Of a stretch of DNA of 64,000 bases, positions 1-64,000 are shown one piece after another. The stretch comes from Parasporobacterium sp. (GTDB lineage: Bacteria; Bacillota; Clostridia; Lachnospirales; Lachnospiraceae), in NCBI GenBank assembly GCA_017459985.1, contig JAFUBX010000002.1:1-64000 (forward strand), given 5' to 3'. Under the pieces are notes generated by a model. That model searched no databases and was not told the origin of the DNA. It saw only the letters and a list, made by a program, of their open reading frames with translations. The translations under genes and the position numbers were made by a program. How positions within the stretch are numbered: position 1 is the first letter of the stretch; each line of letters opens with the position of its first letter.

Positions 1-168
1 ATCCCCTCTTAAGGGATGCTCCTGACCAGCCAATCGCTTGGCTAATCATCCTTGTTTACTCGATCTCTTTTGAGTCTCGCTTTTTGAAATTTTTGAAATT
101 TCAGGGATGGTTTATACTGTTCAATTATCAATGTCCCGCTGCCCTTCAGCTCTCTTCCTCAGCGACAG
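1..168 (-). other. Putative rRNA-operon-type leader RNA, runs off left edge
   Basis: This transcribed region lies downstream of the minus-strand promoter at 176-204 and carries no convincing reading frame on either strand. On the minus strand it contains a boxA-like stretch (TTGATAATTGAACAG, within 116-136) of the kind found before rRNA genes. It also has a small perfect hairpin (AGCCAA/TTGGCT around 29-44) and a terminal inverted repeat (ATCCC/GGGAT at 1-17). The strong promoter, boxA-like sequence and structured non-coding leader fit the start of a ribosomal RNA operon whose 16S gene would lie outside the window. The rRNA assignment is inference, because no rRNA sequence is visible. Confidence 0.42.
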
Positions 169-175
169 CTTGCAT

Positions 176-204
176 ATATTAACATGCCATTTTTTTATTG
201 TCAA
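176..204 (-). promoter_or_regulatory. Strong sigma-A promoter pointing left
   Basis: On the minus strand TTGACA (199-204) and TAATAT (176-181) are separated by exactly 17 bases. The -35 is perfect and the -10 near consensus, with an A/T-rich spacer. It points away from oppF, toward the left edge. It sits downstream of the opp genes and drives the structured leader described for 1-168. Confidence 0.7.
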
Positions 205-289
205 CAACTTTTTTAAAAATTTATTTCCACATTTTTTTCCACAGATTTTCCACCGTTATGAAGCCGGAAATGGGATGAAATCAAGGTTT

Positions 290-1231
290 TTATACCTCGT
301 GCTTCCACCTTTCGATCTCCTCGGGCGTTCCGTGGACATAATGGGTCCCTTCGATCAGGGTCAGTGTACCCAGGTCATAGTCGATCCCGCTGGACGCATA
401 GTCATATTCCGTGGCCACCCGGCTTTTCTCAACCCGGGGATTCGGGCTCGGAATCGCAGAAAGCAGACTTCTGGTATACGGATGCAGAGGTCTTGCGAAG
501 ATCTCCTCCGTTGTGCCCGTTTCCAGCATCCGTCCCAGATGCAGCACCCCGATCCGGTCCGAGATATATTTGACCATGGACAGGTCGTGGGCTATGAACA
601 GATAGGCGGTGCCCGTCTCTTCCTGAATATCCTTCATCAGATTGACCACCTGAGCCTGGATCGAAACGTCCAGCGCGGAGATGCACTCATCCGCAATGAT
701 CAGCTCCGGATTCATGATCAGGGCTCTGGCAATTCCGACTCTTTGCCGCTGTCCGCCGGAGAACTGATAGGGATACCGGTCATAATGCTCCGCCGCCAGG
801 CCGACCTTTGCAAGGATCGAGTCGATATGGGCCTTTCTTTCTTCTTTATTATTATAAAGGTGATGGATGTCCAGTCCTTCCCCGATGATATCTCCGATCT
901 TCTTTCTGGGGTTCAGGGAAGCCATCGGATCCTGGAAGATCATCTGCATCTTAGTCCGGAGCAGCTTCCTGGTATCCGTATCCATTTTTCCGGAAATATC
1001 GGCCCCTTTAAATGTGATCTTCCCGCCGGTGGGATCATACAGCCGGATGATCCCACGGCCGATGGTGGTTTTGCCGGAGCCGGACTCTCCCACCAGTCCG
1101 TAGGTTTCTCCCGGATAGATCTCAAAGCTGACATCATCCACGGCCTTTACGGTATAGGAGGAATTCATCTTGAAGTACTGCTTCATATGCTCGACTTTCA
1201 GGATGGGTTCTGCATTATAATTCGCGGGCAT
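290..1231 (-). CDS. oppF: Oligopeptide ABC transporter ATP-binding protein OppF
   Basis: This is one of the two cytoplasmic ATPases powering oligopeptide (or dipeptide) import. The protein has 313 residues, normal for OppF. Walker A is GESGSGKT at about 48-55, the ABC signature FSGGQRQRV starts near 157, and Walker B is ELIIADE followed by CISALD, with Cys where most family members have Pro. The C-terminal oligopeptide-transporter extension (HPYTRSLLSAIP) is present. It is the last gene of oppBCDF and its start overlaps the end of oppD by 17 bases, suggesting translational coupling. The peptide specificity cannot be read from the sequence. Confidence 0.93.
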   Translation of the reverse strand: MPANYNAEPILKVEHMKQYFKMNSSYTVKAVDDVSFEIYPGETYGLVGESGSGKTTIGRGIIRLYDPTGGKITFKGADISGKMDTDTRKLLRTKMQMIFQDPMASLNPRKKIGDIIGEGLDIHHLYNNKEERKAHIDSILAKVGLAAEHYDRYPYQFSGGQRQRVGIARALIMNPELIIADECISALDVSIQAQVVNLMKDIQEETGTAYLFIAHDLSMVKYISDRIGVLHLGRMLETGTTEEIFARPLHPYTRSLLSAIPSPNPRVEKSRVATEYDYASSGIDYDLGTLTLIEGTHYVHGTPEEIERWKHEV

Positions 1232-2300
1232 TTGTACTGGCCTCCTTTATCATTCGTGCGATTCGTTTTTTCAGCTCCTCCGGCATTTCCACCTTCGGGG
1301 CTCTCGGATCCAGCAGCCAGGTCGCTGCGAAATGGGTCTCTGAGACCTGGAACATCGGAGGCTCCACCAGGGAATCCACCTTCAGTGCGAACTGGTTTCT
1401 CGGTGCGAAGGCGTCTCCCTTCACCTCGTGCAGCAGGTTCGGCGGCGATCCCGGGATGGTATACAGTCTCGAATCATCCGTCTCCAGGTCCGGCATGGCG
1501 GATAAAAGTCCCCAGGTATAGGGATGCTTCGGATCATAGAAGATCTCCTCAATATTACCCACCTCTACGATCTTTCCGGCATACATGACATTGACATAAT
1601 CGGCGACCTTGGCCACCACTCCCAGGTCATGGGTAATATAGATTACAGAGATCCCGTGGTCCGCCTGGAGCTTTTTGATCAGCTCCAGGATCTTGGCCTG
1701 GATCGTCACGTCCAGAGCAGTGGTCGGCTCGTCACAGATCAGAAGATCCGGATTGCAGGAAATCGCGATGGCAATGACCACCCTCTGCCGCATACCGCCG
1801 GAAAGCTGATGGGGATACTGCTTCATCCGTTTTGCAGGATCTGTGATTCCCACCTCTCCCAGCAGATGAACCGCCCGCTCCGCTGCCTGCTGCCGGGTCA
1901 GTCCCATATGCATGATCATGCCCTCCATCAGCTGCTTGCCGATGGTCATTGTGGGGTCCAGGGAGGTCATCGGATCCTGGAAAATCATGGAGACCTTCCG
2001 TCCGTTGATATTTTTCCGGATCCATTTTTTATCCTTTTTCAGGATGTCCACTTCCTGGGTCGACCCGTCATTTTCCTTATACCGGAAAATGATCTCGCCG
2101 CTGTTGATCACGGCGTTGCCCGCCAGGATCCCCATCGCTGTTTTCATCACAACGGATTTGCCGGAACCGGACTCTCCCACCACGGCCACGGTCTCGCCCC
2201 TCTCCAGGTCAATGTTCACTCCCCGGATGGCATGCACAGGGCCTGCAGTCGTTGTAAACGTAATATCAAGATTTTTGATTTCTAATATTTTATCAGCCAT
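1215..2300 (-). CDS. oppD: Oligopeptide ABC transporter ATP-binding protein OppD
   Basis: This is the second ATPase of the peptide importer and the partner of OppF. I place the start at 2300 (MADKILEIKN) because AGGAG lies five bases upstream; the longer frame has no better site. Walker A is GESGSGKS at about 42-49, the signature is LSGGMRQRV, and Walker B is LLICDEP followed by TTALD. The C-terminal HPYTWGLLSAMPD segment is typical of OppD/DppD. It follows oppC closely and overlaps oppF, consistent with one transcript. Confidence 0.93.
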   Translation of the reverse strand: MADKILEIKNLDITFTTTAGPVHAIRGVNIDLERGETVAVVGESGSGKSVVMKTAMGILAGNAVINSGEIIFRYKENDGSTQEVDILKKDKKWIRKNINGRKVSMIFQDPMTSLDPTMTIGKQLMEGMIMHMGLTRQQAAERAVHLLGEVGITDPAKRMKQYPHQLSGGMRQRVVIAIAISCNPDLLICDEPTTALDVTIQAKILELIKKLQADHGISVIYITHDLGVVAKVADYVNVMYAGKIVEVGNIEEIFYDPKHPYTWGLLSAMPDLETDDSRLYTIPGSPPNLLHEVKGDAFAPRNQFALKVDSLVEPPMFQVSETHFAATWLLDPRAPKVEMPEELKKRIARMIKEASTNAREL

Positions 2301-2317
2301 TATCGCTCCTATTATGA

Positions 2318-3373
2318 TCACATGTCTTCGATTCTCGGGGCCAGCGCCTCCCTCAGTCCGTCACCGACAAAGTTGAAGGCCAGCATCAGAAATGCCAGCA
2401 CCAGGATCGGTGGAAGGATCTGATACGGAAGTGTGGTGATGTTGTTGAATCCGTCCTCGATCAGGGATCCCACCGAACACTGGGGGAGCATGATACCGAC
2501 GCCGACGAAGCTCAGGAATGCTTCCGTAAAGATGGCCGTCGGGATGGAGAACATCATCTGGGTAATGATCGGACCGATCGTATTGGGAAGGACATCCCGG
2601 AAGATGATCCGGGTATTGCCGGCTCCCAGGGTCCTGCTGGCCATGATGTATTCCTGGCCCTTGATCTTGAACATCTCCGCACGGGCGATCTTGCTCATGC
2701 CGATCCATTCCGTCAGCAGGAGGGCCACGATGACCAAACCGATGCCTTTGGTCATAAAGGTTGCCAGCACGCCTACGATCACCAGCCGGGGGATGGAATT
2801 GGCAATCTCCACAAACCTCTGCATGATATTATCCGCAACTCCTCCGAAAAATCCGGAGATCAGACCGAAGCTCATACCCACGATCATATCAATGAAGATG
2901 GTCACAAAGGCGATCAGAAGGGAGACCCGGGCGCCGTACCAGACACGGGTCCACAGATCCCGGCCCATGGAGTCAGTTCCGAAAATGAACGTGTGCTCCG
3001 CGAACAGGTCGTCATACTCTTCTCCGGTGAACAGCTTATGCAGCCACGGAATATGGGGAGACATACTTCTCGCCGTGATCTCCTTGCCGGTCTCCTCGTC
3101 CTTGACGGAGACGATCTGGCTGTAGGAATAGTGATTCAGACCGGGGCCGATCAGCGCAAAAATAATGATCAGAACGATGATCACCAGTCCGATCACCGCG
3201 CGGGTATTCTTGAAAAACCGGGTAAAGACGCCTTTCCAGAATCCCTGGGACGCATAGTTCCTGTCGGTGGTGATATCCTGGCTGACATCCAGCACGAAAT
3301 CTTCTGCTGTCGGTACATAGGAACCGGCTGCACTGCTCTGTGCTGCAGCCTGCACGTTCTTCTTTCTGCTCAT
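2318..3373 (-). CDS. oppC: Oligopeptide ABC transporter permease OppC
   Basis: This integral membrane permease pairs with OppB. It has 351 residues: a long N-terminal cytoplasmic stretch, a first membrane helix around residues 55-75 (VIGLVIIVLIIIFALIG), then a BPD-type transport domain. The TDSMGRDLWTRVWYGARVSL motif is characteristic of OppC/DppC, and the later EWIGMSKIARAEMF segment matches the ATPase-contacting loop. Its start overlaps the end of oppB by four bases (3370-3373). Confidence 0.93.
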   Translation of the reverse strand: MSRKKNVQAAAQSSAAGSYVPTAEDFVLDVSQDITTDRNYASQGFWKGVFTRFFKNTRAVIGLVIIVLIIIFALIGPGLNHYSYSQIVSVKDEETGKEITARSMSPHIPWLHKLFTGEEYDDLFAEHTFIFGTDSMGRDLWTRVWYGARVSLLIAFVTIFIDMIVGMSFGLISGFFGGVADNIMQRFVEIANSIPRLVIVGVLATFMTKGIGLVIVALLLTEWIGMSKIARAEMFKIKGQEYIMASRTLGAGNTRIIFRDVLPNTIGPIITQMMFSIPTAIFTEAFLSFVGVGIMLPQCSVGSLIEDGFNNITTLPYQILPPILVLAFLMLAFNFVGDGLREALAPRIEDM

Positions 3374-4368
3374 GCCTGTACCGCCTCCCCTCTTCCGGTT
3401 TCCGTTTTCTTCTTTTCGGTCTTTTTGCCCCGCTTATCCGCCACACGGATCCTCGGATCCAGCAGACAGTACACGATATCCAGCACCAGCATGATGCCGA
3501 TATAAAGAGCGGAATAAAGAATTCCCAGGGCCAGTACGTAGTTGTAATCAATTCCCTCGCCGGTGATAGCGTCCACCATCAGCTTGCCGATGCCGTTGAT
3601 GCCGTAGATCTTTTCCACAACCAGCGCTCCGGTCAGAAGGTCCACGATCAGCGGCGCGATAACCGTAACAATGGGGATCAGGGCATTTCTGAGGACATGC
3701 CTGGTCGTCAGCTTTGTCCCGTACATTCCCTTGGATTCCGCCAGCAGCACGTAATCGCTGTCCATGACCTCCACCATCTCATTCCGGGTGAACCGGGCCA
3801 CGGTACTCATGGAGAATAAAGACAGCGACAGGGCCGGCATGATCGCCGAGATCAGGAAATTCCGGTTATTGAAATAGAACGGGAAAATCGTCACCTTGTA
3901 GGCAAAGAAATACTGCAGGAAGATCATGAATACGTAGGACGGAATACAGACTCCCACAATGGAAAGCACGGTACAGAACACATCCCAGAACCGCCCCCGG
4001 TTGAGGGCCGCCGCAATTCCCAGGATCAGTCCGATGATCACGCCGAAGCAGATGGCGATTCCTCCGATCTTGAAGGAATTATTCATGGCAGACGGCAGTA
4101 CGGAAGAGATCGGCGCTCCGTTATAAAGAGAAGAACCCTTTCCGAAGCTGCCGGACTTCACGATCTCCGCAATGTAGTTGCCGAACTGCACAAGGATCGG
4201 ATCATCCAGCCCCATCTCCGCACGTTTTTTTGCTATTGCTTCATCGCTCATACGCTCGGAGGGGAATGGATTTCCCGGCATGATACGAACAAGCAGGAAC
4301 AAAAGGAACGTGATGATAAACAGCGTTACGACCGCCATTATGATTCGTTTGATTATGTACCTGGCCAT
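3370..4368 (-). CDS. oppB: Oligopeptide ABC transporter permease OppB
   Basis: This is the first permease of the peptide importer, 332 residues. It begins MARYIIKRIIMAVVTLFIITFLLFLLVRIMPG, the classic OppB/DppB N-terminal helix ending in R-x-M/L-P-G. Further hydrophobic helices and the transport domain with DYVLLAESKG follow. It lies 110 bases downstream of oppA and is separated from it by a stem-loop (4400-4445), which probably lowers the level of oppBCDF relative to oppA. Confidence 0.93.
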   Translation of the reverse strand: MARYIIKRIIMAVVTLFIITFLLFLLVRIMPGNPFPSERMSDEAIAKKRAEMGLDDPILVQFGNYIAEIVKSGSFGKGSSLYNGAPISSVLPSAMNNSFKIGGIAICFGVIIGLILGIAAALNRGRFWDVFCTVLSIVGVCIPSYVFMIFLQYFFAYKVTIFPFYFNNRNFLISAIMPALSLSLFSMSTVARFTRNEMVEVMDSDYVLLAESKGMYGTKLTTRHVLRNALIPIVTVIAPLIVDLLTGALVVEKIYGINGIGKLMVDAITGEGIDYNYVLALGILYSALYIGIMLVLDIVYCLLDPRIRVADKRGKKTEKKKTETGRGEAVQA

Positions 4369-4399
4369 AATATTCTCCCTGAATGAATACGTTTGATTA

Positions 4400-4445
4400 A
4401 GTCAGTGATTGCCCGGTGCCATGAAACACCGGGCAATTCCTGACT
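4400..4445 (-). promoter_or_regulatory. Stem-loop between oppA and oppB
   Basis: An 11-bp perfect stem (4408-4418 with 4427-4437) has an 8-base loop and is extended by a 6-bp outer stem (4400-4405 with 4440-4445) after a 2x2 internal loop. No T-run follows on the minus strand, so it is not a canonical terminator. It is better read as an mRNA-stabilising or attenuating hairpin. Such hairpins often sit between binding-protein and permease genes. Confidence 0.7.
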
Positions 4446-4478
4446 GAAAGTATCACAGTCTGTGATTTGTAAAAGGTT

Positions 4479-6152
4479 TTATTTGCTGAATGTAGCGTTC
4501 TTGTAAACTCTGTTCAGAGCTACCGGATGGAACTCCACGCCCTGCAGTCCGGATGCGATCAGGTTTGCGTTAGCCTTTGTATACAGCGGAGCGATAACTG
4601 CTTCCTGCAGTACCAGAGTTTCTGCGTCATACATTGCCTGCCAACGGGCATCATAATCGGATACATAAGCTCCGGATGTGCAGTCCTTGATCAGCTGATC
4701 ATATTCTGCATTGCTCCAGAATCCGTAGTTGTTGGCGGTATTGGTTACCCACATTCCGAGGTAGGTCATCGGATCTGCGTAGTCCGGGCCCCAGCGTGTC
4801 AGGGCGATGCAGTAATCATCATTCTGCATCTTCTCAAGACGCTCTGCCTTGGTCATAGCCTGAAGGTCAATGGTGATTCCCGGAAGAGCGGCTTCTACCT
4901 GCTCCTTGATCGCCTGAGCAACCTTGGCAACCTCATCGCCTTCGTTGTTGCCGTAGATCATGGTGAACTGGAAGGAATCCTTGCCCAGTTCTTCTTTTGC
5001 AGCCTCATAGAATCCGTTTGCTTTCTCTACATCGTATCCGATGTACTCAGCGAACTTCGTCTGGTCTGCGGAGAAATCTTCACCGGTAGTTGCGCTTGCA
5101 GCGAACTGAGGCGGAACTGCAGTGTAGGTAGCAAGAGATCCGTCCATGACATAGTTGTCAACCAGGGATTCTCTGTCGATGGAGTTGGAGATGGCAAGTC
5201 TCAGGTTGGTGTTTGCCAGAGATCCGTCGCTGGAGGGATTCTCGGTCTGGCTGAAGGTCACATACCACATATAGCCGGCACCGGTTACCTTCAGATTCTC
5301 AGCCAGGGCTGCATCTGCTTCCACAGCTGCGACCTGGTCGCCGCTGACAACTGCGATATCAAGGTTGTTGCTCTTGAATCCGGTCAGGGCCTGATCGGAA
5401 GATCCGACGACCTGATAGGTGATGGAATCCAGGCTGACTTTGTCAGCATCATAGTAATCCGGGTTCTTTACAACCGTCATGCTGGCTGCTCCGGGAACAT
5501 AGTCGCTGAGCATGAAAGCACCGTTACCAAGGAAGGTTGACGGGCTTGTGCCGTATTCGCCGTCGCCCATGCTCTCATAGAAAGCCTGATTGATCGGGTA
5601 GAATGTCGGGAAGTACATCAGAGACGGGAAGAAGGAGACCGGAACTTCCAGTTCCACCTGCAGGGTCTTGTCATCGATGGCGGTGACACCCAGGGTATCC
5701 GGATCTGCTCCGTCATAAAGGATCGCATCTGCATTCTTGACTGCGCCGACGGAAGAATCAAACATATAGTTGTACTCAACGTTGGCGGTCATAGCCAGCT
5801 TCCATGCAAACACGAAATCATTTGCAGTGACGGGTTCTCCGTTGGTCCAGTTGGCATCCTCTCTTAAGTGGAAGGTATAGGTGCATCCGTCTTCGGAAAC
5901 ATCCCAGGACTCTGCGATGGCCGGGATAGCTGCGCCTTCTGCGTCCATCTGGGTCAGACCGTCGATGCAGTCAGCGATGATCTCGAAAGAGTCACCGTCA
6001 GTTGCAAGGTTGGTATCCAGTGACATAACATTGGTGGCAAACATAACATAGATGTCGCCGCCCTGGTCGGCAGATACTGCGACTGTGCCGAATAATGTAG
6101 CGATCATCATCACAGACAGTACTGCAACCAGTAATTTTCTGAATTTCTTCAT
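4479..6152 (-). CDS. oppA: Oligopeptide ABC transporter substrate-binding protein OppA
   Basis: This extracellular binding protein captures peptides for OppBCDF. I chose the start at 6152 (MKKFRKLL) because GAGGAGG lies just upstream and a signal peptide begins there. The 557-residue product starts with KK-F-RK, a hydrophobic core (LLVAVLSVMMIATLFG) and an AVSA cleavage site before DQGG. The rest is a family 5 solute-binding fold (WTNGEPVTANDFVFAWK; YGFWSNAEYDQLI). Oddly there is no lipobox cysteine, whereas most Gram-positive binding proteins are lipoproteins. It is the first gene of the opp cluster, behind the promoter at 6239-6267. Confidence 0.92.
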   Translation of the reverse strand: MKKFRKLLVAVLSVMMIATLFGTVAVSADQGGDIYVMFATNVMSLDTNLATDGDSFEIIADCIDGLTQMDAEGAAIPAIAESWDVSEDGCTYTFHLREDANWTNGEPVTANDFVFAWKLAMTANVEYNYMFDSSVGAVKNADAILYDGADPDTLGVTAIDDKTLQVELEVPVSFFPSLMYFPTFYPINQAFYESMGDGEYGTSPSTFLGNGAFMLSDYVPGAASMTVVKNPDYYDADKVSLDSITYQVVGSSDQALTGFKSNNLDIAVVSGDQVAAVEADAALAENLKVTGAGYMWYVTFSQTENPSSDGSLANTNLRLAISNSIDRESLVDNYVMDGSLATYTAVPPQFAASATTGEDFSADQTKFAEYIGYDVEKANGFYEAAKEELGKDSFQFTMIYGNNEGDEVAKVAQAIKEQVEAALPGITIDLQAMTKAERLEKMQNDDYCIALTRWGPDYADPMTYLGMWVTNTANNYGFWSNAEYDQLIKDCTSGAYVSDYDARWQAMYDAETLVLQEAVIAPLYTKANANLIASGLQGVEFHPVALNRVYKNATFSK

Positions 6153-6238
6153 ACTAGTTCCTCCTCTTTGGTAATATAGCATTTTATTAATCCGATAACA
6201 GTTTAATACTTTATCGCATTAAAAATAAAATCTGGTAG

Positions 6239-6267
6239 AGTGTACCACTATTCTTCCGGAAAATCAA
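6239..6267 (-). promoter_or_regulatory. Likely oppA promoter
   Basis: On the minus strand TTGATT (6262-6267) and TACACT (6239-6244) are separated by 17 bases, with four of six matches to consensus in each box. It lies about 90 bases upstream of oppA, and the 5' leader contains no obvious riboswitch. Confidence 0.4.
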
Positions 6268-6317
6268 TCTAATCATGCATTTTTGTATACAATTATTTTC
6301 AGATTCCGATCCGAAGG

Positions 6318-7919
6318 CTACAGTGTCTGAAAAATCCTTCTTCCCTTTCCGGTCAGCCAGCGGTGGACAAGGAGTGTCAGTCCCGCAAACACGGCAATCA
6401 GGATCGCCAGATAGAGCTCCGGCCCGATCTGGGTGATCAGCAGCAGATACAAAGCTCCCAGAGCAACCGGCAGCAGCACGCCGATCAGCATGTCGATGAA
6501 GACGGTGACATTGGTCTTCAGCGCCTGGTTCTCGTTGATCCAGTTGAGTTTCGGCCGCTTCAGATCCAGCATCAGTTCAAAGGATGCGGTCAGCATGATA
6601 TACATTCCGGTAAATACCAGCATGCACACAAAGGCAGGGATCGACACCCCGACAGACAGAGCAAGGACCAGCAGACAGAACAGCGCCGGCACTCCGGCCA
6701 GTACCAGGTGCAGCCGGATCTTAGCCTGAAAGATCCGGTAAGGATCCAGCGGCAGGGTCTGATAGATCCACAGAAACTTCCCTTCCATACTGATGCTGCA
6801 GCTGGCGCTCATGCAGAAGGAGGACAGGAGGCAGACCGCGCAGGCAAGGGCGACCGGCATATAGGAATCGATCAGCGGATAAACGCTTCCGATCCCGGTG
6901 ATCACTTCCCGGATGTCTCCGAACTTGATCAGGGCGATTACACCGAGGGCGACCAGGAACAGGATTCCCAGTCCGGCGTTCATCATATAGGGCACGCTGG
7001 AGGTGAACCGTCTCAGTTCCCTGCGGAACAGGGTATCCATTACCCCTGACGTACGGATATCCGTCTTCCGGAAGGCCGCGAATTTTTCCGTTTCCTTCAT
7101 CAGAGCGATCTTCGAAAAGCTCTTCGATACCGCATAGTAAGCGATTCCGAATAAAACTGCCGTGATCCCCAGAAACACCAGGAAGGCCGGAACATTTCCC
7201 GTCATTGAAAGGCCCGGCGCGTAAAGAGGATAGCCCCAGCCCCGGATCCGTTCCGCCACGGTTTCCGCATTTTCCACCAGAGAACGGATCAGTCTGGATG
7301 AGTTAAACTGTACATAATAAATGGCTCCGATCAGGATCACGCCCATGATCACCAGAATGATCTTCTGATTCTTCAGTTTGGCAGCGATCAGGGAAACCAG
7401 CCATCCTGCCCCGCAGGAAAATGCCGTGATCAGAAATCCCATAAGAAAGATCCCCAGGATACAGAACACCACGCTCAGGAAGGAAGGCTGTCCGAAAATG
7501 AAATAATAGATCACTGCCGGGATCAGGACAACGCCTTCATAGATCAGGCTCATGATGTAAACAGAGATCATCCGGACAAACACGATCGCAGCGGGCGGGA
7601 TCGGCATCGACAGCAGCAGTTCATTGTCCCTGGAACGGAACAGCGCCTGGGCTGTACTCATCACGCTTCCGATGATTCCGAGCAGAAACGCGATCAGGCA
7701 CATCACCGCAAAAAACATCCAGTCCAGTCCCGCCGGGATCAGGACATCGCCGACTCCCATCGAAGCAAAGAACATGGAAACCATGATGATAAACGCCAGG
7801 AATCCCAGCAGAAAATACATTCCCTTCGGGCTTTTAAGCTGCTTCTTCTTGCCGCCCCGGCCGGTCAGATACAGATTCCGGATCTCAAGAAACTGTTTGC
7901 GCACCAGTGCTTTTAACAT
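6318..7919 (-). CDS. ABC exporter permease, multi-span membrane protein
   Basis: This is a 533-residue polytopic membrane protein with roughly twelve hydrophobic segments, for example FLLGFLAFIIMVSMFFASMG near the N-terminus. It carries a charged cytoplasmic stretch (RRELRRFTSSVPY) in the middle and no ATPase domain. It is encoded directly downstream of a matching ATPase gene, with only four bases between, and forms a two-component ABC exporter with it. The substrate is unknown. It resembles the putative ABC-exporter membrane subunits common in Clostridia; the assignment rests on the hydrophobic pattern and the neighbour. Confidence 0.75.
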   Translation of the reverse strand: MLKALVRKQFLEIRNLYLTGRGGKKKQLKSPKGMYFLLGFLAFIIMVSMFFASMGVGDVLIPAGLDWMFFAVMCLIAFLLGIIGSVMSTAQALFRSRDNELLLSMPIPPAAIVFVRMISVYIMSLIYEGVVLIPAVIYYFIFGQPSFLSVVFCILGIFLMGFLITAFSCGAGWLVSLIAAKLKNQKIILVIMGVILIGAIYYVQFNSSRLIRSLVENAETVAERIRGWGYPLYAPGLSMTGNVPAFLVFLGITAVLFGIAYYAVSKSFSKIALMKETEKFAAFRKTDIRTSGVMDTLFRRELRRFTSSVPYMMNAGLGILFLVALGVIALIKFGDIREVITGIGSVYPLIDSYMPVALACAVCLLSSFCMSASCSISMEGKFLWIYQTLPLDPYRIFQAKIRLHLVLAGVPALFCLLVLALSVGVSIPAFVCMLVFTGMYIMLTASFELMLDLKRPKLNWINENQALKTNVTVFIDMLIGVLLPVALGALYLLLITQIGPELYLAILIAVFAGLTLLVHRWLTGKGRRIFQTL

Positions 7920-7923
7920 GCGA

Positions 7924-8646
7924 TCAGCTCCTTTCCGAATTGCCGGCTTCCAGTTCCAGGAACACGTCCTCCAGAGAAGCGTCCCCTTTCACTTCTTCCA
8001 TGGTTCCGGATTTGATCAGTCTGCCGCCTTTAATGATGGCGACTTTGTCACAGAGCTTTTCCGCCACCTCCAGCACATGAGTGGAGAAGAAGATCGCTCC
8101 GCCCTGGTCGCAGATCTCCCGCATGGTCTGCTTCAGCAGATGGGCAGCCACCGGATCCAGTCCGACAAAGGGCTCATCCATCAGGATCAGCTTCGGCTCA
8201 TGGATCAGGGCGGACATCACGGCCAGCTTCTGCTGCATGCCGTGGGAATAGGAACTGATCGGCTGGGAAAGCTTCTCCGTCAGTTCGAACATCTCCGCGT
8301 ATTTCAGGATCCGTTTTTCCCGGTCTTCCTGGGAGACGCCGTAAATATCGGCGATAAAATTCAGATACTGCACCGCGCTCATGAACTGATACAGATCCGG
8401 ATTGTCCGGAATATAGGCCATGATCTTCTTGGCCTCGATCGGACTGTGCTGAATGGAGATATCCCGGACGTAGATCTCCCCTTCCTCATAGGGCAGGATC
8501 CCCGCAACGCTTTTCAGCGTCGTGGTCTTGCCGGCTCCGTTATGTCCGATAAAACCGTAGATCTCGCCTGGCTGAATATGAAGGTTCAGGTGGTCGACCG
8601 CTGTGAAATCTCCATACTTTTTTGTCAGATTTTCAATTCTCAGCAT
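7924..8646 (-). CDS. ABC transporter ATP-binding protein (exporter type)
   Basis: A 240-residue ATPase of the CcmA/drug-export class. Walker A GHNGAGKTT is at about 34-42, the signature reads SYSHGMQQKL, and Walker B is LILMDEPFVGLD, followed by the switch histidine (FFSTHVL). The start at 8646 has AGGAGG upstream. It is the first gene of a two-gene unit with the downstream permease. It resembles bacitracin- or antimicrobial-type ABC ATPases, but the exported compound cannot be deduced. Confidence 0.88.
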   Translation of the reverse strand: MLRIENLTKKYGDFTAVDHLNLHIQPGEIYGFIGHNGAGKTTTLKSVAGILPYEEGEIYVRDISIQHSPIEAKKIMAYIPDNPDLYQFMSAVQYLNFIADIYGVSQEDREKRILKYAEMFELTEKLSQPISSYSHGMQQKLAVMSALIHEPKLILMDEPFVGLDPVAAHLLKQTMREICDQGGAIFFSTHVLEVAEKLCDKVAIIKGGRLIKSGTMEEVKGDASLEDVFLELEAGNSERS

Positions 8647-8773
8647 AAAAATACAAACCTCCTCGGTTATTATTAAATCAGTTCCATCATATTCTTTCTG
8701 ATCCGAAAATCCAACGATGTCTTCCGCCTCTTAAGTCTTTTTATTTTTCGGAATCGGTAAAATAGCTCCTGTC

Positions 8774-9232
8774 TTACAGCAGCTCGTCGTTCAGCATCTG
8801 CTCCGGATTGTCCGCCGCCTTCACTTTGTCATCCGCCCGGATGATGATCCCGTTTTCATCGATCAGATAGGTGGTGCGCACCACTCCCATATAGGTTTTG
8901 CCTGCCATCTTTTTCTCATGCCATACATCATAGGCCTTGATGGTCTCCAGCTCCGTATCGGACAGGATCGCGAAGGGCAGGGAATATTTCTGCGCGAACC
9001 GCTGATGGGATGCCACACTGTCCTTGCTGATGCCCAGCACCACGGCCCCCTTGGCATAGAACTGGGGATTACGCTCTGCAAATCCGCAGGCCTGCCGGGT
9101 GCATCCGGCGGTATTATCCTTAGGATAAAAATACAGGATCACCTTCTTTCCTCTGTATTTTTCCAGTGTATGAATTTTGCCGTTCTGATCCGGAAGTGCA
9201 AATTCCGGTGCTTTTGTTCCGACTTCCAGCAT
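8774..9232 (-). CDS. bcp: Thioredoxin-dependent peroxiredoxin, Bcp/PrxQ type
   Basis: This enzyme reduces hydrogen peroxide and organic hydroperoxides with electrons from thioredoxin. The 152-residue protein shows the Prx fold start (APEFALPDQNGK) and the peroxidatic motif DNTAGCTRQACGF. Cys44 is peroxidatic and Cys49, five residues later, is the resolving cysteine of atypical two-Cys BCP enzymes. It stands alone between the ABC exporter pair and the end of the pyrimidine operon, on the same strand but with gaps over 100 bases on both sides. Confidence 0.92.
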   Translation of the reverse strand: MLEVGTKAPEFALPDQNGKIHTLEKYRGKKVILYFYPKDNTAGCTRQACGFAERNPQFYAKGAVVLGISKDSVASHQRFAQKYSLPFAILSDTELETIKAYDVWHEKKMAGKTYMGVVRTTYLIDENGIIIRADDKVKAADNPEQMLNDELL

Positions 9233-9348
9233 AATGATCGTCCTCCTTATCGTCTGTCAATAATATCGGTACCGAAGTATTCGGCAGAAGGGATTATATC
9301 CCATTCCGTTTCCCGAATCAATCCTCCCGGACCGAAAAACCGAATTCG

Positions 9349-9377
9349 AAAAATCCGTGAAGTTTTTTCACGGATTT
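9349..9377 (-). terminator. Rho-independent terminator of the pyrimidine operon
   Basis: A 10-bp stem (9351-9360 with 9368-9377) with a seven-base loop is followed by a run of T on the minus strand. The stem includes the stop codon of pyrI at 9368-9370, so it ends the pyr transcript immediately after the last gene. Confidence 0.8.
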
Positions 9378-9787
9378 GCCTTGGTATCACAGTAGATGCA
9401 TCGGTATTCTCTCTTTGCCCGATCCGACAGAATGAATTCATGCCGGATCTCCTGCTCTGTGGTCGTGATACATCGGGGATTTTTGCATCTGATGATATTG
9501 ACCAGCCTCTCCGGGAGATCCACACTGCGTTTTTCCACGCAGACCTCATTCTCAATGATATTGACCGTTGCGTTGGGACTTAAGAAGCTGATGATATCCA
9601 GATTGAGATCGATATGGGAATCAATCTTGATGATATCCTTTTTTCCGGTCTTCAGGCTGGGAGCATTTTTGATAATGGCAACGGAACAGTCCAGTTTGTC
9701 CAGTCCCAGCATATTGTATATCTGCATTCCGCAGCCTGCGGTGATATGGTCAATTACAATGCCGTTTTTGATCGCATCAATTTTCAT
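9368..9787 (-). CDS. pyrI: Aspartate carbamoyltransferase regulatory chain PyrI
   Basis: This regulatory subunit of aspartate transcarbamoylase binds CTP/ATP and transmits feedback control to PyrB. The protein has 139 residues. The C-terminal zinc site is complete: Cys101 and Cys106 (CKNPRC) and Cys130 and Cys133 (CIYC). The N-terminal allosteric domain (IVIDHITAGCGMQIYNML) is recognisable. It lies 16 bases after pyrB and is the last gene of the operon. Its presence means the enzyme is the holoenzyme type, regulated by nucleotides, unlike the PyrI-less enzyme of Bacillus. Confidence 0.95.
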   Translation of the reverse strand: MKIDAIKNGIVIDHITAGCGMQIYNMLGLDKLDCSVAIIKNAPSLKTGKKDIIKIDSHIDLNLDIISFLSPNATVNIIENEVCVEKRSVDLPERLVNIIRCKNPRCITTTEQEIRHEFILSDRAKREYRCIYCDTKANP

Positions 9788-9803
9788 TTCCTTATTCCTC
9801 TCT

Positions 9804-10721
9804 TTACACCTGGATCTCCAGCAGTTTCATGATCAGCGCCATTCTCATCAGCTTGCCGTAATAGGTCTGCCGGAAGTAGCATGCCCTGGGATCGTCATCC
9901 ACGGCAGTGGAGATCTCGTTGACCCTCGGAAGCGGATGCATGACGATCATATCCTCTTTTGCCAGCTTCATTTTCTCCGTTGTCAGAATATAGCTGTCTT
10001 TCAGTCTCAGATAATCCTCCTCATTAAAGAAGCGCTCCTTCTGCACCCGGGTCATATACAGGATATCCAGATCCGCGATCACCTCATCCAGAGAGGTGCT
10101 CTGCCGGTAAGGAATGCCCTTGTCCTTAATGTATTCTTTTTTTACAAAACTGGGAAGCTTCAGTTCCTCCGGAGAGATCAGGACGAACTTTATTCCCTCG
10201 TAGCGGGACATGGCTTCGATCAGGGAATGGACGGTCCTGCCGAATTTCAGATCCCCGCAAAGTCCGATGGTCAGGTTGTCGAACCGGCCTTTCTCATGAT
10301 GGATCGTCATAAGATCCGCCAGGGTCTGGGTAGGATGATAATGGCCGCCGTCCCCGGCATTAATGACCGGTACCCGGGTATGCCGGGCAGCCACGATCGG
10401 AGCACCTTCTTTCGGGTGCCTCATGGCAATGATATCCGCGTAGCCGCTGACGATCGCAATGGTGTCCGCGACGCTTTCGCCCTTTGCCGCTGAAGAAGAG
10501 GATGCCTCGGAAAACCCGAGAACCTCGCCGCCCAGGGACAGCATGGCGGATTCGAAGCTGAGCCTTGTACGGGTGGAGGGTTCGTAAAACAGCGTCGCAA
10601 GGATCCGGTGCCGGCAGACCTCCCGGTACTTTTCCGGCTGCTCCAGGATATCATCCGCGACCCGGATCAGCTCATCGATCTCTTCCACGCTAAGATCAAG
10701 TATATTGATTAAATTCCGCAT
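9804..10721 (-). CDS. pyrB: Aspartate carbamoyltransferase catalytic chain PyrB
   Basis: It condenses carbamoyl phosphate with aspartate, the committed step of pyrimidine synthesis. In the 305-residue protein the carbamoyl-phosphate motif STRTR is at 49-53 within [16 protein letters not shown], and HPLPRVNEI near the C-terminus is the conserved loop that closes on substrate. It sits between pyrE and pyrI with small gaps. Confidence 0.96.
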
Positions 10722-10735
10722 GATTTCTCCATTCT

Positions 10736-11374
10736 TTATTTTCCGATCCAGCTCTCATCCGAGGGATTGTCCCTGAATGCCAGCAGTCTGGCCACTTCTT
10801 CCGGCCGGATATAGTTTTCTTCCGCCGCTGTCTCGGCCACCATATCAAAATCCGTAAGGCTGGTATTCTTCACTCCTGCCTCCTTCAGCCGCTCCAGCCC
10901 CTTCTTCATTCCGTAGGTGAAGATGCTCACAATGCCCAGGACCTCCGCCCCGGCTTCCCGGAGCACATTCACTACTTCCAGAACGCTGCCGCCGGTGGAG
11001 ATCAGGTCTTCCACGACCACTACTTTCTGGCCCTTTTCCAGCCGTCCTTCGATCTGGTTCTGACGGCCGTGGTCCTTGGCACCGGACCGGACATACCCCA
11101 TGGGCATGCCGAGAATATGGGCGGTTATGGCTGCATGGGCGATCCCTGCGGTGGACGTTCCCATTAGGACCTCCGCCTGGGGATATTCGCTTTGGATCAG
11201 CTCCGCCAGACCGTTCTCCACATGGGTCCGGACCTCCGGAGCCGTCAGGGTCAGCCGGTTGTCACAGTACACCGGACTTTTAATCCCGCTGGCCCAGGTA
11301 AAGGGCTCATCCGGGCGGAAAAAGACCGCCTGAATCTGTAAAAGGTCTTTTGCAATCTGTTTTTTTATTTCCAT
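10736..11374 (-). CDS. pyrE: Orotate phosphoribosyltransferase PyrE
   Basis: It transfers ribose-5-phosphate from PRPP to orotate, giving OMP. The 212-residue protein has the PRPP-binding motif [14 protein letters not shown] and the flexible-loop lysine region ([13 protein letters not shown]). Gaps to pyrF (14 bases) and pyrB (14 bases) support co-transcription. Confidence 0.95.
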
Positions 11375-11388
11375 GTTTCCTGTCCTCC

Positions 11389-12084
11389 TCAGATAAATTC
11401 TTCCAGACAGCGCCGGTAAGCCGCCACGGGATCCGCTGCCGCTGTAATAGATCGTCCCACCACGATATAGTCCGATCCCAGAAGCTTTGCTCTGGCCGGG
11501 GTCGCGATCCGGACCTGATCGGCTGCCGCATCATCGGCAAACCGGACTCCCGGCGTCACGGTCAGGAAGGATTCCCCGCAGACCTGATGCACGGTCTGCG
11601 CCTCCAACGGGGAACAAACCACCCCGTCCAGCCCCGCCTCTCTGGCATTTTGGGCATAATGAGAAACCACCTCCGCCAAAGGCGCCCGGATCAACAGGTC
11701 TTCTCTCATCCGCTCTTCGCTGGTGGAGGTCAGCTGGGTCACCGCGATCAGCAGCGGCCGGCTGCCGTCCGGCCTGGTCAGGCCTTCCAGCGCCGCTTCC
11801 ATCATCGCCTTCGTGCCGGCGGCATGAAGATTGCACATATCCACATCCAGACGGGAAAGAACGCTCATGGCCTTTTTCACCGTATTCGGAATATCATGCA
11901 GCTTCAGATCCAGAAAGATCCGGTGTCCCCGCTCCTTCAGATCTCTTACGATCTGCGGGCCCTCCGCGTAGAACAGCTCCATGCCGATCTTTACATAGGG
12001 CTTGCGGTCCGTAAACTGATCGAGGAAGGACAGAGTCTGCTCCGCCGAATCAAAATCACATGCAATAATGACATCTTTTCCCAT
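11389..12084 (-). CDS. pyrF: Orotidine 5'-phosphate decarboxylase PyrF
   Basis: It decarboxylates OMP to UMP, the last step of the pathway. The protein has 231 residues, is of the short bacterial class and folds as a TIM barrel. The active-site motif [11 protein letters not shown] carries the Lys-Asp charge network, and RPDGSRPL / VTPGVRF are the phosphate-gripping segments. It is followed closely by pyrE and preceded by pyrD with a gap of only three bases. Confidence 0.95.
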
Positions 12085-12087
12085 AAA

Positions 12088-13005
12088 TTACTCCTTATGC
12101 GCCGCGCCGATTATGTCCCGGAGACGTTCGATTCCGTATCGCTCCATCACGGCGGGCAGTTCTTCTATGATCTCCCGGCAGACATAGGGGTTCACCAGAT
12201 TGGCGGCCCCCACCTGCACGGCACTGGCCCCTGCCAGCATCAGTTCAATCACATCCTCCGCGCTGCTGACGCCGCCCATTCCCATAACCGGGATCTTCAC
12301 GGCCTCCGACACCTGATAAACCATACGGACTGCCACCGGAAATACCGCCGGCCCCGAAAAGCCTCCCATCCGGTTGGCAATCACCGGCTGCCTGGTTTTC
12401 AGGTCAATACGCATCCCCAGCAGGGTATTGATCAGGCTAATGCCATCAGCTCCCGCGTCCTCGCAGGCTTTTGCAATAGAGGCAATATCCGTGACATTCG
12501 GCGTCAGTTTAATATAAACCGGCTTTGTGGTCACCTTCTTCACCGCCGCCGTCACCTGCGCGGCCGCCTCCGGGGAAGTCCCGAAGCTGATGCCGCCTCC
12601 GTGCACATTCGGACAGCTGACATTGACCTCGAACAGACCGATCTGTCCGCACTCATCCAGCTTCCGGCAGGTCTGGGCATATTCCTCCACGGAAAACCCG
12701 CTGACATTGGCGATGACTTTTTTATGAAAATACTGCTTCATTTCCGGAAGCTGCACCCGGAGCACTTCATCCACGCCGGGATTCTGCAGTCCTACGGAAT
12801 TGATCATTCCGGCGGTACATTCCGCGATCCGGGGCGTCGGATTACCGAACCGGGGACGCAGCGTGGTTCCCTTGAAGGAAAAAGTTCCGAGGCAGTTGAT
12901 ATCATACAGCTCCGCGAATTCCTTCCCGAATCCGAAGGTGCCGCTGGCGGGGATCACCGGATTGTCCAGTTCCCATCCCGAGAGGGTGACTTTTGTATCT
13001 ACCAC
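12088..13005 (-). CDS. pyrD: Dihydroorotate dehydrogenase B, catalytic subunit PyrD
   Basis: It oxidises dihydroorotate to orotate and passes electrons through PyrK to NAD. I start it at a GTG (13003-13005), giving VVDTKVTLSG. GGGAGGAG lies five bases upstream inside pyrK, and the upstream extension looks like read-through of pyrK sequence. The product has 305 residues, normal for class 1B. The catalytic cysteine lies in NVSCPNVHGGG, as expected for the class 1 enzymes that use Cys as base. The start overlaps the pyrK stop by seven bases, typical of translational coupling. Confidence 0.92.
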   Translation of the reverse strand: MVDTKVTLSGWELDNPVIPASGTFGFGKEFAELYDINCLGTFSFKGTTLRPRFGNPTPRIAECTAGMINSVGLQNPGVDEVLRVQLPEMKQYFHKKVIANVSGFSVEEYAQTCRKLDECGQIGLFEVNVSCPNVHGGGISFGTSPEAAAQVTAAVKKVTTKPVYIKLTPNVTDIASIAKACEDAGADGISLINTLLGMRIDLKTRQPVIANRMGGFSGPAVFPVAVRMVYQVSEAVKIPVMGMGGVSSAEDVIELMLAGASAVQVGAANLVNPYVCREIIEELPAVMERYGIERLRDIIGAAHKE

Positions 13006-13730
13006 AGGATCTCCTCCCTTCTCAGCACCGGGCCGTCCTTGCAGATCCGCTTGCTCCCGGTCAGTGTTTTGCAGCTGCATCCCATGCAGGCGCCGAATCC
13101 GCAGCCCATCCGCTCTTCAAAGCTCAGCTGTCCGCCGGTCCGGGCCGTCTGATTGACCGCCCGGAACATCGGCATCGGGCCGCAGGCATAGAAATAGGAA
13201 TACGAAAGATCCTTCATTCCATCCGTGACAAATCCCTGTCCGCCATAGCTTCCGTCCGCGGTCATCACCCTGACCTTCGCTCCCAGGGAGCGGAATTCTT
13301 CTTCCAGAAACACTTCCTCAGCTGTATTAAACCCCAGGATGACCTGAACGGTCTTTCCCTGCCGGATCAGTTCCCGGCAGAGCCAGTATAAGGGCGGAAC
13401 TCCCGCTCCGCCGCCGATCAGCAGGGGTTCTTCCCCGCTTTCGGAAAGATCGTAGCCGTTTCCCAGTCCGGTCAGAAGATCCAGTTCCTGCCCCGGCAGC
13501 ATCCGGGACATCTGACGGGTGCCATCGCCTACAGTCTTATAGATCAGGGTCAGACCGGTGTCTGTCCTGTCGCAGACCGAAATCGGTCTTCTGAGAAACC
13601 GGCCCTCCAGCCGGAGATTGACAAACTGCCCCGGCGTGGTAACTGCAGACGTATCCCCCTGCAGTTCCATCCGGTAAACATCCCTGGCGATCCTTGTATT
13701 TTCCGTAATCTGAAATATGGATTGTTTCAT
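12999..13730 (-). CDS. pyrK: Dihydroorotate dehydrogenase B, electron transfer subunit PyrK
   Basis: This FAD and [2Fe-2S] subunit relays electrons from PyrD to NAD. The sequence shows the ferredoxin-reductase-like FAD site (GRFLRRPISVCD), the NAD site (LLIGGGAGVPPLYWL) and a C-terminal cluster motif CGFGACMGCSC with a fourth cysteine in KRICKDGPV. Two starts are possible, MVRIMKQS (13742) and MKQS (13730). Neither has a strong ribosome site; I prefer 13730, giving 243 residues. The gene is coupled to pyrD downstream and lies just after carB. Confidence 0.92.
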   Translation of the reverse strand: MKQSIFQITENTRIARDVYRMELQGDTSAVTTPGQFVNLRLEGRFLRRPISVCDRTDTGLTLIYKTVGDGTRQMSRMLPGQELDLLTGLGNGYDLSESGEEPLLIGGGAGVPPLYWLCRELIRQGKTVQVILGFNTAEEVFLEEEFRSLGAKVRVMTADGSYGGQGFVTDGMKDLSYSYFYACGPMPMFRAVNQTARTGGQLSFEERMGCGFGACMGCSCKTLTGSKRICKDGPVLRREEILW

Positions 13731-13744
13731 TATTCTTACCATTC

Positions 13745-16700
13745 TTATGCGTCGATCGTGGATACGCAGATGGTGGTCTCTTCCAGGACATCCAGCAGTA
13801 CGCTGACCGTATCCAGGGCGGTGAAGATCGAGATATTGTTCTCCGTCGCGATGGACCGGATCTTGTAGCCGTCGTTGTGCTGTCCGATATCCGCCACATC
13901 ACTGGTGTTGATAATGTAGGCGATATGCCCCTGCCGCAATGCGTTCGGAATATCCTCACTGCCCTCGGTGATCTTCTTCAGCACGCGGGTCCGGATCCCG
14001 TGCTCCTTCAGGAATTTCGCGGTTCCCCGGGTGGCTTCGATATTGAATCCCATATTGTAGAACCGGCGGATCAGCGGAAGCGCTGCTTCCTTATCCGCAT
14101 CGGAGATGGTGGCAAATACGGTTCCGTAATTCTGCAGTTTGAGTCCTGCTGCCTGCAGCGCCTTATAAAGGGCTCTGTTCAGCTTGTCATCATAACCGAT
14201 GGCTTCGCCGGTGGATTTCATTTCCGGAGAAAGATAGGCATCCAGGCCCTTGATCTTATTATAGGAGAAGACCGGAGACTTGACATACCAGCGTTTCTTC
14301 TCTTCCGGATACAGGTCAAAATATCCCAGCTCCTTCAGGGACTTCCCGAGAATCACCTCGGTGGCGATATCCGCCAGGGAATATCCGGTGGATTTGGACA
14401 GGAATGGCACCGTCCGGGAGGATCTCGGATTGACCTCAATGATATACACATCCTCGTTCTGGTCCACGATAAACTGGATGTTGTACAGACCGATGATGCC
14501 GATGCTCAGGCCCAGTTTCTTCGCGTACTGCAGAATGATGCCCTTGACCTTGTTGCTGATGCTGAAGGAGGGGTAGACGCTGATGGAGTCGCCGGAATGG
14601 ATTCCGGTCCGTTCCACCAGTTCCATAATGCCCGGAACGAAGACGTCCCGTCCGTCGCAGATGGCGTCGATCTCCACTTCCTTGCCCCGGATGTATTTAT
14701 CCACCAGCACCGGCTTGTCCGCGTCGATCTCCACAGCATTTTTCAAGTAATGGCGCAGCTGCTCTTCTCCGGCTACGATCTGCATGGCCCGGCCCCCCAG
14801 AACGAAGGAAGGACGCACCAGAACCGGATAGCCGATTTCACTGGCTGCCCGGACGCCTTCTTCGATGCTGGTAACGGCCTCGCCCCTGGGCTGCGGGATC
14901 TGCAGTTCTTCCAGCAACTGCTCGAACTGTTTGCGGTCCTCCGCCCGGTCGATGGCATCACAGTCGGTTCCGATGATCCGGACGCCCCGCTCATGAAGCG
15001 GTTTTGCCAGATTGACCGCCGTCTGTCCGCCCAGGGAGGCGATCACTCCTTCCGGTTGTTCAAATTCCAGGATGTTCATGACATCTTCCGGCGTCAGCGG
15101 TTCAAAGTACAGCTTGTCCGCCGTGGTGTAGTCGGTGGAAACGGTTTCCGGATTATTGTTGATGATGATCGCTTCATACCCGGATTTGCGGATGGTCCAG
15201 ACCGCATGGACCGTGGAATAGTCAAATTCCACGCCCTGTCCGATCCGGATCGGGCCGGCTCCGAGCACCACGATCTTCTTTTTCTCTGTCAGGACGGAGG
15301 TATTCTCCCCGGTATAGGAGGAATAGAAATAGGGAATGTAGGCCCCGGTATGCAGGGTGTCCGCCATTCTGTAAACCGGCATGATCCGGTTGTCCTTCCG
15401 GAGGGCAAATACCTCGGTCTCCGGAATCTTCCAGAGCTTTGCGATAAAGGAATCCGCAAACCCCATTTTCTTGGCTTCCTTCAGGATCTCCAGATCCTTC
15501 ACATGGGTCTTCAGCACCTCTTCATACCGGATGATCTTCTGGATGGATTCCAGGAACATCGGCGTGATCATGGTCACCTGATACAGCTCTTCAATACTGG
15601 TCCCGAGGCGGATAAGCTGTGCCACTGCGAAGATCAGGTCATCCCGGAAGGAGGAAATGTAGGAAAGCAGCTCTTCCTTTGTTTTTCCGTCATATTTGGC
15701 CATGTAGAAATGATCCACGCCGATCTCCAGGCTGCGCACGGATTTCAGCATGCACTCCTCCAGATTGGAGCCAATGCCCATGACCTCGCCGGTGGCTTTC
15801 ATCTGAGTCCCCAGGATGTTGGATGCCCCTGCGAATTTATCGAAGGGGAACCGCGGGAATTTGGCCACGACATAATCCAGGAAGGGGGCGGTATGGGCTG
15901 TGGTATTGGCGATCCGGATCTCATCCAGGGTCATGCCGACCGCGATCTTGGCCGTGACCTTGGCAATGGGATATCCGCTGGCCTTGGATGCCAGAGCGGA
16001 CGAACGGGAAACCCGGGGATTGACCTCGATCAGGTAATAGGTACTTGAGAAAGGATCCAGAGCAAACTGCACATTGCAGCCGCCGTTGATCTTCAGCGCC
16101 CGGATCAGCCGGACGGCACTGTCATTCAGCATGTTCAGGTCATGGTCGTTCAGGGACATGATGGGGGCCACCACAATGGAGTCACCGGTATGAACTCCCA
16201 CGGGGTCCACATTTTCCATTCCGCAGATGGTGATGACATTGTCCTGAGCGTCCCGCATCATTTCGAATTCGATCTCTTTGTAGCCTTTTACGCTCTTTTC
16301 GATCAGGACCTGATGGACCGGTGACAGCTTGAAGGCATTCAGGCCGATCTCCTCCAGTTCTTCTTCATTGTTGGCAAATCCGCCGCCGGTGCCGCCCAGG
16401 GTAAATGCCGGCCGCAGAACCACCGGATATCCGATCTCTTTTGCCGCCTTTCTGGCTTCTTCAATATTATAAGTAATCTGTGACGGAATGACCGGCTCCC
16501 CGATGCTCTCGCACAGTTCCTTGAATAATTCCCGGTCCTCCGCCTGCTCAATACTGCGGCCGGAGGTTCCCAGAAGTTCCACGCCGCATTCCTTCAGGAT
16601 CCCCTTGCGTTCCAGCTGCATGGCCATATTCAGACCCGTCTGGCCGCCGATTCCGGGAATGATGGCATCCGGCCGTTCATACCGCAGGATCTTGGCGATG

Positions 16701-16918
16701 TATTCCAATGTCAGCGGCTCCATATATACCTTGTCCGCGATGGCCGTATCCGTCATGATCGTTGCCGGATTGGAATTACACAACAGGACTTCGTATCCTT
16801 CTTCCTTCAGGGCCAGGCAGGCCTGGGTCCCCGCATAGTCAAACTCTGCTGCCTGCCCGATCACGATCGGTCCCGATCCGATGATCATGATCTTCTTTAA
16901 ATCTGTTCTTTTTGCCAT
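13745..16918 (-). CDS. carB: Carbamoyl-phosphate synthase large subunit CarB
   Basis: It makes carbamoyl phosphate from bicarbonate, ammonia and two ATP. I start it at 16918 (MAKRTDLKK), behind AAAGGA; the frame reaches further upstream but that part overlaps the pyrC end and lacks a site. The protein has 1057 residues with two homologous ATP-grasp halves. Each opens with a nucleotide-binding stretch (IMIIGSGPIVIGQAAEFDYAG and IVVLGAGPIRIGQGVEFDYS), and a C-terminal MGS-like allosteric domain follows. The glutaminase subunit gene carA is not next to it and is nowhere in this window, so ammonia delivery must come from a distant CarA or another source. Confidence 0.95.
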   Translation of the reverse strand: MAKRTDLKKIMIIGSGPIVIGQAAEFDYAGTQACLALKEEGYEVLLCNSNPATIMTDTAIADKVYMEPLTLEYIAKILRYERPDAIIPGIGGQTGLNMAMQLERKGILKECGVELLGTSGRSIEQAEDRELFKELCESIGEPVIPSQITYNIEEARKAAKEIGYPVVLRPAFTLGGTGGGFANNEEELEEIGLNAFKLSPVHQVLIEKSVKGYKEIEFEMMRDAQDNVITICGMENVDPVGVHTGDSIVVAPIMSLNDHDLNMLNDSAVRLIRALKINGGCNVQFALDPFSSTYYLIEVNPRVSRSSALASKASGYPIAKVTAKIAVGMTLDEIRIANTTAHTAPFLDYVVAKFPRFPFDKFAGASNILGTQMKATGEVMGIGSNLEECMLKSVRSLEIGVDHFYMAKYDGKTKEELLSYISSFRDDLIFAVAQLIRLGTSIEELYQVTMITPMFLESIQKIIRYEEVLKTHVKDLEILKEAKKMGFADSFIAKLWKIPETEVFALRKDNRIMPVYRMADTLHTGAYIPYFYSSYTGENTSVLTEKKKIVVLGAGPIRIGQGVEFDYSTVHAVWTIRKSGYEAIIINNNPETVSTDYTTADKLYFEPLTPEDVMNILEFEQPEGVIASLGGQTAVNLAKPLHERGVRIIGTDCDAIDRAEDRKQFEQLLEELQIPQPRGEAVTSIEEGVRAASEIGYPVLVRPSFVLGGRAMQIVAGEEQLRHYLKNAVEIDADKPVLVDKYIRGKEVEIDAICDGRDVFVPGIMELVERTGIHSGDSISVYPSFSISNKVKGIILQYAKKLGLSIGIIGLYNIQFIVDQNEDVYIIEVNPRSSRTVPFLSKSTGYSLADIATEVILGKSLKELGYFDLYPEEKKRWYVKSPVFSYNKIKGLDAYLSPEMKSTGEAIGYDDKLNRALYKALQAAGLKLQNYGTVFATISDADKEAALPLIRRFYNMGFNIEATRGTAKFLKEHGIRTRVLKKITEGSEDIPNALRQGHIAYIINTSDVADIGQHNDGYKIRSIATENNISIFTALDTVSVLLDVLEETTICVSTIDA

Positions 16919-16992
16919 ATGATTTGTCCTTTTCGTCTGTGATTTTCCTGATACTTCCTTTTTGACAGATGCCGGTCCGCTCCGCAGGCGGA

Positions 16993-18222
16993 TCAGCCCT
17001 GATATACGATTTTCCCTTTGCAGACGGTCAGAAGGCACCGGGCCTTCACTTCCCAGCCCTCAAACGGGGTTGCCCGCCCCATGGACAGAAATTCCTCCGG
17101 ATCGATCCGGCAGGATGTTCCGGTCCCGAAGATGGTAAAGTCTTCCTCCGTTTCAAGGCCGAATCTTCGCTTCGGATTAACTGCCATCAGCTCCACCAGC
17201 CGTTCCGGAGTGATCACCCCCGGAAGCACGAGATGGGTATAAAGGAGGGGGAACGCACACTCCAGTCCGACGATTCCCATGGCGCTTCCTGCAAGGCCCC
17301 TGGACTTTTCTTCCTGGCTGTGGGGAGCATGGTCTGTGGCGATCATATCGATCGTTCCGTCCCGGATCCCTTGGATCAGAGCCTCCTGATCCTTACGGCT
17401 TCTGAGGGGCGGATTCATTTTGAACCGGCCGTCCTCCTGCAGGTCGTCCTCACATAAGAGAAGATAATGGGGCCCTGTCTCACAGGTGATATCCACGCCC
17501 TTCGCTTTCGCTCTGCGGATCAGATCAACGCTTTCCTTTGTAGAAATATGGCAGACATGATATCCGCAGCCAGTTTCTTCCGCCAGATCGATATCCCGGG
17601 CAATCTGTTCGTATTCGGAGGCGGAGCAGATCCCTTTGTGCCCGTGTTCCCGGGCATATCTGCCGTCGTGGATATATCCGCCCTTCAGCAGACCGTTGAC
17701 CTCACAATGGGCTGTGATCAGCTTATGAAGATCCGCCGCCTTTTCCATGGCAGCCTTCATCATCGATTCCGACTGCACGCCACGGCCGTCGTCGGAGAAA
17801 GCGCAGACAAAGGGAGCCAGTTCTTCCATATCCGACAGTTCTTCGCCCTTTTCTCCCTTTGTAATGGAAGCATAGGGAATGGTCCTTACCCGGGCGTCTT
17901 TCCTTATGATCTTCAGTTCTTCTTCGAGATGCTCCGGGGTGTCCGGCACCGGGTCCAGATTGGGCATCGGGCACACCGCCGTATACCCGCCCCGGGCTGC
18001 CGCCATTGTGCCTGTGCGGATCGTCTCTTTATAAGAAAAACCCGGTTCCCGCAAATGAACATGTACATCTGCGAGACCGGGCAGTATCAGACAATGATCA
18101 ACAATTTCCGCTTCAGGGGCGAGGGTATCGGTAAAAACGAGCCGGCCATCCTGAACAACTGCGTTTCGGATGACGAAGCCGCCATCCTGGTAAATCTTCG
18201 CATTTCTGTATGCCTTGGACAT
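16993..18222 (-). CDS. pyrC: Dihydroorotase PyrC
   Basis: It cyclises carbamoyl aspartate to dihydroorotate. The start at 18222 (MSKAYRNAKI) has AGAGAGG upstream, and the protein has 409 residues. The metal-binding motif DVHVHLREPGF is typical of the class I (AllB-like) dihydroorotases, and the ATDHAPHS motif supplies the catalytic aspartate. It is the first gene of the pyr operon, behind the promoter at 18267-18295. The ribosome-binding site itself resembles a PyrR-binding loop (see 18229-18240). Confidence 0.95.
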   Translation of the reverse strand: MSKAYRNAKIYQDGGFVIRNAVVQDGRLVFTDTLAPEAEIVDHCLILPGLADVHVHLREPGFSYKETIRTGTMAAARGGYTAVCPMPNLDPVPDTPEHLEEELKIIRKDARVRTIPYASITKGEKGEELSDMEELAPFVCAFSDDGRGVQSESMMKAAMEKAADLHKLITAHCEVNGLLKGGYIHDGRYAREHGHKGICSASEYEQIARDIDLAEETGCGYHVCHISTKESVDLIRRAKAKGVDITCETGPHYLLLCEDDLQEDGRFKMNPPLRSRKDQEALIQGIRDGTIDMIATDHAPHSQEEKSRGLAGSAMGIVGLECAFPLLYTHLVLPGVITPERLVELMAVNPKRRFGLETEEDFTIFGTGTSCRIDPEEFLSMGRATPFEGWEVKARCLLTVCKGKIVYQG

Positions 18223-18228
18223 CCAATT

Positions 18229-18240
18229 ACCTCTCTTGAC
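18229..18240 (-). promoter_or_regulatory. pyrC ribosome site resembling a PyrR RNA box
   Basis: Minus-strand GTCAAGAGAGGT differs at one position from the core of the PyrR-binding consensus (GTCCAGAGAGGCT) and contains the Shine-Dalgarno sequence of pyrC. If real, UMP-bound PyrR would block translation rather than attenuate transcription. The flanking stem is poor, so chance similarity to a strong ribosome site is a serious alternative. Confidence 0.25.
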
Positions 18241-18266
18241 ATGGAGTTTCCGTTGATATCCAAAAT

Positions 18267-18295
18267 ATGGTAGCACACGAAGAACGTAATATCAA
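18267..18295 (-). promoter_or_regulatory. Likely pyr operon promoter
   Basis: TTGATA (18290-18295) and TACCAT (18267-18272) on the minus strand are separated by 17 bases, between the end of the amidohydrolase gene and pyrC. The leader would be about 35-40 bases, too short for a PyrR attenuator of the Bacillus kind. Confidence 0.4.
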
Positions 18296-18308
18296 TGCAT
18301 TTTTCTGC

Positions 18309-19079
18309 TTACATTCCCTCCAGATAAAGATACTTCATATCCTCCGGATTATAATGGTATTCCTGTCCGTGACAGGTTCCCCGAAAGACCATTTCCCCCT
18401 GTTCATAGGCCAGAAGTGTCGTAAATTCCACCGGTTCCCAGCCCTTTCCGTCCAGGGGTACGGTGGCAAACAAGGCAGCGTCCTCCAGCGTTTTGCGGTA
18501 AAGGCTGCCCCGGTAATTGGTATGGACATACATCAGTTCCCCGTCGAAGAGGATCAGGTTCACTTTGTTGTTTCCCCGGGTGATCTCGCACATCAGCCGG
18601 TCCAGGATCCGGCATCTTGACTCTTTGTCCGGGGGTGTGCCCTGCTCTTCAATCTGCCGGTTCATCCGGTCAACGACGGCACACAGGATCCGTTCGCTGT
18701 CTGTTGTACCCTCCTGCACGTACCAGTAGGAATCCAGCATCGGGCAGTCAAAAATCGTTCCGTTATGGATCAGGGTCCATTCCCTGCGGCTTTGATCCTC
18801 CATGACAAAGGGATGGCAGTTTGCGTATTCCACCTGTCCTTTGGTGGCAAGCCGGATATGGGCCAGGAGAAGGTCTGCCTCAATGGGCTGCCTCAGCCGT
18901 TCCTTCAGATAACGGCTCCGGAAGGCTGCGATCGGTTCTTTCTCGATATTGGCCCTGCCGTTTCTGAAAACTGCCAGTCCCCATCCGTTGGGATGGGCGC
19001 TGCTATGGCCCGCAAGCTTTTTCAGGTATTCATTGACTCTGATCTTTGATTTTCCGGTCAGTCCGAATAATTCGCACAC
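18309..19079 (-). CDS. Class II glutamine amidotransferase-fold hydrolase (YafJ/EgtC-like)
   Basis: This N-terminal-nucleophile amidohydrolase is related to YafJ and to EgtC. I start it at the GTG at 19079 because AAAGGAG lies five bases upstream and because this places Cys at position 2 (CELFGLTG), where it becomes the nucleophile after Met removal. The 256-residue product keeps HSSAHPNGWGLA, AHIRLATKG and the NGT and TDSE motifs of the class. The start lies within the last 22 bases of the upstream gamma-glutamylcysteine-ligase-like gene, so the two are coupled. By analogy with EgtA/EgtC it may remove gamma-glutamyl groups; that role is inference. Confidence 0.82.
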   Translation of the reverse strand: MCELFGLTGKSKIRVNEYLKKLAGHSSAHPNGWGLAVFRNGRANIEKEPIAAFRSRYLKERLRQPIEADLLLAHIRLATKGQVEYANCHPFVMEDQSRREWTLIHNGTIFDCPMLDSYWYVQEGTTDSERILCAVVDRMNRQIEEQGTPPDKESRCRILDRLMCEITRGNNKVNLILFDGELMYVHTNYRGSLYRKTLEDAALFATVPLDGKGWEPVEFTTLLAYEQGEMVFRGTCHGQEYHYNPEDMKYLYLEGM

Positions 19080-20395
19080 AGGATCTCCTTTTGCTGCCTC
19101 TTCGCCAGAGAAAGGCCCTTTTCCACAAATCCCTCCTCCAGTTCCCTGCGCAGTTTCCACGCATACCGGTTCTCCGGATCCGTCAGTTTCTGTTCTTCAA
19201 ATGCAAGGACCTCCTGCACGTCCTGCGGGGCTCCCTGATAGAAGGATTTCATCCGGCTGAGGAGTTTCCTCCCTGCTTCCTCTGCGCTGCAGGCAGGTCC
19301 TCCGGACCTGTCCGGGCAGGACTTTGCTTCGCCGGATTCTGCCGCGGGGGGCTCCACGATCCGGACCGTCTTCAGATCATAGCGGGCCGCATTTTTAAAA
19401 TTCTGTACAGCCTGTACCTGATCCGCCCCGGTTGTATGCAGGTCTTCGCTCCCCGCCAGCCATGTAAGGAACAGCTGGATAAACTGAAGGTCCTTTACCT
19501 GGATCCCGGAAGGCTCCAGCGGATTCAGATCCACCGTCCGCAGTTCAATATGATTGATTCCTTTCTCCAGCAGCAGTTCGAGACTGTACCGTCCCTTCGG
19601 TTTCAGCCGGATGGGATAATACAGCTCCCGCGGCGCACTAAGCAGGCCTTCCTTCACATAGTTCTGAATGCTGGCTGCATACGCTGTCAGACTGGTATAA
19701 TCCAATACCGGCGTGAAATGATTCCAGTACCCCAGTTCGCTGCACCGGGTACTGGCCATGCCGTTGAAGATGGTTTTTCCCAAAGCCCCCGTTTCCACAA
19801 AGCTGCTGTCCAGCAGCGGACTGGCGGCGGTCAGCGCGGTCACGATCCATCCGTAAACTGTGGCTTTTTCCGCCAGGGACAGATACAGAGCATCTTTGTA
19901 TTCCCGGTAACTTCCATATCCGCTCAGGGCGAAATCCGCCTCCAGCAGTTCCTCATCAAAGGAAAAATTGACATGGATCCCGGAAAAGGTCATTTTATAT
20001 TTGCCGTAACGATCCGCAAGGTATTCCCGGTAAGCGCTCTGGGACGCCTGCTCTCCCTCAAACCGGGCAACCGGAACATCCTCCTCTCCACGGATATAAG
20101 GCGGATTGGAAAAGGGCCACAGCAGTTCCTGCGGATCCTGCGCTGCCAGTTTCCTCTGGATCCGGACCGTTTCCCGAAGCAGAGCTTTTGCCGCTTCCTC
20201 CGCAGAGGGATAAATGTCCGTATTGATTTCTGTCTGGTTCTCACAGAAATCCCGGACGATCCGCGGATCCCCCGGAAACGGATGGGCTGTTTTCGAAAAG
20301 GTTCCGTCCGGCAGGATCCGCAGACTTTCCTTTTCCAGTCCGAAGCTTCCTTTCAGCAGAAGATCTTTTACCTGGGTGTTCTCAACATGAAGCAT
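19058..20395 (-). CDS. gshA: Glutamate-cysteine ligase-like protein
   Basis: It is predicted to form gamma-glutamylcysteine (or another gamma-glutamyl amide) with ATP. The protein has 445 residues and starts MLHVENTQVKDLLLKGSFGLEKESLRI; the GLEKE(S/G)LR block is the family hallmark. Other family blocks are DFCENQTEINTD, FSGIHVNFSF and HIELRTVDLNPLEP. Unlike GshF of streptococci and many clostridia there is no C-terminal ATP-grasp domain, and no gshB is in the window, so the product may stay at gamma-glutamylcysteine. It overlaps the class II amidohydrolase downstream. Confidence 0.85.
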   Translation of the reverse strand: MLHVENTQVKDLLLKGSFGLEKESLRILPDGTFSKTAHPFPGDPRIVRDFCENQTEINTDIYPSAEEAAKALLRETVRIQRKLAAQDPQELLWPFSNPPYIRGEEDVPVARFEGEQASQSAYREYLADRYGKYKMTFSGIHVNFSFDEELLEADFALSGYGSYREYKDALYLSLAEKATVYGWIVTALTAASPLLDSSFVETGALGKTIFNGMASTRCSELGYWNHFTPVLDYTSLTAYAASIQNYVKEGLLSAPRELYYPIRLKPKGRYSLELLLEKGINHIELRTVDLNPLEPSGIQVKDLQFIQLFLTWLAGSEDLHTTGADQVQAVQNFKNAARYDLKTVRIVEPPAAESGEAKSCPDRSGGPACSAEEAGRKLLSRMKSFYQGAPQDVQEVLAFEEQKLTDPENRYAWKLRRELEEGFVEKGLSLAKRQQKEILCANYSD

Positions 20396-20561
20396 CTCTT
20401 CTGTCCTTTCTGTTTTCCGAAATTACCTATGATTCATATAGGAATTTGATTATTATACCTCGATCCCTCCAAAAAGGGAACCTGATAACAATAAGTAATT
20501 TTTCACAAATTCCGGAGTTGTTTCCGGCGATATTATGGAGGTTTGCGCAGGCGCATTTTTC
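20396..20561. other. Divergent intergenic region between gshA and purE
   Basis: This part of the 359-base divergent spacer holds the upstream region of gshA. A minus-strand TATAAT lies at 20452-20457, but I see no good -35 at the usual distance. No small gene or repeat is evident. The remainder of the spacer, 20562-20754, is the purE promoter, riboswitch and ribosome site. Confidence 0.5.
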
Positions 20562-20590
20562 TTGAAATGCCCCTGCTTGCATGTTACAAT
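20562..20590 (+). promoter_or_regulatory. Promoter of the purine operon
   Basis: TTGAAA (20562-20567) and TACAAT (20585-20590) are 17 bases apart, with an upstream TG (20582-20583) making an extended -10. Transcription would begin near 20597, a few bases before the ZTP riboswitch. Confidence 0.7.
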
Positions 20591-20599
20591 TTTTCCGTA

Positions 20600-20700
20600 A
20601 AAAGTTGTTCTTTGTGACTGACGGAAATGATTGCAGAGTACTGCAGGGGAGCAAAGAATCTCATACAGTACATTTGATATGCGGGCCGTCCGTCTGGGCA
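20600..20700 (+). ncRNA. ZTP (pfl) riboswitch
   Basis: The conserved blocks of the ZTP/ZMP riboswitch appear in order: GTGACTGACGGAAATG (20614-20629), GGGGAGCAAAGA in the second part of the first domain, and CCGTCCGTCTGGGCA at the 3' end (20686-20700). The class senses the purine intermediate ZMP/ZTP, which accumulates when 10-formyl-THF is short, and switches expression on. The position fits: it precedes an operon holding the AICAR transformylase and formate-THF ligase genes. Recognition is by eye from the conserved motifs. Confidence 0.88.
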
Positions 20701-20738
20701 CAGTTAAAGGAGTCCTTTTAACTGCGCTTATTTTTATT
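20701..20738 (+). terminator. Riboswitch-controlled terminator before purE
   Basis: An approximately 10-bp hairpin (20701-20710 with 20714-20724) directly follows the CTGGGCA block of the riboswitch. A U-rich tract follows, then AGGAG at 20741-20745. Ligand binding to the aptamer would compete with this terminator, giving an ON switch. Confidence 0.75.
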
Positions 20739-20754
20739 TCAGGAGATTATATTT

Positions 20755-21249
20755 ATGAAAAAAGTCGGGATCGTGATGGGCAGCGACAGTGATCTGCCCG
20801 TCGTTCAGAAAGCCATCGACACCCTTAAGGATCTTGAGATTCCATACGAAGTCCATGTGTATTCCGCACACAGAACCCCGGAACAGGCAGGGGAATTTGC
20901 CCGGACCGCCCGGGAGAACGGATTCGGCGTCCTGATCGGAGCCGCCGGCATGGCTGCCCACCTTGCAGGTGCGATCGCAGCCAACACCACCCTTCCGGTC
21001 ATCGGAATCCCCTGTAAAGGATCTGTATTAGACGGCATTGACGCGCTCCTGTCCACAGTTCAGATGCCCTCCGGCATCCCGGTAGCAACTGTGGCGATCA
21101 ACGGAGCCGCCAATGCCGCTTTGCTTGCAGCCGAGATTCTGGCCGTGGAAGATCTGACGCTGGCACAGAAGCTGGCGGCGCTCCGCAGAAAAGGGGCTGA
21201 AAAGGTACTTGCAAAAGACGCGGCTCTTGCAGAGCAGTTACATCAATAG
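20755..21249 (+). CDS. purE: N5-carboxyaminoimidazole ribonucleotide mutase PurE
   Basis: It moves the carboxyl group to form CAIR in purine synthesis. The 164-residue protein begins [16 protein letters not shown], the class I PurE signature, and has YSAHRTPE and [11 protein letters not shown] for nucleotide binding. It is the first gene of the operon, 55 bases after the riboswitch aptamer. The companion purK is not seen in this window. Confidence 0.95.
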
Positions 21250-21269
21250 CATAAGAAGGGAGATGTTAC

Positions 21270-22694
21270 ATGGGAGGATTTTTCGGAGCAGTCGGCAGAG
21301 AAGATGTGATGACGGATGTCTTCTTCGGCGCGGACTACCATTCTCACCTGGGGACCAGAAGCGGCGGACTTGCCGCCTATGATCCGGAAAAGGGTCTGCA
21401 GCGCAAGATCCACAGCATCGGGAATTCCCCGTTCCGTACCAAATTTGAATCCATCCGGGATACCATGTCCGGAACAGCGGCGATCGGCTGCATCAATGAC
21501 AGCGATCCCCAGCCGCTGCTGGTCCGTTCCCGGCTCGGCAGCTATGCCATCGCGTTTGTCGGCGTGATCAACAATTCCGAACAGCTGATCCACGATTATA
21601 TCGAGACCGCCGGAGCACAGGTCAGTGCCCTTTCCGGCGGCGGCGTTAATTCCACGGAGCTGGTGGCGGCCCTGATCAACCAGAAGACGTCCTTTGCGGA
21701 AGGGATCCGCTTTGCCCATGACCAGATCGAAGGGACTGCCGTGATCCTGATCATAACCGGTCACGGTTCCATCATCGCCGCCAGGGATAAACGGGGCATC
21801 CTTCCGGTCCATATCGGCAAAAAGGAAGGGGCCTGCTGCATTTCTTTTGAAGATTTCGCCTATCAGAAGCTGGATTACCAGCACGCCTATGAACTGAAGG
21901 CAGGCGAGATCGCTGAGATTACCGCAGAGGGTTACCGCATCCTTCAGGAAGGCACGGAGGATATGCATATCTGCGCTTTCCTCTGGACTTATTACGGATT
22001 CCCTACCGCCTGCTATCAGGGGATCAACGTTGAGCACATGCGCTGCAAGAACGGAGAGATCATGGCCCAGCACGAAATGGACAGAGGGACTCTTCCCAAG
22101 GTCGATTTTGTCGCCGGCGTCCCGGATTCCGGAACCCCCCATGCCATCGGATTTTCCAACCGCAGCCATCTGACCTTCGGACGCCCCTTCATCAAATATA
22201 CCCCCACCTGGCCCCGCAGCTTCATGCCTCCCACTCAGGAGGACCGGAACCGGATCGCCAAGATGAAACAGATCCCCGTCGACTCCCTGATCCGGGACAA
22301 GGAGCTGCTGTTTGTGGACGATTCCATTGTCCGGGGCACCCAGATGCGGGAGACCGTGGAGTTCCTCTACGAAAGCGGAGCCAAAGCGGTCCATATGCGA
22401 TCCGCCTGCCCGCCCCTGATGTACGGATGCAAATATCTGAATTTCTCCAGAGCCACCAGCGATATGGAGCTCATCACGAGATCCACCATCATGGAGCTGG
22501 AGGGAGAAGAAGGATTACAGCATATTGAGGAATACAGTGATTCCTCCACAGAACGGGGCCGGAACATGAGACAGGCAATCTGTGAAAAGCTCCATATGGC
22601 CTCCCTGGAATTCCAGTCCGTGGAAGGACTGGTGGAAGCCATCGGTCTGGACCGCTGCAAGCTGTGCACCTATTGCTGGACCGGAGAAGAATAA
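21270..22694 (+). CDS. purF: Amidophosphoribosyltransferase-like PurF lacking the glutaminase cysteine
   Basis: It is predicted to make phosphoribosylamine from PRPP. The protein has 474 residues. The C-terminal phosphoribosyltransferase half looks active, with the PRPP loop FVDDSIVRGTQ at about 347-357 and cysteines that could hold an Fe-S cluster (SACPP, YGCKY, CKLCTYC). The N-terminal half keeps the fold but begins MGGFFGAV where normal PurF has a Cys after Met or a propeptide. Other glutaminase positions are also altered (GVINNSEQL, VNSTELV). It therefore probably uses free ammonia or a partner. The start has AGAAGGGAG upstream. I recall similar Cys-less homologues in other gut anaerobes but cannot check. 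Confidence 0.85.
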   Translation: MGGFFGAVGREDVMTDVFFGADYHSHLGTRSGGLAAYDPEKGLQRKIHSIGNSPFRTKFESIRDTMSGTAAIGCINDSDPQPLLVRSRLGSYAIAFVGVINNSEQLIHDYIETAGAQVSALSGGGVNSTELVAALINQKTSFAEGIRFAHDQIEGTAVILIITGHGSIIAARDKRGILPVHIGKKEGACCISFEDFAYQKLDYQHAYELKAGEIAEITAEGYRILQEGTEDMHICAFLWTYYGFPTACYQGINVEHMRCKNGEIMAQHEMDRGTLPKVDFVAGVPDSGTPHAIGFSNRSHLTFGRPFIKYTPTWPRSFMPPTQEDRNRIAKMKQIPVDSLIRDKELLFVDDSIVRGTQMRETVEFLYESGAKAVHMRSACPPLMYGCKYLNFSRATSDMELITRSTIMELEGEEGLQHIEEYSDSSTERGRNMRQAICEKLHMASLEFQSVEGLVEAIGLDRCKLCTYCWTGEE

Positions 22695-22751
22695 AATGCC
22701 CACCTGAATAACATGCCGCAGAAGAAAGCGCGGCAGGAACGGAGTTAAAAC

Positions 22752-23795
22752 ATGCACGAAAATTCCAGATCTGATGTATATGCAGCCGCCGGCGTGGATA
22801 TCACCGCCGGATACAGGGCTGTGGAACTGATGAAACAGCATATCGCAAGGACCATGACCCCGGGGGTCTGCTCGGATGTCGGCGGATTCGGCGGATTGTT
22901 CGAGCTGGATCTGGAAGGCATCTCAAAGCCGGTTCTGGTCAGCGGAACCGACGGCGTCGGAACAAAGCTCAAGATCGCCTTCCTGATGGATAAACACGAT
23001 ACCGTGGGAATTGACTGTGTCGCCATGTGTGTCAACGATATCATCTGCTGCGGAGCAAAGCCCTTATTTTTCCTGGATTATATTGCCTGCGGCAAGAATT
23101 ATCCCGAAAAGATCGCGGATATCGTCAGCGGTATCTGCGAAGGCTGCGTGCAGTCCGGCGCTGCGCTGATCGGCGGTGAGACGGCGGAAATGCCCGGGTT
23201 CTATCCCATCGACGAATATGACCTGGCCGGCTACTGCACCGGCGTTGTGGACAAGTCCCGGATCATCGACAACAGGAAGATGAAAGCCGGTGACCTTATC
23301 ATCGCCCTTCCCTCCAGCGGCGTCCATTCCAACGGATTCTCCCTGGTCCGCAAGGTTTTTGATGCGGAACACGCAGATCTCAAAACCCCTATGGAAGAAC
23401 TGGGAGGCCGCTCCCTGGGAGAAACCCTGCTTGAGCCCACCCGGATCTATGTCAAACCGGTCCTGGCCCTTCTGGAGAAGGTGGAAGTGAAGGGAATTTC
23501 CCACATTACCGGCGGCGGATTCTACGAGAATATCCCCCGGAGCATTCCGGCGGGTCTCGGAGCCCGGATCGACCGCAGCAGAATCAAAGTCCTTCCTGTC
23601 TTCGATCTGCTTGCAAAGACAGGAAACATCTCCGAACGGGATATGTTCAATACCTTCAATATGGGCGTTGGCATGAGCATCATCGTTTCTCCCGAAGAAG
23701 CAGAGGAAGCTCTCCGCATCCTGGAAGAAAACGGCGAACAGCCCTATCTCATCGGAGAGATCATCTCCTCTGATGAGCCGATCACCATCGTCTGA
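22752..23795 (+). CDS. purM: Phosphoribosylformylglycinamidine cyclo-ligase PurM
   Basis: This AIR synthetase closes the imidazole ring using ATP. The 347-residue protein contains the PurM/PurL superfamily motifs: [13 protein letters not shown] near 64-76, GGETAEMPG around residue 138, and [13 protein letters not shown]. It lies 57 bases after purF and 28 before purN in the same operon. Confidence 0.95.
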
Positions 23796-23823
23796 GCAGG
23801 GCACCGGAAAGGAAAGGGAATCT

Positions 23824-24456
23824 ATGAAACAGACGAAAAAAGCCCATATTGCCGTTCTGGTATCCGGCGGCGGAACCAATCTGCAGGCACTGATCAACGC
23901 CCAGAAAAAGGGCATCCTGACCAGCGGGAGGATCTGTCTGGTGATCTCCAATAATGCTTCCGCCTATGCCCTGAAACGGGCGGAGAATGCCGGGATCCCG
24001 ACCGCCGTCATCACCCGCAGGGACCTGGGCAGCCAGGAAGCTATGGAGGAGAAGATCCTTAAGACGCTGAAAGAGCACCGGATCGATCTGATTATCCTCG
24101 CCGGATTTATGAGCATCCTCAGCGAACATTTTACGAAAGCCTACGATCACCGGATCATCAACGTCCATCCCTCCCTGATCCCGTCCTTCTGCGGAGAAGG
24201 GTTCTACGGACTGAAGGTCCATGAGGCTGCCCTGGCCAAAGGAGTCAAGGTGACCGGAGCCACGGTGCATTTTGTCAATGAGATCCCGGACGGCGGAGAG
24301 ATCATCCTGCAGAAGGCCGTCTATATCCGGGAAGATGATACGCCGGAGACACTGCAGAAACGGGTCATGCGGCTCGCGGAATGGCAGATCCTTCCGGCAG
24401 CGGCGGAGAAGGTCTCCAAGGAACTGATTTCCGGGGACTGCTCCCGGGACAGATAA
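23824..24456 (+). CDS. purN: Phosphoribosylglycinamide formyltransferase PurN
   Basis: It transfers formyl from 10-formyl-THF to GAR. I chose the start at 23824 (MKQTKKAHIAVL) because AAGGGA precedes it; the longer frame overlaps purM. The 210-residue product has VSGGGTNLQALI, the catalytic HPSLIPSFCGEGFYG (His-Pro-Ser loop) and GATVHFVNEIPDGG with the catalytic region. It depends on formyl-THF, which the fhs product of the same operon supplies. Confidence 0.94.
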   Translation: MKQTKKAHIAVLVSGGGTNLQALINAQKKGILTSGRICLVISNNASAYALKRAENAGIPTAVITRRDLGSQEAMEEKILKTLKEHRIDLIILAGFMSILSEHFTKAYDHRIINVHPSLIPSFCGEGFYGLKVHEAALAKGVKVTGATVHFVNEIPDGGEIILQKAVYIREDDTPETLQKRVMRLAEWQILPAAAEKVSKELISGDCSRDR

Positions 24457-24517
24457 CTACGATATTCCCCGGCGCCCGCTCATTCGGGTTTCCGGCAGAA
24501 CAGGAAAGGATGATACG

Positions 24518-25237
24518 ATGGATATTTACAAAATCAATGATATCGGAGAACTGATCAGAGATAACGCCTATGTGGGCCGCGGCATTGTCATCGGAAAGAC
24601 CCCGGACGGGCAGAAGGCCTGCAGCGCTTATTTCATTATGGGAAGATCCGCCAACAGCCGGAACCGGATTTTTACAGAGAAGGACGGAGTGGTCTATACA
24701 GAGCCCTTCGACGCCTCCAAAGTGGAAGACCCCAGCCTGATCATCTACGCGGCTGTCAGAGAATACGAAAACAAGCTGATCGTCACCAACGGAGATCAGA
24801 CCGACACGATTTATGAGAAGCTTCAGGAAGGAAAATGTTTCCGCTGTGCCCTGTCCACCCGGGAATTTGAGCCGGACGCTCCGAATTATACCCCCAGGAT
24901 CAGCGGCATGCTCACCTTCGAAGACCAGGATTTCACCTATGAGATGAGCATCCTGAAAAGCGCGGACGCAAACGGATCCGCCTGCAACCGCTACACCTTC
25001 TCCTATGCTCCCCTTCCGGGACTGGGACATTTTCTCCACACCTATGTCTGTGACGGCAATCCGATCCCGACCTTCCAGGGAGAACCGGAACGGGTGGAGA
25101 TCCCGGACGAAATCGACGCGTTCACAGACAAGCTGTGGAATGCGCTGAATGAAGATAATAAGATCTCCCTGTATGTGCGTTACACGGATCTCAGGGACGG
25201 CAGTACCGAAACCAGACTGATCAACAAGAACAAATAA
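24518..25237 (+). CDS. purO: IMP cyclohydrolase, PurO type
   Basis: It is predicted to catalyse the last step of purine synthesis, closing FAICAR to IMP. The 239-residue sequence matches the archaeal-type PurO pattern: YVGRGIVIGKTPDGQ at the N-terminus, YFIMGRSANSRNRIF, and an NTN-hydrolase-like fold suggested by the spacing. It is not similar to the N-terminal MGS-fold domain of bacterial PurH. The next gene, ten bases on, encodes only the transformylase half of PurH, so the pair replaces the usual fused enzyme. Recognition is by memory of family motifs. Confidence 0.85.
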   Translation: MDIYKINDIGELIRDNAYVGRGIVIGKTPDGQKACSAYFIMGRSANSRNRIFTEKDGVVYTEPFDASKVEDPSLIIYAAVREYENKLIVTNGDQTDTIYEKLQEGKCFRCALSTREFEPDAPNYTPRISGMLTFEDQDFTYEMSILKSADANGSACNRYTFSYAPLPGLGHFLHTYVCDGNPIPTFQGEPERVEIPDEIDAFTDKLWNALNEDNKISLYVRYTDLRDGSTETRLINKNK

Positions 25238-25247
25238 GGAGTGAACC

Positions 25248-26432
25248 ATGAAAGAATTCGAATTAAAATACGGATGCAATCCGAATCAGAAGCCTGCCCG
25301 GATCTATATGCATGACGGATCGGACCTTCCGGTTGAGATCCTGAGCGGAAGACCGGGATATATTAATTTTCTGGACGCCTTCAATTCCTGGCAGCTGGTG
25401 AAGGAACTGAAAGCCCAGCTTCATCTTCCGGCAGTCACCTCCTTTAAGCATGTCAGCCCCACTTCGGCAGCCGTCGGAATCCCGATGTCCGACACCCTGA
25501 AAAAGGCCTGTTTCGTGGAAGATATCGAAGGACTGGATGATTCTCCGGTCGGACTGGCCTATGCGAGAGCCCGGGGAACCGACCGGATGTGTTCCTTCGG
25601 CGACTGGGTCGCCCTGTCGGATGTCTGTGACGTGACCACCGCAAAAATGCTGAAGCGGGAAGTATCCGACGGTATCATCGCTCCCGGCTATGAACCGGAG
25701 GCCCTGGAGATCCTGAAAACAAAGCGGAAAGGAAACTACAATATCATTCAGATCGATCCGGATTTCGTTCCGGCGGAAGCGGAACACAAGCAGGTGTTCG
25801 GCATCACCTTTGAGCAGGGCCGCAATAATTTCGAGATCAACAAAGAACTGCTCAGCAACCGGGTGACCCAGAACAAGGATCTTCCGGAAAGCGCGGTCCG
25901 GGATCTGATCATTTCCCTCATCACACTGAAATATACCCAGTCCAATTCCGTCTGCTTTGCCGTAGACGGGCAGGCCATCGGTGTCGGAGCCGGACAGCAG
26001 TCCCGGATCCACTGTACCCGTCTTGCCGGCAGCAAGGCAGACACCTGGTTCCTTCGCCAGTATGAGAAGGTCCTGGACCTGCCCTTCAGGCCGGAGCTGG
26101 GCCGTCCGGACAGGGACAATGTGATCGACGGATATATCAACAAAAATGAGGAGGATGTCTGCGCGGACGGAAACTGGCAGAAATACTTCACCCGCCGGCC
26201 GGATCCGCTGACCGCGGAAGAAGCTGCCGCATACCTCGCAGCCATCGACCATGTCTCCCTGGGATCCGATGCCTTCTTCCCCTTCAGCGACAACATTGAG
26301 CGGGCGAAAAAAAGCGGTGTGAAATACATTGCGGAGCCGGGCGGCTCCATCCGGGACGACCTGGTCATCGAATGCTGCGACAAATACGGCATGGTCATGG
26401 CGTTTACGGGAATGAGACTGTTCCATCACTAA
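25248..26432 (+). CDS. purH: AICAR transformylase (PurH without the cyclohydrolase domain)
   Basis: It transfers formyl from 10-formyl-THF to AICAR (ZMP). The 394-residue protein corresponds to the C-terminal domain of bifunctional PurH, starting LKYGCNPNQKPARIY like the LRYGxNPHQ block. It keeps SFKHVSPTSAAVG with the catalytic Lys-His pair, GAGQQSRIHCTRLA and SDAFFPFSDNIE. The N-terminal IMP cyclohydrolase domain is absent; the upstream purO supplies that activity. Its substrate is the ligand of the riboswitch that controls the operon. Confidence 0.92.
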   Translation: MKEFELKYGCNPNQKPARIYMHDGSDLPVEILSGRPGYINFLDAFNSWQLVKELKAQLHLPAVTSFKHVSPTSAAVGIPMSDTLKKACFVEDIEGLDDSPVGLAYARARGTDRMCSFGDWVALSDVCDVTTAKMLKREVSDGIIAPGYEPEALEILKTKRKGNYNIIQIDPDFVPAEAEHKQVFGITFEQGRNNFEINKELLSNRVTQNKDLPESAVRDLIISLITLKYTQSNSVCFAVDGQAIGVGAGQQSRIHCTRLAGSKADTWFLRQYEKVLDLPFRPELGRPDRDNVIDGYINKNEEDVCADGNWQKYFTRRPDPLTAEEAAAYLAAIDHVSLGSDAFFPFSDNIERAKKSGVKYIAEPGGSIRDDLVIECCDKYGMVMAFTGMRLFHH

Positions 26433-26445
26433 ATAAATGGTTAAA

Positions 26446-26490
26446 CAGACTATGTCAGGGACAGGGGGGACCCCGTCCCGGCATAATCTG
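26446..26490 (+). repeat. Imperfect inverted repeat between purH and purD
   Basis: A 45-base near-palindrome (CAGA...TCTG outer arms, GGGAC/GTCCC core and GGGG/CCCC tip) lies in the 123-base gap. No T-run follows on the plus strand, so it is unlikely to be a strong terminator. It may be a processing or stability hairpin or a small mobile-repeat remnant. Confidence 0.55.
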
Positions 26491-26555
26491 TAGAAACAAT
26501 TATTTTCAGCAATTACAAACCTGAAAAGGAATACAAGGAAAGAACGGAGAGGAAT

Positions 26556-27824
26556 ATGAATATTATGGTAGTAGGTGGCGGCGGCCGGGAGCATGCCATC
26601 ATCAGGAAGCTGAAAGAAAACAAGGACGTGGAGACCATCTACGCCCTCCCGGGAAACGGAGGCATTGCGAAGGATGCACAGTGTGTCGGCATTTCCGCAA
26701 CGGACATTGAGGGCATCACCGCCTTCGCGAAGGAGCATGCCATCGATTACGCCGTCGTTGCTCCGGATGATCCGCTGGTTCTCGGATGCGTCGATGCCCT
26801 GAACGCCATCGGCATCCCCTGCTTCGGACCGGAAGCAAAGGCGGCAATCATTGAAGGCAGCAAAGTCTTTTCCAAGAATCTGATGAAGAAATACCAGATC
26901 CCGACGGCCGCCTATGAGACCTTCAGCGACATGGACGCCGCCCTCGCTTATCTGGAAGACGCCCCCATGCCGACCGTCATCAAAGCGGACGGCCTGGCCC
27001 TCGGAAAAGGCGTGATCATCGCCGGGACCCGGGAGGAAGCCCGGGAAGCCGTTAAGGAAATGATGGCGGATAAGAAATTCGGTAAAAGCGGGGAAAACAT
27101 CGTCATTGAAGAATTCCTCACCGGCCCGGAGGTCTCTGTTCTTTCCTTCACTGACGGAAAAACCGTGGTCCCCATGATCTCCTCCATGGATCACAAAAGG
27201 GCCGGAGACAACGACACCGGCCTCAACACCGGAGGTATGGGCACCATCGCGCCGAACCCGTATTATACCCCGGAAGTGGCGGAGCGCTGCATGAAGGAAA
27301 TCTTCCTTCCCACGATCCATGCCATGAACGAAGAAGGCCGCACCTTTAAGGGCTGTCTGTATTTCGGCCTGATGATCACCCCGGATGGTCCGAAGGTGAT
27401 CGAATACAACTGCCGGTTCGGAGATCCCGAAACCCAGGTGGTGCTGCCGCTCCTCGAAAGCGACCTGCTGACCATCATGCAGGCCACGACCAACGGCACC
27501 CTCGCGCAGACGCAGGTGCGCTTCAGCGACCGCCATGCCTGCTGTGTGATCATGGCGTCGGAGGGATATCCTGTCTCCTATGAAAAGGGGTATGAAATCA
27601 CGATCCCGGAGGAGACCTGGGACCGGGTTTATGTCGCCGGAGCCAGACTGGAAGGCGGCAGACTCCTCACCAGCGGAGGAAGAGTTCTGGGCGTCACCGC
27701 TGTGGAAGACAGCCTGGAGGAGGCGATCCGTTCCTCCTATGAAGCGGTCCGGACCATTTCCTTCGGAAACGCGTATTACAGAACGGATATCGGAAACAAA
27801 GCACTGGAGTGTGTTCGGAGGTAA
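26556..27824 (+). CDS. purD: Phosphoribosylamine-glycine ligase PurD
   Basis: It joins phosphoribosylamine and glycine using ATP. The 422-residue ATP-grasp protein opens with MNIMVVGGGGREHAII, the family hallmark. It contains FCFGPEAKAA-like GPEAKAAIIEGSK, ADGLALGKGVI and DPETQVVLPLL. It is separated from purH by a stem-loop and ends two bases before purL. Confidence 0.95.
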   Translation: MNIMVVGGGGREHAIIRKLKENKDVETIYALPGNGGIAKDAQCVGISATDIEGITAFAKEHAIDYAVVAPDDPLVLGCVDALNAIGIPCFGPEAKAAIIEGSKVFSKNLMKKYQIPTAAYETFSDMDAALAYLEDAPMPTVIKADGLALGKGVIIAGTREEAREAVKEMMADKKFGKSGENIVIEEFLTGPEVSVLSFTDGKTVVPMISSMDHKRAGDNDTGLNTGGMGTIAPNPYYTPEVAERCMKEIFLPTIHAMNEEGRTFKGCLYFGLMITPDGPKVIEYNCRFGDPETQVVLPLLESDLLTIMQATTNGTLAQTQVRFSDRHACCVIMASEGYPVSYEKGYEITIPEETWDRVYVAGARLEGGRLLTSGGRVLGVTAVEDSLEEAIRSSYEAVRTISFGNAYYRTDIGNKALECVRR

Positions 27825-27826
27825 TC

Positions 27827-30800
27827 ATGGTATATCGTGTATATGTAGAAAAGAAACCGGAACTTGCCCATGAAGCCAGGACCTTACTGGCGGAGTCAAA
27901 GACCCTGCTGGGCATTTCCGCACTGGAGAACATCCGCATCCTGAACCGGTATGATGCGGAAAATATTTCAGAAGAGCTGTTTGAATACGCCAAGACAACG
28001 GTCTTTTCGGAACCCCAGCTGGACCTGGTATCCGACCGGCTTGACGTCACGCCATCCGATTCTGTGCATGTCTTCTCCGTGGAATATCTGCCGGGCCAGT
28101 TCGACCAGAGAGCCGATTCCGCAGCCCAGTGCATCCAGATCATCAGCCAGTCCGAGCGGCCTCTGATCCGTACGGCCAAAGTGTATGTTCTGGAAGGACC
28201 GCTTTGCGAAGAGGACGTCGACCGGATCCGCAAATATGTCATTAACCCGGTGGAAGCCCGGGAAGCCAGCCCGGATCTGCCGGAAACATTAAATATCAAA
28301 TATGAAATTCCGACGGAAGTGGAGACCCTTAAGGGATTTCTCGATCTGAATCAGACGGAGCTGGAGGAATTTATCCGCCGCTACGGTCTTGCCATGGATC
28401 TGGATGATATCCGGTTCTGCCAGGACTATTTCCGTTCCGAGCATCGTGACCCTACCATCACTGAGATCCGGGTCATCGATACCTACTGGTCCGATCACTG
28501 CCGTCATACCACCTTCCAGACCATTATTGACGAGGCCTCCTTTGATGAGCCCCAGATCCAGAGGGCCTATGAAGAGTATCTGAAGGTCCGGGAGGATCTG
28601 GGCCGTACAAAGCCCATTTGTCTCATGGACCTGGGCACCATCGCCGCCAAAGCCCTGAAGCAGCAGGGCTATCTGGACAAACTGGACGAAAGTGAGGAGA
28701 TCAACGCCTGTACCGTCAAGGTGAACGTGACCGTAGACGGAAAGGAAGAGCCCTGGCTTTTGCTGTTCAAAAACGAGACCCATAACCATCCGACGGAGAT
28801 CGAACCCTTCGGCGGTGCTGCCACCTGTATCGGCGGCGCCATCCGGGATCCTCTTTCCGGAAGGTCTTATGTATACGGCGCCATGAGAGTCACCGGAGCC
28901 GCTGACCCGCTGAAACCCATTGATGAAACCATCAAAGGCAAGCTTCCCCAGAGAAAAATCGTTACCACCGCGGCCGCCGGCTACTCTTCCTACGGCAACC
29001 AGATCGGCCTTGCCACGGGAATCGTGGACGAGATCTATCATCCCGGCTATGCGGCCAAACGGATGGAAATCGGAGCCGTCATTGCCGCGGCGCCGGCGGA
29101 AAACGTCCGCCGGGAAGTTCCGGCTCCGGGAGATATCGTAATCCTGCTGGGCGGAGCCACCGGCAGGGACGGCTGCGGCGGAGCCACCGGTTCCTCCAAG
29201 TCCCATACCGTGGAATCCCTGGAGACCTGCGGCGCGGAAGTGCAGAAGGGAAATGCTCCGGAGGAACGCAAGCTCCAGCGTCTGTTCCGCAATAAGGAAG
29301 CCTCCCTGATGATCAAGCGCTGCAACGATTTCGGCGCCGGCGGTGTTTCCGTCGCCATCGGCGAACTGGCAGAGGGTCTTGAGATTGATCTGAACGCCGT
29401 TCCCAAAAAATACGAAGGCCTCGACGGCACGGAACTGGCCATCAGCGAGAGCCAGGAGCGGATGGCCGTGGTGATCGAGCCCCAAAACCTGGAAGCTTTC
29501 CTGAAGCTGGCGGACACGGAAAACCTCATGGCGACTCCGGTGGCCGTAGTGAAAGACACCCGGCGTCTGGTCATGAACTGGAACGGCAGGCAGATCGTAG
29601 ACATCAGCCGGGACTTTCTGGATTCCAATGGTGCGGAAAAGCATATCCGGGTCGAAGCCGCTCCTGCAGTTCCGGCAGAAAAGGAGATCCGCGGATCCTT
29701 CACAGAGAACCTTCTTCGGACTGCCTCGGATCTGAACACCTGCTCCAAGCGGGGACTGGCGGAACGGTTTGACTCCACCATCGGAGCCGGCACGGTGCTG
29801 ATGCCCTTCGGCGGAAAATATCAGCTGACCCCGGCCCAGGCCATGGTCCAGAAGATCTCCGTGGAGAAGCAGCATACCGACGACTGCTCCTTAATGGCCT
29901 TCGGATATAACCCCTATATCTCCGAAAAGAGTCCGTTCCACGGCGCCTATCTGGCTGTTGTGGAATCGGTCTGCAAGCTGATCGCCTGCGGCGCGCAGTT
30001 CCGGGATGTCTATCTGACCTTCCAGGAATATTTCGAGCGTCTGGGCAGGGACAGCAAGCGCTGGGGCAAGCCCTTCTCTGCCCTGCTGGGAGCCTTTAAG
30101 GCGCAGATGGGACTGAAGATCGCCGCCATCGGAGGCAAGGACTCCATGAGCGGAACCTTCGAGAACCTGGATGTTCCTCCCACACTGGTCTCCTTTGCCG
30201 TAACGACAGAGAAGGTCGGTCATATCATCTCTCCGGAATTCAAAACCCCGGGAAATAAAGTCCTTCTGCTGACTCCGGAGCATGACGAAAGCCGTCTGCC
30301 GGAGACCTCCTCTTTGCTGGCGGTCTTTTCCATCGTCACGGAGCTGATCCGCAGCGGGATCTGCGTATCCTGCTACACTCCGGGAATGGGCGGAATCGGC
30401 GAAGCAATCATGAAGATGGCCTTCGGAAACGGTCTGGGATTCGCATTCAATGATTCCCTTTCCGTGGAGGATCTGTTTGCTTACCGGTATGGTTCCTTCC
30501 TCCTGGAAGTAACCGAGGAGGTGGATCCGGACCGGATCATCGGAACCGTGGCCGAAAAGCCGGAGATCACCTATGACGGGGAAACGGTGGATCTGAAGGA
30601 TCTGCTTACGTCCTATGAAGCCAAACTGGAAAGTGTCTTTTCCTGCAACATCGAAGATGCAGACACGCCTCTGATCAATTACGAATACCGGACAGCTGAA
30701 AAATCTGACGCATCCTTCCCCGCTCCCCATATCCGGGCGGCGAAGCCGAAGGTCCTGATCCCGGCATTCCCCGGCAGCAACTGCGAAATGGACAGCGCCA

Positions 30801-31546
30801 AAGCGGTTTCCGACGGCGGCGCCGAGCCGAAGATCCTGGTGATCAACAATCTGACGGCTGACGGTATCAGCCGCAGCGTGGAGCGATTCGCAAGAGAACT
30901 GCGGGATTCCCAGATCATTTTCATCCCAGGCGGCTTCTCCGGCGGCGACGAGCCGGATGGAAGCGGCAAGTTTATCACCGCCTTTTTCCGGAACGCGGCG
31001 GTAAAAGAAGGCGTCACCGATCTTCTGGAGAACCGGGACGGGCTGATGCTGGGGATCTGCAACGGGTTCCAGGCACTGATCAAGCTGGGACTGGTCCCCT
31101 ACGGCAAAATCATCGATACGGACGAGAACTGCCCGACCCTGACCTTCAATACCATCGGACGCCATCAGTCCCGGATCGTCCGTACCCGGATCGCTTCCGA
31201 CAAGTCTCCGTGGCTCAGCCTGGTGAAGGTGGGGGATGTGATCAGCGTTCCCATTTCCCACGGAGAAGGGCGGTTCCTGGCCGGCGAAGACCTGATCCGG
31301 CAGCTGGCTGAGAACGGACAGATTGCGACCCAGTACGTGGATCTGGAAGGAAATGCTTCGGCAGATATCCATTTCAATCCCAATGGATCCATGCATGCCA
31401 TTGAGGGGATCCTTTCCCCGGACGGCCGGGTCTTCGGCAAGATGGGACACAGTGAACGGATCGGAGCCGGGCTGTACCGGAATGTCCCCGGCGAATACGA
31501 TCTGCGCCTGTTTGAATCAGCGGTAAACTATTTTCATCAGAATTAA
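27827..31546 (+). CDS. purL: Phosphoribosylformylglycinamidine synthase PurL (single-chain)
   Basis: It converts FGAR to FGAM using glutamine and ATP. The start at 27827 (MVYRVYVEKK) follows GGAGG. The 1239-residue protein is the long form combining PurS-like, synthetase and glutaminase parts. Two PurM-like halves are seen (HNHPTEIEPFGGAATCIGG and SSLMAFGYNPYISE-type region). The C-terminal class I amidotransferase starts near KVLIPAFPGSNCEMD, with the nucleophile cysteine in GICNGFQ at about residue 1077. So PurL keeps its glutaminase, in contrast to PurF. Confidence 0.95.
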   Translation: MVYRVYVEKKPELAHEARTLLAESKTLLGISALENIRILNRYDAENISEELFEYAKTTVFSEPQLDLVSDRLDVTPSDSVHVFSVEYLPGQFDQRADSAAQCIQIISQSERPLIRTAKVYVLEGPLCEEDVDRIRKYVINPVEAREASPDLPETLNIKYEIPTEVETLKGFLDLNQTELEEFIRRYGLAMDLDDIRFCQDYFRSEHRDPTITEIRVIDTYWSDHCRHTTFQTIIDEASFDEPQIQRAYEEYLKVREDLGRTKPICLMDLGTIAAKALKQQGYLDKLDESEEINACTVKVNVTVDGKEEPWLLLFKNETHNHPTEIEPFGGAATCIGGAIRDPLSGRSYVYGAMRVTGAADPLKPIDETIKGKLPQRKIVTTAAAGYSSYGNQIGLATGIVDEIYHPGYAAKRMEIGAVIAAAPAENVRREVPAPGDIVILLGGATGRDGCGGATGSSKSHTVESLETCGAEVQKGNAPEERKLQRLFRNKEASLMIKRCNDFGAGGVSVAIGELAEGLEIDLNAVPKKYEGLDGTELAISESQERMAVVIEPQNLEAFLKLADTENLMATPVAVVKDTRRLVMNWNGRQIVDISRDFLDSNGAEKHIRVEAAPAVPAEKEIRGSFTENLLRTASDLNTCSKRGLAERFDSTIGAGTVLMPFGGKYQLTPAQAMVQKISVEKQHTDDCSLMAFGYNPYISEKSPFHGAYLAVVESVCKLIACGAQFRDVYLTFQEYFERLGRDSKRWGKPFSALLGAFKAQMGLKIAAIGGKDSMSGTFENLDVPPTLVSFAVTTEKVGHIISPEFKTPGNKVLLLTPEHDESRLPETSSLLAVFSIVTELIRSGICVSCYTPGMGGIGEAIMKMAFGNGLGFAFNDSLSVEDLFAYRYGSFLLEVTEEVDPDRIIGTVAEKPEITYDGETVDLKDLLTSYEAKLESVFSCNIEDADTPLINYEYRTAEKSDASFPAPHIRAAKPKVLIPAFPGSNCEMDSAKAVSDGGAEPKILVINNLTADGISRSVERFARELRDSQIIFIPGGFSGGDEPDGSGKFITAFFRNAAVKEGVTDLLENRDGLMLGICNGFQALIKLGLVPYGKIIDTDENCPTLTFNTIGRHQSRIVRTRIASDKSPWLSLVKVGDVISVPISHGEGRFLAGEDLIRQLAENGQIATQYVDLEGNASADIHFNPNGSMHAIEGILSPDGRVFGKMGHSERIGAGLYRNVPGEYDLRLFESAVNYFHQN

Positions 31547-31572
31547 ATAATTCATTATACAGGAGGTAACAA

Positions 31573-33249
31573 ATGGCTTATTTAACAGATATTGAGATTG
31601 CTCAGTCCGTAACGCCGGAACACATTCTGACGATCGCCCAAAGAGCACATGTGAATGAAAAGTATGTGGAGCAATATGGCAGCAACAAGGCCAAGATCGA
31701 CCTCTCCCTTCTGAAGGAGACTGACCGCAAGGACGGCCACCTGATCCTGGTGACAGCCATCACGCCGACCCCTGCCGGAGAAGGCAAGACCACCACCACC
31801 ATCGGACTTGCCGACGGCCTCAGACGGATCGGAAAGGATGTCACCGTTGCTCTGAGAGAGCCCTCTCTGGGACCGGTCTTCGGTGTCAAGGGCGGAGCCG
31901 CCGGAGGCGGATATGCCCAGGTCATCCCGATGGAAGATATCAATCTGCATTTTACCGGCGATTTCCATGCCATCGGAGCCGCCAACAATCTGCTTGCCGC
32001 CATGCTTGACAATCATATCCAGCAGGGCAACGCGCTGGGGATCGATGTCAAGAAGATCACCTGGAAACGCTGTGTGGACATGAATGACCGTCAGCTCCGG
32101 TTCCTGGTGGACGGACTGGGCGGACGGGTCAACGGAACGCCGAGGGAGGACGGATTCGATATCACGGTGGCCAGCGAGATCATGGCGGTTCTTTGCCTGT
32201 CCAGCTCCATCACCGATCTGAAGGAACGGCTCTCCCGGATCATCGTGGGATATACCTATGATGACAAACCGGTTACCTGCGGGGATTTGAAAGCCCAGGG
32301 CGCCATGACCGCCCTTCTGAAGGATGCGCTGAAACCGAATCTGGTCCAGACCCTGGAGGGAACTCCGGCCTTCGTCCACGGCGGTCCCTTCGCCAATATC
32401 GCCCATGGGTGCAACTCTGTAACAGCCACCCGGATGGCCCTGAAGATGGGAGACTACACTGTAACAGAAGCCGGATTCGGCGCCGATCTGGGTGCGGAGA
32501 AATTCCTGGATATCAAGTGCCGGATGGCAGGCCTCGCACCGGATGCGGTGGTGATCGTGGCAACGGTCCGGGCCCTCAAGATGCATGGCGGCCGGGACAA
32601 GAAGGATCTGGCAAATGAAGACATTCCGGCTCTGGAGAAAGGAATTCCCAACCTTCTGCAGCATGTTTCCAATATCAAAAATGTGTATCAGCTTCCCTGC
32701 GTCGTGGCCGTCAACCGGTTCCCGACAGATACCGACGCGGAGATCGATTTCATCATCCGCAAATGCAAGGAACTCGGCGTGAACACCGTACTGTCCACGG
32801 TCTGGGCAGACGGCGGCAAGGGCGGCGAGGACCTGGCCCGGGAAGTGGTGCGCCTGTGTGAAGAGGAACATGGGAATTTCACCTTCAGCTATGAAGATGA
32901 CATGTCTCTGGAAGAAAAGATTCATGCGATTGTCACCCGGATTTACCATGGAAGCGGAGTTGCCTATACGCCTGCTGCCAAAAAGGAACTCCAGAAACTG
33001 GAGGATCTCGGATTCGGCAGATGCCCGGTCTGCATTGCCAAGACCCAGTACAGCTTCTCCGACGATCCCACCAAACTGGGGGCGCCGAAGGATTTCACCG
33101 TAACGGTCCGGAATGTGAAGATCTCCGCCGGAGCCGGCTTTGTAGTCGTCCTCACAGGAGATATCATGACAATGCCCGGCCTTCCCAAGGTTCCCTCCGC
33201 CGAAAAAATTGACGTGGATGCAGACGGAAGGATCACCGGCCTGTTCTGA
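31573..33249 (+). CDS. fhs: Formate-tetrahydrofolate ligase
   Basis: It makes 10-formyl-THF from formate, THF and ATP. The 558-residue protein has the phosphate-binding loop [20 protein letters not shown] at about residues 64-83 and the family block [23 protein letters not shown]. An AGGAGGTAAC site precedes the ATG. It lies 26 bases after purL and closes the operon, so the riboswitch that senses folate shortage through ZMP also raises production of formyl-THF. The same enzyme takes part in acetogenic and one-carbon pathways elsewhere. Confidence 0.96.
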
Positions 33250-33263
33250 TCCGCTGCCTGCTT

Positions 33264-33298
33264 ACGGGCCGGGAAAGACGGAGTCCCGGCCCGTTTTT
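33264..33298 (+). terminator. Strong terminator after fhs
   Basis: An 11-bp perfect GC-rich stem (33264-33274 with 33284-33294) with a nine-base loop is followed by a T-run. It ends the purine operon before ridA. Confidence 0.93.
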
Positions 33299-33319
33299 AT
33301 CACAGAAAGGAGTTTCCTC

Positions 33320-33691
33320 ATGCAAATCATCACCACCAGCCTTGCACCTGCCGCAATCGGTCCCTATTCCCAGGGAATCATCGTCGGGAATCTGGTATAT
33401 ACTTCCGGCCAGCTGGGTCTCGATCCCGCAACCGGAGAGTTTGCCTCTTCCACAATCGAAGGGCAGACCCGGCAGTCCATTGCCAATATCGAAGCCATAT
33501 TAAAAGAAGCAGGGACGGATCTCACCAGGGTTGTGAAAACCACCTGCTTCCTGCAGAATATTTCTGATTTTGCCGCATTTAACGCGGAATATGAGTCACT
33601 CTTCCCCGGCAAACCCGCCCGGAGCTGCGTAGAGGCAGCCGCGCTTCCCAAAGGCGGACTTGTGGAGATCGAAGTGATCGCCGAACGGTAA
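33320..33691 (+). CDS. ridA: RidA family enamine/imine deaminase
   Basis: It hydrolyses reactive enamines and imines made by PLP enzymes. I start it at 33320 (MQIITTSLAP), just after AAAGGAG and beyond the fhs terminator. The 123-residue product shows IGPYSQGIIVGN, VYTSGQLGLDPATGE, the conserved catalytic arginine in PARSCVEAAALPKGG, and VEIEVIA at the end. It is convergent with the LUD gene, with only seven bases between the stop codons. Confidence 0.93.
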   Translation: MQIITTSLAPAAIGPYSQGIIVGNLVYTSGQLGLDPATGEFASSTIEGQTRQSIANIEAILKEAGTDLTRVVKTTCFLQNISDFAAFNAEYESLFPGKPARSCVEAAALPKGGLVEIEVIAER

Positions 33692-33698
33692 AAGGCCG

Positions 33699-34328
33699 TC
33701 AGAATCCCAGCTGATCATTGACCAGGATCACATGGATCCTTCCCTCATGGCGGGAAAACCGTGTGATCAGGAACTGACAGCAGATCGTATCCGGAGATTT
33801 GCAGTTCATGCAGGACCCGGTGGATGCACAGGGTGTCTTCAGTCCGAACCGCTGGGCGTTGATAGGGGCCGCAACGTTGCGGGCCCTTTTCATGGCGCCG
33901 TCAACATCGCTGCAGACTTTGTTCATACCTACAATGAAAACGACCTTCTTCGGCCCCTGAGCAATGGCGGACACCCGGTTGGAATTGCCGTCGATATTCA
34001 CCAGGACTCCGTCCTCCGTCATGGCATTCACACTGGAAAGAAACACATCCGCGTCATAGGCCAGAAGCATGGCCTTTCGCTTGTCCTCATACTCATCCCG
34101 GTCGATAAAGTTGTAATTACCATCCTTCAGGGCCTGAACCAGTCCGATCTCGTGGGCGCTCATGGCCCCTCCCATCGTCACAGAACTCCCCTCCGGGATC
34201 AGGGACAGGGCCAGCTGCAGCGCCTCTTCCCGGGAGGCGGCATAATAGCCGGTCATATTCCTGGAGGCCAGCCCTTTGATCACTTTTCCGGCTAATAATT
34301 CATTTCGTTTGATGATATGTCTGTTCAT
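33699..34328 (-). CDS. LUD domain protein (LutC/YkgG-like)
   Basis: This 209-residue protein of the lactate-utilisation (LUD, formerly DUF162) family shows the typical SVTMGGAMSAHEIGL, DEYEDKRKAMLLAYDADVFLSSVNAMTEDG and NVAAPIN blocks. A cysteine-rich segment (CASTGSCMNC and TICC) lies near the C-terminus. No lutA or lutB partner is nearby. It follows a TetR-type gene by six bases and is probably controlled by it. The reaction is not known. Confidence 0.82.
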   Translation of the reverse strand: MNRHIIKRNELLAGKVIKGLASRNMTGYYAASREEALQLALSLIPEGSSVTMGGAMSAHEIGLVQALKDGNYNFIDRDEYEDKRKAMLLAYDADVFLSSVNAMTEDGVLVNIDGNSNRVSAIAQGPKKVVFIVGMNKVCSDVDGAMKRARNVAAPINAQRFGLKTPCASTGSCMNCKSPDTICCQFLITRFSRHEGRIHVILVNDQLGF

Positions 34329-34334
34329 AATTTT

Positions 34335-34886
34335 CTACGCCAGCAAAAGCTCCTTCAGCTTCTGCGGCATGACTCCTTTAATATATTCCAGGATCTCCTC
34401 TTCAGAAAGATCCTGATTAATCACTTTCCACTCTGCCAGGATCAGAACCGTTGTGTAACAGAATATTTTTAAATAAAAATCGATCTCTTTGGTGATGACT
34501 TCCTGTCCGTAACGGGCAATGATCAGTTCTGACCACATCCGGTACCCGGTCTCCGCCGATTGACGGGCATAGATGCTGTAATCATGCATATGGGGCAAAG
34601 CAGTCTCCATGAATTCTTCACGCTCCAGATAAAAACGGATATTGTCCAGGATCAGCTCATCCGCCCCGTAATTCTCATCCTTCATCTTGGATATCATGCG
34701 TTCCCCTTCCGACCGGCTGATCCACATAATAAGATCCTGCTTGTCCCGGAAATGATTATAAAAGGTCTGCAGGGACAAGCCGCTTTCCTCTACGATCTGT
34801 TTTACGGAAATTCTGTCCACCGGAATGGTCCTGGATAAATCAAGAAGAGTGTCCGCAAATATTTCCTTTGATGTACGTTTTTTCAT
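34335..34886 (-). CDS. TetR family transcriptional regulator
   Basis: This 183-residue DNA-binding protein has an N-terminal helix-turn-helix DRISVKQIVEESGLSLQTFY followed by NHFRDKQDLI, the signature end of the TetR domain. The C-terminal ligand region resembles the TetR_C 7/33-type found in dha regulators. The start at 34886 is ATG behind a weak GGAAGG. It forms a two-gene operon with the LUD protein and may autoregulate; the inducer is unknown. Confidence 0.85.
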   Translation of the reverse strand: MKKRTSKEIFADTLLDLSRTIPVDRISVKQIVEESGLSLQTFYNHFRDKQDLIMWISRSEGERMISKMKDENYGADELILDNIRFYLEREEFMETALPHMHDYSIYARQSAETGYRMWSELIIARYGQEVITKEIDFYLKIFCYTTVLILAEWKVINQDLSEEEILEYIKGVMPQKLKELLLA

Positions 34887-35023
34887 ATTTTCTGTCCTTC
34901 CCTGCTCACAAACAGGCGAAAGCCCGGCAGCAAATATGCAACTAAGCTGTCTCTATTCGGTCGCATCTTCTTATTTGTCTTTTTATTTTGACATACTCCG
35001 TCCGGTTTCACAACCTAAATCGC

Positions 35024-35062
35024 AAAAAGCACTGCATATTTCCAAATGATGCAGTGCTTTTT
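35024..35062 (-). terminator. Bidirectional terminator after the gltB-to-ANTAR operon
   Basis: A perfect 14-bp stem (35024-35037 with 35049-35062) starts with five A and ends with five T on both strands. It ends transcription 20 bases after the ANTAR gene and shields the divergent side. Confidence 0.92.
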
Positions 35063-35081
35063 CTGTGTTATCTGTCTTATT

Positions 35082-35669
35082 CTATTCCAGATCCTCCAGG
35101 ATCCTCTCGGCAGAGCGTTTCCGGGATATTCCGTGATCCATCGCCTGTTTGCCGATATACCGGTGGGCTTCCTCCTCCGTCATCTGTTTCTTCTCGATCA
35201 GGAGGCACTTTGCCTTGCTCACGATCCGCAGTTCTTCCATTTTCTCCTGCACGGAAAGGATCTTTTTCTCCGCCTGACGGAACTTTCTCTGAACCGCCAT
35301 CATGGACCTGACCGCCTGATTCATCCGGATCCCGGAAAAGGGCTTGGCCAGCACCTGGATCCCGGCGTCAGCCACATGCTCCAGGGTCTCATCGCAAACC
35401 TCCTGGGGAACTGCGAGCAGTATGGACGCATTGCATTTCTCCGATACATCCAGGGCGAATTCCGGACCGGCTTCATCCGGCAGCGGAACATTGATCACCA
35501 CGATGTCATAATATCGTTCCAGAATACTTCTTCGGGCGACTGCCGCGCTTTTCCTGATGTCAATGGCGGCAAAGGAGCCGGAGGGAAGCGCTTTCCTGGT
35601 GACGGCGGTAAACTGCTCGGAACCGGAGACGATCAGCACAGAGTGCAGAATGTCTTCTCTTTTCGGCAT
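35082..35669 (-). CDS. ANTAR-domain RNA-binding regulator with pseudo-receiver (NitR-like)
   Basis: This predicted antitermination regulator has 195 residues. The N-terminal part resembles a response-regulator receiver, but the acidic pocket is missing (VLIVSGSEQ) and the phospho-acceptor position is Asn60 (DIVVINVPLPD). A coiled segment follows (FRQAEKKILSVQEKMEEL), then a C-terminal ANTAR domain (AKCLLIEKKQMTEEEAHRYIGKQAMDHGISR). ANTAR proteins bind paired hexaloop hairpins in leader RNA. It is the last gene of the gltB operon, directly behind glnA, as with NitR of solvent clostridia. Candidate targets are the hairpins before gltB, amt and asnB. Confidence 0.88.
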   Translation of the reverse strand: MPKREDILHSVLIVSGSEQFTAVTRKALPSGSFAAIDIRKSAAVARRSILERYYDIVVINVPLPDEAGPEFALDVSEKCNASILLAVPQEVCDETLEHVADAGIQVLAKPFSGIRMNQAVRSMMAVQRKFRQAEKKILSVQEKMEELRIVSKAKCLLIEKKQMTEEEAHRYIGKQAMDHGISRKRSAERILEDLE

Positions 35670-35681
35670 TGCTTCCTCCTG

Positions 35682-36857
35682 TCAGTTTCCGGTGTACTTT
35701 CGGATGATCCCTTCCGGAATGATTGCTCTTACAAACGGGCTGTCCTTCGCCAGCTCTCCCGCTTCTCTTAAGGATCCCGGAAGCAGGGCGCCTTTGCCGC
35801 TCATCTCCTCCGGAAGCTCCATTTTCCCTTTGATTCCCTCCAGCCCTGCATGGATCAGCAGCGCATAGACCAGATAGGGATTGGAAGAGGCGTCCGGAGA
35901 ACGCAGTTCCGCCCTGGTCCGTCCCTTATAATCTTCGATATAGATCAGTTCGGATTCCCCGGCACTGGACCAGTTGACCCGGTCCGGAGCACAGTTTCTT
36001 CCGAGCCGGGAATAGGACGCCTGGGTGGGGTTCAGGAACAGTGTGATATCCCGGATCTTGTCAATGATCCCGGCTGCGGCATACCGGACCACATCATTTC
36101 CTTCCTGATCCACGGCATACAGGTTGATATGATAGCCGTTTCCCGGATACTCCGGCAGGGGCATCGGAGAGAAGTCGGCGACCAGTCCGTAACGGTCCGC
36201 GATGGTACTTACCACCATCTTGAAGGTGGTCATCTGATCCGCAGCCTTCAAAGGCTTTCCGTAATGAAAATCGATCTCATTCTGTCCCGGCCCCCGCTCA
36301 TGATGGGAACGCTCCGGCGTCAGGCCCATCCGCTCAATGGTCAGGGTGATCTCCCGCCGGACATTTTCACACCGGTCCGCCGGGGCGATATCCAGATATC
36401 CCGCCGTATCATAGGGGATCTTTGTCGGATTGCCCTCATCATCCTTCCGGAACAGGTAGAACTCCGTTTCCGATCCGAACCGGAACTCGATCCCCGCCTC
36501 CCGGGCTTTTTCGACGGCCTGCTTCAGAATATAGCGGGTATCGGACGGGTATTCCTTCTCCCCGGAGGTATAGACATCACAGAACATCCGGAGCACCCGT
36601 CCGCTGTCGGGTCTCCAGGGAAGAATGGCAAGAGTGGAGGGATCCGGTTTCAGATAAAGCAGTGCCTGGGAACTGTCCTCAAACCCTGCGATCTCCCGGG
36701 CATTGATCGGCGCGCCGTCCTCAAACGCCTTCTTAACCTCTCCCGGCATGACAGAGATATTTTTCTGCACGCCGAAGGCATCCCGGAAAGCAAGCCGGAT
36801 AAACTTGACATCCTCTTCCTCGATATACTTCATCACTTCATCAATTGTATAAGCCAT
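35682..36857 (-). CDS. glnA: Glutamine synthetase, short type I-like
   Basis: It makes glutamine from glutamate, ammonia and ATP. I start it at 36857 (MAYTIDEVMKY) because AGGAG lies seven bases upstream. At 391 residues it is about 50 shorter than common type I enzymes. The N-terminal beta-grasp and catalytic blocks are present (FGSETEFYLF, HHERGPGQNEIDFHYG, GNGYHINLY, RAELRSPDASSNPYL), but the C-terminal helical extension after LEGIKGKM is cut short (ends GIIRKYTGN). It lies 19 bases after pyrG and 12 before the ANTAR gene. The short form could be a specialised gamma-glutamyl ligase; the neighbourhood favours glutamine synthesis. Confidence 0.88.
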   Translation of the reverse strand: MAYTIDEVMKYIEEEDVKFIRLAFRDAFGVQKNISVMPGEVKKAFEDGAPINAREIAGFEDSSQALLYLKPDPSTLAILPWRPDSGRVLRMFCDVYTSGEKEYPSDTRYILKQAVEKAREAGIEFRFGSETEFYLFRKDDEGNPTKIPYDTAGYLDIAPADRCENVRREITLTIERMGLTPERSHHERGPGQNEIDFHYGKPLKAADQMTTFKMVVSTIADRYGLVADFSPMPLPEYPGNGYHINLYAVDQEGNDVVRYAAAGIIDKIRDITLFLNPTQASYSRLGRNCAPDRVNWSSAGESELIYIEDYKGRTRAELRSPDASSNPYLVYALLIHAGLEGIKGKMELPEEMSGKGALLPGSLREAGELAKDSPFVRAIIPEGIIRKYTGN

Positions 36858-36876
36858 ACTGATTCTCCTGCTATTC

Positions 36877-39718
<2,842 letters not shown>

Positions 39719-39723
39719 ATTCT

Positions 39724-41592
39724 TCACTCCACTGTGACGCTCTTGGCGAGATTGCGGGGCTTGTCCACATCCAGGCCCCTGGCGACTCCGGTATAATACC
39801 CCAGAAGCTGCAGCGGAACAACCGCCAGGCTTCCGACAAAATGGGAATCTGTTTTCGGAACGTAGATCGTGAAATCCGCCACATCCTCAATACTGTAGTT
39901 TCCGTAGCTGGTAAGGCCCATCAGATAGGCTCCCCGGGCCTTGCATTCCGTCATATTGCTGGTGGTCTTCTCGATCAGGTCGTTCTGGGTCAGAACCCCG
40001 ATGACCAGCGTATTATCTTCCACCAGGCTGATGGTTCCGTGCTTCAGTTCACCCGCCGCGTAGGACTCGGAATGGATATAGCTGACCTCTTTCATTTTGA
40101 GGCTTCCTTCCAGACTGATGGCATAGTCCAGGCCCCTTCCGATGAAGAACACATCCTGGGCATTGGCGAATTTGGAGGAGAACCACTGGATCCGCCCTTT
40201 ATCTTCCAGGACTTTTTCGATCTTGTCGGGAATGGTCAACAGCTCTTCGATCATGGCGGTGTACCGTTCCGGATCCAGTCTGCCCCGGACCAGCGCCATC
40301 TGCAGAGCCAGACAGTACATGGCGGCCAGCTGGGCACAGTAGGCCTTTGTGGTCGCAACGGCAATCTCCGGTCCTGCCAGGGTATAGAGCACATGATCGG
40401 CTTCCCGGGCAATGGTGGAACCCACCACGTTGACGACGGCCAGCGTCCGGATCCCTTTTTCCCGGGCAATCCGCAGGGCGGCCAGAGAATCCGCGGTCTC
40501 CCCGGACTGGGAAATAACGATTACAAGAGCGTCTTTCTCCAGCAGAAGTTTCCGGTAACGGAACTCCGACGCCAGTTCCACCCGGACCGGCAGCTCCGCC
40601 AGATCCTCGATCACATACTGGCCGGCCATCCCCGCATGCCAGGCGGATCCGCAGGCAACGATATAGACCTGGGATGTCTTCTGAAGGATCTCATCCGTAA
40701 GCTCCGCTCCGCTCAGATCAATGCGGCCGTCCCGGATGATGCTGTTCAGGGTATCGTGCATGGCCTTCGGCTGTTCATGGATCTCCTTGATCATGAAATG
40801 CTCGAAGCCGCCTTTTTCCGCGCTCTCCGCATCCCAGGTGATTTCTGTGGTGTCCTTTTGAACCTCGTCACCGTTCAGATCGTAGAAGGTCACGCTTCCG
40901 GGAATCATTCTGGCGCATTCCAGGTTCCCCATGTAATATACGGTCCTGGTATATTTCAGGATCGCCGGAACATCCGATGCGGCGAAGGACTCTTCCCCGG
41001 TGACGCCGATGATCATCGGGCTGTCCTTTCTGGCGGCATAGATCTCTCCCGGATAATCCCGGAACATCAGCACCAGCGCATAGGATCCCTTGACACGCAC
41101 CATCATCCGGTTGATGGCGTCCACCGGTCCGATCTTGTATTTTTTATAATAATAGTCCACCAGTTTAATCACGACCTCCGTATCGGTGCCGCTGTAAAAC
41201 TGATAGCCGTTGTTGAGGAGCTTCTGCTTCAGTTCTTCAAAATTCTCGATGATCCCGTTATGGACGCCCACTACATCCGATTCCACCGGTCCGGAGGCGG
41301 ATCGTCTGGCGTTGCCGCTGACGTGGGGATGGGCGTTGGTCTGATTGGGTTCTCCGTGGGTTGCCCAGCGGGTATGTCCGATCCCGCAGGTTCCGGGAAG
41401 AGACCGGCCGTTGTCCGTTTTCTCCGCCAGATTCTTCAGTTTTCCCGTTGCCTTGACCACCCGGGCCAGTTCTGTGCCGTTCCGGATGGCCAGTCCCGCC
41501 GAATCATATCCCCGGTACTCCAGCCTGGACAGACCGTCCAGAAGGATCGGCGCCGCCTCTCTGGTTCCTGTATATCCAACAATTCCGCACAT
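39724..41592 (-). CDS. glmS: Glutamine-fructose-6-phosphate aminotransferase GlmS
   Basis: It makes glucosamine-6-phosphate for cell wall from fructose-6-phosphate and glutamine. The 622-residue protein has Cys2 nucleophile in [20 protein letters not shown] in the glutaminase, two SIS domains ([39 protein letters not shown]) and the C-terminal KSVTVE. I see no glmS ribozyme upstream; the gap to gltD is only 30 bases, so control comes from the operon. Confidence 0.96.
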
Positions 41593-41622
41593 TTCTATCG
41601 TCTCCTTCCGATTTGCTTCCTG

Positions 41623-43107
41623 TTATAGATTCGTATATCCCATCAGGGCCTCATCCACCTCCCGGGCGGCTGCCCGGCCCTCTGAAATGGCCCACACCAC
41701 CAGAGACTGCCCCCGGCGGACGTCCCCGGCGGCATAGATCCTCTCCCGGGTCGCGGCATGTCCGTCCGGAGCAGTCTTCAGATTGGTCCGTTCATCCGTT
41801 TCGATGCCGAAGCTGTCGGCGATGTAGGGCTCACTTCCGAGAAATCCGGCGGCGATCAGCACCACCTGGGCGGCGACGGTCCGTTCCGTCCCTTCCTCCG
41901 GCACCATCCGGATCCGTTCGGTTTTCTCATCCTTTTCCGGTTTCAGCGATACCAGGACGGCTCCCTTCAGGCGGCCTTTCTTGCCCTTCAGGAATTCCTT
42001 TACCGTGGTCTGATAGATCCGGGGATCCTCCCCGTATTTCCAGATGGCTTCTTCCTGTCCGTAATCCACCTTCAGGATCCGGGGCCATTCCGGCCAGGGG
42101 TTGGAGGGCAGACGCTCTTCGGACGGTTTCGGCATCATCTCCAGCTGGGTCACACTCCTGGCTTCCAGCCGGATACAGGTTCCGACACAGTCATTTCCCG
42201 TATCTCCGCCTCCGATCACAAGCACATCCTTATCCTTTACAAGGTCCAGCGGAGGTTCCTGAAACTGGCTGTCCAGAAGTTTCTTCGTCACTTCTCCGAG
42301 AAAATCCACCGCAAAATAAATCCCTTTGGCATCCCGCCCCGGTACATCGATGTCCCTGGGCCGGGAAGCTCCGCAGGCCAGGATCACACTGTCGTACATT
42401 TCCGTCAATTCTTCTGCCGGAAGATCCTTCCCCACATCTGTTCCGGTGACAAACCGGATTCCGGCCTGCTCCATCAGCGCCACTCTCCGGTCGATCAGCG
42501 TTTTGTCCAGTTTCATATTGGGGATGCCGTAGCGGAGCAGTCCTCCGATCCGGTCCTTCCTTTCATAGACCGTGACCTCATGCCCCCTGCGGTTCAGCAG
42601 CTGCGCCGCTGCCAGACCCGCCGGTCCGCTTCCGACAACAGCAACCTTCTTCCCGGTGCGTACAAGAGGAGCGGGTTCCGTTACCAGGCCGTTCCGGAAC
42701 GCATATTCGATGACAGCCTTTTCATTTTCCTTTGTGGCGACCGGCTGTGTGTGCAGTCCGCAGGTACAGGCAGCTTCACAAAGGGCCGGGCAGACCCGGC
42801 TGGTAAATTCCGGAAAGCTGTGGGTAATGGAAAGCCGGCGGTAAGCCTCTTCCATCCTGCCGCGGTACACCAGATCATTGATCTCCGGGACCAGATTATG
42901 CAATGGGCACCCGGAGGCCATTCCCGCGATCATCACTCCCGCCTGGCAGAAGGGAACTCCGCAGTCCATGCACCGGGCTGCCTGTTCTCTCCGGGCCGCC
43001 TCCGGAAGCGCATCGTGAAATTCCTGAAAATCCCTGACCCGTTCCTCCTGCGGCCTTACCGGCCCGTCTTCTCTTGTATATTCCAGAAATCCTGTTACCT
43101 TTCCCAT
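41623..43107 (-). CDS. gltD: Glutamate synthase small subunit GltD
   Basis: It supplies electrons from NADPH to GltB through FAD and [4Fe-4S] clusters. The protein has 494 residues. The N-terminal cluster cysteines are seen in RCMDCGVPFCQ, GCPLHNLVPE and CPALCEAACTC. Two dinucleotide folds follow (VAVVGSGPAGLAAAQLL and VLVIGGGDTGNDCVG), and the C-terminus has YAAGDVRRGQSLVVWAI. It lies 47 bases after gltB. Confidence 0.96.
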   Translation of the reverse strand: MGKVTGFLEYTREDGPVRPQEERVRDFQEFHDALPEAARREQAARCMDCGVPFCQAGVMIAGMASGCPLHNLVPEINDLVYRGRMEEAYRRLSITHSFPEFTSRVCPALCEAACTCGLHTQPVATKENEKAVIEYAFRNGLVTEPAPLVRTGKKVAVVGSGPAGLAAAQLLNRRGHEVTVYERKDRIGGLLRYGIPNMKLDKTLIDRRVALMEQAGIRFVTGTDVGKDLPAEELTEMYDSVILACGASRPRDIDVPGRDAKGIYFAVDFLGEVTKKLLDSQFQEPPLDLVKDKDVLVIGGGDTGNDCVGTCIRLEARSVTQLEMMPKPSEERLPSNPWPEWPRILKVDYGQEEAIWKYGEDPRIYQTTVKEFLKGKKGRLKGAVLVSLKPEKDEKTERIRMVPEEGTERTVAAQVVLIAAGFLGSEPYIADSFGIETDERTNLKTAPDGHAATRERIYAAGDVRRGQSLVVWAISEGRAAAREVDEALMGYTNL

Positions 43108-43154
43108 GGAATTCTCCTTTTTCTGATAGTACTGTCTGTGCCTTCGGTTCCCGG

Positions 43155-46100
43155 TCAGCCGGTTCCTGATTCTCCGATGAACTCCCGGAAGGCATCGATC
43201 TTCGCGGTCTCCGGATCCGCACCCTTCTCTTCGCTTTTTGCAATCAGATGCAGGATCTCCTTATAATCCCTCGGAATGATTTTTTTGAAATGGGGGATCC
43301 AGCCATCAAAATCCTTCAGGATCTTTTTGGCCTTTTCCGATCCGGTATACCGGACATGATCGCTGAGGATCCTTTGCAGCTCCTCCCGGTCCCGTTTCAG
43401 TTCCAATGGTTCCATGGAAACCATCTGCTTATTCAGGTTTTTGTACAGCCGGTTCTCCTCATCCAGCACATAGGCGACGCCTCCGCTCATGCCGGCCGCA
43501 AAGTTCTTTCCTGTGGGGCCCAGAATCACGGCGCAGCCGCCGGTCATATACTCGCAGCCGTGTTCGCCTACGCCCTCCGCCACGGCGATGGCTCCGGAAT
43601 TACGGATGCAGAACCGCTCTCCCGCCATGCCGGCAATATAGGCCTGTCCGGAGGTTGCTCCGTAAAGGGCCACGTTTCCGATGATGATATTATCTCCGGG
43701 ATCATACCGGGCTTCTCCGGGTGCCTGCACCACCAGTTTGCCTCCGGACAGTCCCTTTCCGAAATAGTCATTGCTGTCTCCGATGAGATGCAGCGTCAGT
43801 CCTGCGGGGATAAAGGCGCCGAAGCTCTGTCCCCCGGCTCCCCGGCATTCAACAGTGATGGTATCCTCCGGCAGGCCCTCCGGATGCAGGGTTGTGATCT
43901 CGGATCCGAGGATCGTTCCGAAGGTCCGGTCTGTATTCTTCAGATGCACTTCGATCCGGGATGGTTCCCCGGTTTCCAGGGAACGGCGGATGTCCGGAGA
44001 AGTGAGCAGAAGGCTTTCGTCCTTCGTCTCGTTCAGTCTGAAATCATACAGACAGGATTCCCGGAAGGAGACCTGCTCCCTGGGTACTTCGGACAGATCC
44101 AGCAGGATCTCGGACAGATCCAGCTTCTTCTGCTTGCCGGACAGTTGTTCTCTGACTCTGAGAAGGTCAGTTCTTCCCACCAGGTCGGTGACGGAGGAAA
44201 TTCCCAGAGAGGCCATGATCATCCGGAGCTGCCTTGCGATAAAGAGCATGAAATGTTCCACATATTCCGGTTTTCCCGTAAACCGTTTCCGCAGCTCCGG
44301 ATTCTGGGTGGCAATTCCCATCGGGCAGGTGTCTGACTGGCAGGCCCGCATCATCACGCATCCTAGGGTGATCAGCGGGGCGGTTGCAAATCCGAATTCC
44401 TCGGCTCCCAGAATTGCCGCGATCGCCACATCCCGCCCGGTCATCAGTTTGCCGTCGGTTTCGATCACCACCTGGCTGCGCAGTCCGTTGGCGATCAGGG
44501 TCTGATGGGTCTCGGCGAGTCCCAGTTCCCAGGGAAGGCCCGCATTATGGATGGAGGACAGCGGAGCGGCTCCGGTGCCGCCGTCATATCCGGAGATCAG
44601 GATAACCTGGGCGCCGGCTTTCGCAACCCCGGCTGCCACGGTACCCACCCCGGCCTCCGAAACCAGCTTGACCGAGATCCTGGCCTTTCTGTTGGCATTT
44701 TTCAGGTCATAGATCAGCTGGGCAAGATCTTCGATGGAATAGATGTCATGGTGGGGCGGCGGGGAGATCAGGCTGACCCCCGGAGTGGAATGCCTGGTCC
44801 TGGCGATCCAGGGATAGACTTTCCGTCCGGGCAGATGGCCTCCTTCCCCGGGCTTGGCTCCCTGCGCCATTTTGATCTGGATCTCCCTGGCGCTGTTCAG
44901 ATACCGGCTGGTCACTCCGAAGCGGCCGCTGGCCACCTGTTTGATTGCGGAGCTCCGGTCATTGTCAGTTCCAGCGGACAGGATCCGCTCTTCGCTTTCT
45001 CCTCCTTCTCCGCTGTTGGATTTGCCCTGCAGATGGTTCATGGCAATGGCCAGGGTCTGATGGGCTTCTTCCGAAATCGAACCATAGGACATGGCTCCGG
45101 TCTTGAATCGTTTTACGATGGATTCTTCGCTTTCCACTTCGGATAAAGGAATTCCCTGTTCCGGATAATTGAAATCCATCAGATTCCTCAGATACCCGGT
45201 CTGTTCCTCATCCGCCATCCGGGTATATTCCAGAAACAGGTCAAAATCCGCTTCCCGGACGGCTTTCTGAAGCATATGGATCGTCTGGGGACGGTATCTG
45301 TGATGCTCTCCCTGGCTTCGTTCCTTGTGCCGGCCCTGGGCGGTCAGTTCCAGATCCGCAAAAAGCCCCAGGGGATCAAAGGCCCGGCTGTGCTGCTGAT
45401 CCACGGATTTTTCGATATCATCCAGGGTGATTCCGCCCACCCGGCTTACGGTTCCCGTAAAGTATTCATCGATCACTTCTCCGGAAATTCCGATCGCCTC
45501 AAAGATCTTGCTTCCCTGATAGGACTGGATGGCAGAAATACCCATTTTGGACGCGATCTTCACAATCCCGAATAAAATGGCATTGTCATAATCCTTGACC
45601 GCAGCATAGTAGTCTTTATCCAGGAGTTCCTCTTCGATCAGCTCCGCGATCGTGGCGTGGGCCAGATAGGGATTGACGGCACTGGCACCGTATCCCAGAA
45701 GGGTTGCAAAATGGTGAACCTCTCTGGGTTCGCCGGATTCCAGGATCACGGACATGGCGGTACATTTTCTGGTATCCACCAGATGCTTATGCACCGCCGC
45801 CACTGCCAGCAGAGAAGGAATTGCGACGTGATTTTCATCCACGCCCCGGTCGGAAAGGATCACGATATTCGCGCCTTCTTTGTAGGCCTTGTCCACCTGC
45901 ACAAACAGGGATTTCAGGGCCCGTTTCATCGGAGTGCTCTTATAATAGAGGATCGAGACTTTTTCCACTTTGAAGCCTTCCTGCTTCATCGTCTCGATCT
46001 TCAGCAGATCCAGATCGGCCAGGATCGGATTCCGGATCTTCAGCACATGACAGTTTTCCGGCCGCTCCTCCAGCAGATTGCCGTTCTTCCCCACATAGAC

Positions 46101-47720
46101 GGTCCGGGATGTCACGATCTCCTCCCGCTGGGCGTCAATGGGCGGATTGGTCACCTGGGCAAACAGCTGTTTAAAATAATAGAATAAGGGCTGGTACTGA
46201 TCAGACAGCGCGGCGATCGGTGTATCCACGCCCATGGAGCCGATGGATTCTGTTCCGCTCAGTGCCATTTGCAGGATCCCGTCCCGGTAATTTTCCCAGG
46301 TGTATCCAAAGGCTTTCTGGAGCTGTTTTCTGTGGATTCCGCTTATCTGCGGGATCTTCCGGTTGGGGATCTTCAGGTCTGAAAGGGACACCAGATTGCT
46401 GTCCAGCCATTCCCCGAAGGGTTTGGAGCCGGCATACTGCTCCTTGATCTCCTCATCGTACAGGATCCGTTTCTGCCTGGTATCCGCAAGCAGCAGTTTT
46501 CCGGGGTGCAGACGTTCCTTTTTCACGATATGGGTTTCATCCAGTTCCAGCACCCCGACTTCCGATGACAGGATCAGCCGTCCATCGTCCATGACATAGT
46601 ATCTGGAGGGCCGCAGACCGTTACGGTCCAGTATCGCTCCCATCACGTCTCCGTCAGAGAACAATATGGAGGCAGGCCCGTCCCAGGGCTCCATCATTGT
46701 GGCATAATACTGATAAAAATCCCGTTCTTCCTGGGTCAGTGTTTCATTATGCTCCCAGGGTTCCGGAATGGAGATCATGGCTGCGAGCGGAAGGTCCATT
46801 CCGCTCATCACCAGGAATTCCAGAGTATTATCCAGCATCGCGGAATCCGAGCCGCTCTGGGAGATCACAGGAAGCACTTTGGTCATATCTTCTTCCGTGA
46901 ACTGCCCTGTATGCATGGTTTCCTCCCGGGCAAGCATTTTGTCCGCATTGCCCCGGATCGTATTGATCTCCCCGTTATGCACAATAAACCGGTTGGGGTG
47001 AGCTCTGTTCCAGCTCGGCGCTGTATTGGTGGAAAACCGGGAGTGAACCATGGCGATGGCAGATTCATAATCCGGATCCATCAGATCCGTAAAGAAGGTC
47101 CGGAGCTGTCCCACCAGGAACATGCCTTTATAAACAATGGTCCGGCAGGACAGGGAGGGGATATAGGTATTCACATTGCTCTGTTCAAATTCCCGCCGGA
47201 TGATATAGAGCATCCGGTCGAAGGCAAGGTCGTCCTTTACCTGAGGCGGACGCTCAATAAACACCTGACAGATATTCGGCATGCATTCCCGCGCTCTCGG
47301 TCCGAGTACCTCCGGGTCCGACTCCACTGGCCTCCATGCCAGAAGATTAAGGCCGGACTTGCGGACAATCACGGTGAACAGGGATTTTGCCTGCCGCATG
47401 GCAAGATCATCCCGGGGAAAGAAGAACATGCCGACCCCGTACTGTCTCTGCCCCGGCAGCGTCACTCCTGCTTCCCTGAGCTTTTTCACAAAGAAGCGAT
47501 GCGGGATCTGGGTCAGGATCCCGACCCCGTCTCCGGTCTTTCCTTCCGCATCTTTTCCGGCTCTGTGATCCAGATTTTCCACAATGGAAAGGGCGTCGCA
47601 CACCAGCTGGTGGCTGGCCCGCCCTTCGATGTCAATAATGGCCCCGATCCCGCAGTTGTCATGTTCAAATGCGGGATCATAAAGCCCCTGCCTGAGTATC
47701 CTGTTCGCCTGATCTGTCAT
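43155..47720 (-). CDS. gltB: Glutamate synthase large subunit GltB
   Basis: It converts glutamine and 2-oxoglutarate to two glutamates. I prefer the start at 47720 (MTDQANRIL) because GGCGGAGG lies eight bases upstream; the longer form from 47801 has AAAAGGA touching its ATG and overlaps the attenuator region. The product has 1521 residues. A short propeptide precedes Cys23, the glutaminase nucleophile (DNCGIGA). The FMN domain (GEGGHLPGRKV, SGYDGGTGAAPLSS), the [3Fe-4S] cysteines (ACQSDTCPMGI) and the C-terminal beta-helix (GGFAYV-like GGVAYVLD) are present. It heads the seven-gene operon. Confidence 0.95.
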   Translation of the reverse strand: MTDQANRILRQGLYDPAFEHDNCGIGAIIDIEGRASHQLVCDALSIVENLDHRAGKDAEGKTGDGVGILTQIPHRFFVKKLREAGVTLPGQRQYGVGMFFFPRDDLAMRQAKSLFTVIVRKSGLNLLAWRPVESDPEVLGPRARECMPNICQVFIERPPQVKDDLAFDRMLYIIRREFEQSNVNTYIPSLSCRTIVYKGMFLVGQLRTFFTDLMDPDYESAIAMVHSRFSTNTAPSWNRAHPNRFIVHNGEINTIRGNADKMLAREETMHTGQFTEEDMTKVLPVISQSGSDSAMLDNTLEFLVMSGMDLPLAAMISIPEPWEHNETLTQEERDFYQYYATMMEPWDGPASILFSDGDVMGAILDRNGLRPSRYYVMDDGRLILSSEVGVLELDETHIVKKERLHPGKLLLADTRQKRILYDEEIKEQYAGSKPFGEWLDSNLVSLSDLKIPNRKIPQISGIHRKQLQKAFGYTWENYRDGILQMALSGTESIGSMGVDTPIAALSDQYQPLFYYFKQLFAQVTNPPIDAQREEIVTSRTVYVGKNGNLLEERPENCHVLKIRNPILADLDLLKIETMKQEGFKVEKVSILYYKSTPMKRALKSLFVQVDKAYKEGANIVILSDRGVDENHVAIPSLLAVAAVHKHLVDTRKCTAMSVILESGEPREVHHFATLLGYGASAVNPYLAHATIAELIEEELLDKDYYAAVKDYDNAILFGIVKIASKMGISAIQSYQGSKIFEAIGISGEVIDEYFTGTVSRVGGITLDDIEKSVDQQHSRAFDPLGLFADLELTAQGRHKERSQGEHHRYRPQTIHMLQKAVREADFDLFLEYTRMADEEQTGYLRNLMDFNYPEQGIPLSEVESEESIVKRFKTGAMSYGSISEEAHQTLAIAMNHLQGKSNSGEGGESEERILSAGTDNDRSSAIKQVASGRFGVTSRYLNSAREIQIKMAQGAKPGEGGHLPGRKVYPWIARTRHSTPGVSLISPPPHHDIYSIEDLAQLIYDLKNANRKARISVKLVSEAGVGTVAAGVAKAGAQVILISGYDGGTGAAPLSSIHNAGLPWELGLAETHQTLIANGLRSQVVIETDGKLMTGRDVAIAAILGAEEFGFATAPLITLGCVMMRACQSDTCPMGIATQNPELRKRFTGKPEYVEHFMLFIARQLRMIMASLGISSVTDLVGRTDLLRVREQLSGKQKKLDLSEILLDLSEVPREQVSFRESCLYDFRLNETKDESLLLTSPDIRRSLETGEPSRIEVHLKNTDRTFGTILGSEITTLHPEGLPEDTITVECRGAGGQSFGAFIPAGLTLHLIGDSNDYFGKGLSGGKLVVQAPGEARYDPGDNIIIGNVALYGATSGQAYIAGMAGERFCIRNSGAIAVAEGVGEHGCEYMTGGCAVILGPTGKNFAAGMSGGVAYVLDEENRLYKNLNKQMVSMEPLELKRDREELQRILSDHVRYTGSEKAKKILKDFDGWIPHFKKIIPRDYKEILHLIAKSEEKGADPETAKIDAFREFIGESGTG

Positions 47721-47810
47721 TGGTTGTGCCTCCGCCTGGTATCGCTGCGCGCTGCGCTGTTGTTCCTGTGCCATCATCTGCTTCTGTCGATGCGCGGCCA
47801 TTCCTTTTAT

Positions 47811-47849
47811 AAAAAAGAAGGCACTTCGAGTATCTCTACCCGAAGCGCC
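47811..47849 (-). terminator. Leader attenuator hairpin before gltB
   Basis: A 12-bp stem (47820-47831 with 47838-47849) is followed on the minus strand by TTCTTTTTT, so it should terminate transcription before gltB unless prevented. The apical loop reads AGAGAT, a hexaloop with A at position 1 and G at position 4, the pattern reported for ANTAR protein targets. It lies about 65 bases after the promoter at 47920-47948. Confidence 0.85.
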
Positions 47850-47873
47850 GTTGCTTCTGAACTCCTTATATCG

Positions 47874-47889
47874 ACTGCATCACCGCAGT
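47874..47889 (-). promoter_or_regulatory. Second leader hairpin, candidate ANTAR P1 element
   Basis: Minus-strand ACTGC-GGTGAT-GCAGT forms a 5-bp stem with a six-base loop upstream of the attenuator. ANTAR targets are pairs of such hairpins. The loop has G at position 4 but G rather than A at position 1. A similar CTGC...GCAG hairpin occurs before the amt hairpin, near 50407-50421. Confidence 0.45.
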
Positions 47890-47919
47890 ATCTTTGATGT
47901 CGCCTTTGACAATACAAGG

Positions 47920-47948
47920 ACTTTACTTCTACTTCCGCAAATTGTCAA
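47920..47948 (-). promoter_or_regulatory. gltB operon promoter
   Basis: A perfect TTGACA (47943-47948) is followed after 17 bases by TAAAGT (47920-47925) on the minus strand. It lies between the 52-bp repeat array and the leader hairpins. Confidence 0.7.
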
Positions 47949-48043
47949 GGATTTTATCATTTCTCTTCTGAGTCCCTGCATTATTCGAGGATTTCATTTT
48001 CCGCTTTGTTTTTCAGTTTTATATATCGATATTGAGACCTGTG

Positions 48044-48338
48044 TCATGTAAATAACGCCCTCCTGGAATTTTACATGATCATATTCTTGTTATCATAATG
48101 TAAAATCAGTCAACTCCATTATGTACATGATAAAAAAGACACTTTCGTCATGTAATAATGAAGCTTGTGACAATATACATGATGAAAAAGACAGTTTCGT
48201 CATGTAAAAAACAGAAGTATTGGAATTTACATGATGAATAGGGCTAAATCATCATGTAAAAAAGAAGAGTATGTAAATATACATGAGCATGCATCCAAAA
48301 ATATCATGTAAAAACTGACTACCCTGAAATTTACATAA
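48044..48338. repeat. 52-bp periodic array of alternating TCATGTAA / TTACATGA half-sites
   Basis: Six copies of TCATGTAA start at 48044, 48096, 48148, 48200, 48252 and 48304 (the second reads TAATGTAA). Six reverse-complement copies (TTACATGA, or with G/A at the first base; the last TTACATAA) start at 48071, 48123, 48175, 48227, 48279 and 48331. Each series has a spacing of exactly 52 bases. The two alternate 27 and 25 bases apart. The DNA between is largely variable, except that units two and three also share about 24 bases. It lies in the gap between amt and gltB, 95 bases upstream of the gltB promoter. It is not a normal CRISPR. Possible roles are a cooperative operator array or a nucleoprotein/centromere-like site. 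Confidence 0.95.
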
Positions 48339-48344
48339 TACACA

Positions 48345-48377
48345 GGGCGGGATTCAGACAATCTCGTTCTCCCGCCC
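48345..48377 (-). terminator. Possible weak terminator after amt-PII
   Basis: An 8-bp GC-rich stem (48345-48352 with 48370-48377) with a 17-base loop lies about 60 bases after the amt stop. It is not followed by a proper T-run on either strand, so the function is uncertain. Confidence 0.4.
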
Positions 48378-48438
48378 ATTCTTCTGCCCTTTTTCCGCTC
48401 ACTTTCCCACAGGCAGGGGATCGGAAGGCTTCCGCTTA

Positions 48439-50223
48439 CTATTCCACATCCTGCAGGGCAGCGAAGTTCTCTTCGCCGGTCCGGATCTTCACAACCCGGC
48501 TTACCGGATAAACAAAGATCTTGCCATCGCCGATGTGGCCGGTGTACAGGGCTTTCTTCGCGGCCTCGATCACATCGTCCACCGGGATGGCGCTGACAAC
48601 GACTTCCAGTTTGACTTTGGGAAGCAGCGTTGCATCAATCTCAACGCCGCGGTACCGTTCTCCGGCACCTTTTTCAATGCCGCAGCCCATTACCTGGGTG
48701 ACTGTCATTCCGGTCACGCCAAGCTCGTTCATGGCCCGCTTCAGAGCGTCATACCGGGAGAGCTTGGCAATGATTACGACCTTTGAAATGCCGGAGGCGG
48801 AAACATTTTCCAGGCTCTGCACAGAAGCTGCGAGGTCATTCCGGTATACCGGAACAGCCGCATTCCGTTTCACTTCCGACGCCTCTTCGTAAACATCCGT
48901 TCCGAGATTGGTGTTTTCATTCACAGACATCGTCATTGTATTTGAAATATCCATGATGGCAAATCCGGCATAGGCGGAAGGAAGTCCGTGTTCCTTGATA
49001 TCCAGACCCATAATCTCCTCTTCCTCGGAGACCCGGAGCCCGACCGTCTTCTTAATGATCAGGAAAGCGATCGTAATGGTTACAACCGTCCAGGCTGCAG
49101 TGATCAGCATACCGGCGCACTGTTTTCCGAGCTGCGTCAGTCCGCCTCCATAGAACAGGCCTTCCCGGATCCCTGCCACAGCAAACCCCGGGGCACTTTC
49201 CGTTGCAAATAATCCCACAGCGATGGTTCCCCAGACGCCGTTCAGCAGATGGACCGCAACCGCGCCGACCGGATCATCCACATGGGTCACATGATCATTA
49301 AACCAGATGCCGAAGACCACCAGAACGCCGGAGACCGCACCGATCAGCGCGGAACCGACACAGTCCGTTACATCGCAGGAAGCGGTGATTGCCACCAGCC
49401 CCGCCAGCGACGCGTTGAGGCACATGGACACATCCGGCTTCCCGTACCGGATCCAGGTAAACAGCATACAGACCACCGTTGCAACTGCCGGAGCGACGGT
49501 CGTCGTCAGAAACACCGAACCCATGGTGGGAACATCCGTTGCGGCAGCGCCGTTAAATCCGTACCAGCCCAGCCAGAGAATGAACACGCCCAGTGCCGCG
49601 ATAACCAGGTTGTGTCCCGGAAATGCGTTGACCTTGGTGACTTTGCCCCGGCTGTCTCTGTCAAATTTGCCGATCCTCGGTCCCAGCATCCATGCGCCGA
49701 TCAGTGCACAGATGCCGCCCACCATATGGATGCAGTTGGATCCGGCATAATCATGAAATCCCCACTGCGCGAGAAAACCGCCGCCCCAGGTCCAGTGAGC
49801 CTCAATGGGATAAATGATCGCAGAGATCACCGCCGAGTAAATGCAGTAACTGGAAAATTTGGTCCGCTCCGCCATAGACCCGGAAACGATCGTGGCTGTG
49901 GTGGCACAGAATACCAGGTTAAAGACAAAAGCGGAGTAGTTAAAGTTTCCGTAGTTTGAAAACACATCAAAACTGAACCCTCCCGCAAATCCATGCAGCA
50001 CATTTTCTCCGAGCATCAACGATGCGCCGCAGAGAAACCACATCACGGTTCCGATACAAAAATCCATCAGGTTTTTCATAATGATGTTTCCGGCATTTTT
50101 CGCTCTGGTAAATCCAGCCTCGCACATGGCAAAGCCTGCCTGCATCCAGAAGACAAAGGCAGCTCCGATCAGGAACCACACCGAGAATATTTCCCCATGC
50201 AGCACGTTCATAATTTCTTCCAT
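48439..50223 (-). CDS. amt: Ammonium transporter fused to a PII signalling domain
   Basis: This Amt/Rh channel for ammonium carries its own regulator. The protein has 594 residues and AGGAGG stands nine bases before the ATG. Residues 1 to about 410 form the multi-span Amt part (VFWMQAGFAMCEAGFTRAKN, GGSMAERT-like SGSMAERTKF, GTDVPTMG region). A linker follows, then residues 479-594 are a PII domain with GCGIEKGAGERYRG, LLPKVKLEVVV and GDGKIFVYPVSRVVKIRTGE. The T-loop position equal to Tyr51 is Ile (RGVEID), so uridylylation is unlikely; ADP/ATP and 2-oxoglutarate binding remain possible. It follows glnN behind the hairpin at 50327-50365. Confidence 0.93.
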   Translation of the reverse strand: MEEIMNVLHGEIFSVWFLIGAAFVFWMQAGFAMCEAGFTRAKNAGNIIMKNLMDFCIGTVMWFLCGASLMLGENVLHGFAGGFSFDVFSNYGNFNYSAFVFNLVFCATTATIVSGSMAERTKFSSYCIYSAVISAIIYPIEAHWTWGGGFLAQWGFHDYAGSNCIHMVGGICALIGAWMLGPRIGKFDRDSRGKVTKVNAFPGHNLVIAALGVFILWLGWYGFNGAAATDVPTMGSVFLTTTVAPAVATVVCMLFTWIRYGKPDVSMCLNASLAGLVAITASCDVTDCVGSALIGAVSGVLVVFGIWFNDHVTHVDDPVGAVAVHLLNGVWGTIAVGLFATESAPGFAVAGIREGLFYGGGLTQLGKQCAGMLITAAWTVVTITIAFLIIKKTVGLRVSEEEEIMGLDIKEHGLPSAYAGFAIMDISNTMTMSVNENTNLGTDVYEEASEVKRNAAVPVYRNDLAASVQSLENVSASGISKVVIIAKLSRYDALKRAMNELGVTGMTVTQVMGCGIEKGAGERYRGVEIDATLLPKVKLEVVVSAIPVDDVIEAAKKALYTGHIGDGKIFVYPVSRVVKIRTGEENFAALQDVE

Positions 50224-50326
50224 TATCCATTTCCTCCTGTATGTTTGTCAGGATGCCAGGCATCCTTCTGAATGCCTCCGGGATTCCGGCTCTGCGTTTC
50301 TCCCAAAGGCTGCTTCCGCACCTGTT

Positions 50327-50365
50327 AAAAAAGCGCCTTCTGAGAATTTCTCAAAAGACGCCTTT
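50327..50365 (-). terminator. Intercistronic attenuator-like hairpin between glnN and amt
   Basis: About 15 pairs, with three G-U pairs and one bulge, join 50350-50365 and 50330-50344. Six T follow on the minus strand. Its 5' arm contains CAAAGGCGTCTT, identical over 12 bases to the arm of the hairpin before asnB. It could terminate the glnN transcript or act as a regulated attenuator of amt. Confidence 0.8.
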
Positions 50366-50442
50366 GCCTTATTTGTGACTTTTCCGGCTGCCGGGGATGT
50401 CCTGCATCCTCCGCAGTCCATCCGGGAACCGTCCTATTAAAA

Positions 50443-52542
50443 TCAATAGACGCTGAATAACAGCTTTCCGTAACACGGGAAGGGCCAGATCTTCTCGCTG
50501 ACCAGAACTTCCGCCTCATCCACATAGGACCGCAGCGCTTCCATCTTCGGAAGCACTTCATCCCGGACCGCCTCTGAGGTCCGGATAATGGTGTCGAATC
50601 CCTTCAGCGTCTCCAATGCCTCCTCCAGTTTCTGCGTATGGATGCGGATCTCGTCTGTCAGCTGCGACAGCCGTTCGATGGTGGAGATCTCATATCCACA
50701 GGACGCTCTGCTGCTGACCGACTGCTTCAGGGACGCGGTCTTTGCAAGACTGTACTGATATTCTTCGATGGCCGGCAGATACCCCTTCCGTGTCATCTCG
50801 ATCATCGTATGGCCTTCAATATTAACGGTCTTGCAGTAGTTCTCCAGCATGATCTCGCACCGGGAATGGATCTCCGTTTCCGTAAAGACCTTGTGGGCCA
50901 TGAGCATTTCCATGTTCTTCGGATCCAGGATCCGGGGCATCGCGTCCGCAGTGGTTCTGAGATTGGACAGACCTCTCACTTCCGTTGCTTCCTTCACCCA
51001 TTCTTCCCCGTATCCGTTTCCGTTGAACAGGATCCTCTCGTGTTTCCGGATCGTCTCCCTGATCAGCTCATGCAGAGAGGTCTCAAAATTCTCCGCCTGC
51101 TCCAGTCGGTCTGCGTACTGTTTCAGGCTTTCCGCCACCGCCGCGTTCAGCATGATATTGCAGCAGGCAATGCTGTTGGCGGAACCCAGGGAACGGAATT
51201 CGAACTTGTTTCCGGTAAACGCGAAGGGCGATGTCCGGTTCCGGTCCGTGGTATCCCGGGAGAACCGGGGAAGGGAATGAACTCCCAGCTTCAGGATCAC
51301 CTTTTCCTGCCCCTGATAGGGCGTATCATTTTTGATGGCCTGCAGGATGTCTGTCAGCTCTTCTCCCAGAAATACGGAGATGATGGCCGGCGGCGCTTCA
51401 TTGGCTCCCAGACGGTGATCATTTCCCGCTGTCGCAACCGACAGCCTCAGAAGATCCTGATAGTCATCCACGGCCTGGATCACCGCGCATAAAAACAGCA
51501 GGAACTGGGCATTCTCATAGGGGGTCTCTCCGGGGGAGAGGAGGTTGACCCCCGTATCGGTTGCCATGGACCAGTTGTTGTGTTTTCCGGAACCGTTGAC
51601 TCCGGCGAAGGGTTTTTCATGCAGTAAACAGACTAATCCATGTTTTCTTGCAACCTTCTGCATGATCTCCATGGTAAGCTGGTTATGATCGGTGGCCACA
51701 TTGGTGGTGGAGTAGATCGGAGCCAGCTCATGCTGTGCAGGCGCCACTTCGTTATGCTCTGTTTTGGCAAGAATGCCCAGTTTCCACAGTTCTTCATTCA
51801 GATCCTCCATAAAAGCGGAGACCCTGGGTTTGATGACACCGAAATAATGGTCATCCATTTCCTGCCCCTTCGGCGGCATGGCGCCGAACAGCGTTCTGCC
51901 CGTATAGACCAGATCCGGCCGTTTTTCGAACATCTCTTTGTCGATCAGGAAATATTCCTGCTCCGGTCCAACGCTGGTACGGACGTATTTCACTTCATTT
52001 CCGAACAGCTTCAGAACCCGTTTGGCCTGCCGGTCAAGTGCCTGCATGGACCTCAGAAGCGGTGTTTTCTTGTCCAGCGCATCCCCTGCATAGGAGCAGA
52101 ACGCCGTGGGGATACACAGGGTGTGATCCTTGATGAAGGCGTAGGATGTGGGATCCCAGGCAGTATAGCCTCTGGCTTCGAAGGTTGCCCGCAGACCGCC
52201 GGAGGGGAAAGAAGACGCATCCGGTTCGCCCTTGATCAGTTCCTTTCCGGAAAATTCCATGATCACGCCGCCATCCGGTGACGGGGTAATAAAACTGTCG
52301 TGTTTCTCCGCCGTCACACCGGTCAGCGGCTGGAACCAGTGGGTAAAATGAGTGGCGCCGTGTTCCACGGCCCAATTCCTCATTTCTGCCGCCACCGCAT
52401 CCGCCACGTGAGCTTCCAGCTTCGCGTTCTCATCGATCGTTCTCCGCAGGGAACGGTACACCTTGTCGGACAGACGGGCTCTCATGACCCGGTCATCAAA
52501 CACCAGCGACCCGAATAATTCCGGTACATTTGTCTTTTCCAT
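50443..52542 (-). CDS. glnN: Glutamine synthetase type III GlnN
   Basis: This is the large dodecameric glutamine synthetase of the GSIII class. The protein has 699 residues, typical of the class. The N-terminus [16 protein letters not shown] and the block [11 protein letters not shown] are GSIII hallmarks. Catalytic motifs are [36 protein letters not shown] and [12 protein letters not shown]. It lies downstream of dapF and upstream of amt. The window thus carries two glutamine synthetases of different classes. Confidence 0.96.
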
Positions 52543-52600
52543 AATGTCTCCTTTCTGTTGCTGTCAGGGCCTTCCGGTCGAAAGCCCGGGATCTGTTCCG

Positions 52601-53404
52601 TCATAAATCAGCAAGATCCATGGTTCCTGTAAAAACCTCCCTGGCGGGTCCCGTCATCAGGACATGCCCGTCGGATTCCCTCCATTCGATCTCCAGTTCT
52701 CCACCGGGAAGCGCTGCTGTGACCTGCCGCTCAGTTCTTCCCTTCAACACCGCCGCCACGACACTGGCGCAGGCGCCGGTTCCGCAGGCCAGGGTCTCGC
52801 CGCTTCCCCTCTCCCAGACCCGCATTCTGAGATGGGTCCTGTCGATCACCTGAACAAACTCCGTGTTCACCCCCTCCGGAAACGCGGGATGATGTTCCAT
52901 TTCCGGCCCGAGCACGGTCAGATCCAGCTGCTGCGGATCCTCCGTAAACAGGACCGCGTGGGGATTTCCCATGGAAACGGCGGTTACGCCCGGGATGTCC
53001 GGCTGGATCTCCGGAATCTCCGCCTCCCCCATATCCACCGTTACCCGACTTACCTTTCCATTCTCCAGCGTAAGGGAAAGGGTCTTGACGCTTCCGAAGC
53101 TTTCGATGGTCATGGGATTTTTCATTGTCAGTCCATGATCAAATACATATTTCGCAACACAGCGGATCCCGTTTCCGCACATCCTGCCCCGGGAACCGTC
53201 CGCATTGTACATTTCCATTTCGAAATCCGCAGCATCCGAGCGGTTGATAAAGATCACCCCGTCTCCCCCGATCCCGAAATGCCGGTCGCTGAGTCTTCTC
53301 ACCAGTTCAGGCTTCTTTCCGGGCCCGATCAGGTTTTCGCCTTCTGTATTATCAATATAGATGTAATCATTTCCACATCCGTGCATTTTGGTAAACCGGA
53401 TCAT
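52601..53404 (-). CDS. dapF: Diaminopimelate epimerase DapF
   Basis: It interconverts LL- and meso-diaminopimelate. In the 267-residue protein the two catalytic cysteines are Cys76 (RMCGNGIRC) and Cys207 (LACGTGACA). The N-terminus FTKMHGCGNDYIYID is diagnostic. It lies 15 bases after asnB and 58 bases before glnN. With dapL in the neighbouring block, the diaminopimelate branch is tied to nitrogen control. Confidence 0.95.
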   Translation of the reverse strand: MIRFTKMHGCGNDYIYIDNTEGENLIGPGKKPELVRRLSDRHFGIGGDGVIFINRSDAADFEMEMYNADGSRGRMCGNGIRCVAKYVFDHGLTMKNPMTIESFGSVKTLSLTLENGKVSRVTVDMGEAEIPEIQPDIPGVTAVSMGNPHAVLFTEDPQQLDLTVLGPEMEHHPAFPEGVNTEFVQVIDRTHLRMRVWERGSGETLACGTGACASVVAAVLKGRTERQVTAALPGGELEIEWRESDGHVLMTGPAREVFTGTMDLADL

Positions 53405-53419
53405 CTGCTGTTTCTCCTT

Positions 53420-55000
53420 TCAGATTCCGCTCTCTCCGTAGTTGGAAAGAACTCTGGCGGAAGGATCCGTGACATTGCAGCCCTCCCAGTTTCTGTTCGG
53501 CATCCAGAAGTCCGTCACCATCCTGGACTGACCCGGATAAAACTGTTCAAACAGATCCCGGTACAACAGTGATTCCCTGGTAAAGGGTCTGGCGTGATCG
53601 TATTTTAAAATTCCTTCTTCGAATTCCCGGTCGGTGTACTGTTTTTCCGCATACCGCTCCAGGTCCTCCTTCAGGGAATGTCCGACCGCATCCGAAAAGG
53701 CCGCCTTTTCCCGCCAGAGAATGCTGTCCGGAATCAGGGCATCCTGCTCAAATGCGCGGCGAAGCAGATATTTTCCTTTCCCGTAATGGTTCCGCTTCAT
53801 TTCCGGATCGATTGCCATACAGTAGTCCACAAAGGCCAGGTCTCCGAAGGGAACCCGGGCTTCCAGAGAATTTACGCTGATACACCGATCCGCCCGAAGT
53901 ACATCGTACATATGGATCTCCCGGATCCGCTTCTGAGCTTCCTTCTGAAATTCCTCCGCGTCCGGAGCAAAATCCGTATATTTGTATCCGAAGATTTCAT
54001 CCGAGATCTCCCCGGTCAGAATCACCCGGATATCGGAGGTTTCATGGATGGCCTTGCAGACCAGATACATTCCGACGGACGCCCGGATCGTGGTGATATC
54101 ATAGGTTCCCAGGGCCTCAATCACTTCGGGAAGTGCTTCAATTACGTCCTTCTCGGAAATGATCACCTCATGATGGTTGGAGTGGATATACTCCGCCACC
54201 TCCCGGGCATATTTCAGATCAATGGCATCCAGATCCATTCCGATCGCCCAGGTTTCCAGCGGTCTGCTCGTGGCTGCTGCCGCGATCCCGCACACCAGGG
54301 AAGAATCCAGACCTCCGGAGAGGAGGAATCCAACCGGGGTATCCGAATCAAGCCGTTTCTTTACTCCTTCGATCAGCAGATCATGGATGGGGACTGTAAT
54401 CTCCTCCAGGGATCCGGTGATGTAAGGCTTTCTCTCAGACATGTCCCGGTACCGGACAAATTCTCTGTTTTTGAAATAATGGCCGGGAGGGAAGGGCTCG
54501 ATCCGGTCCGTCAGTTTCAGCAGGTTTTTCGGTTCGGAAGCGAAGACATAGGTTCCGTCCGGCCGGATCCCGTAATACAACGGCCGGATTCCGATCGGAT
54601 CCCGGGCAGCGACCCAGGTATCTTCCCTGGCATCGTACAGGATCAGGGCAAATTCTGCGTCCAGCATCCGGAACATTTCCGTGCCGTACTCCTTATACAA
54701 CGCCGGCAGGATCTCACAGTCGGAATCGCTGAGGAAGGTATAGCCTTTCTGCATCAGTTCCTTTTTCAGTGTCCGGAATCCATAAATCTCTCCGTTGCAG
54801 ACCAGCTGCACATCCTCTCCGAAGGGCTGCATTCCCGCTTCCGTCAGGCCCATGATCGACAGTCGGTTGAATCCCAGCCATCCGTTTTTCGTATGAATGA
54901 TCCGGCTCGCATCCGGTCCCCGGGAAACGGTCCGTAAGAGCGCTTCCTTTACGCTTTCGTATTCTGTCCCTTCTCCACAGATCCCTATGATCGAGCACAT
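53420..55000 (-). CDS. asnB: Asparagine synthase (glutamine-hydrolysing) AsnB
   Basis: It makes asparagine from aspartate, glutamine and ATP. I start it at 55000 so that Cys2 (MCSIIGICG) is the nucleophile; AAGGAGG lies five bases upstream. The 526-residue product has the NTN glutaminase (RGPDASRI, LVCNGEIYG) and the synthetase PP-loop FLLSGGLDSSLVCG. It heads an asnB-dapF-glnN unit with its own promoter and leader hairpin. Confidence 0.94.
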   Translation of the reverse strand: MCSIIGICGEGTEYESVKEALLRTVSRGPDASRIIHTKNGWLGFNRLSIMGLTEAGMQPFGEDVQLVCNGEIYGFRTLKKELMQKGYTFLSDSDCEILPALYKEYGTEMFRMLDAEFALILYDAREDTWVAARDPIGIRPLYYGIRPDGTYVFASEPKNLLKLTDRIEPFPPGHYFKNREFVRYRDMSERKPYITGSLEEITVPIHDLLIEGVKKRLDSDTPVGFLLSGGLDSSLVCGIAAAATSRPLETWAIGMDLDAIDLKYAREVAEYIHSNHHEVIISEKDVIEALPEVIEALGTYDITTIRASVGMYLVCKAIHETSDIRVILTGEISDEIFGYKYTDFAPDAEEFQKEAQKRIREIHMYDVLRADRCISVNSLEARVPFGDLAFVDYCMAIDPEMKRNHYGKGKYLLRRAFEQDALIPDSILWREKAAFSDAVGHSLKEDLERYAEKQYTDREFEEGILKYDHARPFTRESLLYRDLFEQFYPGQSRMVTDFWMPNRNWEGCNVTDPSARVLSNYGESGI

Positions 55001-55017
55001 AGCCGCCTCCTTCAAAC

Positions 55018-55058
55018 AGAAAAGAGGCGCCCCGGAGATAACTCTCCAAGACGCCTTT
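55018..55058 (-). terminator. Leader attenuator hairpin before asnB
   Basis: A 12-bp stem with G-U pairs (55026-55037 with 55044-55055) closes a six-base loop (AGTTAT on the minus strand). A T-rich tract follows. It begins only about ten bases after the predicted transcription start. Its 5' side carries CAAAGGCGTCTT, identical over 12 bases to the amt hairpin. Confidence 0.78.
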
Positions 55059-55073
55059 GTCTTTATGGGACAA

Positions 55074-55103
55074 TGTATACAACGTTTGCCCCGACTTTGT
55101 CAA
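55074..55103 (-). promoter_or_regulatory. asnB promoter
   Basis: TTGACA (55098-55103) is perfect, and TATACA (55074-55079) follows after 18 bases on the minus strand. It sits 20 bases beyond the end of the PPC-domain gene. Confidence 0.68.
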
Positions 55104-55122
55104 GCATTTTCTTTCGAACAAA

Positions 55123-55560
55123 TTATCCGAAATCCCAGAATCCGGTTCCGGTCTCCGGATCGTATTTCCGTCCGATCTTCCCTCCGGTCACCGGCCGCAG
55201 CTCGATCTCAGCGGTATAGGAAACCGTCAGGGATTTCATATGGCCCGCGCTGACGCAATGCTCTTCCCCTTTCTTGTAGGAGAACATGGCGTGGGTATGG
55301 TGATAATAAGTGCCCTCTTCATCCGTGATCACATTGCCCGTCAGGGATATCAGCTCCAGCATCCCCTTCAGCACCTGGGTCTCAAATGAACCGGTCTCCG
55401 GAAGGAAGGTCTGGATCTGCGCTTCCCCGCATCCTCCGATCCCTGTAAAAACAGCGGAGGCAATCGCCTCCCTGCGGCACACTTCCAGCAGGCAGGAAAT
55501 GATTTCATCCCCCTTATCCATCCGTACATAATACGTATTTCCGAATTGTCTGTATTCCAT
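55123..55560 (-). CDS. PPC/DUF296 domain protein
   Basis: This 145-residue protein has the PCC (plants and prokaryotes conserved, DUF296) fold. I start it at 55560 (MEYRQFGNTYYVRMDKGDEI) because AAAGGAG precedes it. The SAVFTGIGGCGEAQIQ and YYHHTHAMFSYKKGEEHCVSAGH segments are the conserved strands; the histidines may bind metal. In bacteria the role is uncertain, sometimes annotated as DNA-binding. It is the last gene of a four-gene unit with larE and two acetyltransferases. Confidence 0.8.
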   Translation of the reverse strand: MEYRQFGNTYYVRMDKGDEIISCLLEVCRREAIASAVFTGIGGCGEAQIQTFLPETGSFETQVLKGMLELISLTGNVITDEEGTYYHHTHAMFSYKKGEEHCVSAGHMKSLTVSYTAEIELRPVTGGKIGRKYDPETGTGFWDFG

Positions 55561-55570
55561 GGCAGCTCCT

Positions 55571-56053
55571 TTACAGTTCGTGATAATACGGGCAGATATT
55601 TTCATAATGCCCGTCCTTCATGCGGAATCCCCTGGGAATGATCCCCAGCGGAACGAACCCCAGCCGCTCATACAGATGCCTTGCATGAAGATTGCTTTCC
55701 ACCACGGCGTTGAACTGCAGGATCTGAAATCCGCATTCCTTTGCCCGGACCAGACAGTCCTTCACCAGCGCCTCCCCGATATGTTTGCCGCGGCAGCCGG
55801 AGCTTACGGCATAGCTGGCATTGCTGATATGGCCGCACCGTCCCACATTGTTCGGATGAAGAATATAAAGTCCCACGACGCTGCCCTCCTCCACGGCAGC
55901 CCCGGTATAGGTCTGGGCTGCGAAAAATTCCGCCCCGCTGGCCTCATCCAGCAATTCCTCCTGGGGAAAGGCAACGCCTTCCTCCACCACTTCATTCCAG
56001 ATCCGGATCAGATCCGGAAGGTCTTCCTTTGTGTATGCTCTTACAGATATCAT
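55571..56053 (-). CDS. GNAT family N-acetyltransferase
   Basis: This 160-residue acetyltransferase has the acetyl-CoA loop SSGCRGKHIGEALVKDC (the R/Q-x-x-G-x-G/A motif, here RGKHIG). The C-terminal YERLGFVPLGIIPRGFRMKDGHYEN is common to YhhY/Pat-like enzymes. The substrate is unknown. It follows the other GNAT gene by 13 bases. Confidence 0.85.
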   Translation of the reverse strand: MISVRAYTKEDLPDLIRIWNEVVEEGVAFPQEELLDEASGAEFFAAQTYTGAAVEEGSVVGLYILHPNNVGRCGHISNASYAVSSGCRGKHIGEALVKDCLVRAKECGFQILQFNAVVESNLHARHLYERLGFVPLGIIPRGFRMKDGHYENICPYYHEL

Positions 56054-56066
56054 CTTATGCCCTTTC

Positions 56067-56657
56067 TTACTCCTGTCTGCTGCCTTTTCTTCTTTCTGAT
56101 TCCTGAATCCGCGAAAACGGAATAAACTCCTCCGGATGCTCCGGCCGGACCGCGATCAGTTTCTCCATCCAGACCATACTGTACCACTGCCCGAATTTGT
56201 ATCCGCAGAGGTGATGGGTTCCTGCCAGAGTATACCCCATCTTCGTGTGAAACCGGATACTGCCGTCCGTCAGATAAGCATCCTCTTCCCGGTCCGTCTT
56301 CGTAATACAGGCATACAGAAGAAATACATTCTGCTTCCGGAGATGCTTCTCCAGTTCCTGATACAATTGCCTTCCGATCCCATGGCCGCTGAATGTCCGG
56401 TCAACGTAGATCGAAACCTCCGCAGAATGCTGGTAGGCCGCCCGGGGGCGGAATGGCCCGGCATAGGCATATCCTACGATCCTGCCTTCTTCCTCTGCCA
56501 CCAGGTAGGGATAATTTTTCAGGGTATTGGCAAGCCGCCCGGCAAACTCGTCCACATCGGGGACCCGGTACTCAAAGGTGATGGCCGTCTCTTCGACATA
56601 GGGAGCGTAGATCTGCCGGATCGCTCCGGCATCCTGAATGTCTGCAAATCGGATCAC
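56067..56657 (-). CDS. GNAT acetyltransferase, phosphinothricin acetyltransferase-like
   Basis: In this 196-residue protein the start (DIQDAGAIRQIYAPYVEETAITFEY) and the middle (AYAGPFRPRAAYQHSAEVSIYVD) match the PAT/MddA-type family, which acetylates phosphinothricin-like or methionine-derivative amines. The acetyl-CoA loop is SGHGIGRQLYQ. The start codon overlaps the larE stop by four bases (ATGA). The C-terminal extension after GQWYSMVWMEK is longer than usual. Confidence 0.85.
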   Translation of the reverse strand: MIRFADIQDAGAIRQIYAPYVEETAITFEYRVPDVDEFAGRLANTLKNYPYLVAEEEGRIVGYAYAGPFRPRAAYQHSAEVSIYVDRTFSGHGIGRQLYQELEKHLRKQNVFLLYACITKTDREEDAYLTDGSIRFHTKMGYTLAGTHHLCGYKFGQWYSMVWMEKLIAVRPEHPEEFIPFSRIQESERRKGSRQE

Positions 56658-57550
56658 TGCTTCCGGTCCTCCTCTCTGTCCTCCCGGTTCTCTGTGTTTT
56701 CCCGGTTATCTCCGGATTGATGGACCGTTTTCCCGGAAAGGGTATCATTCATGCTGCCCAGACGGTAGCCTTCCAGATCCAGGGTTACAAATAAAAATCC
56801 CAGTTCCTTCAGTTTCCTGCTGACCGCCTCCCGGATCTCATCGGAAGCCAGTCTGGCAATATCCTTTGCCGGCACCTCGATCCTTGCCATCCTGCCATGC
56901 ATCCTAACCCGTTCCTCCCGGAATCCGAGCCCAATCAGGCACTGCTCCGCCTGATCGATCATCCGCAGCTTCTCCGGTGTGATCTCCTCACCGTATACAA
57001 ACCGGGAGGCAAGGCAGGCGTACGCCGGTTTATTCCAGGTGGGAAGATTCATGGTCCTGGAAATGTCCCGGATCTCGGATTTATAGAGTCCCGCCTCCCG
57101 CAAAGGACTCACCACAGACAGCTCCTTTACAGCTCTGAGGCCCGGCCGGTAATCTCCGAGGTCATCCATGTTGGAACCTTCCGCCGCATAGGCGATGCCG
57201 TTTTCCGCGGCAATGCGTTTGATCTCCGTAAAAACCCCTCGTTTGCAGAAATAACAGCGGTCCGGACCGTTATGCCGGTACCCCTCTTCCTGCATTGGGT
57301 CAACTCTGCAGATCACATGCCGGATGTTTCTCTCCCTGCAGAAATCCTGCGCCTCCTTCAATTCCCGTTCCGGAATGGATTCGTCCGCTGCGGTGACCGC
57401 AAGGGCCTTTTCCCCCAGTACCTCCCTGGCTACTGCCAGGAGAAAGGTGGAGTCCACTCCCCCCGAAAATCCGACGGCAAGGGATCCCAGTCCCTTCAGA
57501 TAATCTTTCAGCTTATGCAGTTTCTCTTCCAGTTCGTATGTCAGTTCCAT
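56654..57550 (-). CDS. larE: Pyridinium-dicarboxylate sulfurtransferase LarE
   Basis: It adds sulfur during synthesis of the nickel-pincer cofactor of lactate racemase. The 298-residue protein has an N-terminal PP-loop SGGVDS at 29-34. Three cysteines are conserved: Cys98 and Cys101 (DRCYFCKRG) and Cys178 (AYACLASRF). From memory, this three-Cys pattern marks the [4Fe-4S] LarE form, whereas the one-Cys form sacrifices its cysteine. No larA, larB or larC is in the window. It is the first gene of its operon. Confidence 0.88.
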   Translation of the reverse strand: MELTYELEEKLHKLKDYLKGLGSLAVGFSGGVDSTFLLAVAREVLGEKALAVTAADESIPERELKEAQDFCRERNIRHVICRVDPMQEEGYRHNGPDRCYFCKRGVFTEIKRIAAENGIAYAAEGSNMDDLGDYRPGLRAVKELSVVSPLREAGLYKSEIRDISRTMNLPTWNKPAYACLASRFVYGEEITPEKLRMIDQAEQCLIGLGFREERVRMHGRMARIEVPAKDIARLASDEIREAVSRKLKELGFLFVTLDLEGYRLGSMNDTLSGKTVHQSGDNRENTENREDREEDRKQ

Positions 57551-57612
57551 CTCTGCTCCTTATGCCTGCCCTGCTCTTCGCAGCTGTCACTTGCGCTTTT
57601 TTGCCTGCCTGT

Positions 57613-58060
57613 TCAGTTTTCCTGCAGCTGTTCATAATATTGCTGCAGCAAAGGCCTTGCTTTATCATATACGTTTTTCAGCCCGGGGTCAAACTGACTT
57701 CCCATACCTTCCAGAATGATCCGGTTCGCCGGATATCCCGAGCCGCATGCTGCTTCATTTTCGCAAATTCCTCATCCGTGAATTTCCCGGACTTGCGGAG
57801 CACCACATCATCCACCGCGATTTTTCCCAAATCGTGCATCGGCGCCGCCTTGATCACATCCCGGCACAGCTGTTCGGACAGCTCAAGCTTTCCCCGCCGA
57901 TGTAAGTGATCTGTGTCGCTGTAACCGCGCTTTCCAGATTTGGCGCCGTGGAATACAGCAGATATCCCAGGCAGGCGATCGGTACCAGGGTGAAGATCAG
58001 TGAGCTGCAATAGTAGCTATCGCCGGCCGCAAAGACCGCAATGCTCGCACTTTTTGACAA
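57613..58060 (-). pseudogene. Remnant of a 7TM-HD-GYP signalling protein
   Basis: Three pieces of one minus-strand gene remain in different frames. Around 57900-58020 is a membrane segment (LIFTLVPIACLGYLLYSTAP, then ATQITYIGG). It then joins an HD core (KAAPMHDLGKIAVDDVVL, RKSGKFTDEEFAKMKQHA), and finally a domain end (GMGSQFDPGLKNVYDKARPL, then QQYYEQL) down to the stop at 57613. The GYP half and the region between membrane and HD parts are missing, so two internal deletions and frameshifts are likely. The upstream end is fused to the palindromic repeat element at 58035. Confidence 0.75.
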
Positions 58061-58253
58061 GTCCTGCCGAAAATCTCACGCAATGCTGCATTTTTTCGGC
58101 AAAGAGGCTCTCAGAGAACTGTTTCTGCCAAAAAACTCACGCAATGCTGCATTTTTTCGGCAAAATCCGGCTCTGCAAGAGGTGTCTGCCGAAAATCTCA
58201 CGCATTGCTGCATTTTTTCGGCAGCCTCTGTCAAAAAGTGCGAGCATTGCGGT
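58035..58253. repeat. Symmetrical 219-bp palindromic element with three 61-bp-spaced repeats
   Basis: Perfect 25-bp terminal inverted repeats (58035-58059 and 58229-58253) flank three copies of a 37-base unit (58065-58101, 58126-58162, 58187-58223). The copies are exactly 61 bases apart, with 24-base variable segments between. Five bases separate each outer arm from the nearest copy. Each 37-base unit is itself palindromic (TGCCGAAAA ... TTTTCGGCA). No transposase is nearby and no clear target duplication is seen. It resembles a MITE- or REP-like non-autonomous element and would fold strongly as single-stranded DNA or RNA. Confidence 0.92.
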
Positions 58254-58306
58254 ACCTTGGACCATCTTCCTGACCAACGTTAAAGGTCCTTCCGGCGAGA
58301 CCCATG

Positions 58307-58783
58307 TTATGACTCATTGACCAGCTTTCCTGTCATGTGCTCCGGGGTCAGTTCCAGACAGCATACCCGCGGGAATGCATTTGCGAGTTCTTTTTTCAGA
58401 TAGGCCTCATCATCCGTAAACTTCCGGCACAGGCTGGTACAGATCTCTTTCTTTTTCTCTTCATCGGTGACTTCTTTTATCTGCCCGAATACAATGACAC
58501 TGCGGATATTGAGGGCCCATTCGCCTTCTTTCCGGTAGCCCTGGTCATACACGCAGTAGCTCACCTTCCCGCATCTGCGGATGGCATCCAGTTTGTGCCC
58601 TTCTTTTGCACAATGAAAATACAGCTTTCCGTCTGCCTCCGAATACCAGTGATCCAGCGGCATTCCATACGGATACCCATCGTCCCCAAGCACCGAAAGC
58701 ACTCCCCGGGGCTCGCTCTTCAGTATTCCGATGCACTCTTCCCGGCTGATCTGCTGCCGGAACCTTCTCATTTCACGAAACAT
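58307..58783 (-). CDS. Pyridoxamine 5'-phosphate oxidase family protein (NimA-like)
   Basis: This flavin-binding split-barrel protein has 158 residues. The start MRRFRQQISREECIGIL and the blocks RGVLSVLGDDGYPYGMPLDHWY and LYFHCAKEGHKLDAIRR match Nim-like (nitroimidazole resistance) and related proteins. The actual substrate is unknown; many such proteins are general flavin reductases. An AAAGGAGC ribosome site precedes the ATG. Confidence 0.85.
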   Translation of the reverse strand: MFREMRRFRQQISREECIGILKSEPRGVLSVLGDDGYPYGMPLDHWYSEADGKLYFHCAKEGHKLDAIRRCGKVSYCVYDQGYRKEGEWALNIRSVIVFGQIKEVTDEEKKKEICTSLCRKFTDDEAYLKKELANAFPRVCCLELTPEHMTGKLVNES

Positions 58784-58803
58784 TTCTCTTGCTCCTTTCG
58801 AAG

Positions 58804-59349
58804 TTACTCCTCACCGATCAGATGAACCGTTTTATAATCATGTCCTGTGGCGGGAAGAAATATTTCCACCACATCCGCAGTCTTTATCTTCAGACTTGAG
58901 GTGCAGACACAGGGGTGGCAGCCGAGTTCTTCTCCGGCAAGCACATCTTCATCAATCAGCAGCTGCACTGCATGGTCTTTATCATTCATCAGTCCCATGA
59001 TGCTGACTGCTCCCGGCTCAATGTCCAGATACTTCAGCATATCCTCCGGATCCGCAAAGGAAAGCCTGGCAGAATGGATCTGGGATGAAAGTTCCTTTGT
59101 TTTAAATTTCTTGTCTCCCGGCATCATCAGCAGATAAAAATTTGTTTTCTGCCGGTTGCAGAGGAACAGATTCTTGCAGATCAGTACGCCCAGCACTGCG
59201 TCGATCTCGTTGCAGGCTTCCATATTGTTGGCGGGTCCATGATCTGTCCGGTAATATTCGATTCCGAGACTGTCCAGGAAATCGTACGTTCTGAGCTCCC
59301 TCGGGAGCCTTCCCTCTGTGTTCTCCGGCCGTCCTTTGTAAAGCACCAT
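58804..59349 (-). CDS. ProX-type aminoacyl-tRNA deacylase (YbaK/PrdX-like)
   Basis: This predicted trans-editing factor removes alanine from mischarged tRNA-Pro. The 181-residue protein shows the fold blocks YYRTDHGPANNMEACNEID, LGVLICKNLFLCNRQKTNFYLLMMPGDKKF, ALSIMGL-like VSIMGLMND, and VLIDEDVLAG-like LLIDEDVLAGEELGCHP. The lysine in ICKNLFL is the likely catalytic position. No proS is near. It follows the opposite-strand-free gap next to an HxlR gene. Confidence 0.85.
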   Translation of the reverse strand: MVLYKGRPENTEGRLPRELRTYDFLDSLGIEYYRTDHGPANNMEACNEIDAVLGVLICKNLFLCNRQKTNFYLLMMPGDKKFKTKELSSQIHSARLSFADPEDMLKYLDIEPGAVSIMGLMNDKDHAVQLLIDEDVLAGEELGCHPCVCTSSLKIKTADVVEIFLPATGHDYKTVHLIGEE

Positions 59350-59658
59350 ACTGTTACTCCCTTTGATAATCCGAATTCAAATACATCCTCGAAGACTCTG
59401 TTCAAATTCTCCCGTTACTTCTGTTTTTATTTTTCGTCTGCTGTTCTGCCTTCGCTCTTTCGGATTTTTAGTATTGTCATTATTGTATCTGATCGGGTGA
59501 AAAAAAAAACAAACTTAAGCAGCTTGATTGCTGTGTCCTTTTGTTGTTTCACTTTGACCATCAGGAAGCCTCTGGTATCATAGTACTGAACTGTCCGGAC
59601 TCTCCGATGGTAGACTCGCGTACCCGCAGAATCTCCCGCTGATACTTTTCAGGCCTAT
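59350..59658. other. Intergenic region, no clear gene
   Basis: This stretch of 309 bases lies between the ProX-like and HxlR genes. It is AT-rich with a run of ten A near 59502. I find no supported gene, RNA or clear terminator; short frames here are not convincing. Confidence 0.5.
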
Positions 59659-60009
59659 TCACTTCTGCATCTGATCCTCTGCCCATTGATAGACCGACTC
59701 CAATGCGGGGATCAATGTTTTCCCTCGTTCGGCAAGCGAATATTCCACCGTGGGAGGGATCGTATTGTACTGCGTGCGAGTAATAAACTGATCCTGCTCC
59801 AGTTCCCGGAGGCACTTGGTCAGCATGGTTGCCGTGATGCCCACGACCTTGCGTTCCAGTTCCCGATAGCGTAGGGTCTGGTTCTCTGCGTCCGCGATGT
59901 ACCACAGAATAGGCAGTTTCCATTTCTGACCGATCAGTTCCATGGCATACAGGATCGGACACTCAGTCTCGTAGATATTTTCCTCTTTAGGTAAGGGCTT
60001 TTTGCTCAT
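59659..60009 (-). CDS. HxlR family transcriptional regulator
   Basis: This small winged-helix repressor of the MarR/HxlR group has 116 residues from the start at 60009 (MSKKPLPKEENIYETECP), chosen because GGAGG lies five bases upstream. The blocks CPILYAMELIGQKWKLPILWYI, RYRELERKVVGITATMLTKCLRELEQD and PTVEYSLAERGKTL are typical; the N-terminal cysteine may be redox-sensitive. It is divergent from the gene remnants starting at 60129. An inverted repeat (60023-60039) is its likely operator. Confidence 0.9.
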   Translation of the reverse strand: MSKKPLPKEENIYETECPILYAMELIGQKWKLPILWYIADAENQTLRYRELERKVVGITATMLTKCLRELEQDQFITRTQYNTIPPTVEYSLAERGKTLIPALESVYQWAEDQMQK

Positions 60010-60022
60010 ATCAGCCTCCATT

Positions 60023-60039
60023 ACTATATTTTATATAGT
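60023..60039. promoter_or_regulatory. Inverted repeat, likely HxlR operator
   Basis: ACTATAT and ATATAGT flank three T. The site lies directly upstream of hxlR and between it and the divergent plus-strand promoter, the normal position for an autoregulated HxlR operator. Confidence 0.65.
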
Positions 60040-60060
60040 GGCGAAGATTATTCTGCCTTC

Positions 60061-60088
60061 TTGTTATTCCTTTGTGTCTCATTATAAT
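60061..60088 (+). promoter_or_regulatory. Divergent promoter toward the tautomerase region
   Basis: TTGTTA (60061-60066) and a perfect TATAAT (60083-60088) are 16 bases apart. It would transcribe the broken oxidoreductase/hydrolase and the downstream tautomerase and DsbA-like genes under HxlR control. Confidence 0.6.
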
Positions 60089-60128
60089 GTAGACATGCCC
60101 CAAAATCAATCCTGAGGAGTGATTCATC

Positions 60129-60305
60129 ATGAAGAAAATATTTGAACCGATTACACTGAAGAATCTGATCGCCCGGAACCGTCTGGTACGTTCCGCAACG
60201 TGGGAAGGAATCGCAAATCCCGATGGCAGCGTGACGAACGAAGCCTATGACATCTACTCCGAGTTGGCAAAGGGTGGCGTCGGTGGCAGTTCTCTGGGCT
60301 GCTGA
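60129..60305 (+). pseudogene. Truncated NADH:flavin oxidoreductase (old yellow enzyme) N-terminus
   Basis: The frame encodes only 58 residues. It starts MKKIFEPITLKNLIARNRLV with RSATWEGIANPDG, the canonical N-terminus of OYE/NADH-dependent flavin oxidoreductases of about 400 residues, then stops after SSLGC. A GAGGAG ribosome site and the promoter at 60061-60088 remain. The rest of the gene is deleted; the sequence runs directly into a hydrolase fragment. Confidence 0.82.
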
Positions 60306-60565
60306 ACAACGTGCATACAGAGAAGGACGGCGACTTTTCTCAGGCAGAAAAAGTGACGCACACCGGTGCTCTGCTGGTTGGCACCTATGATAACTTTACG
60401 GATGGAGATCCTTCTGAGTTTCTGCGCAACCTGAACGCACATATGCCAAGTGCTGCCCAGAACAAGCTGATCTTCATCGAGAAGACCGGCCACACCTACC
60501 AGATGAAACATCAGGAAGTGGCGGATGATATCCTGCGCCAGCTTCAGGAATGGAGGGCTGGGTAA
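60306..60565 (+). pseudogene. C-terminal fragment of an alpha/beta hydrolase
   Basis: About 84 residues resemble the C-terminal third of an alpha/beta hydrolase: LLVGTYDNFTDGDP (acid region), then FIEKTGHTYQMKHQEVADDI with the catalytic histidine, ending LQEWRAG. The nucleophile part is missing. It is fused to the oxidoreductase remnant upstream, probably by one deletion. Its stop overlaps the ATG of the tautomerase (TAATG). Confidence 0.7.
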
Positions 60566-60927
60566 TGCCGTTCATTAAGGTCAAAACAAGCTGCCCGATC
60601 TCCAAAGAACAGGAGATCACTCTCAAAAGCCTCCTGGGAAAAGCCATTGAACTGGTCCCCGGCAAAAGCGAGGAATACCTGCTGCTCGAATTTGAGGATA
60701 ACTCCCGTTTGTGGCTGCGCGGCGAATACACTGAACCGATCGCCTACATTGAAGCAGCGATCTTTGGAAATGAAAGCCATGCGGGCTATCCGGACTTCAC
60801 AGCCAAGGTGTCAGAAATCTTCCGCGATGTGCTGGGTATCGCAGCGGAAAACCTGTATATCAAGTATGAGGACATCCCCGCGTGGAGTGTCGGCAGTCAA
60901 TATATTGACATAAGAATGTTCAGGTGA
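60565..60927 (+). CDS. MIF-like tautomerase
   Basis: This 120-residue protein is of the macrophage-migration-inhibitory-factor/tautomerase family. The start MPFIKVKTS places the catalytic Pro at position 2. EEYLLLEFEDNSRLWLRG and PIAYIEAAIFGNESHAGY are family-like. The start overlaps the upstream hydrolase stop (TAATG), indicating former operon membership. Activity may be keto-enol tautomerisation of phenylpyruvate-type substrates. It overlaps the next gene by a few bases. Confidence 0.8.
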   Translation: MPFIKVKTSCPISKEQEITLKSLLGKAIELVPGKSEEYLLLEFEDNSRLWLRGEYTEPIAYIEAAIFGNESHAGYPDFTAKVSEIFRDVLGIAAENLYIKYEDIPAWSVGSQYIDIRMFR

Positions 60928-61595
60928 TAATAGTGTCCGGGAAAATTACCATAACCATGTTTACAGACCCCATGATGGAGCTCCACTATGAGAGCGAGCC
61001 CATCATTGACCGGCTGAAGAAGGAATATGCTGACAGGATTGAATTCAGATATGTAATGAGTCTGCTGGTCAGAGATGTATCTGATTTTATGACGCCAAAG
61101 GAGCGTGCGATGGAACCCGCAGAGGGCATTCGCCGCTATTGCACAAGGCTGGCCGCTATCTATAAGAGCGAAGAAACTATCGGAGGCCTGCCCATCAATA
61201 TGGATGGCTTTTGTCTCTTTGACCCTGAGCACCTCAGCTCCCGTCCACTGTGTCTGGCCTATAAAGCCGCACAATTGACTGAGCCAGCCAAAGCGGACGA
61301 ATTCCTTACAGAACTTCGACATGCAATTGTTTTGGACTGTCGCCCAGCCACACACTTTGACGAAATACTGCGTGTTGTTCGCAAGATCGGAATCTCCGAA
61401 AATTCATTTGTCCGGCACTACCAGGGCGGCAGTGCTGAAGCAGAATTGGGAAAGGACCTCGCCTATACCCGCAGCCTGGGGATTCGCTCATTGCCCGCCT
61501 ATTTGATTCAGTGCAGAGATAATGCGCTGCTGATGCAGAGCTTTGACTATCAAGATTTTATCACTGCAATATCCAAAGTTGCTAACATGCGGTGA
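60924..61595 (+). CDS. DsbA-like thioredoxin-fold protein lacking the CxxC motif
   Basis: This protein of about 223 residues resembles DsbA/FrnE-type proteins: TMFTDPMMELHYESEPIIDR in front and RSLGIRSLPAYLIQ with the cis-proline near the end. The expected DPMCxWCY motif reads DPMMELHY, so both redox cysteines are absent. The start is a GTG overlapping the tautomerase stop; a second GTG at 60933 is possible. It could be a binding or adaptor protein (SpxH-like) rather than an oxidoreductase. Confidence 0.7.
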   Translation: MIIVSGKITITMFTDPMMELHYESEPIIDRLKKEYADRIEFRYVMSLLVRDVSDFMTPKERAMEPAEGIRRYCTRLAAIYKSEETIGGLPINMDGFCLFDPEHLSSRPLCLAYKAAQLTEPAKADEFLTELRHAIVLDCRPATHFDEILRVVRKIGISENSFVRHYQGGSAEAELGKDLAYTRSLGIRSLPAYLIQCRDNALLMQSFDYQDFITAISKVANMR

Positions 61596-61778
61596 ATAGG
61601 CAAAGATTCCGATCTGATTCTCTGCAAGAATAGTGGATATCTTAGACAAAATGCCGATCAGGGAAAAGTCCAGCTTCTTCAGTTTCATAACCATTTTTAT
61701 ACTTATCTGATATTTTAAAAAACAATCTTGATTTCATTCGGTTCCATGATCTTTTGAGCGAGTTCTCTACATGAAATC

Positions 61779-61798
61779 ATGCTAAAATGTTTTAGCAT
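61779..61798. repeat. Short perfect palindrome
   Basis: ATGCTAAAA and TTTTAGCAT flank TG, 20 bases in all, just beyond the stop of the downstream PNPOx gene. No T-run follows, so it may be an operator or a weak end-of-gene hairpin. The rest of the gap 61596-61778 shows nothing recognisable. Confidence 0.5.
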
Positions 61799-61806
61799 TT
61801 CCACAA

Positions 61807-62199
61807 TTATAATGTGATAACCTTGGGCGCTTCCGTAAATGAATAGATCGTTGCCGTTCCGCTCTCAAAAAAGAATACGGTCATTGTCCCATTATCCGGG
61901 TCTGCCAGACCTTTCAGTGACGGATTGGCTTCCAACATGGCAACCCTTGCCTCACGGCGCAGGTCTTCTTTCATGATACCCTCAACACGAATCCATTTCC
62001 CTTCATGCATGCCGCAGATTTCAACTCGTCCATTTTTAGAAAGTTGCTGATATACCTTTTTCGTATTGTTGGTTTCAATATAGAGTTTCCCATCATAGTC
62101 GCAAAGCGCTCCGAACGGCCGGACATGCGGCCGTCCTTCTTCATCGGTTGCAAGGAAAAATGTTCCGCAGTTCCTTAAAAATTCAAATACTTCTTTCAT
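61807..62199 (-). CDS. Pyridoxamine 5'-phosphate oxidase family protein
   Basis: This 130-residue split-barrel flavoprotein starts at 62199 (MKEVFEFLRNCGTFFLAT), chosen because GGAAGGAG lies upstream. The blocks ATDEEGRPHVRPFGALCDYDGKLYIET, EICGMHEGKWIRVEG and TATIYSF are typical. It may bind FMN or F420-like cofactors; the substrate is unknown. It is the second small PNPOx-like gene in this accessory region. Confidence 0.85.
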   Translation of the reverse strand: MKEVFEFLRNCGTFFLATDEEGRPHVRPFGALCDYDGKLYIETNNTKKVYQQLSKNGRVEICGMHEGKWIRVEGIMKEDLRREARVAMLEANPSLKGLADPDNGTMTVFFFESGTATIYSFTEAPKVITL

Positions 62200-62246
62200 T
62201 GGTTTGTACTCCTTCCTGTTAATCATATCCAGAATTGTTTATAACT

Positions 62247-63119
62247 TTACCATTCTCTTAAAAACTGGAATTCTTGTTCAAAGCAGTCTTTTCTGGCTTC
62301 ATTGCATTCCGCAGGCCATTTCTTTTCCGCCGGAAACGCTTTCTTCCAGGATTCCGGTGGGTTAGTACCGAGCAAGTGACTTGCATAGGGGTAGATGATC
62401 GTTCTGACCCTGAAAGGATAATCAGCGTCGGCGAGCACCCTTTTTATTCTTCTCACGGCTGTCGGCGAAGGCCATTCATTATCTCTTTCAGGCGCGACCA
62501 GCAGGACGTGAGCTTTCATATTCTCGACCTTGATCCGGGATTCCTCTGTCAGGGTCGCGTTTTCGTAAAATGACCGTAGAAACTCATTGTGATGCTCGGT
62601 ATCTTGTTTTCGGTATTCCCGCAATGATCCGAAGAACCCCTTCTCCCTTTGGCCGGTAAACAGTGAACACGGGTAATCCTTGCCGTGATAGCTGAACCAT
62701 GATCTGCCGGTAGGTTTTCCGAAGATTTTAGGTTCCTCAACGACGTAGTCGAAGGGACAAATACTGAGGACAAGGTTGATATCAGGGATGAGGGATGCAC
62801 ACAAAAGCGCGTAAGCGGCGCCCGAGGATATACCGTGAATACCGATCTTGTTAAATCCGCTGCGTTTCAGTTCCGCAACGGCTTTTTCAACGTACTCTAC
62901 CGGAATACCGCGCATTTTCTTTGACATGCCTTTCCAAAAGTAGAATCCAAGAACAAGAACGGAGTAACCTGCTTTTCTAATGTATTCGGAATCTGCAAGA
63001 CAATGCTTTTCATTCATGCCCGAGCCGTGCATCCAGATAATAACTTTTTCTTTATTTGTCGTTCCTTCAAACCAATAGGCTTGAAATCCATCTTCTTTTA
63101 CACTGTAATAATCTTTCAT
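62247..63119 (-). CDS. Alpha/beta hydrolase family protein
   Basis: This 290-residue hydrolase shows VIIWMHGSGMNEKHC (oxyanion region), the nucleophile elbow GIHGISSGAAYALL with Ser in G-I-S-S-G, and HVLLVAPERDNEWPSPTAV with the acid. YASHLLGTNPP carries the histidine. The architecture recalls acyl-CoA thioesterase/BAAT C-terminal domains. No signal peptide is seen. Confidence 0.82.
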   Translation of the reverse strand: MKDYYSVKEDGFQAYWFEGTTNKEKVIIWMHGSGMNEKHCLADSEYIRKAGYSVLVLGFYFWKGMSKKMRGIPVEYVEKAVAELKRSGFNKIGIHGISSGAAYALLCASLIPDINLVLSICPFDYVVEEPKIFGKPTGRSWFSYHGKDYPCSLFTGQREKGFFGSLREYRKQDTEHHNEFLRSFYENATLTEESRIKVENMKAHVLLVAPERDNEWPSPTAVRRIKRVLADADYPFRVRTIIYPYASHLLGTNPPESWKKAFPAEKKWPAECNEARKDCFEQEFQFLREW

Positions 63120-63249
63120 TCTTCACCTGAAAAATACCGAGTCGTCAAAGAAAGCGTTTATCATCTGTTTGTTACTGTTGCATGATGGTCCACATCATAA
63201 TCAAAGCAGGTGTATTTCGTTTCTTTTCCTTTCCAATTTGCCGACCGCT

Positions 63250-64000
63250 TCAAGACTTCGCTCTGAGGGAATAAGGCCGAAATCGATACTTGCCTTTTCC
63301 ATGTCCGGACACCGGCTCAATGATTCCGTGCTCTGTCATTTCCCTTAATAGGTCAGATGCTCTGGATGCTTTAATATCAATCACTCGCATCACGTCAGAC
63401 CTTCCAAAGATCGCCTGACCCGGAAATGCTTCACGAAGCTTCAAAATATGGCTTGCTGTTTTCGGCTGAAATATTTTTTCAATGTCCGGTTTTAATGCTT
63501 CAATGTCCGGTTTTTCTGTCTCTTTGAATGCTCCACTGATATGCAAAGTCCGGTTATGAAGAGGATTGCTCTCATTCAAAAGAAGATTGCGGAGGAACAA
63601 TTCAAGGAACTCTGTCGTTTCGTGAACGCCATTTTTCAAATCATTATAGTTTGCCCTGACGAGTGAATTCCGAAAATACCATGCATTCTCGGCAAAAACA
63701 TCATTTGTCCCGTCAAAGCCCAGCGTGCGTAAATACTTGATGAAGAACACCGCTGTCGTTCTGGTATTACCCTCACCGAAAACATGGATCTGCCATAGTC
63801 TGGATATGAATACGGCAAGATGGTGGATGATTTCATCCATCGTAAGATTCTTATAGGAAAACTTCTTCTCCTCCGAGAAATCATAGTCAAGTGTCGCCCG
63901 CAGCTCCGTGGCGCTGCCATACAGCACGGTTGCTCCATTCAGCACCCATTCCTTCTTCGTGATATTGTAATCCCGAATGCGCCCAGCATGAGAATAAATG
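63250..64000 (-). CDS. Fic family protein, partial (cut by the window edge)
   Basis: This predicted AMP-transferase has the Fic core HVFGEGNTRTT (H-x-F-x-x-G-N-x-R), with Val where Pro is common. Upstream codons in frame to 64000 read IYSHAGRIRDYNITKKEW, the usual lead-in to a Fic domain, so the true start lies outside the window. The C-terminal part (ASHILKLREAF... SDVMRVIDIKASRASDLL) looks like a winged helix, as in Fic/wHTH proteins. Such proteins modify targets or act as toxin-antitoxin elements. Confidence 0.88.
   Translation of the reverse strand, partial: IYSHAGRIRDYNITKKEWVLNGATVLYGSATELRATLDYDFSEEKKFSYKNLTMDEIIHHLAVFISRLWQIHVFGEGNTRTTAVFFIKYLRTLGFDGTNDVFAENAWYFRNSLVRANYNDLKNGVHETTEFLELFLRNLLLNESNPLHNRTLHISGAFKETEKPDIEALKPDIEKIFQPKTASHILKLREAFPGQAIFGRSDVMRVIDIKASRASDLLREMTEHGIIEPVSGHGKGKYRFRPYSLRAKS

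Follow-up and report, generated by a model that had tools for sequence, protein, structure and literature searches.

A helically phased array of inverted half-sites in Parasporobacterium sp. as a probable dispersed copy of a repeat matched to a small PD-(D/E)XK-like protein

Short palindromic extragenic repeats of the REP, BIME and REPIN kinds are scattered and are described as matched to a partner gene, RAYT (TnpA-REP), which adjoins such repeats; repeats and protein change together and the repeats act as larger composite units (PMC2817692, PMC3116915). Tandem repeats also stand before toxin genes in type III toxin-antitoxin loci, for which a short terminator between the repeats and the toxin gene is a described criterion (PMC8860590).

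The window analyzed here, the whole stretch of 64,000 nucleotides at positions 1 to 64,000 of contig JAFUBX010000002.1 (Parasporobacterium sp., Lachnospiraceae; assembly GCA_017459985.1), contains an array that a first-pass annotation had described as strictly 52-bp periodic and located upstream of gltB. The array is real, and both of its octamer series are spaced exactly 52 bp apart, with forward octamers starting at 48044, 48096, 48148, 48200, 48252, and 48304, and reverse octamers starting at 48071, 48123, 48175, 48227, 48279, and 48331. Their orientation alternates as had been reported, with actual steps of 27 and 25 bp in place of the "about every 26 bases" given at the time. Seven of the twelve half-sites are exact copies of TCATGTAA or TTACATGA and five are one base off (TAATGTAA, GTACATGA, ATACATGA twice, and TTACATAA); the gaps between half-sites, 19 and 17 bp, are both variable in sequence. 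The earlier remark that two adjacent units are alike was borne out (76% identity over 62 bp). The parts of the element are as follows.

47967..48043, unstranded: leader of the dispersed element, partly common to the copies on contigs C127, C96, and C121 (from the alignment of copies)
48044..48338, unstranded: TA-class array of six units TCATGTAA-N19-WTACATGA, period 52 bp, 12 half-sites (read from the sequence)
48044..48078, unstranded: array unit 1, a 35-bp inverted pair
48096..48130, unstranded: array unit 2, half-sites TAATGTAA / GTACATGA
48148..48182, unstranded: array unit 3
48200..48234, unstranded: array unit 4
48252..48286, unstranded: array unit 5
48304..48338, unstranded: array unit 6, final half-site TTACATAA

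The array itself stands as first described, while the element is somewhat longer than had been thought, since a copy on another contig (L027/L028; genomes, contigs, and loci carry G, C, and L numbers) aligns with window positions 47967 to 48286 at 81% identity. In the copies on C127 and C121 the leader contains a unit of a sister class, CG, which is decayed in the window copy.

The pattern is abundant in the genome from which the window comes (G000; 3.53 Mb in 131 contigs). The pair TCATGTAA-N19-TTACATGA, allowing up to 3 mismatches, was found there 80 times compared with 5 times for the reversed control, and the core TCATG-N25-CATGA 122 times compared with once, so that the window array is far beyond chance. 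The same core occurred 58 times in G004 (control: 1), 36 times in G002 (control: 1), and 0–5 times in the other 11 genus genomes (controls: 0–2). Own-genome arrays of the TA class number at least 14, namely a fragment of 1.5 units and 13 arrays of 6 to 7.5 units. The CG class reads TCATGCG where the TA class has TCATGTA, and arrays of both classes occur on common contigs of the own genome (C12, C34, C97), indicating that they do not stem from two mixed organisms. Arrays of G002 and G004 mostly have five units. A search with a three-half-site pattern among 397 family genomes (334 genera; G004 was not in the draw) matched the own genome only. In a genome contig collection, from which own-genome records were possibly left out, the pattern matched just three records, all from a metagenome assembly of sheep jejunum, Parasporobacterium sp. 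RGIG5915.

According to crude ORF calls, intergenic gaps of all three kinds (tandem, convergent, and divergent) harbor arrays. Among 47 array or partial-array loci in three genomes, 41 overlapped no ORF of at least 80 aa except slightly at their ends, and six were overlapped by putative ORFs of about 80–155 aa. Like the repeats of REP-RAYT, the arrays are extragenic and palindromic. Seven of ten scanned neighbors had a Pfam match (LacI-type regulator, glutathione peroxidase, carboxylesterase, GTPase, phage integrase, 5'-nucleotidase C-terminal domain, and macro domain). Five own-genome copies, including that of the window, are 81–96% identical over 242 to 369 bp and lie at unrelated places. 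The copy on C121 is a composite of a CG unit, five TA units, a spacer of ~39 bp, and a further CG unit; in the other four copies at least one end unit has decayed or is absent, and in the window copy this holds for both. Since arrays were observed at or near contig ends in G002 (C44, C64, C111, C191), G000 (C24, C97 at its far end, C121), and G009 (C119, C120), their number may be underestimated in draft assemblies.

No DNA match to the window element was found in 72,556 plasmid and 50,697 phage records, and a phage or plasmid origin of the element was rejected on the strength of these collections. Viral contigs gave no match for one array pattern and no confirmed relative of the partner protein described below in two scans; three short faecal "phage" records showed a weak match to that protein, and plasmid matches covered at most 60% of its length. 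Neither target-site duplications nor empty sites were found for the arrays. Two other repeat structures were observed. Around a two-unit CG array, loci L066 and L070 (G000 C12 and C37) share five proteins at 99–100% identity, reflecting either a duplication or an assembly artefact. At 58033–58250 of the window, three copies of inverted half-sites TGCCGAAAA/TTTTCGGCA (one copy altered) lie 61 bp apart and are enclosed by a 23-bp inverted repeat, a structure that resembles a MITE or may represent a further array class with a period of six helical turns.

An unguided comparison of the ORFs that neighbor arrays revealed one protein family that recurs beside non-orthologous arrays, in three cases, with the array before the start of the gene. 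Elsewhere in the own genome, a TA array lies 25 bp before the start of such a gene (L025; contig C111, 97931–98734; L025:3129–3935). At L052 of G004 the distance from a TA array to the gene is 22 bp if the longest ORF is taken and 56 bp if the start with the better ribosome site is used, and at L076 of G000 two CG units lie 49 bp before a gene whose C-terminus is lost. Family members are about 265 aa long and have a PD-(D/E)XK-like C-terminus. Neither Pfam nor NCBIfam contained a convincing model for the family; at E ≤ 0.1 no Pfam family matched more than one of 22 members, none of the 13 families listed being PF01797, and no solved structure matched below E 0.1. The PDC-S68 models of PADLOC match the C-terminal part in all 22 members and the HEAT_CxxC_PDDEXK model does so in 6. 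Within the 22-member alignment E165, D196, and F197 are invariant and E211-H212 is present in at least 90%, a conserved acidic core in a recognizable domain of the kind that defines the PD-(D/E)XK superfamily; the members are putative nucleases.

Relatives of the protein were detected in all 14 genus genomes at E ≤ 0.001 (57 matches) and in 64 of 200 family genomes at E ≤ 1e-10; for at least four of those 64 (G048, G101, G172, G187) the only match was the C-terminal part of a longer ORF. The C-terminal domain was also seen in open frames of about 1100–1260 aa (G048, G092, G101, G187, G203), which is the length of the PDC-S68 models. Other relatives in G002 (79% complete) and G004 (90% complete) are only 25–39% identical to the TA-class protein, and hence no close partner was found for the CG arrays of these two genomes. 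Our preferred reading, to which we assign a probability of roughly 0.55, is that arrays and protein form a REP/RAYT-like repeat-plus-protein system made of unrelated parts, of which the window array would be a solo dispersed copy.

The same C-terminal match to PADLOC candidates could instead point to an immune or genome-guard nuclease that defends against foreign DNA, with the arrays serving to hold, store, or regulate the protein (self-marking or sequestration). A patchy distribution and the many half-site types would agree with such a role. However, the match is limited to a C-terminal domain shared with model proteins of ~1200 aa, and related copies at unrelated places need a spreading mechanism, which a defensive function does not give; we consider defense conceivable but unlikely.

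The repeat-plus-protein reading gains from the arrays that stand before other family genes. Alternating inverted half-sites were scored by a detector up to 600 bp upstream of genes with at least 300 bp available, and scores of 10 or more were called strong. Strong upstream arrays were present at 41 of 106 distinct genes (42 of 107 when one gene is counted twice), compared with none of 151 control regions (maximum score 9) and none of 107 shuffles (maximum 6). The control regions came from the array loci of G000, G002, and G004 and from one G005 locus, with known arrays left out; from 250 candidate genes of at least 150 aa, 55 were dropped for insufficient flank, 11 for lying inside three protein loci, and 33 for overlap with a known array, 24 of these 33 scoring 10 or more. 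By the same detector 65 of the 106 genes had no strong array, 11 of them scoring 7–9 and the rest lower. With L164, a further gene that had 299 bp upstream, the distinct strong arrays number 42; they have 5 to 11 units each and end a median of 79 bp (range 23–294) before the script-chosen start codon. Their half-sites in other genomes include CATGGCA, CCATTCC, TGGTCATA, TTACATGG, GGGCC, GTGACC, and others; as the 41 distinct 7-mers are not in register, types were grouped by shared 5-mers, which gave at least 26 groups among the 42 arrays when any shared 5-mer was counted as the same type. Downstream, an array-like score was obtained for 4 of 55 genes, two of them with a period near 30. Before one family member (L168; G000 C91:25100–26950) two half-site types, CTATCCCTG and ATAGTCCAA, were seen by eye to alternate. 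Terminator-like hairpins occupy the leader in 6 of 54 low-scoring loci (0.3 expected). The members with a hairpin leader and no strong array are L183, L189, L111, L120, L192, and L220, with a promoter visible by eye in L183 and L189, and this branch looks as if attenuation had replaced the array.

The periods of the 42 arrays fall at 41–43 bp (2 arrays), 51–54 bp (23), 61–64 bp (8), 73–75 bp (8), and 84.5 bp (1), and fit multiples of about 10.6 bp (R = 0.88), a value that neither a uniform nor a smoothed null attained in 5000 draws (highest R 0.54). This list omits L132, which is the same gene as L102, and includes L164, which has 299 bp upstream and is not among the 106; the period of L139 (32.1 by the detector) was entered by hand as 64.2, same-orientation sites there being 64 bp apart. 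The 19 periods outside the five-turn group gave R = 0.89 at 10.7 bp (0 of 5000). Helical phasing, which the first-pass annotation had suspected from the 52-bp spacing, is a property of the protein-linked family, and since whole helical turns are a matter of duplex DNA, the periods suggest that proteins would sit side by side on one face.

Both the position of the arrays shortly before start codons and a phasing that suits cooperative binding would also be expected of a protein that represses its own gene from the upstream array, with solo arrays setting its free level by titration. Such autoregulation seems to us quite unlikely: no excess of promoter-like sites was seen ahead of the arrays (3 of 42, about the level of shuffled sequence, versus about 0.065 expected per locus), and autoregulation alone explains neither the dispersed related copies nor why a regulator would keep a nuclease-type domain. 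A TTGACA with a fitting -10 was noted by eye before the arrays of L118 and L119. Promoter placement as a clue was rejected, given that lack of enrichment.

A REP/RAYT-like system predicts that half-site and protein go together. As a prediction of this coupling, TGGTCATA-N16-TATGACCA, found beside the G007 protein L106, was searched for in all 14 genus genomes and gave 20 matches in G007, 19 in G009, and 0–1 in the 12 others. Six of the 20 G007 matches are the gene's own array on C55; away from the gene, TGGTCATA arrays lie on C123, C127, and, as a short one, C30, and G009 has arrays or single pairs on five contigs. The G009 protein is truncated where its contig stops; along 156 aa it shows 95% identity to L106, whereas the next most similar among 25 proteins compared reaches 57%. 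Most arrays of this class alternate in steps of 26–27 bp, and one is at the same place in G007 and G009 with diverged filler. The orthologous solo arrays L229 and L234 of these two genomes end beside an apparent tRNA gene (by eye). Another pattern, GCATCA-N23-TGATGC, tried in other genera, proved too loose, with 4–25 matches in every one of 20 genomes and no excess in its source genome (16). Cognate repeats are dispersed only alongside a matching protein for the TGGTCATA class; the CG class is present in G002 and G004 with no close partner found.

The suggestion that the array encodes RNA hairpins was weakened, as base pairing around the 19-nt filler does not extend beyond the 7-nt half-site and helical phasing is a property of duplex DNA. 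Across the filler, positions 8–12 pair less than composition predicts (e.g., 0.24 vs. 0.39 and 0.27 vs. 0.50), which speaks against long conserved hairpins there. Positions 6–7 pair at 0.82–0.83 against 0.50 expected, and do so equally across filler and linker, as would follow if a whole array had one class. In the linker, pairing at positions 9, 11, and 12 is somewhat above prediction. RNA folding of the window array gave z = -4.7 and -6.1 on the two strands, weak evidence given that inverted repeats fold anyway. The sole Rfam match in the window at gathering score is a ZMP/ZTP riboswitch at 20604–20706 (plus strand). A known RNA family was rejected for the array, this match lying elsewhere.

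These features bear on a type III toxin-antitoxin-like arrangement, in which the array would be transcribed as a repeat RNA that restrains the nuclease. Tandem repeats do stand directly upstream of a nuclease-like gene, a resemblance in position only; the predicted folding, the joint change of positions 6–7 on both arms, and the slight excess of pairing in the linker would fit as well. We nevertheless regard it as improbable, because none of 41 array-bearing loci has a terminator-like hairpin separating the array from the gene, none of the 22 members has a match of ToxN, CptN, or TenpN type in Pfam or NCBIfam, positions 8–12 pair below expectation across the filler, the agreement at positions 6–7 is as expected with one class per array, the periods follow the DNA helix, and the majority of the arrays in a class are remote from the gene.

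The immediate surroundings of the window array had suggested yet another role. They comprise:

43155..47801, minus strand: glutamate synthase large chain-like gene, which we take to be gltB (named from its sequence), a neighbor only
47920..47948, minus strand: promoter-like TTGACA-N17-TAAAGT before the gltB-like gene, apart from the array (by eye)
48346..48377, minus strand: GGCGGGA/TCCCGCC hairpin lacking a T run, located between amt-like gene and array (by eye)
48439..50223, minus strand: ammonium transporter-like gene with a PII-like C-terminus, presumably amt, likewise a neighbor only

Read along the minus strand, 100 bp separate the amt-like stop from the array and 243 bp separate the array from the gltB-like start codon (47801). 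The TTGACA promoter proposed earlier for gltB holds up (minus-strand TTGACA at 47948–47943, a 17-bp spacer, and TAAAGT at 47925–47920). It was this placement that had led the first-pass annotation to view the array as an operator platform of the nitrogen operon. The link did not survive, and the idea now appears highly improbable: at least 13 further TA-class arrays lie beside unrelated genes in tandem, convergent, and divergent gaps; the GlnR/TnrA operator motif, TGTNA-N7-TNACA, has no match in 47900–48440; and at 11 amt loci of other genus genomes the flanks covered, of at most 1.5 kb, contained no gltB. Relatives of the amt-like gene occur in 11 of the 14 genus genomes. A gltB operator was rejected because the same arrays adjoin unrelated genes elsewhere in the genome, and a GlnR-type operator because of the missing motif.

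Comparison of orthologous arrays revealed what is kept and what changes. Three G002/G004 pairs (L090/L051, L088/L100, and L084/L096) were compared unit by unit, using units 2–6 of the six-unit array in L084/L096 (the other register gives 1/50 and 54/163) and leaving out L085-L086/L098, whose array is cut by contig ends. TCATG was changed at 0/50, 0/50, and 1/50 positions per pair, compared with 56/163, 2/163, and 28/163 in filler plus linker (pooled: 1/150 vs. 86/489; Fisher P about 4e-10), in keeping with the selection on half-sites and geometry that had been postulated. In L090/L051, within a 1.9-kb stretch of array and downstream flank that is 91% identical, the two positions after TCATG differ in 20 of 20 cases, all CG in G002 and all TA in G004, while TCATG itself is unchanged (0/50) and the unit-specific filler still aligns. 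This concerted class switch, seen in one array pair, suggests a change of reader, as independent drift or homogenization of units would hardly produce it. At L052/L071, a site that adjoins the same neighbor (96% identical) in G004 and G000, G004 has a TA array together with the protein gene and G000 has two CG units.

Growth by unit duplication, as proposed earlier, is apparent in some arrays of the own genome (C34, C61a, C111a), where neighboring units are near-identical. An ordinary minisatellite without function, its half-sites kept by recent homogenization, could produce such units but is hardly credible, being contradicted by filler that diverged between orthologs while TCATG did not, by half-sites that match the protein, and by quantized periods. 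The first-pass annotation had named the occurrence of the array at random places, as a minisatellite, as grounds for abandoning its view; the array is indeed dispersed, and yet its half-site, its phase, and roughly its unit number are fixed, which sets it apart from an ordinary minisatellite.

Taken together, we favor a REP/RAYT-like system in which the window array would be a solo copy of an extragenic repeat that is dispersed through the genome and has as its partner the small two-domain protein of L025 on contig C111. The N-terminal part of this protein is undescribed, its C-terminal domain is related to PD-(D/E)XK nucleases, and different family members pair with different half-sites. The starting point, that the protein gene and its array co-occur and match, can be read directly from the sequences. 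The protein would then bind the half-sites as a phased multimer, half-sites whole helical turns apart aligning the protomers on one DNA face in a cooperative complex. Arrays and composites may next be copied into intergenic DNA, either by way of the PD-(D/E)XK-like domain or by repair and recombination; the protein would mark, cut, or copy its cognate arrays, composites with sister-class units would spread along, and half-sites would stay matched to the protein while arrays spread. The expected outcome, dispersed arrays that bear the half-site of the resident protein, is seen for the TGGTCATA class and for one switched array, and dispersed arrays could further change class in concert. The model is weakest at the CG arrays of G002 and G004, for which a partner was not found, and in that no empty sites were found.

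At about even odds, we would extend this to a widespread, undescribed class of small DNA-recognizing nuclease-like proteins in Lachnospiraceae, each with its own phased half-site array, whose specificity changes often and is followed in concert by the dispersed arrays, a REP-RAYT-like parasite or tenant of independent origin. If true, the REP-RAYT way of life would have been invented twice independently, here with a geometry strict enough for the helical repeat of DNA to be read from array periods. Dozens of natural protein/half-site pairs would become available for learning how a small DNA-binding protein shifts its specificity, together with an example from two sister species in which ten sites are re-targeted in concert. 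The system would also give a first entry to a large protein family that has no name, with matches in 64 of the 200 family genomes sampled.

Among described systems REP-RAYT is the nearest working analogue. The arrays resemble it in being scattered palindromic extragenic repeats that are matched to a protein, change together with it, and form composites. Unlike RAYT, the partner is a PD-(D/E)XK-like protein and not a Y1/HUH transposase (PF01797 was not matched), and arrays stand mostly on the upstream side (41/106 upstream, 4/55 downstream) rather than flanking the gene on both sides; for these two reasons the system is not a member of REP-RAYT. Its half-sites of roughly 7–9 bp, in arrays of 5–11 units phased by helical turns with variable filler, differ from REP sequences as well. 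With type III toxin-antitoxin loci such as ToxIN and CptIN it shares a tandem array directly before a nuclease-like gene and the joint divergence of array and protein, but no terminator was found after the array, the arrays are dispersed, and they are helically phased. The ends of Tn7-like elements carry several protein sites and are served by TnsA, a PD-(D/E)XK protein, and TnsB. The likeness lies in a PD-(D/E)XK protein linked to multiple sites; in contrast to Tn7, the arrays stand alone and have a single recurring gene beside them, with no DDE transposase seen among the recurrent neighbors. PADLOC candidate PDC-S68 has a homologous C-terminal domain, but its models are ~1200 aa long and the array-linked proteins, at about 265 aa, match only the end of the model. 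Iteron and centromere arrays of plasmids are phased multi-site arrays for cooperative binding, whereas the present arrays occur in many chromosomal copies per genome and the window element has no plasmid or phage DNA match. In the open-licence part of PubMed Central no description of such a repeat-plus-protein system was found, and one may exist elsewhere. CRISPR arrays consist of identical repeats with unique spacers and are accompanied by cas genes, whereas here only short half-sites are kept and both gaps vary. As each of the known kinds compared differs from it in defining features, we regard the array/protein system as categorically new.
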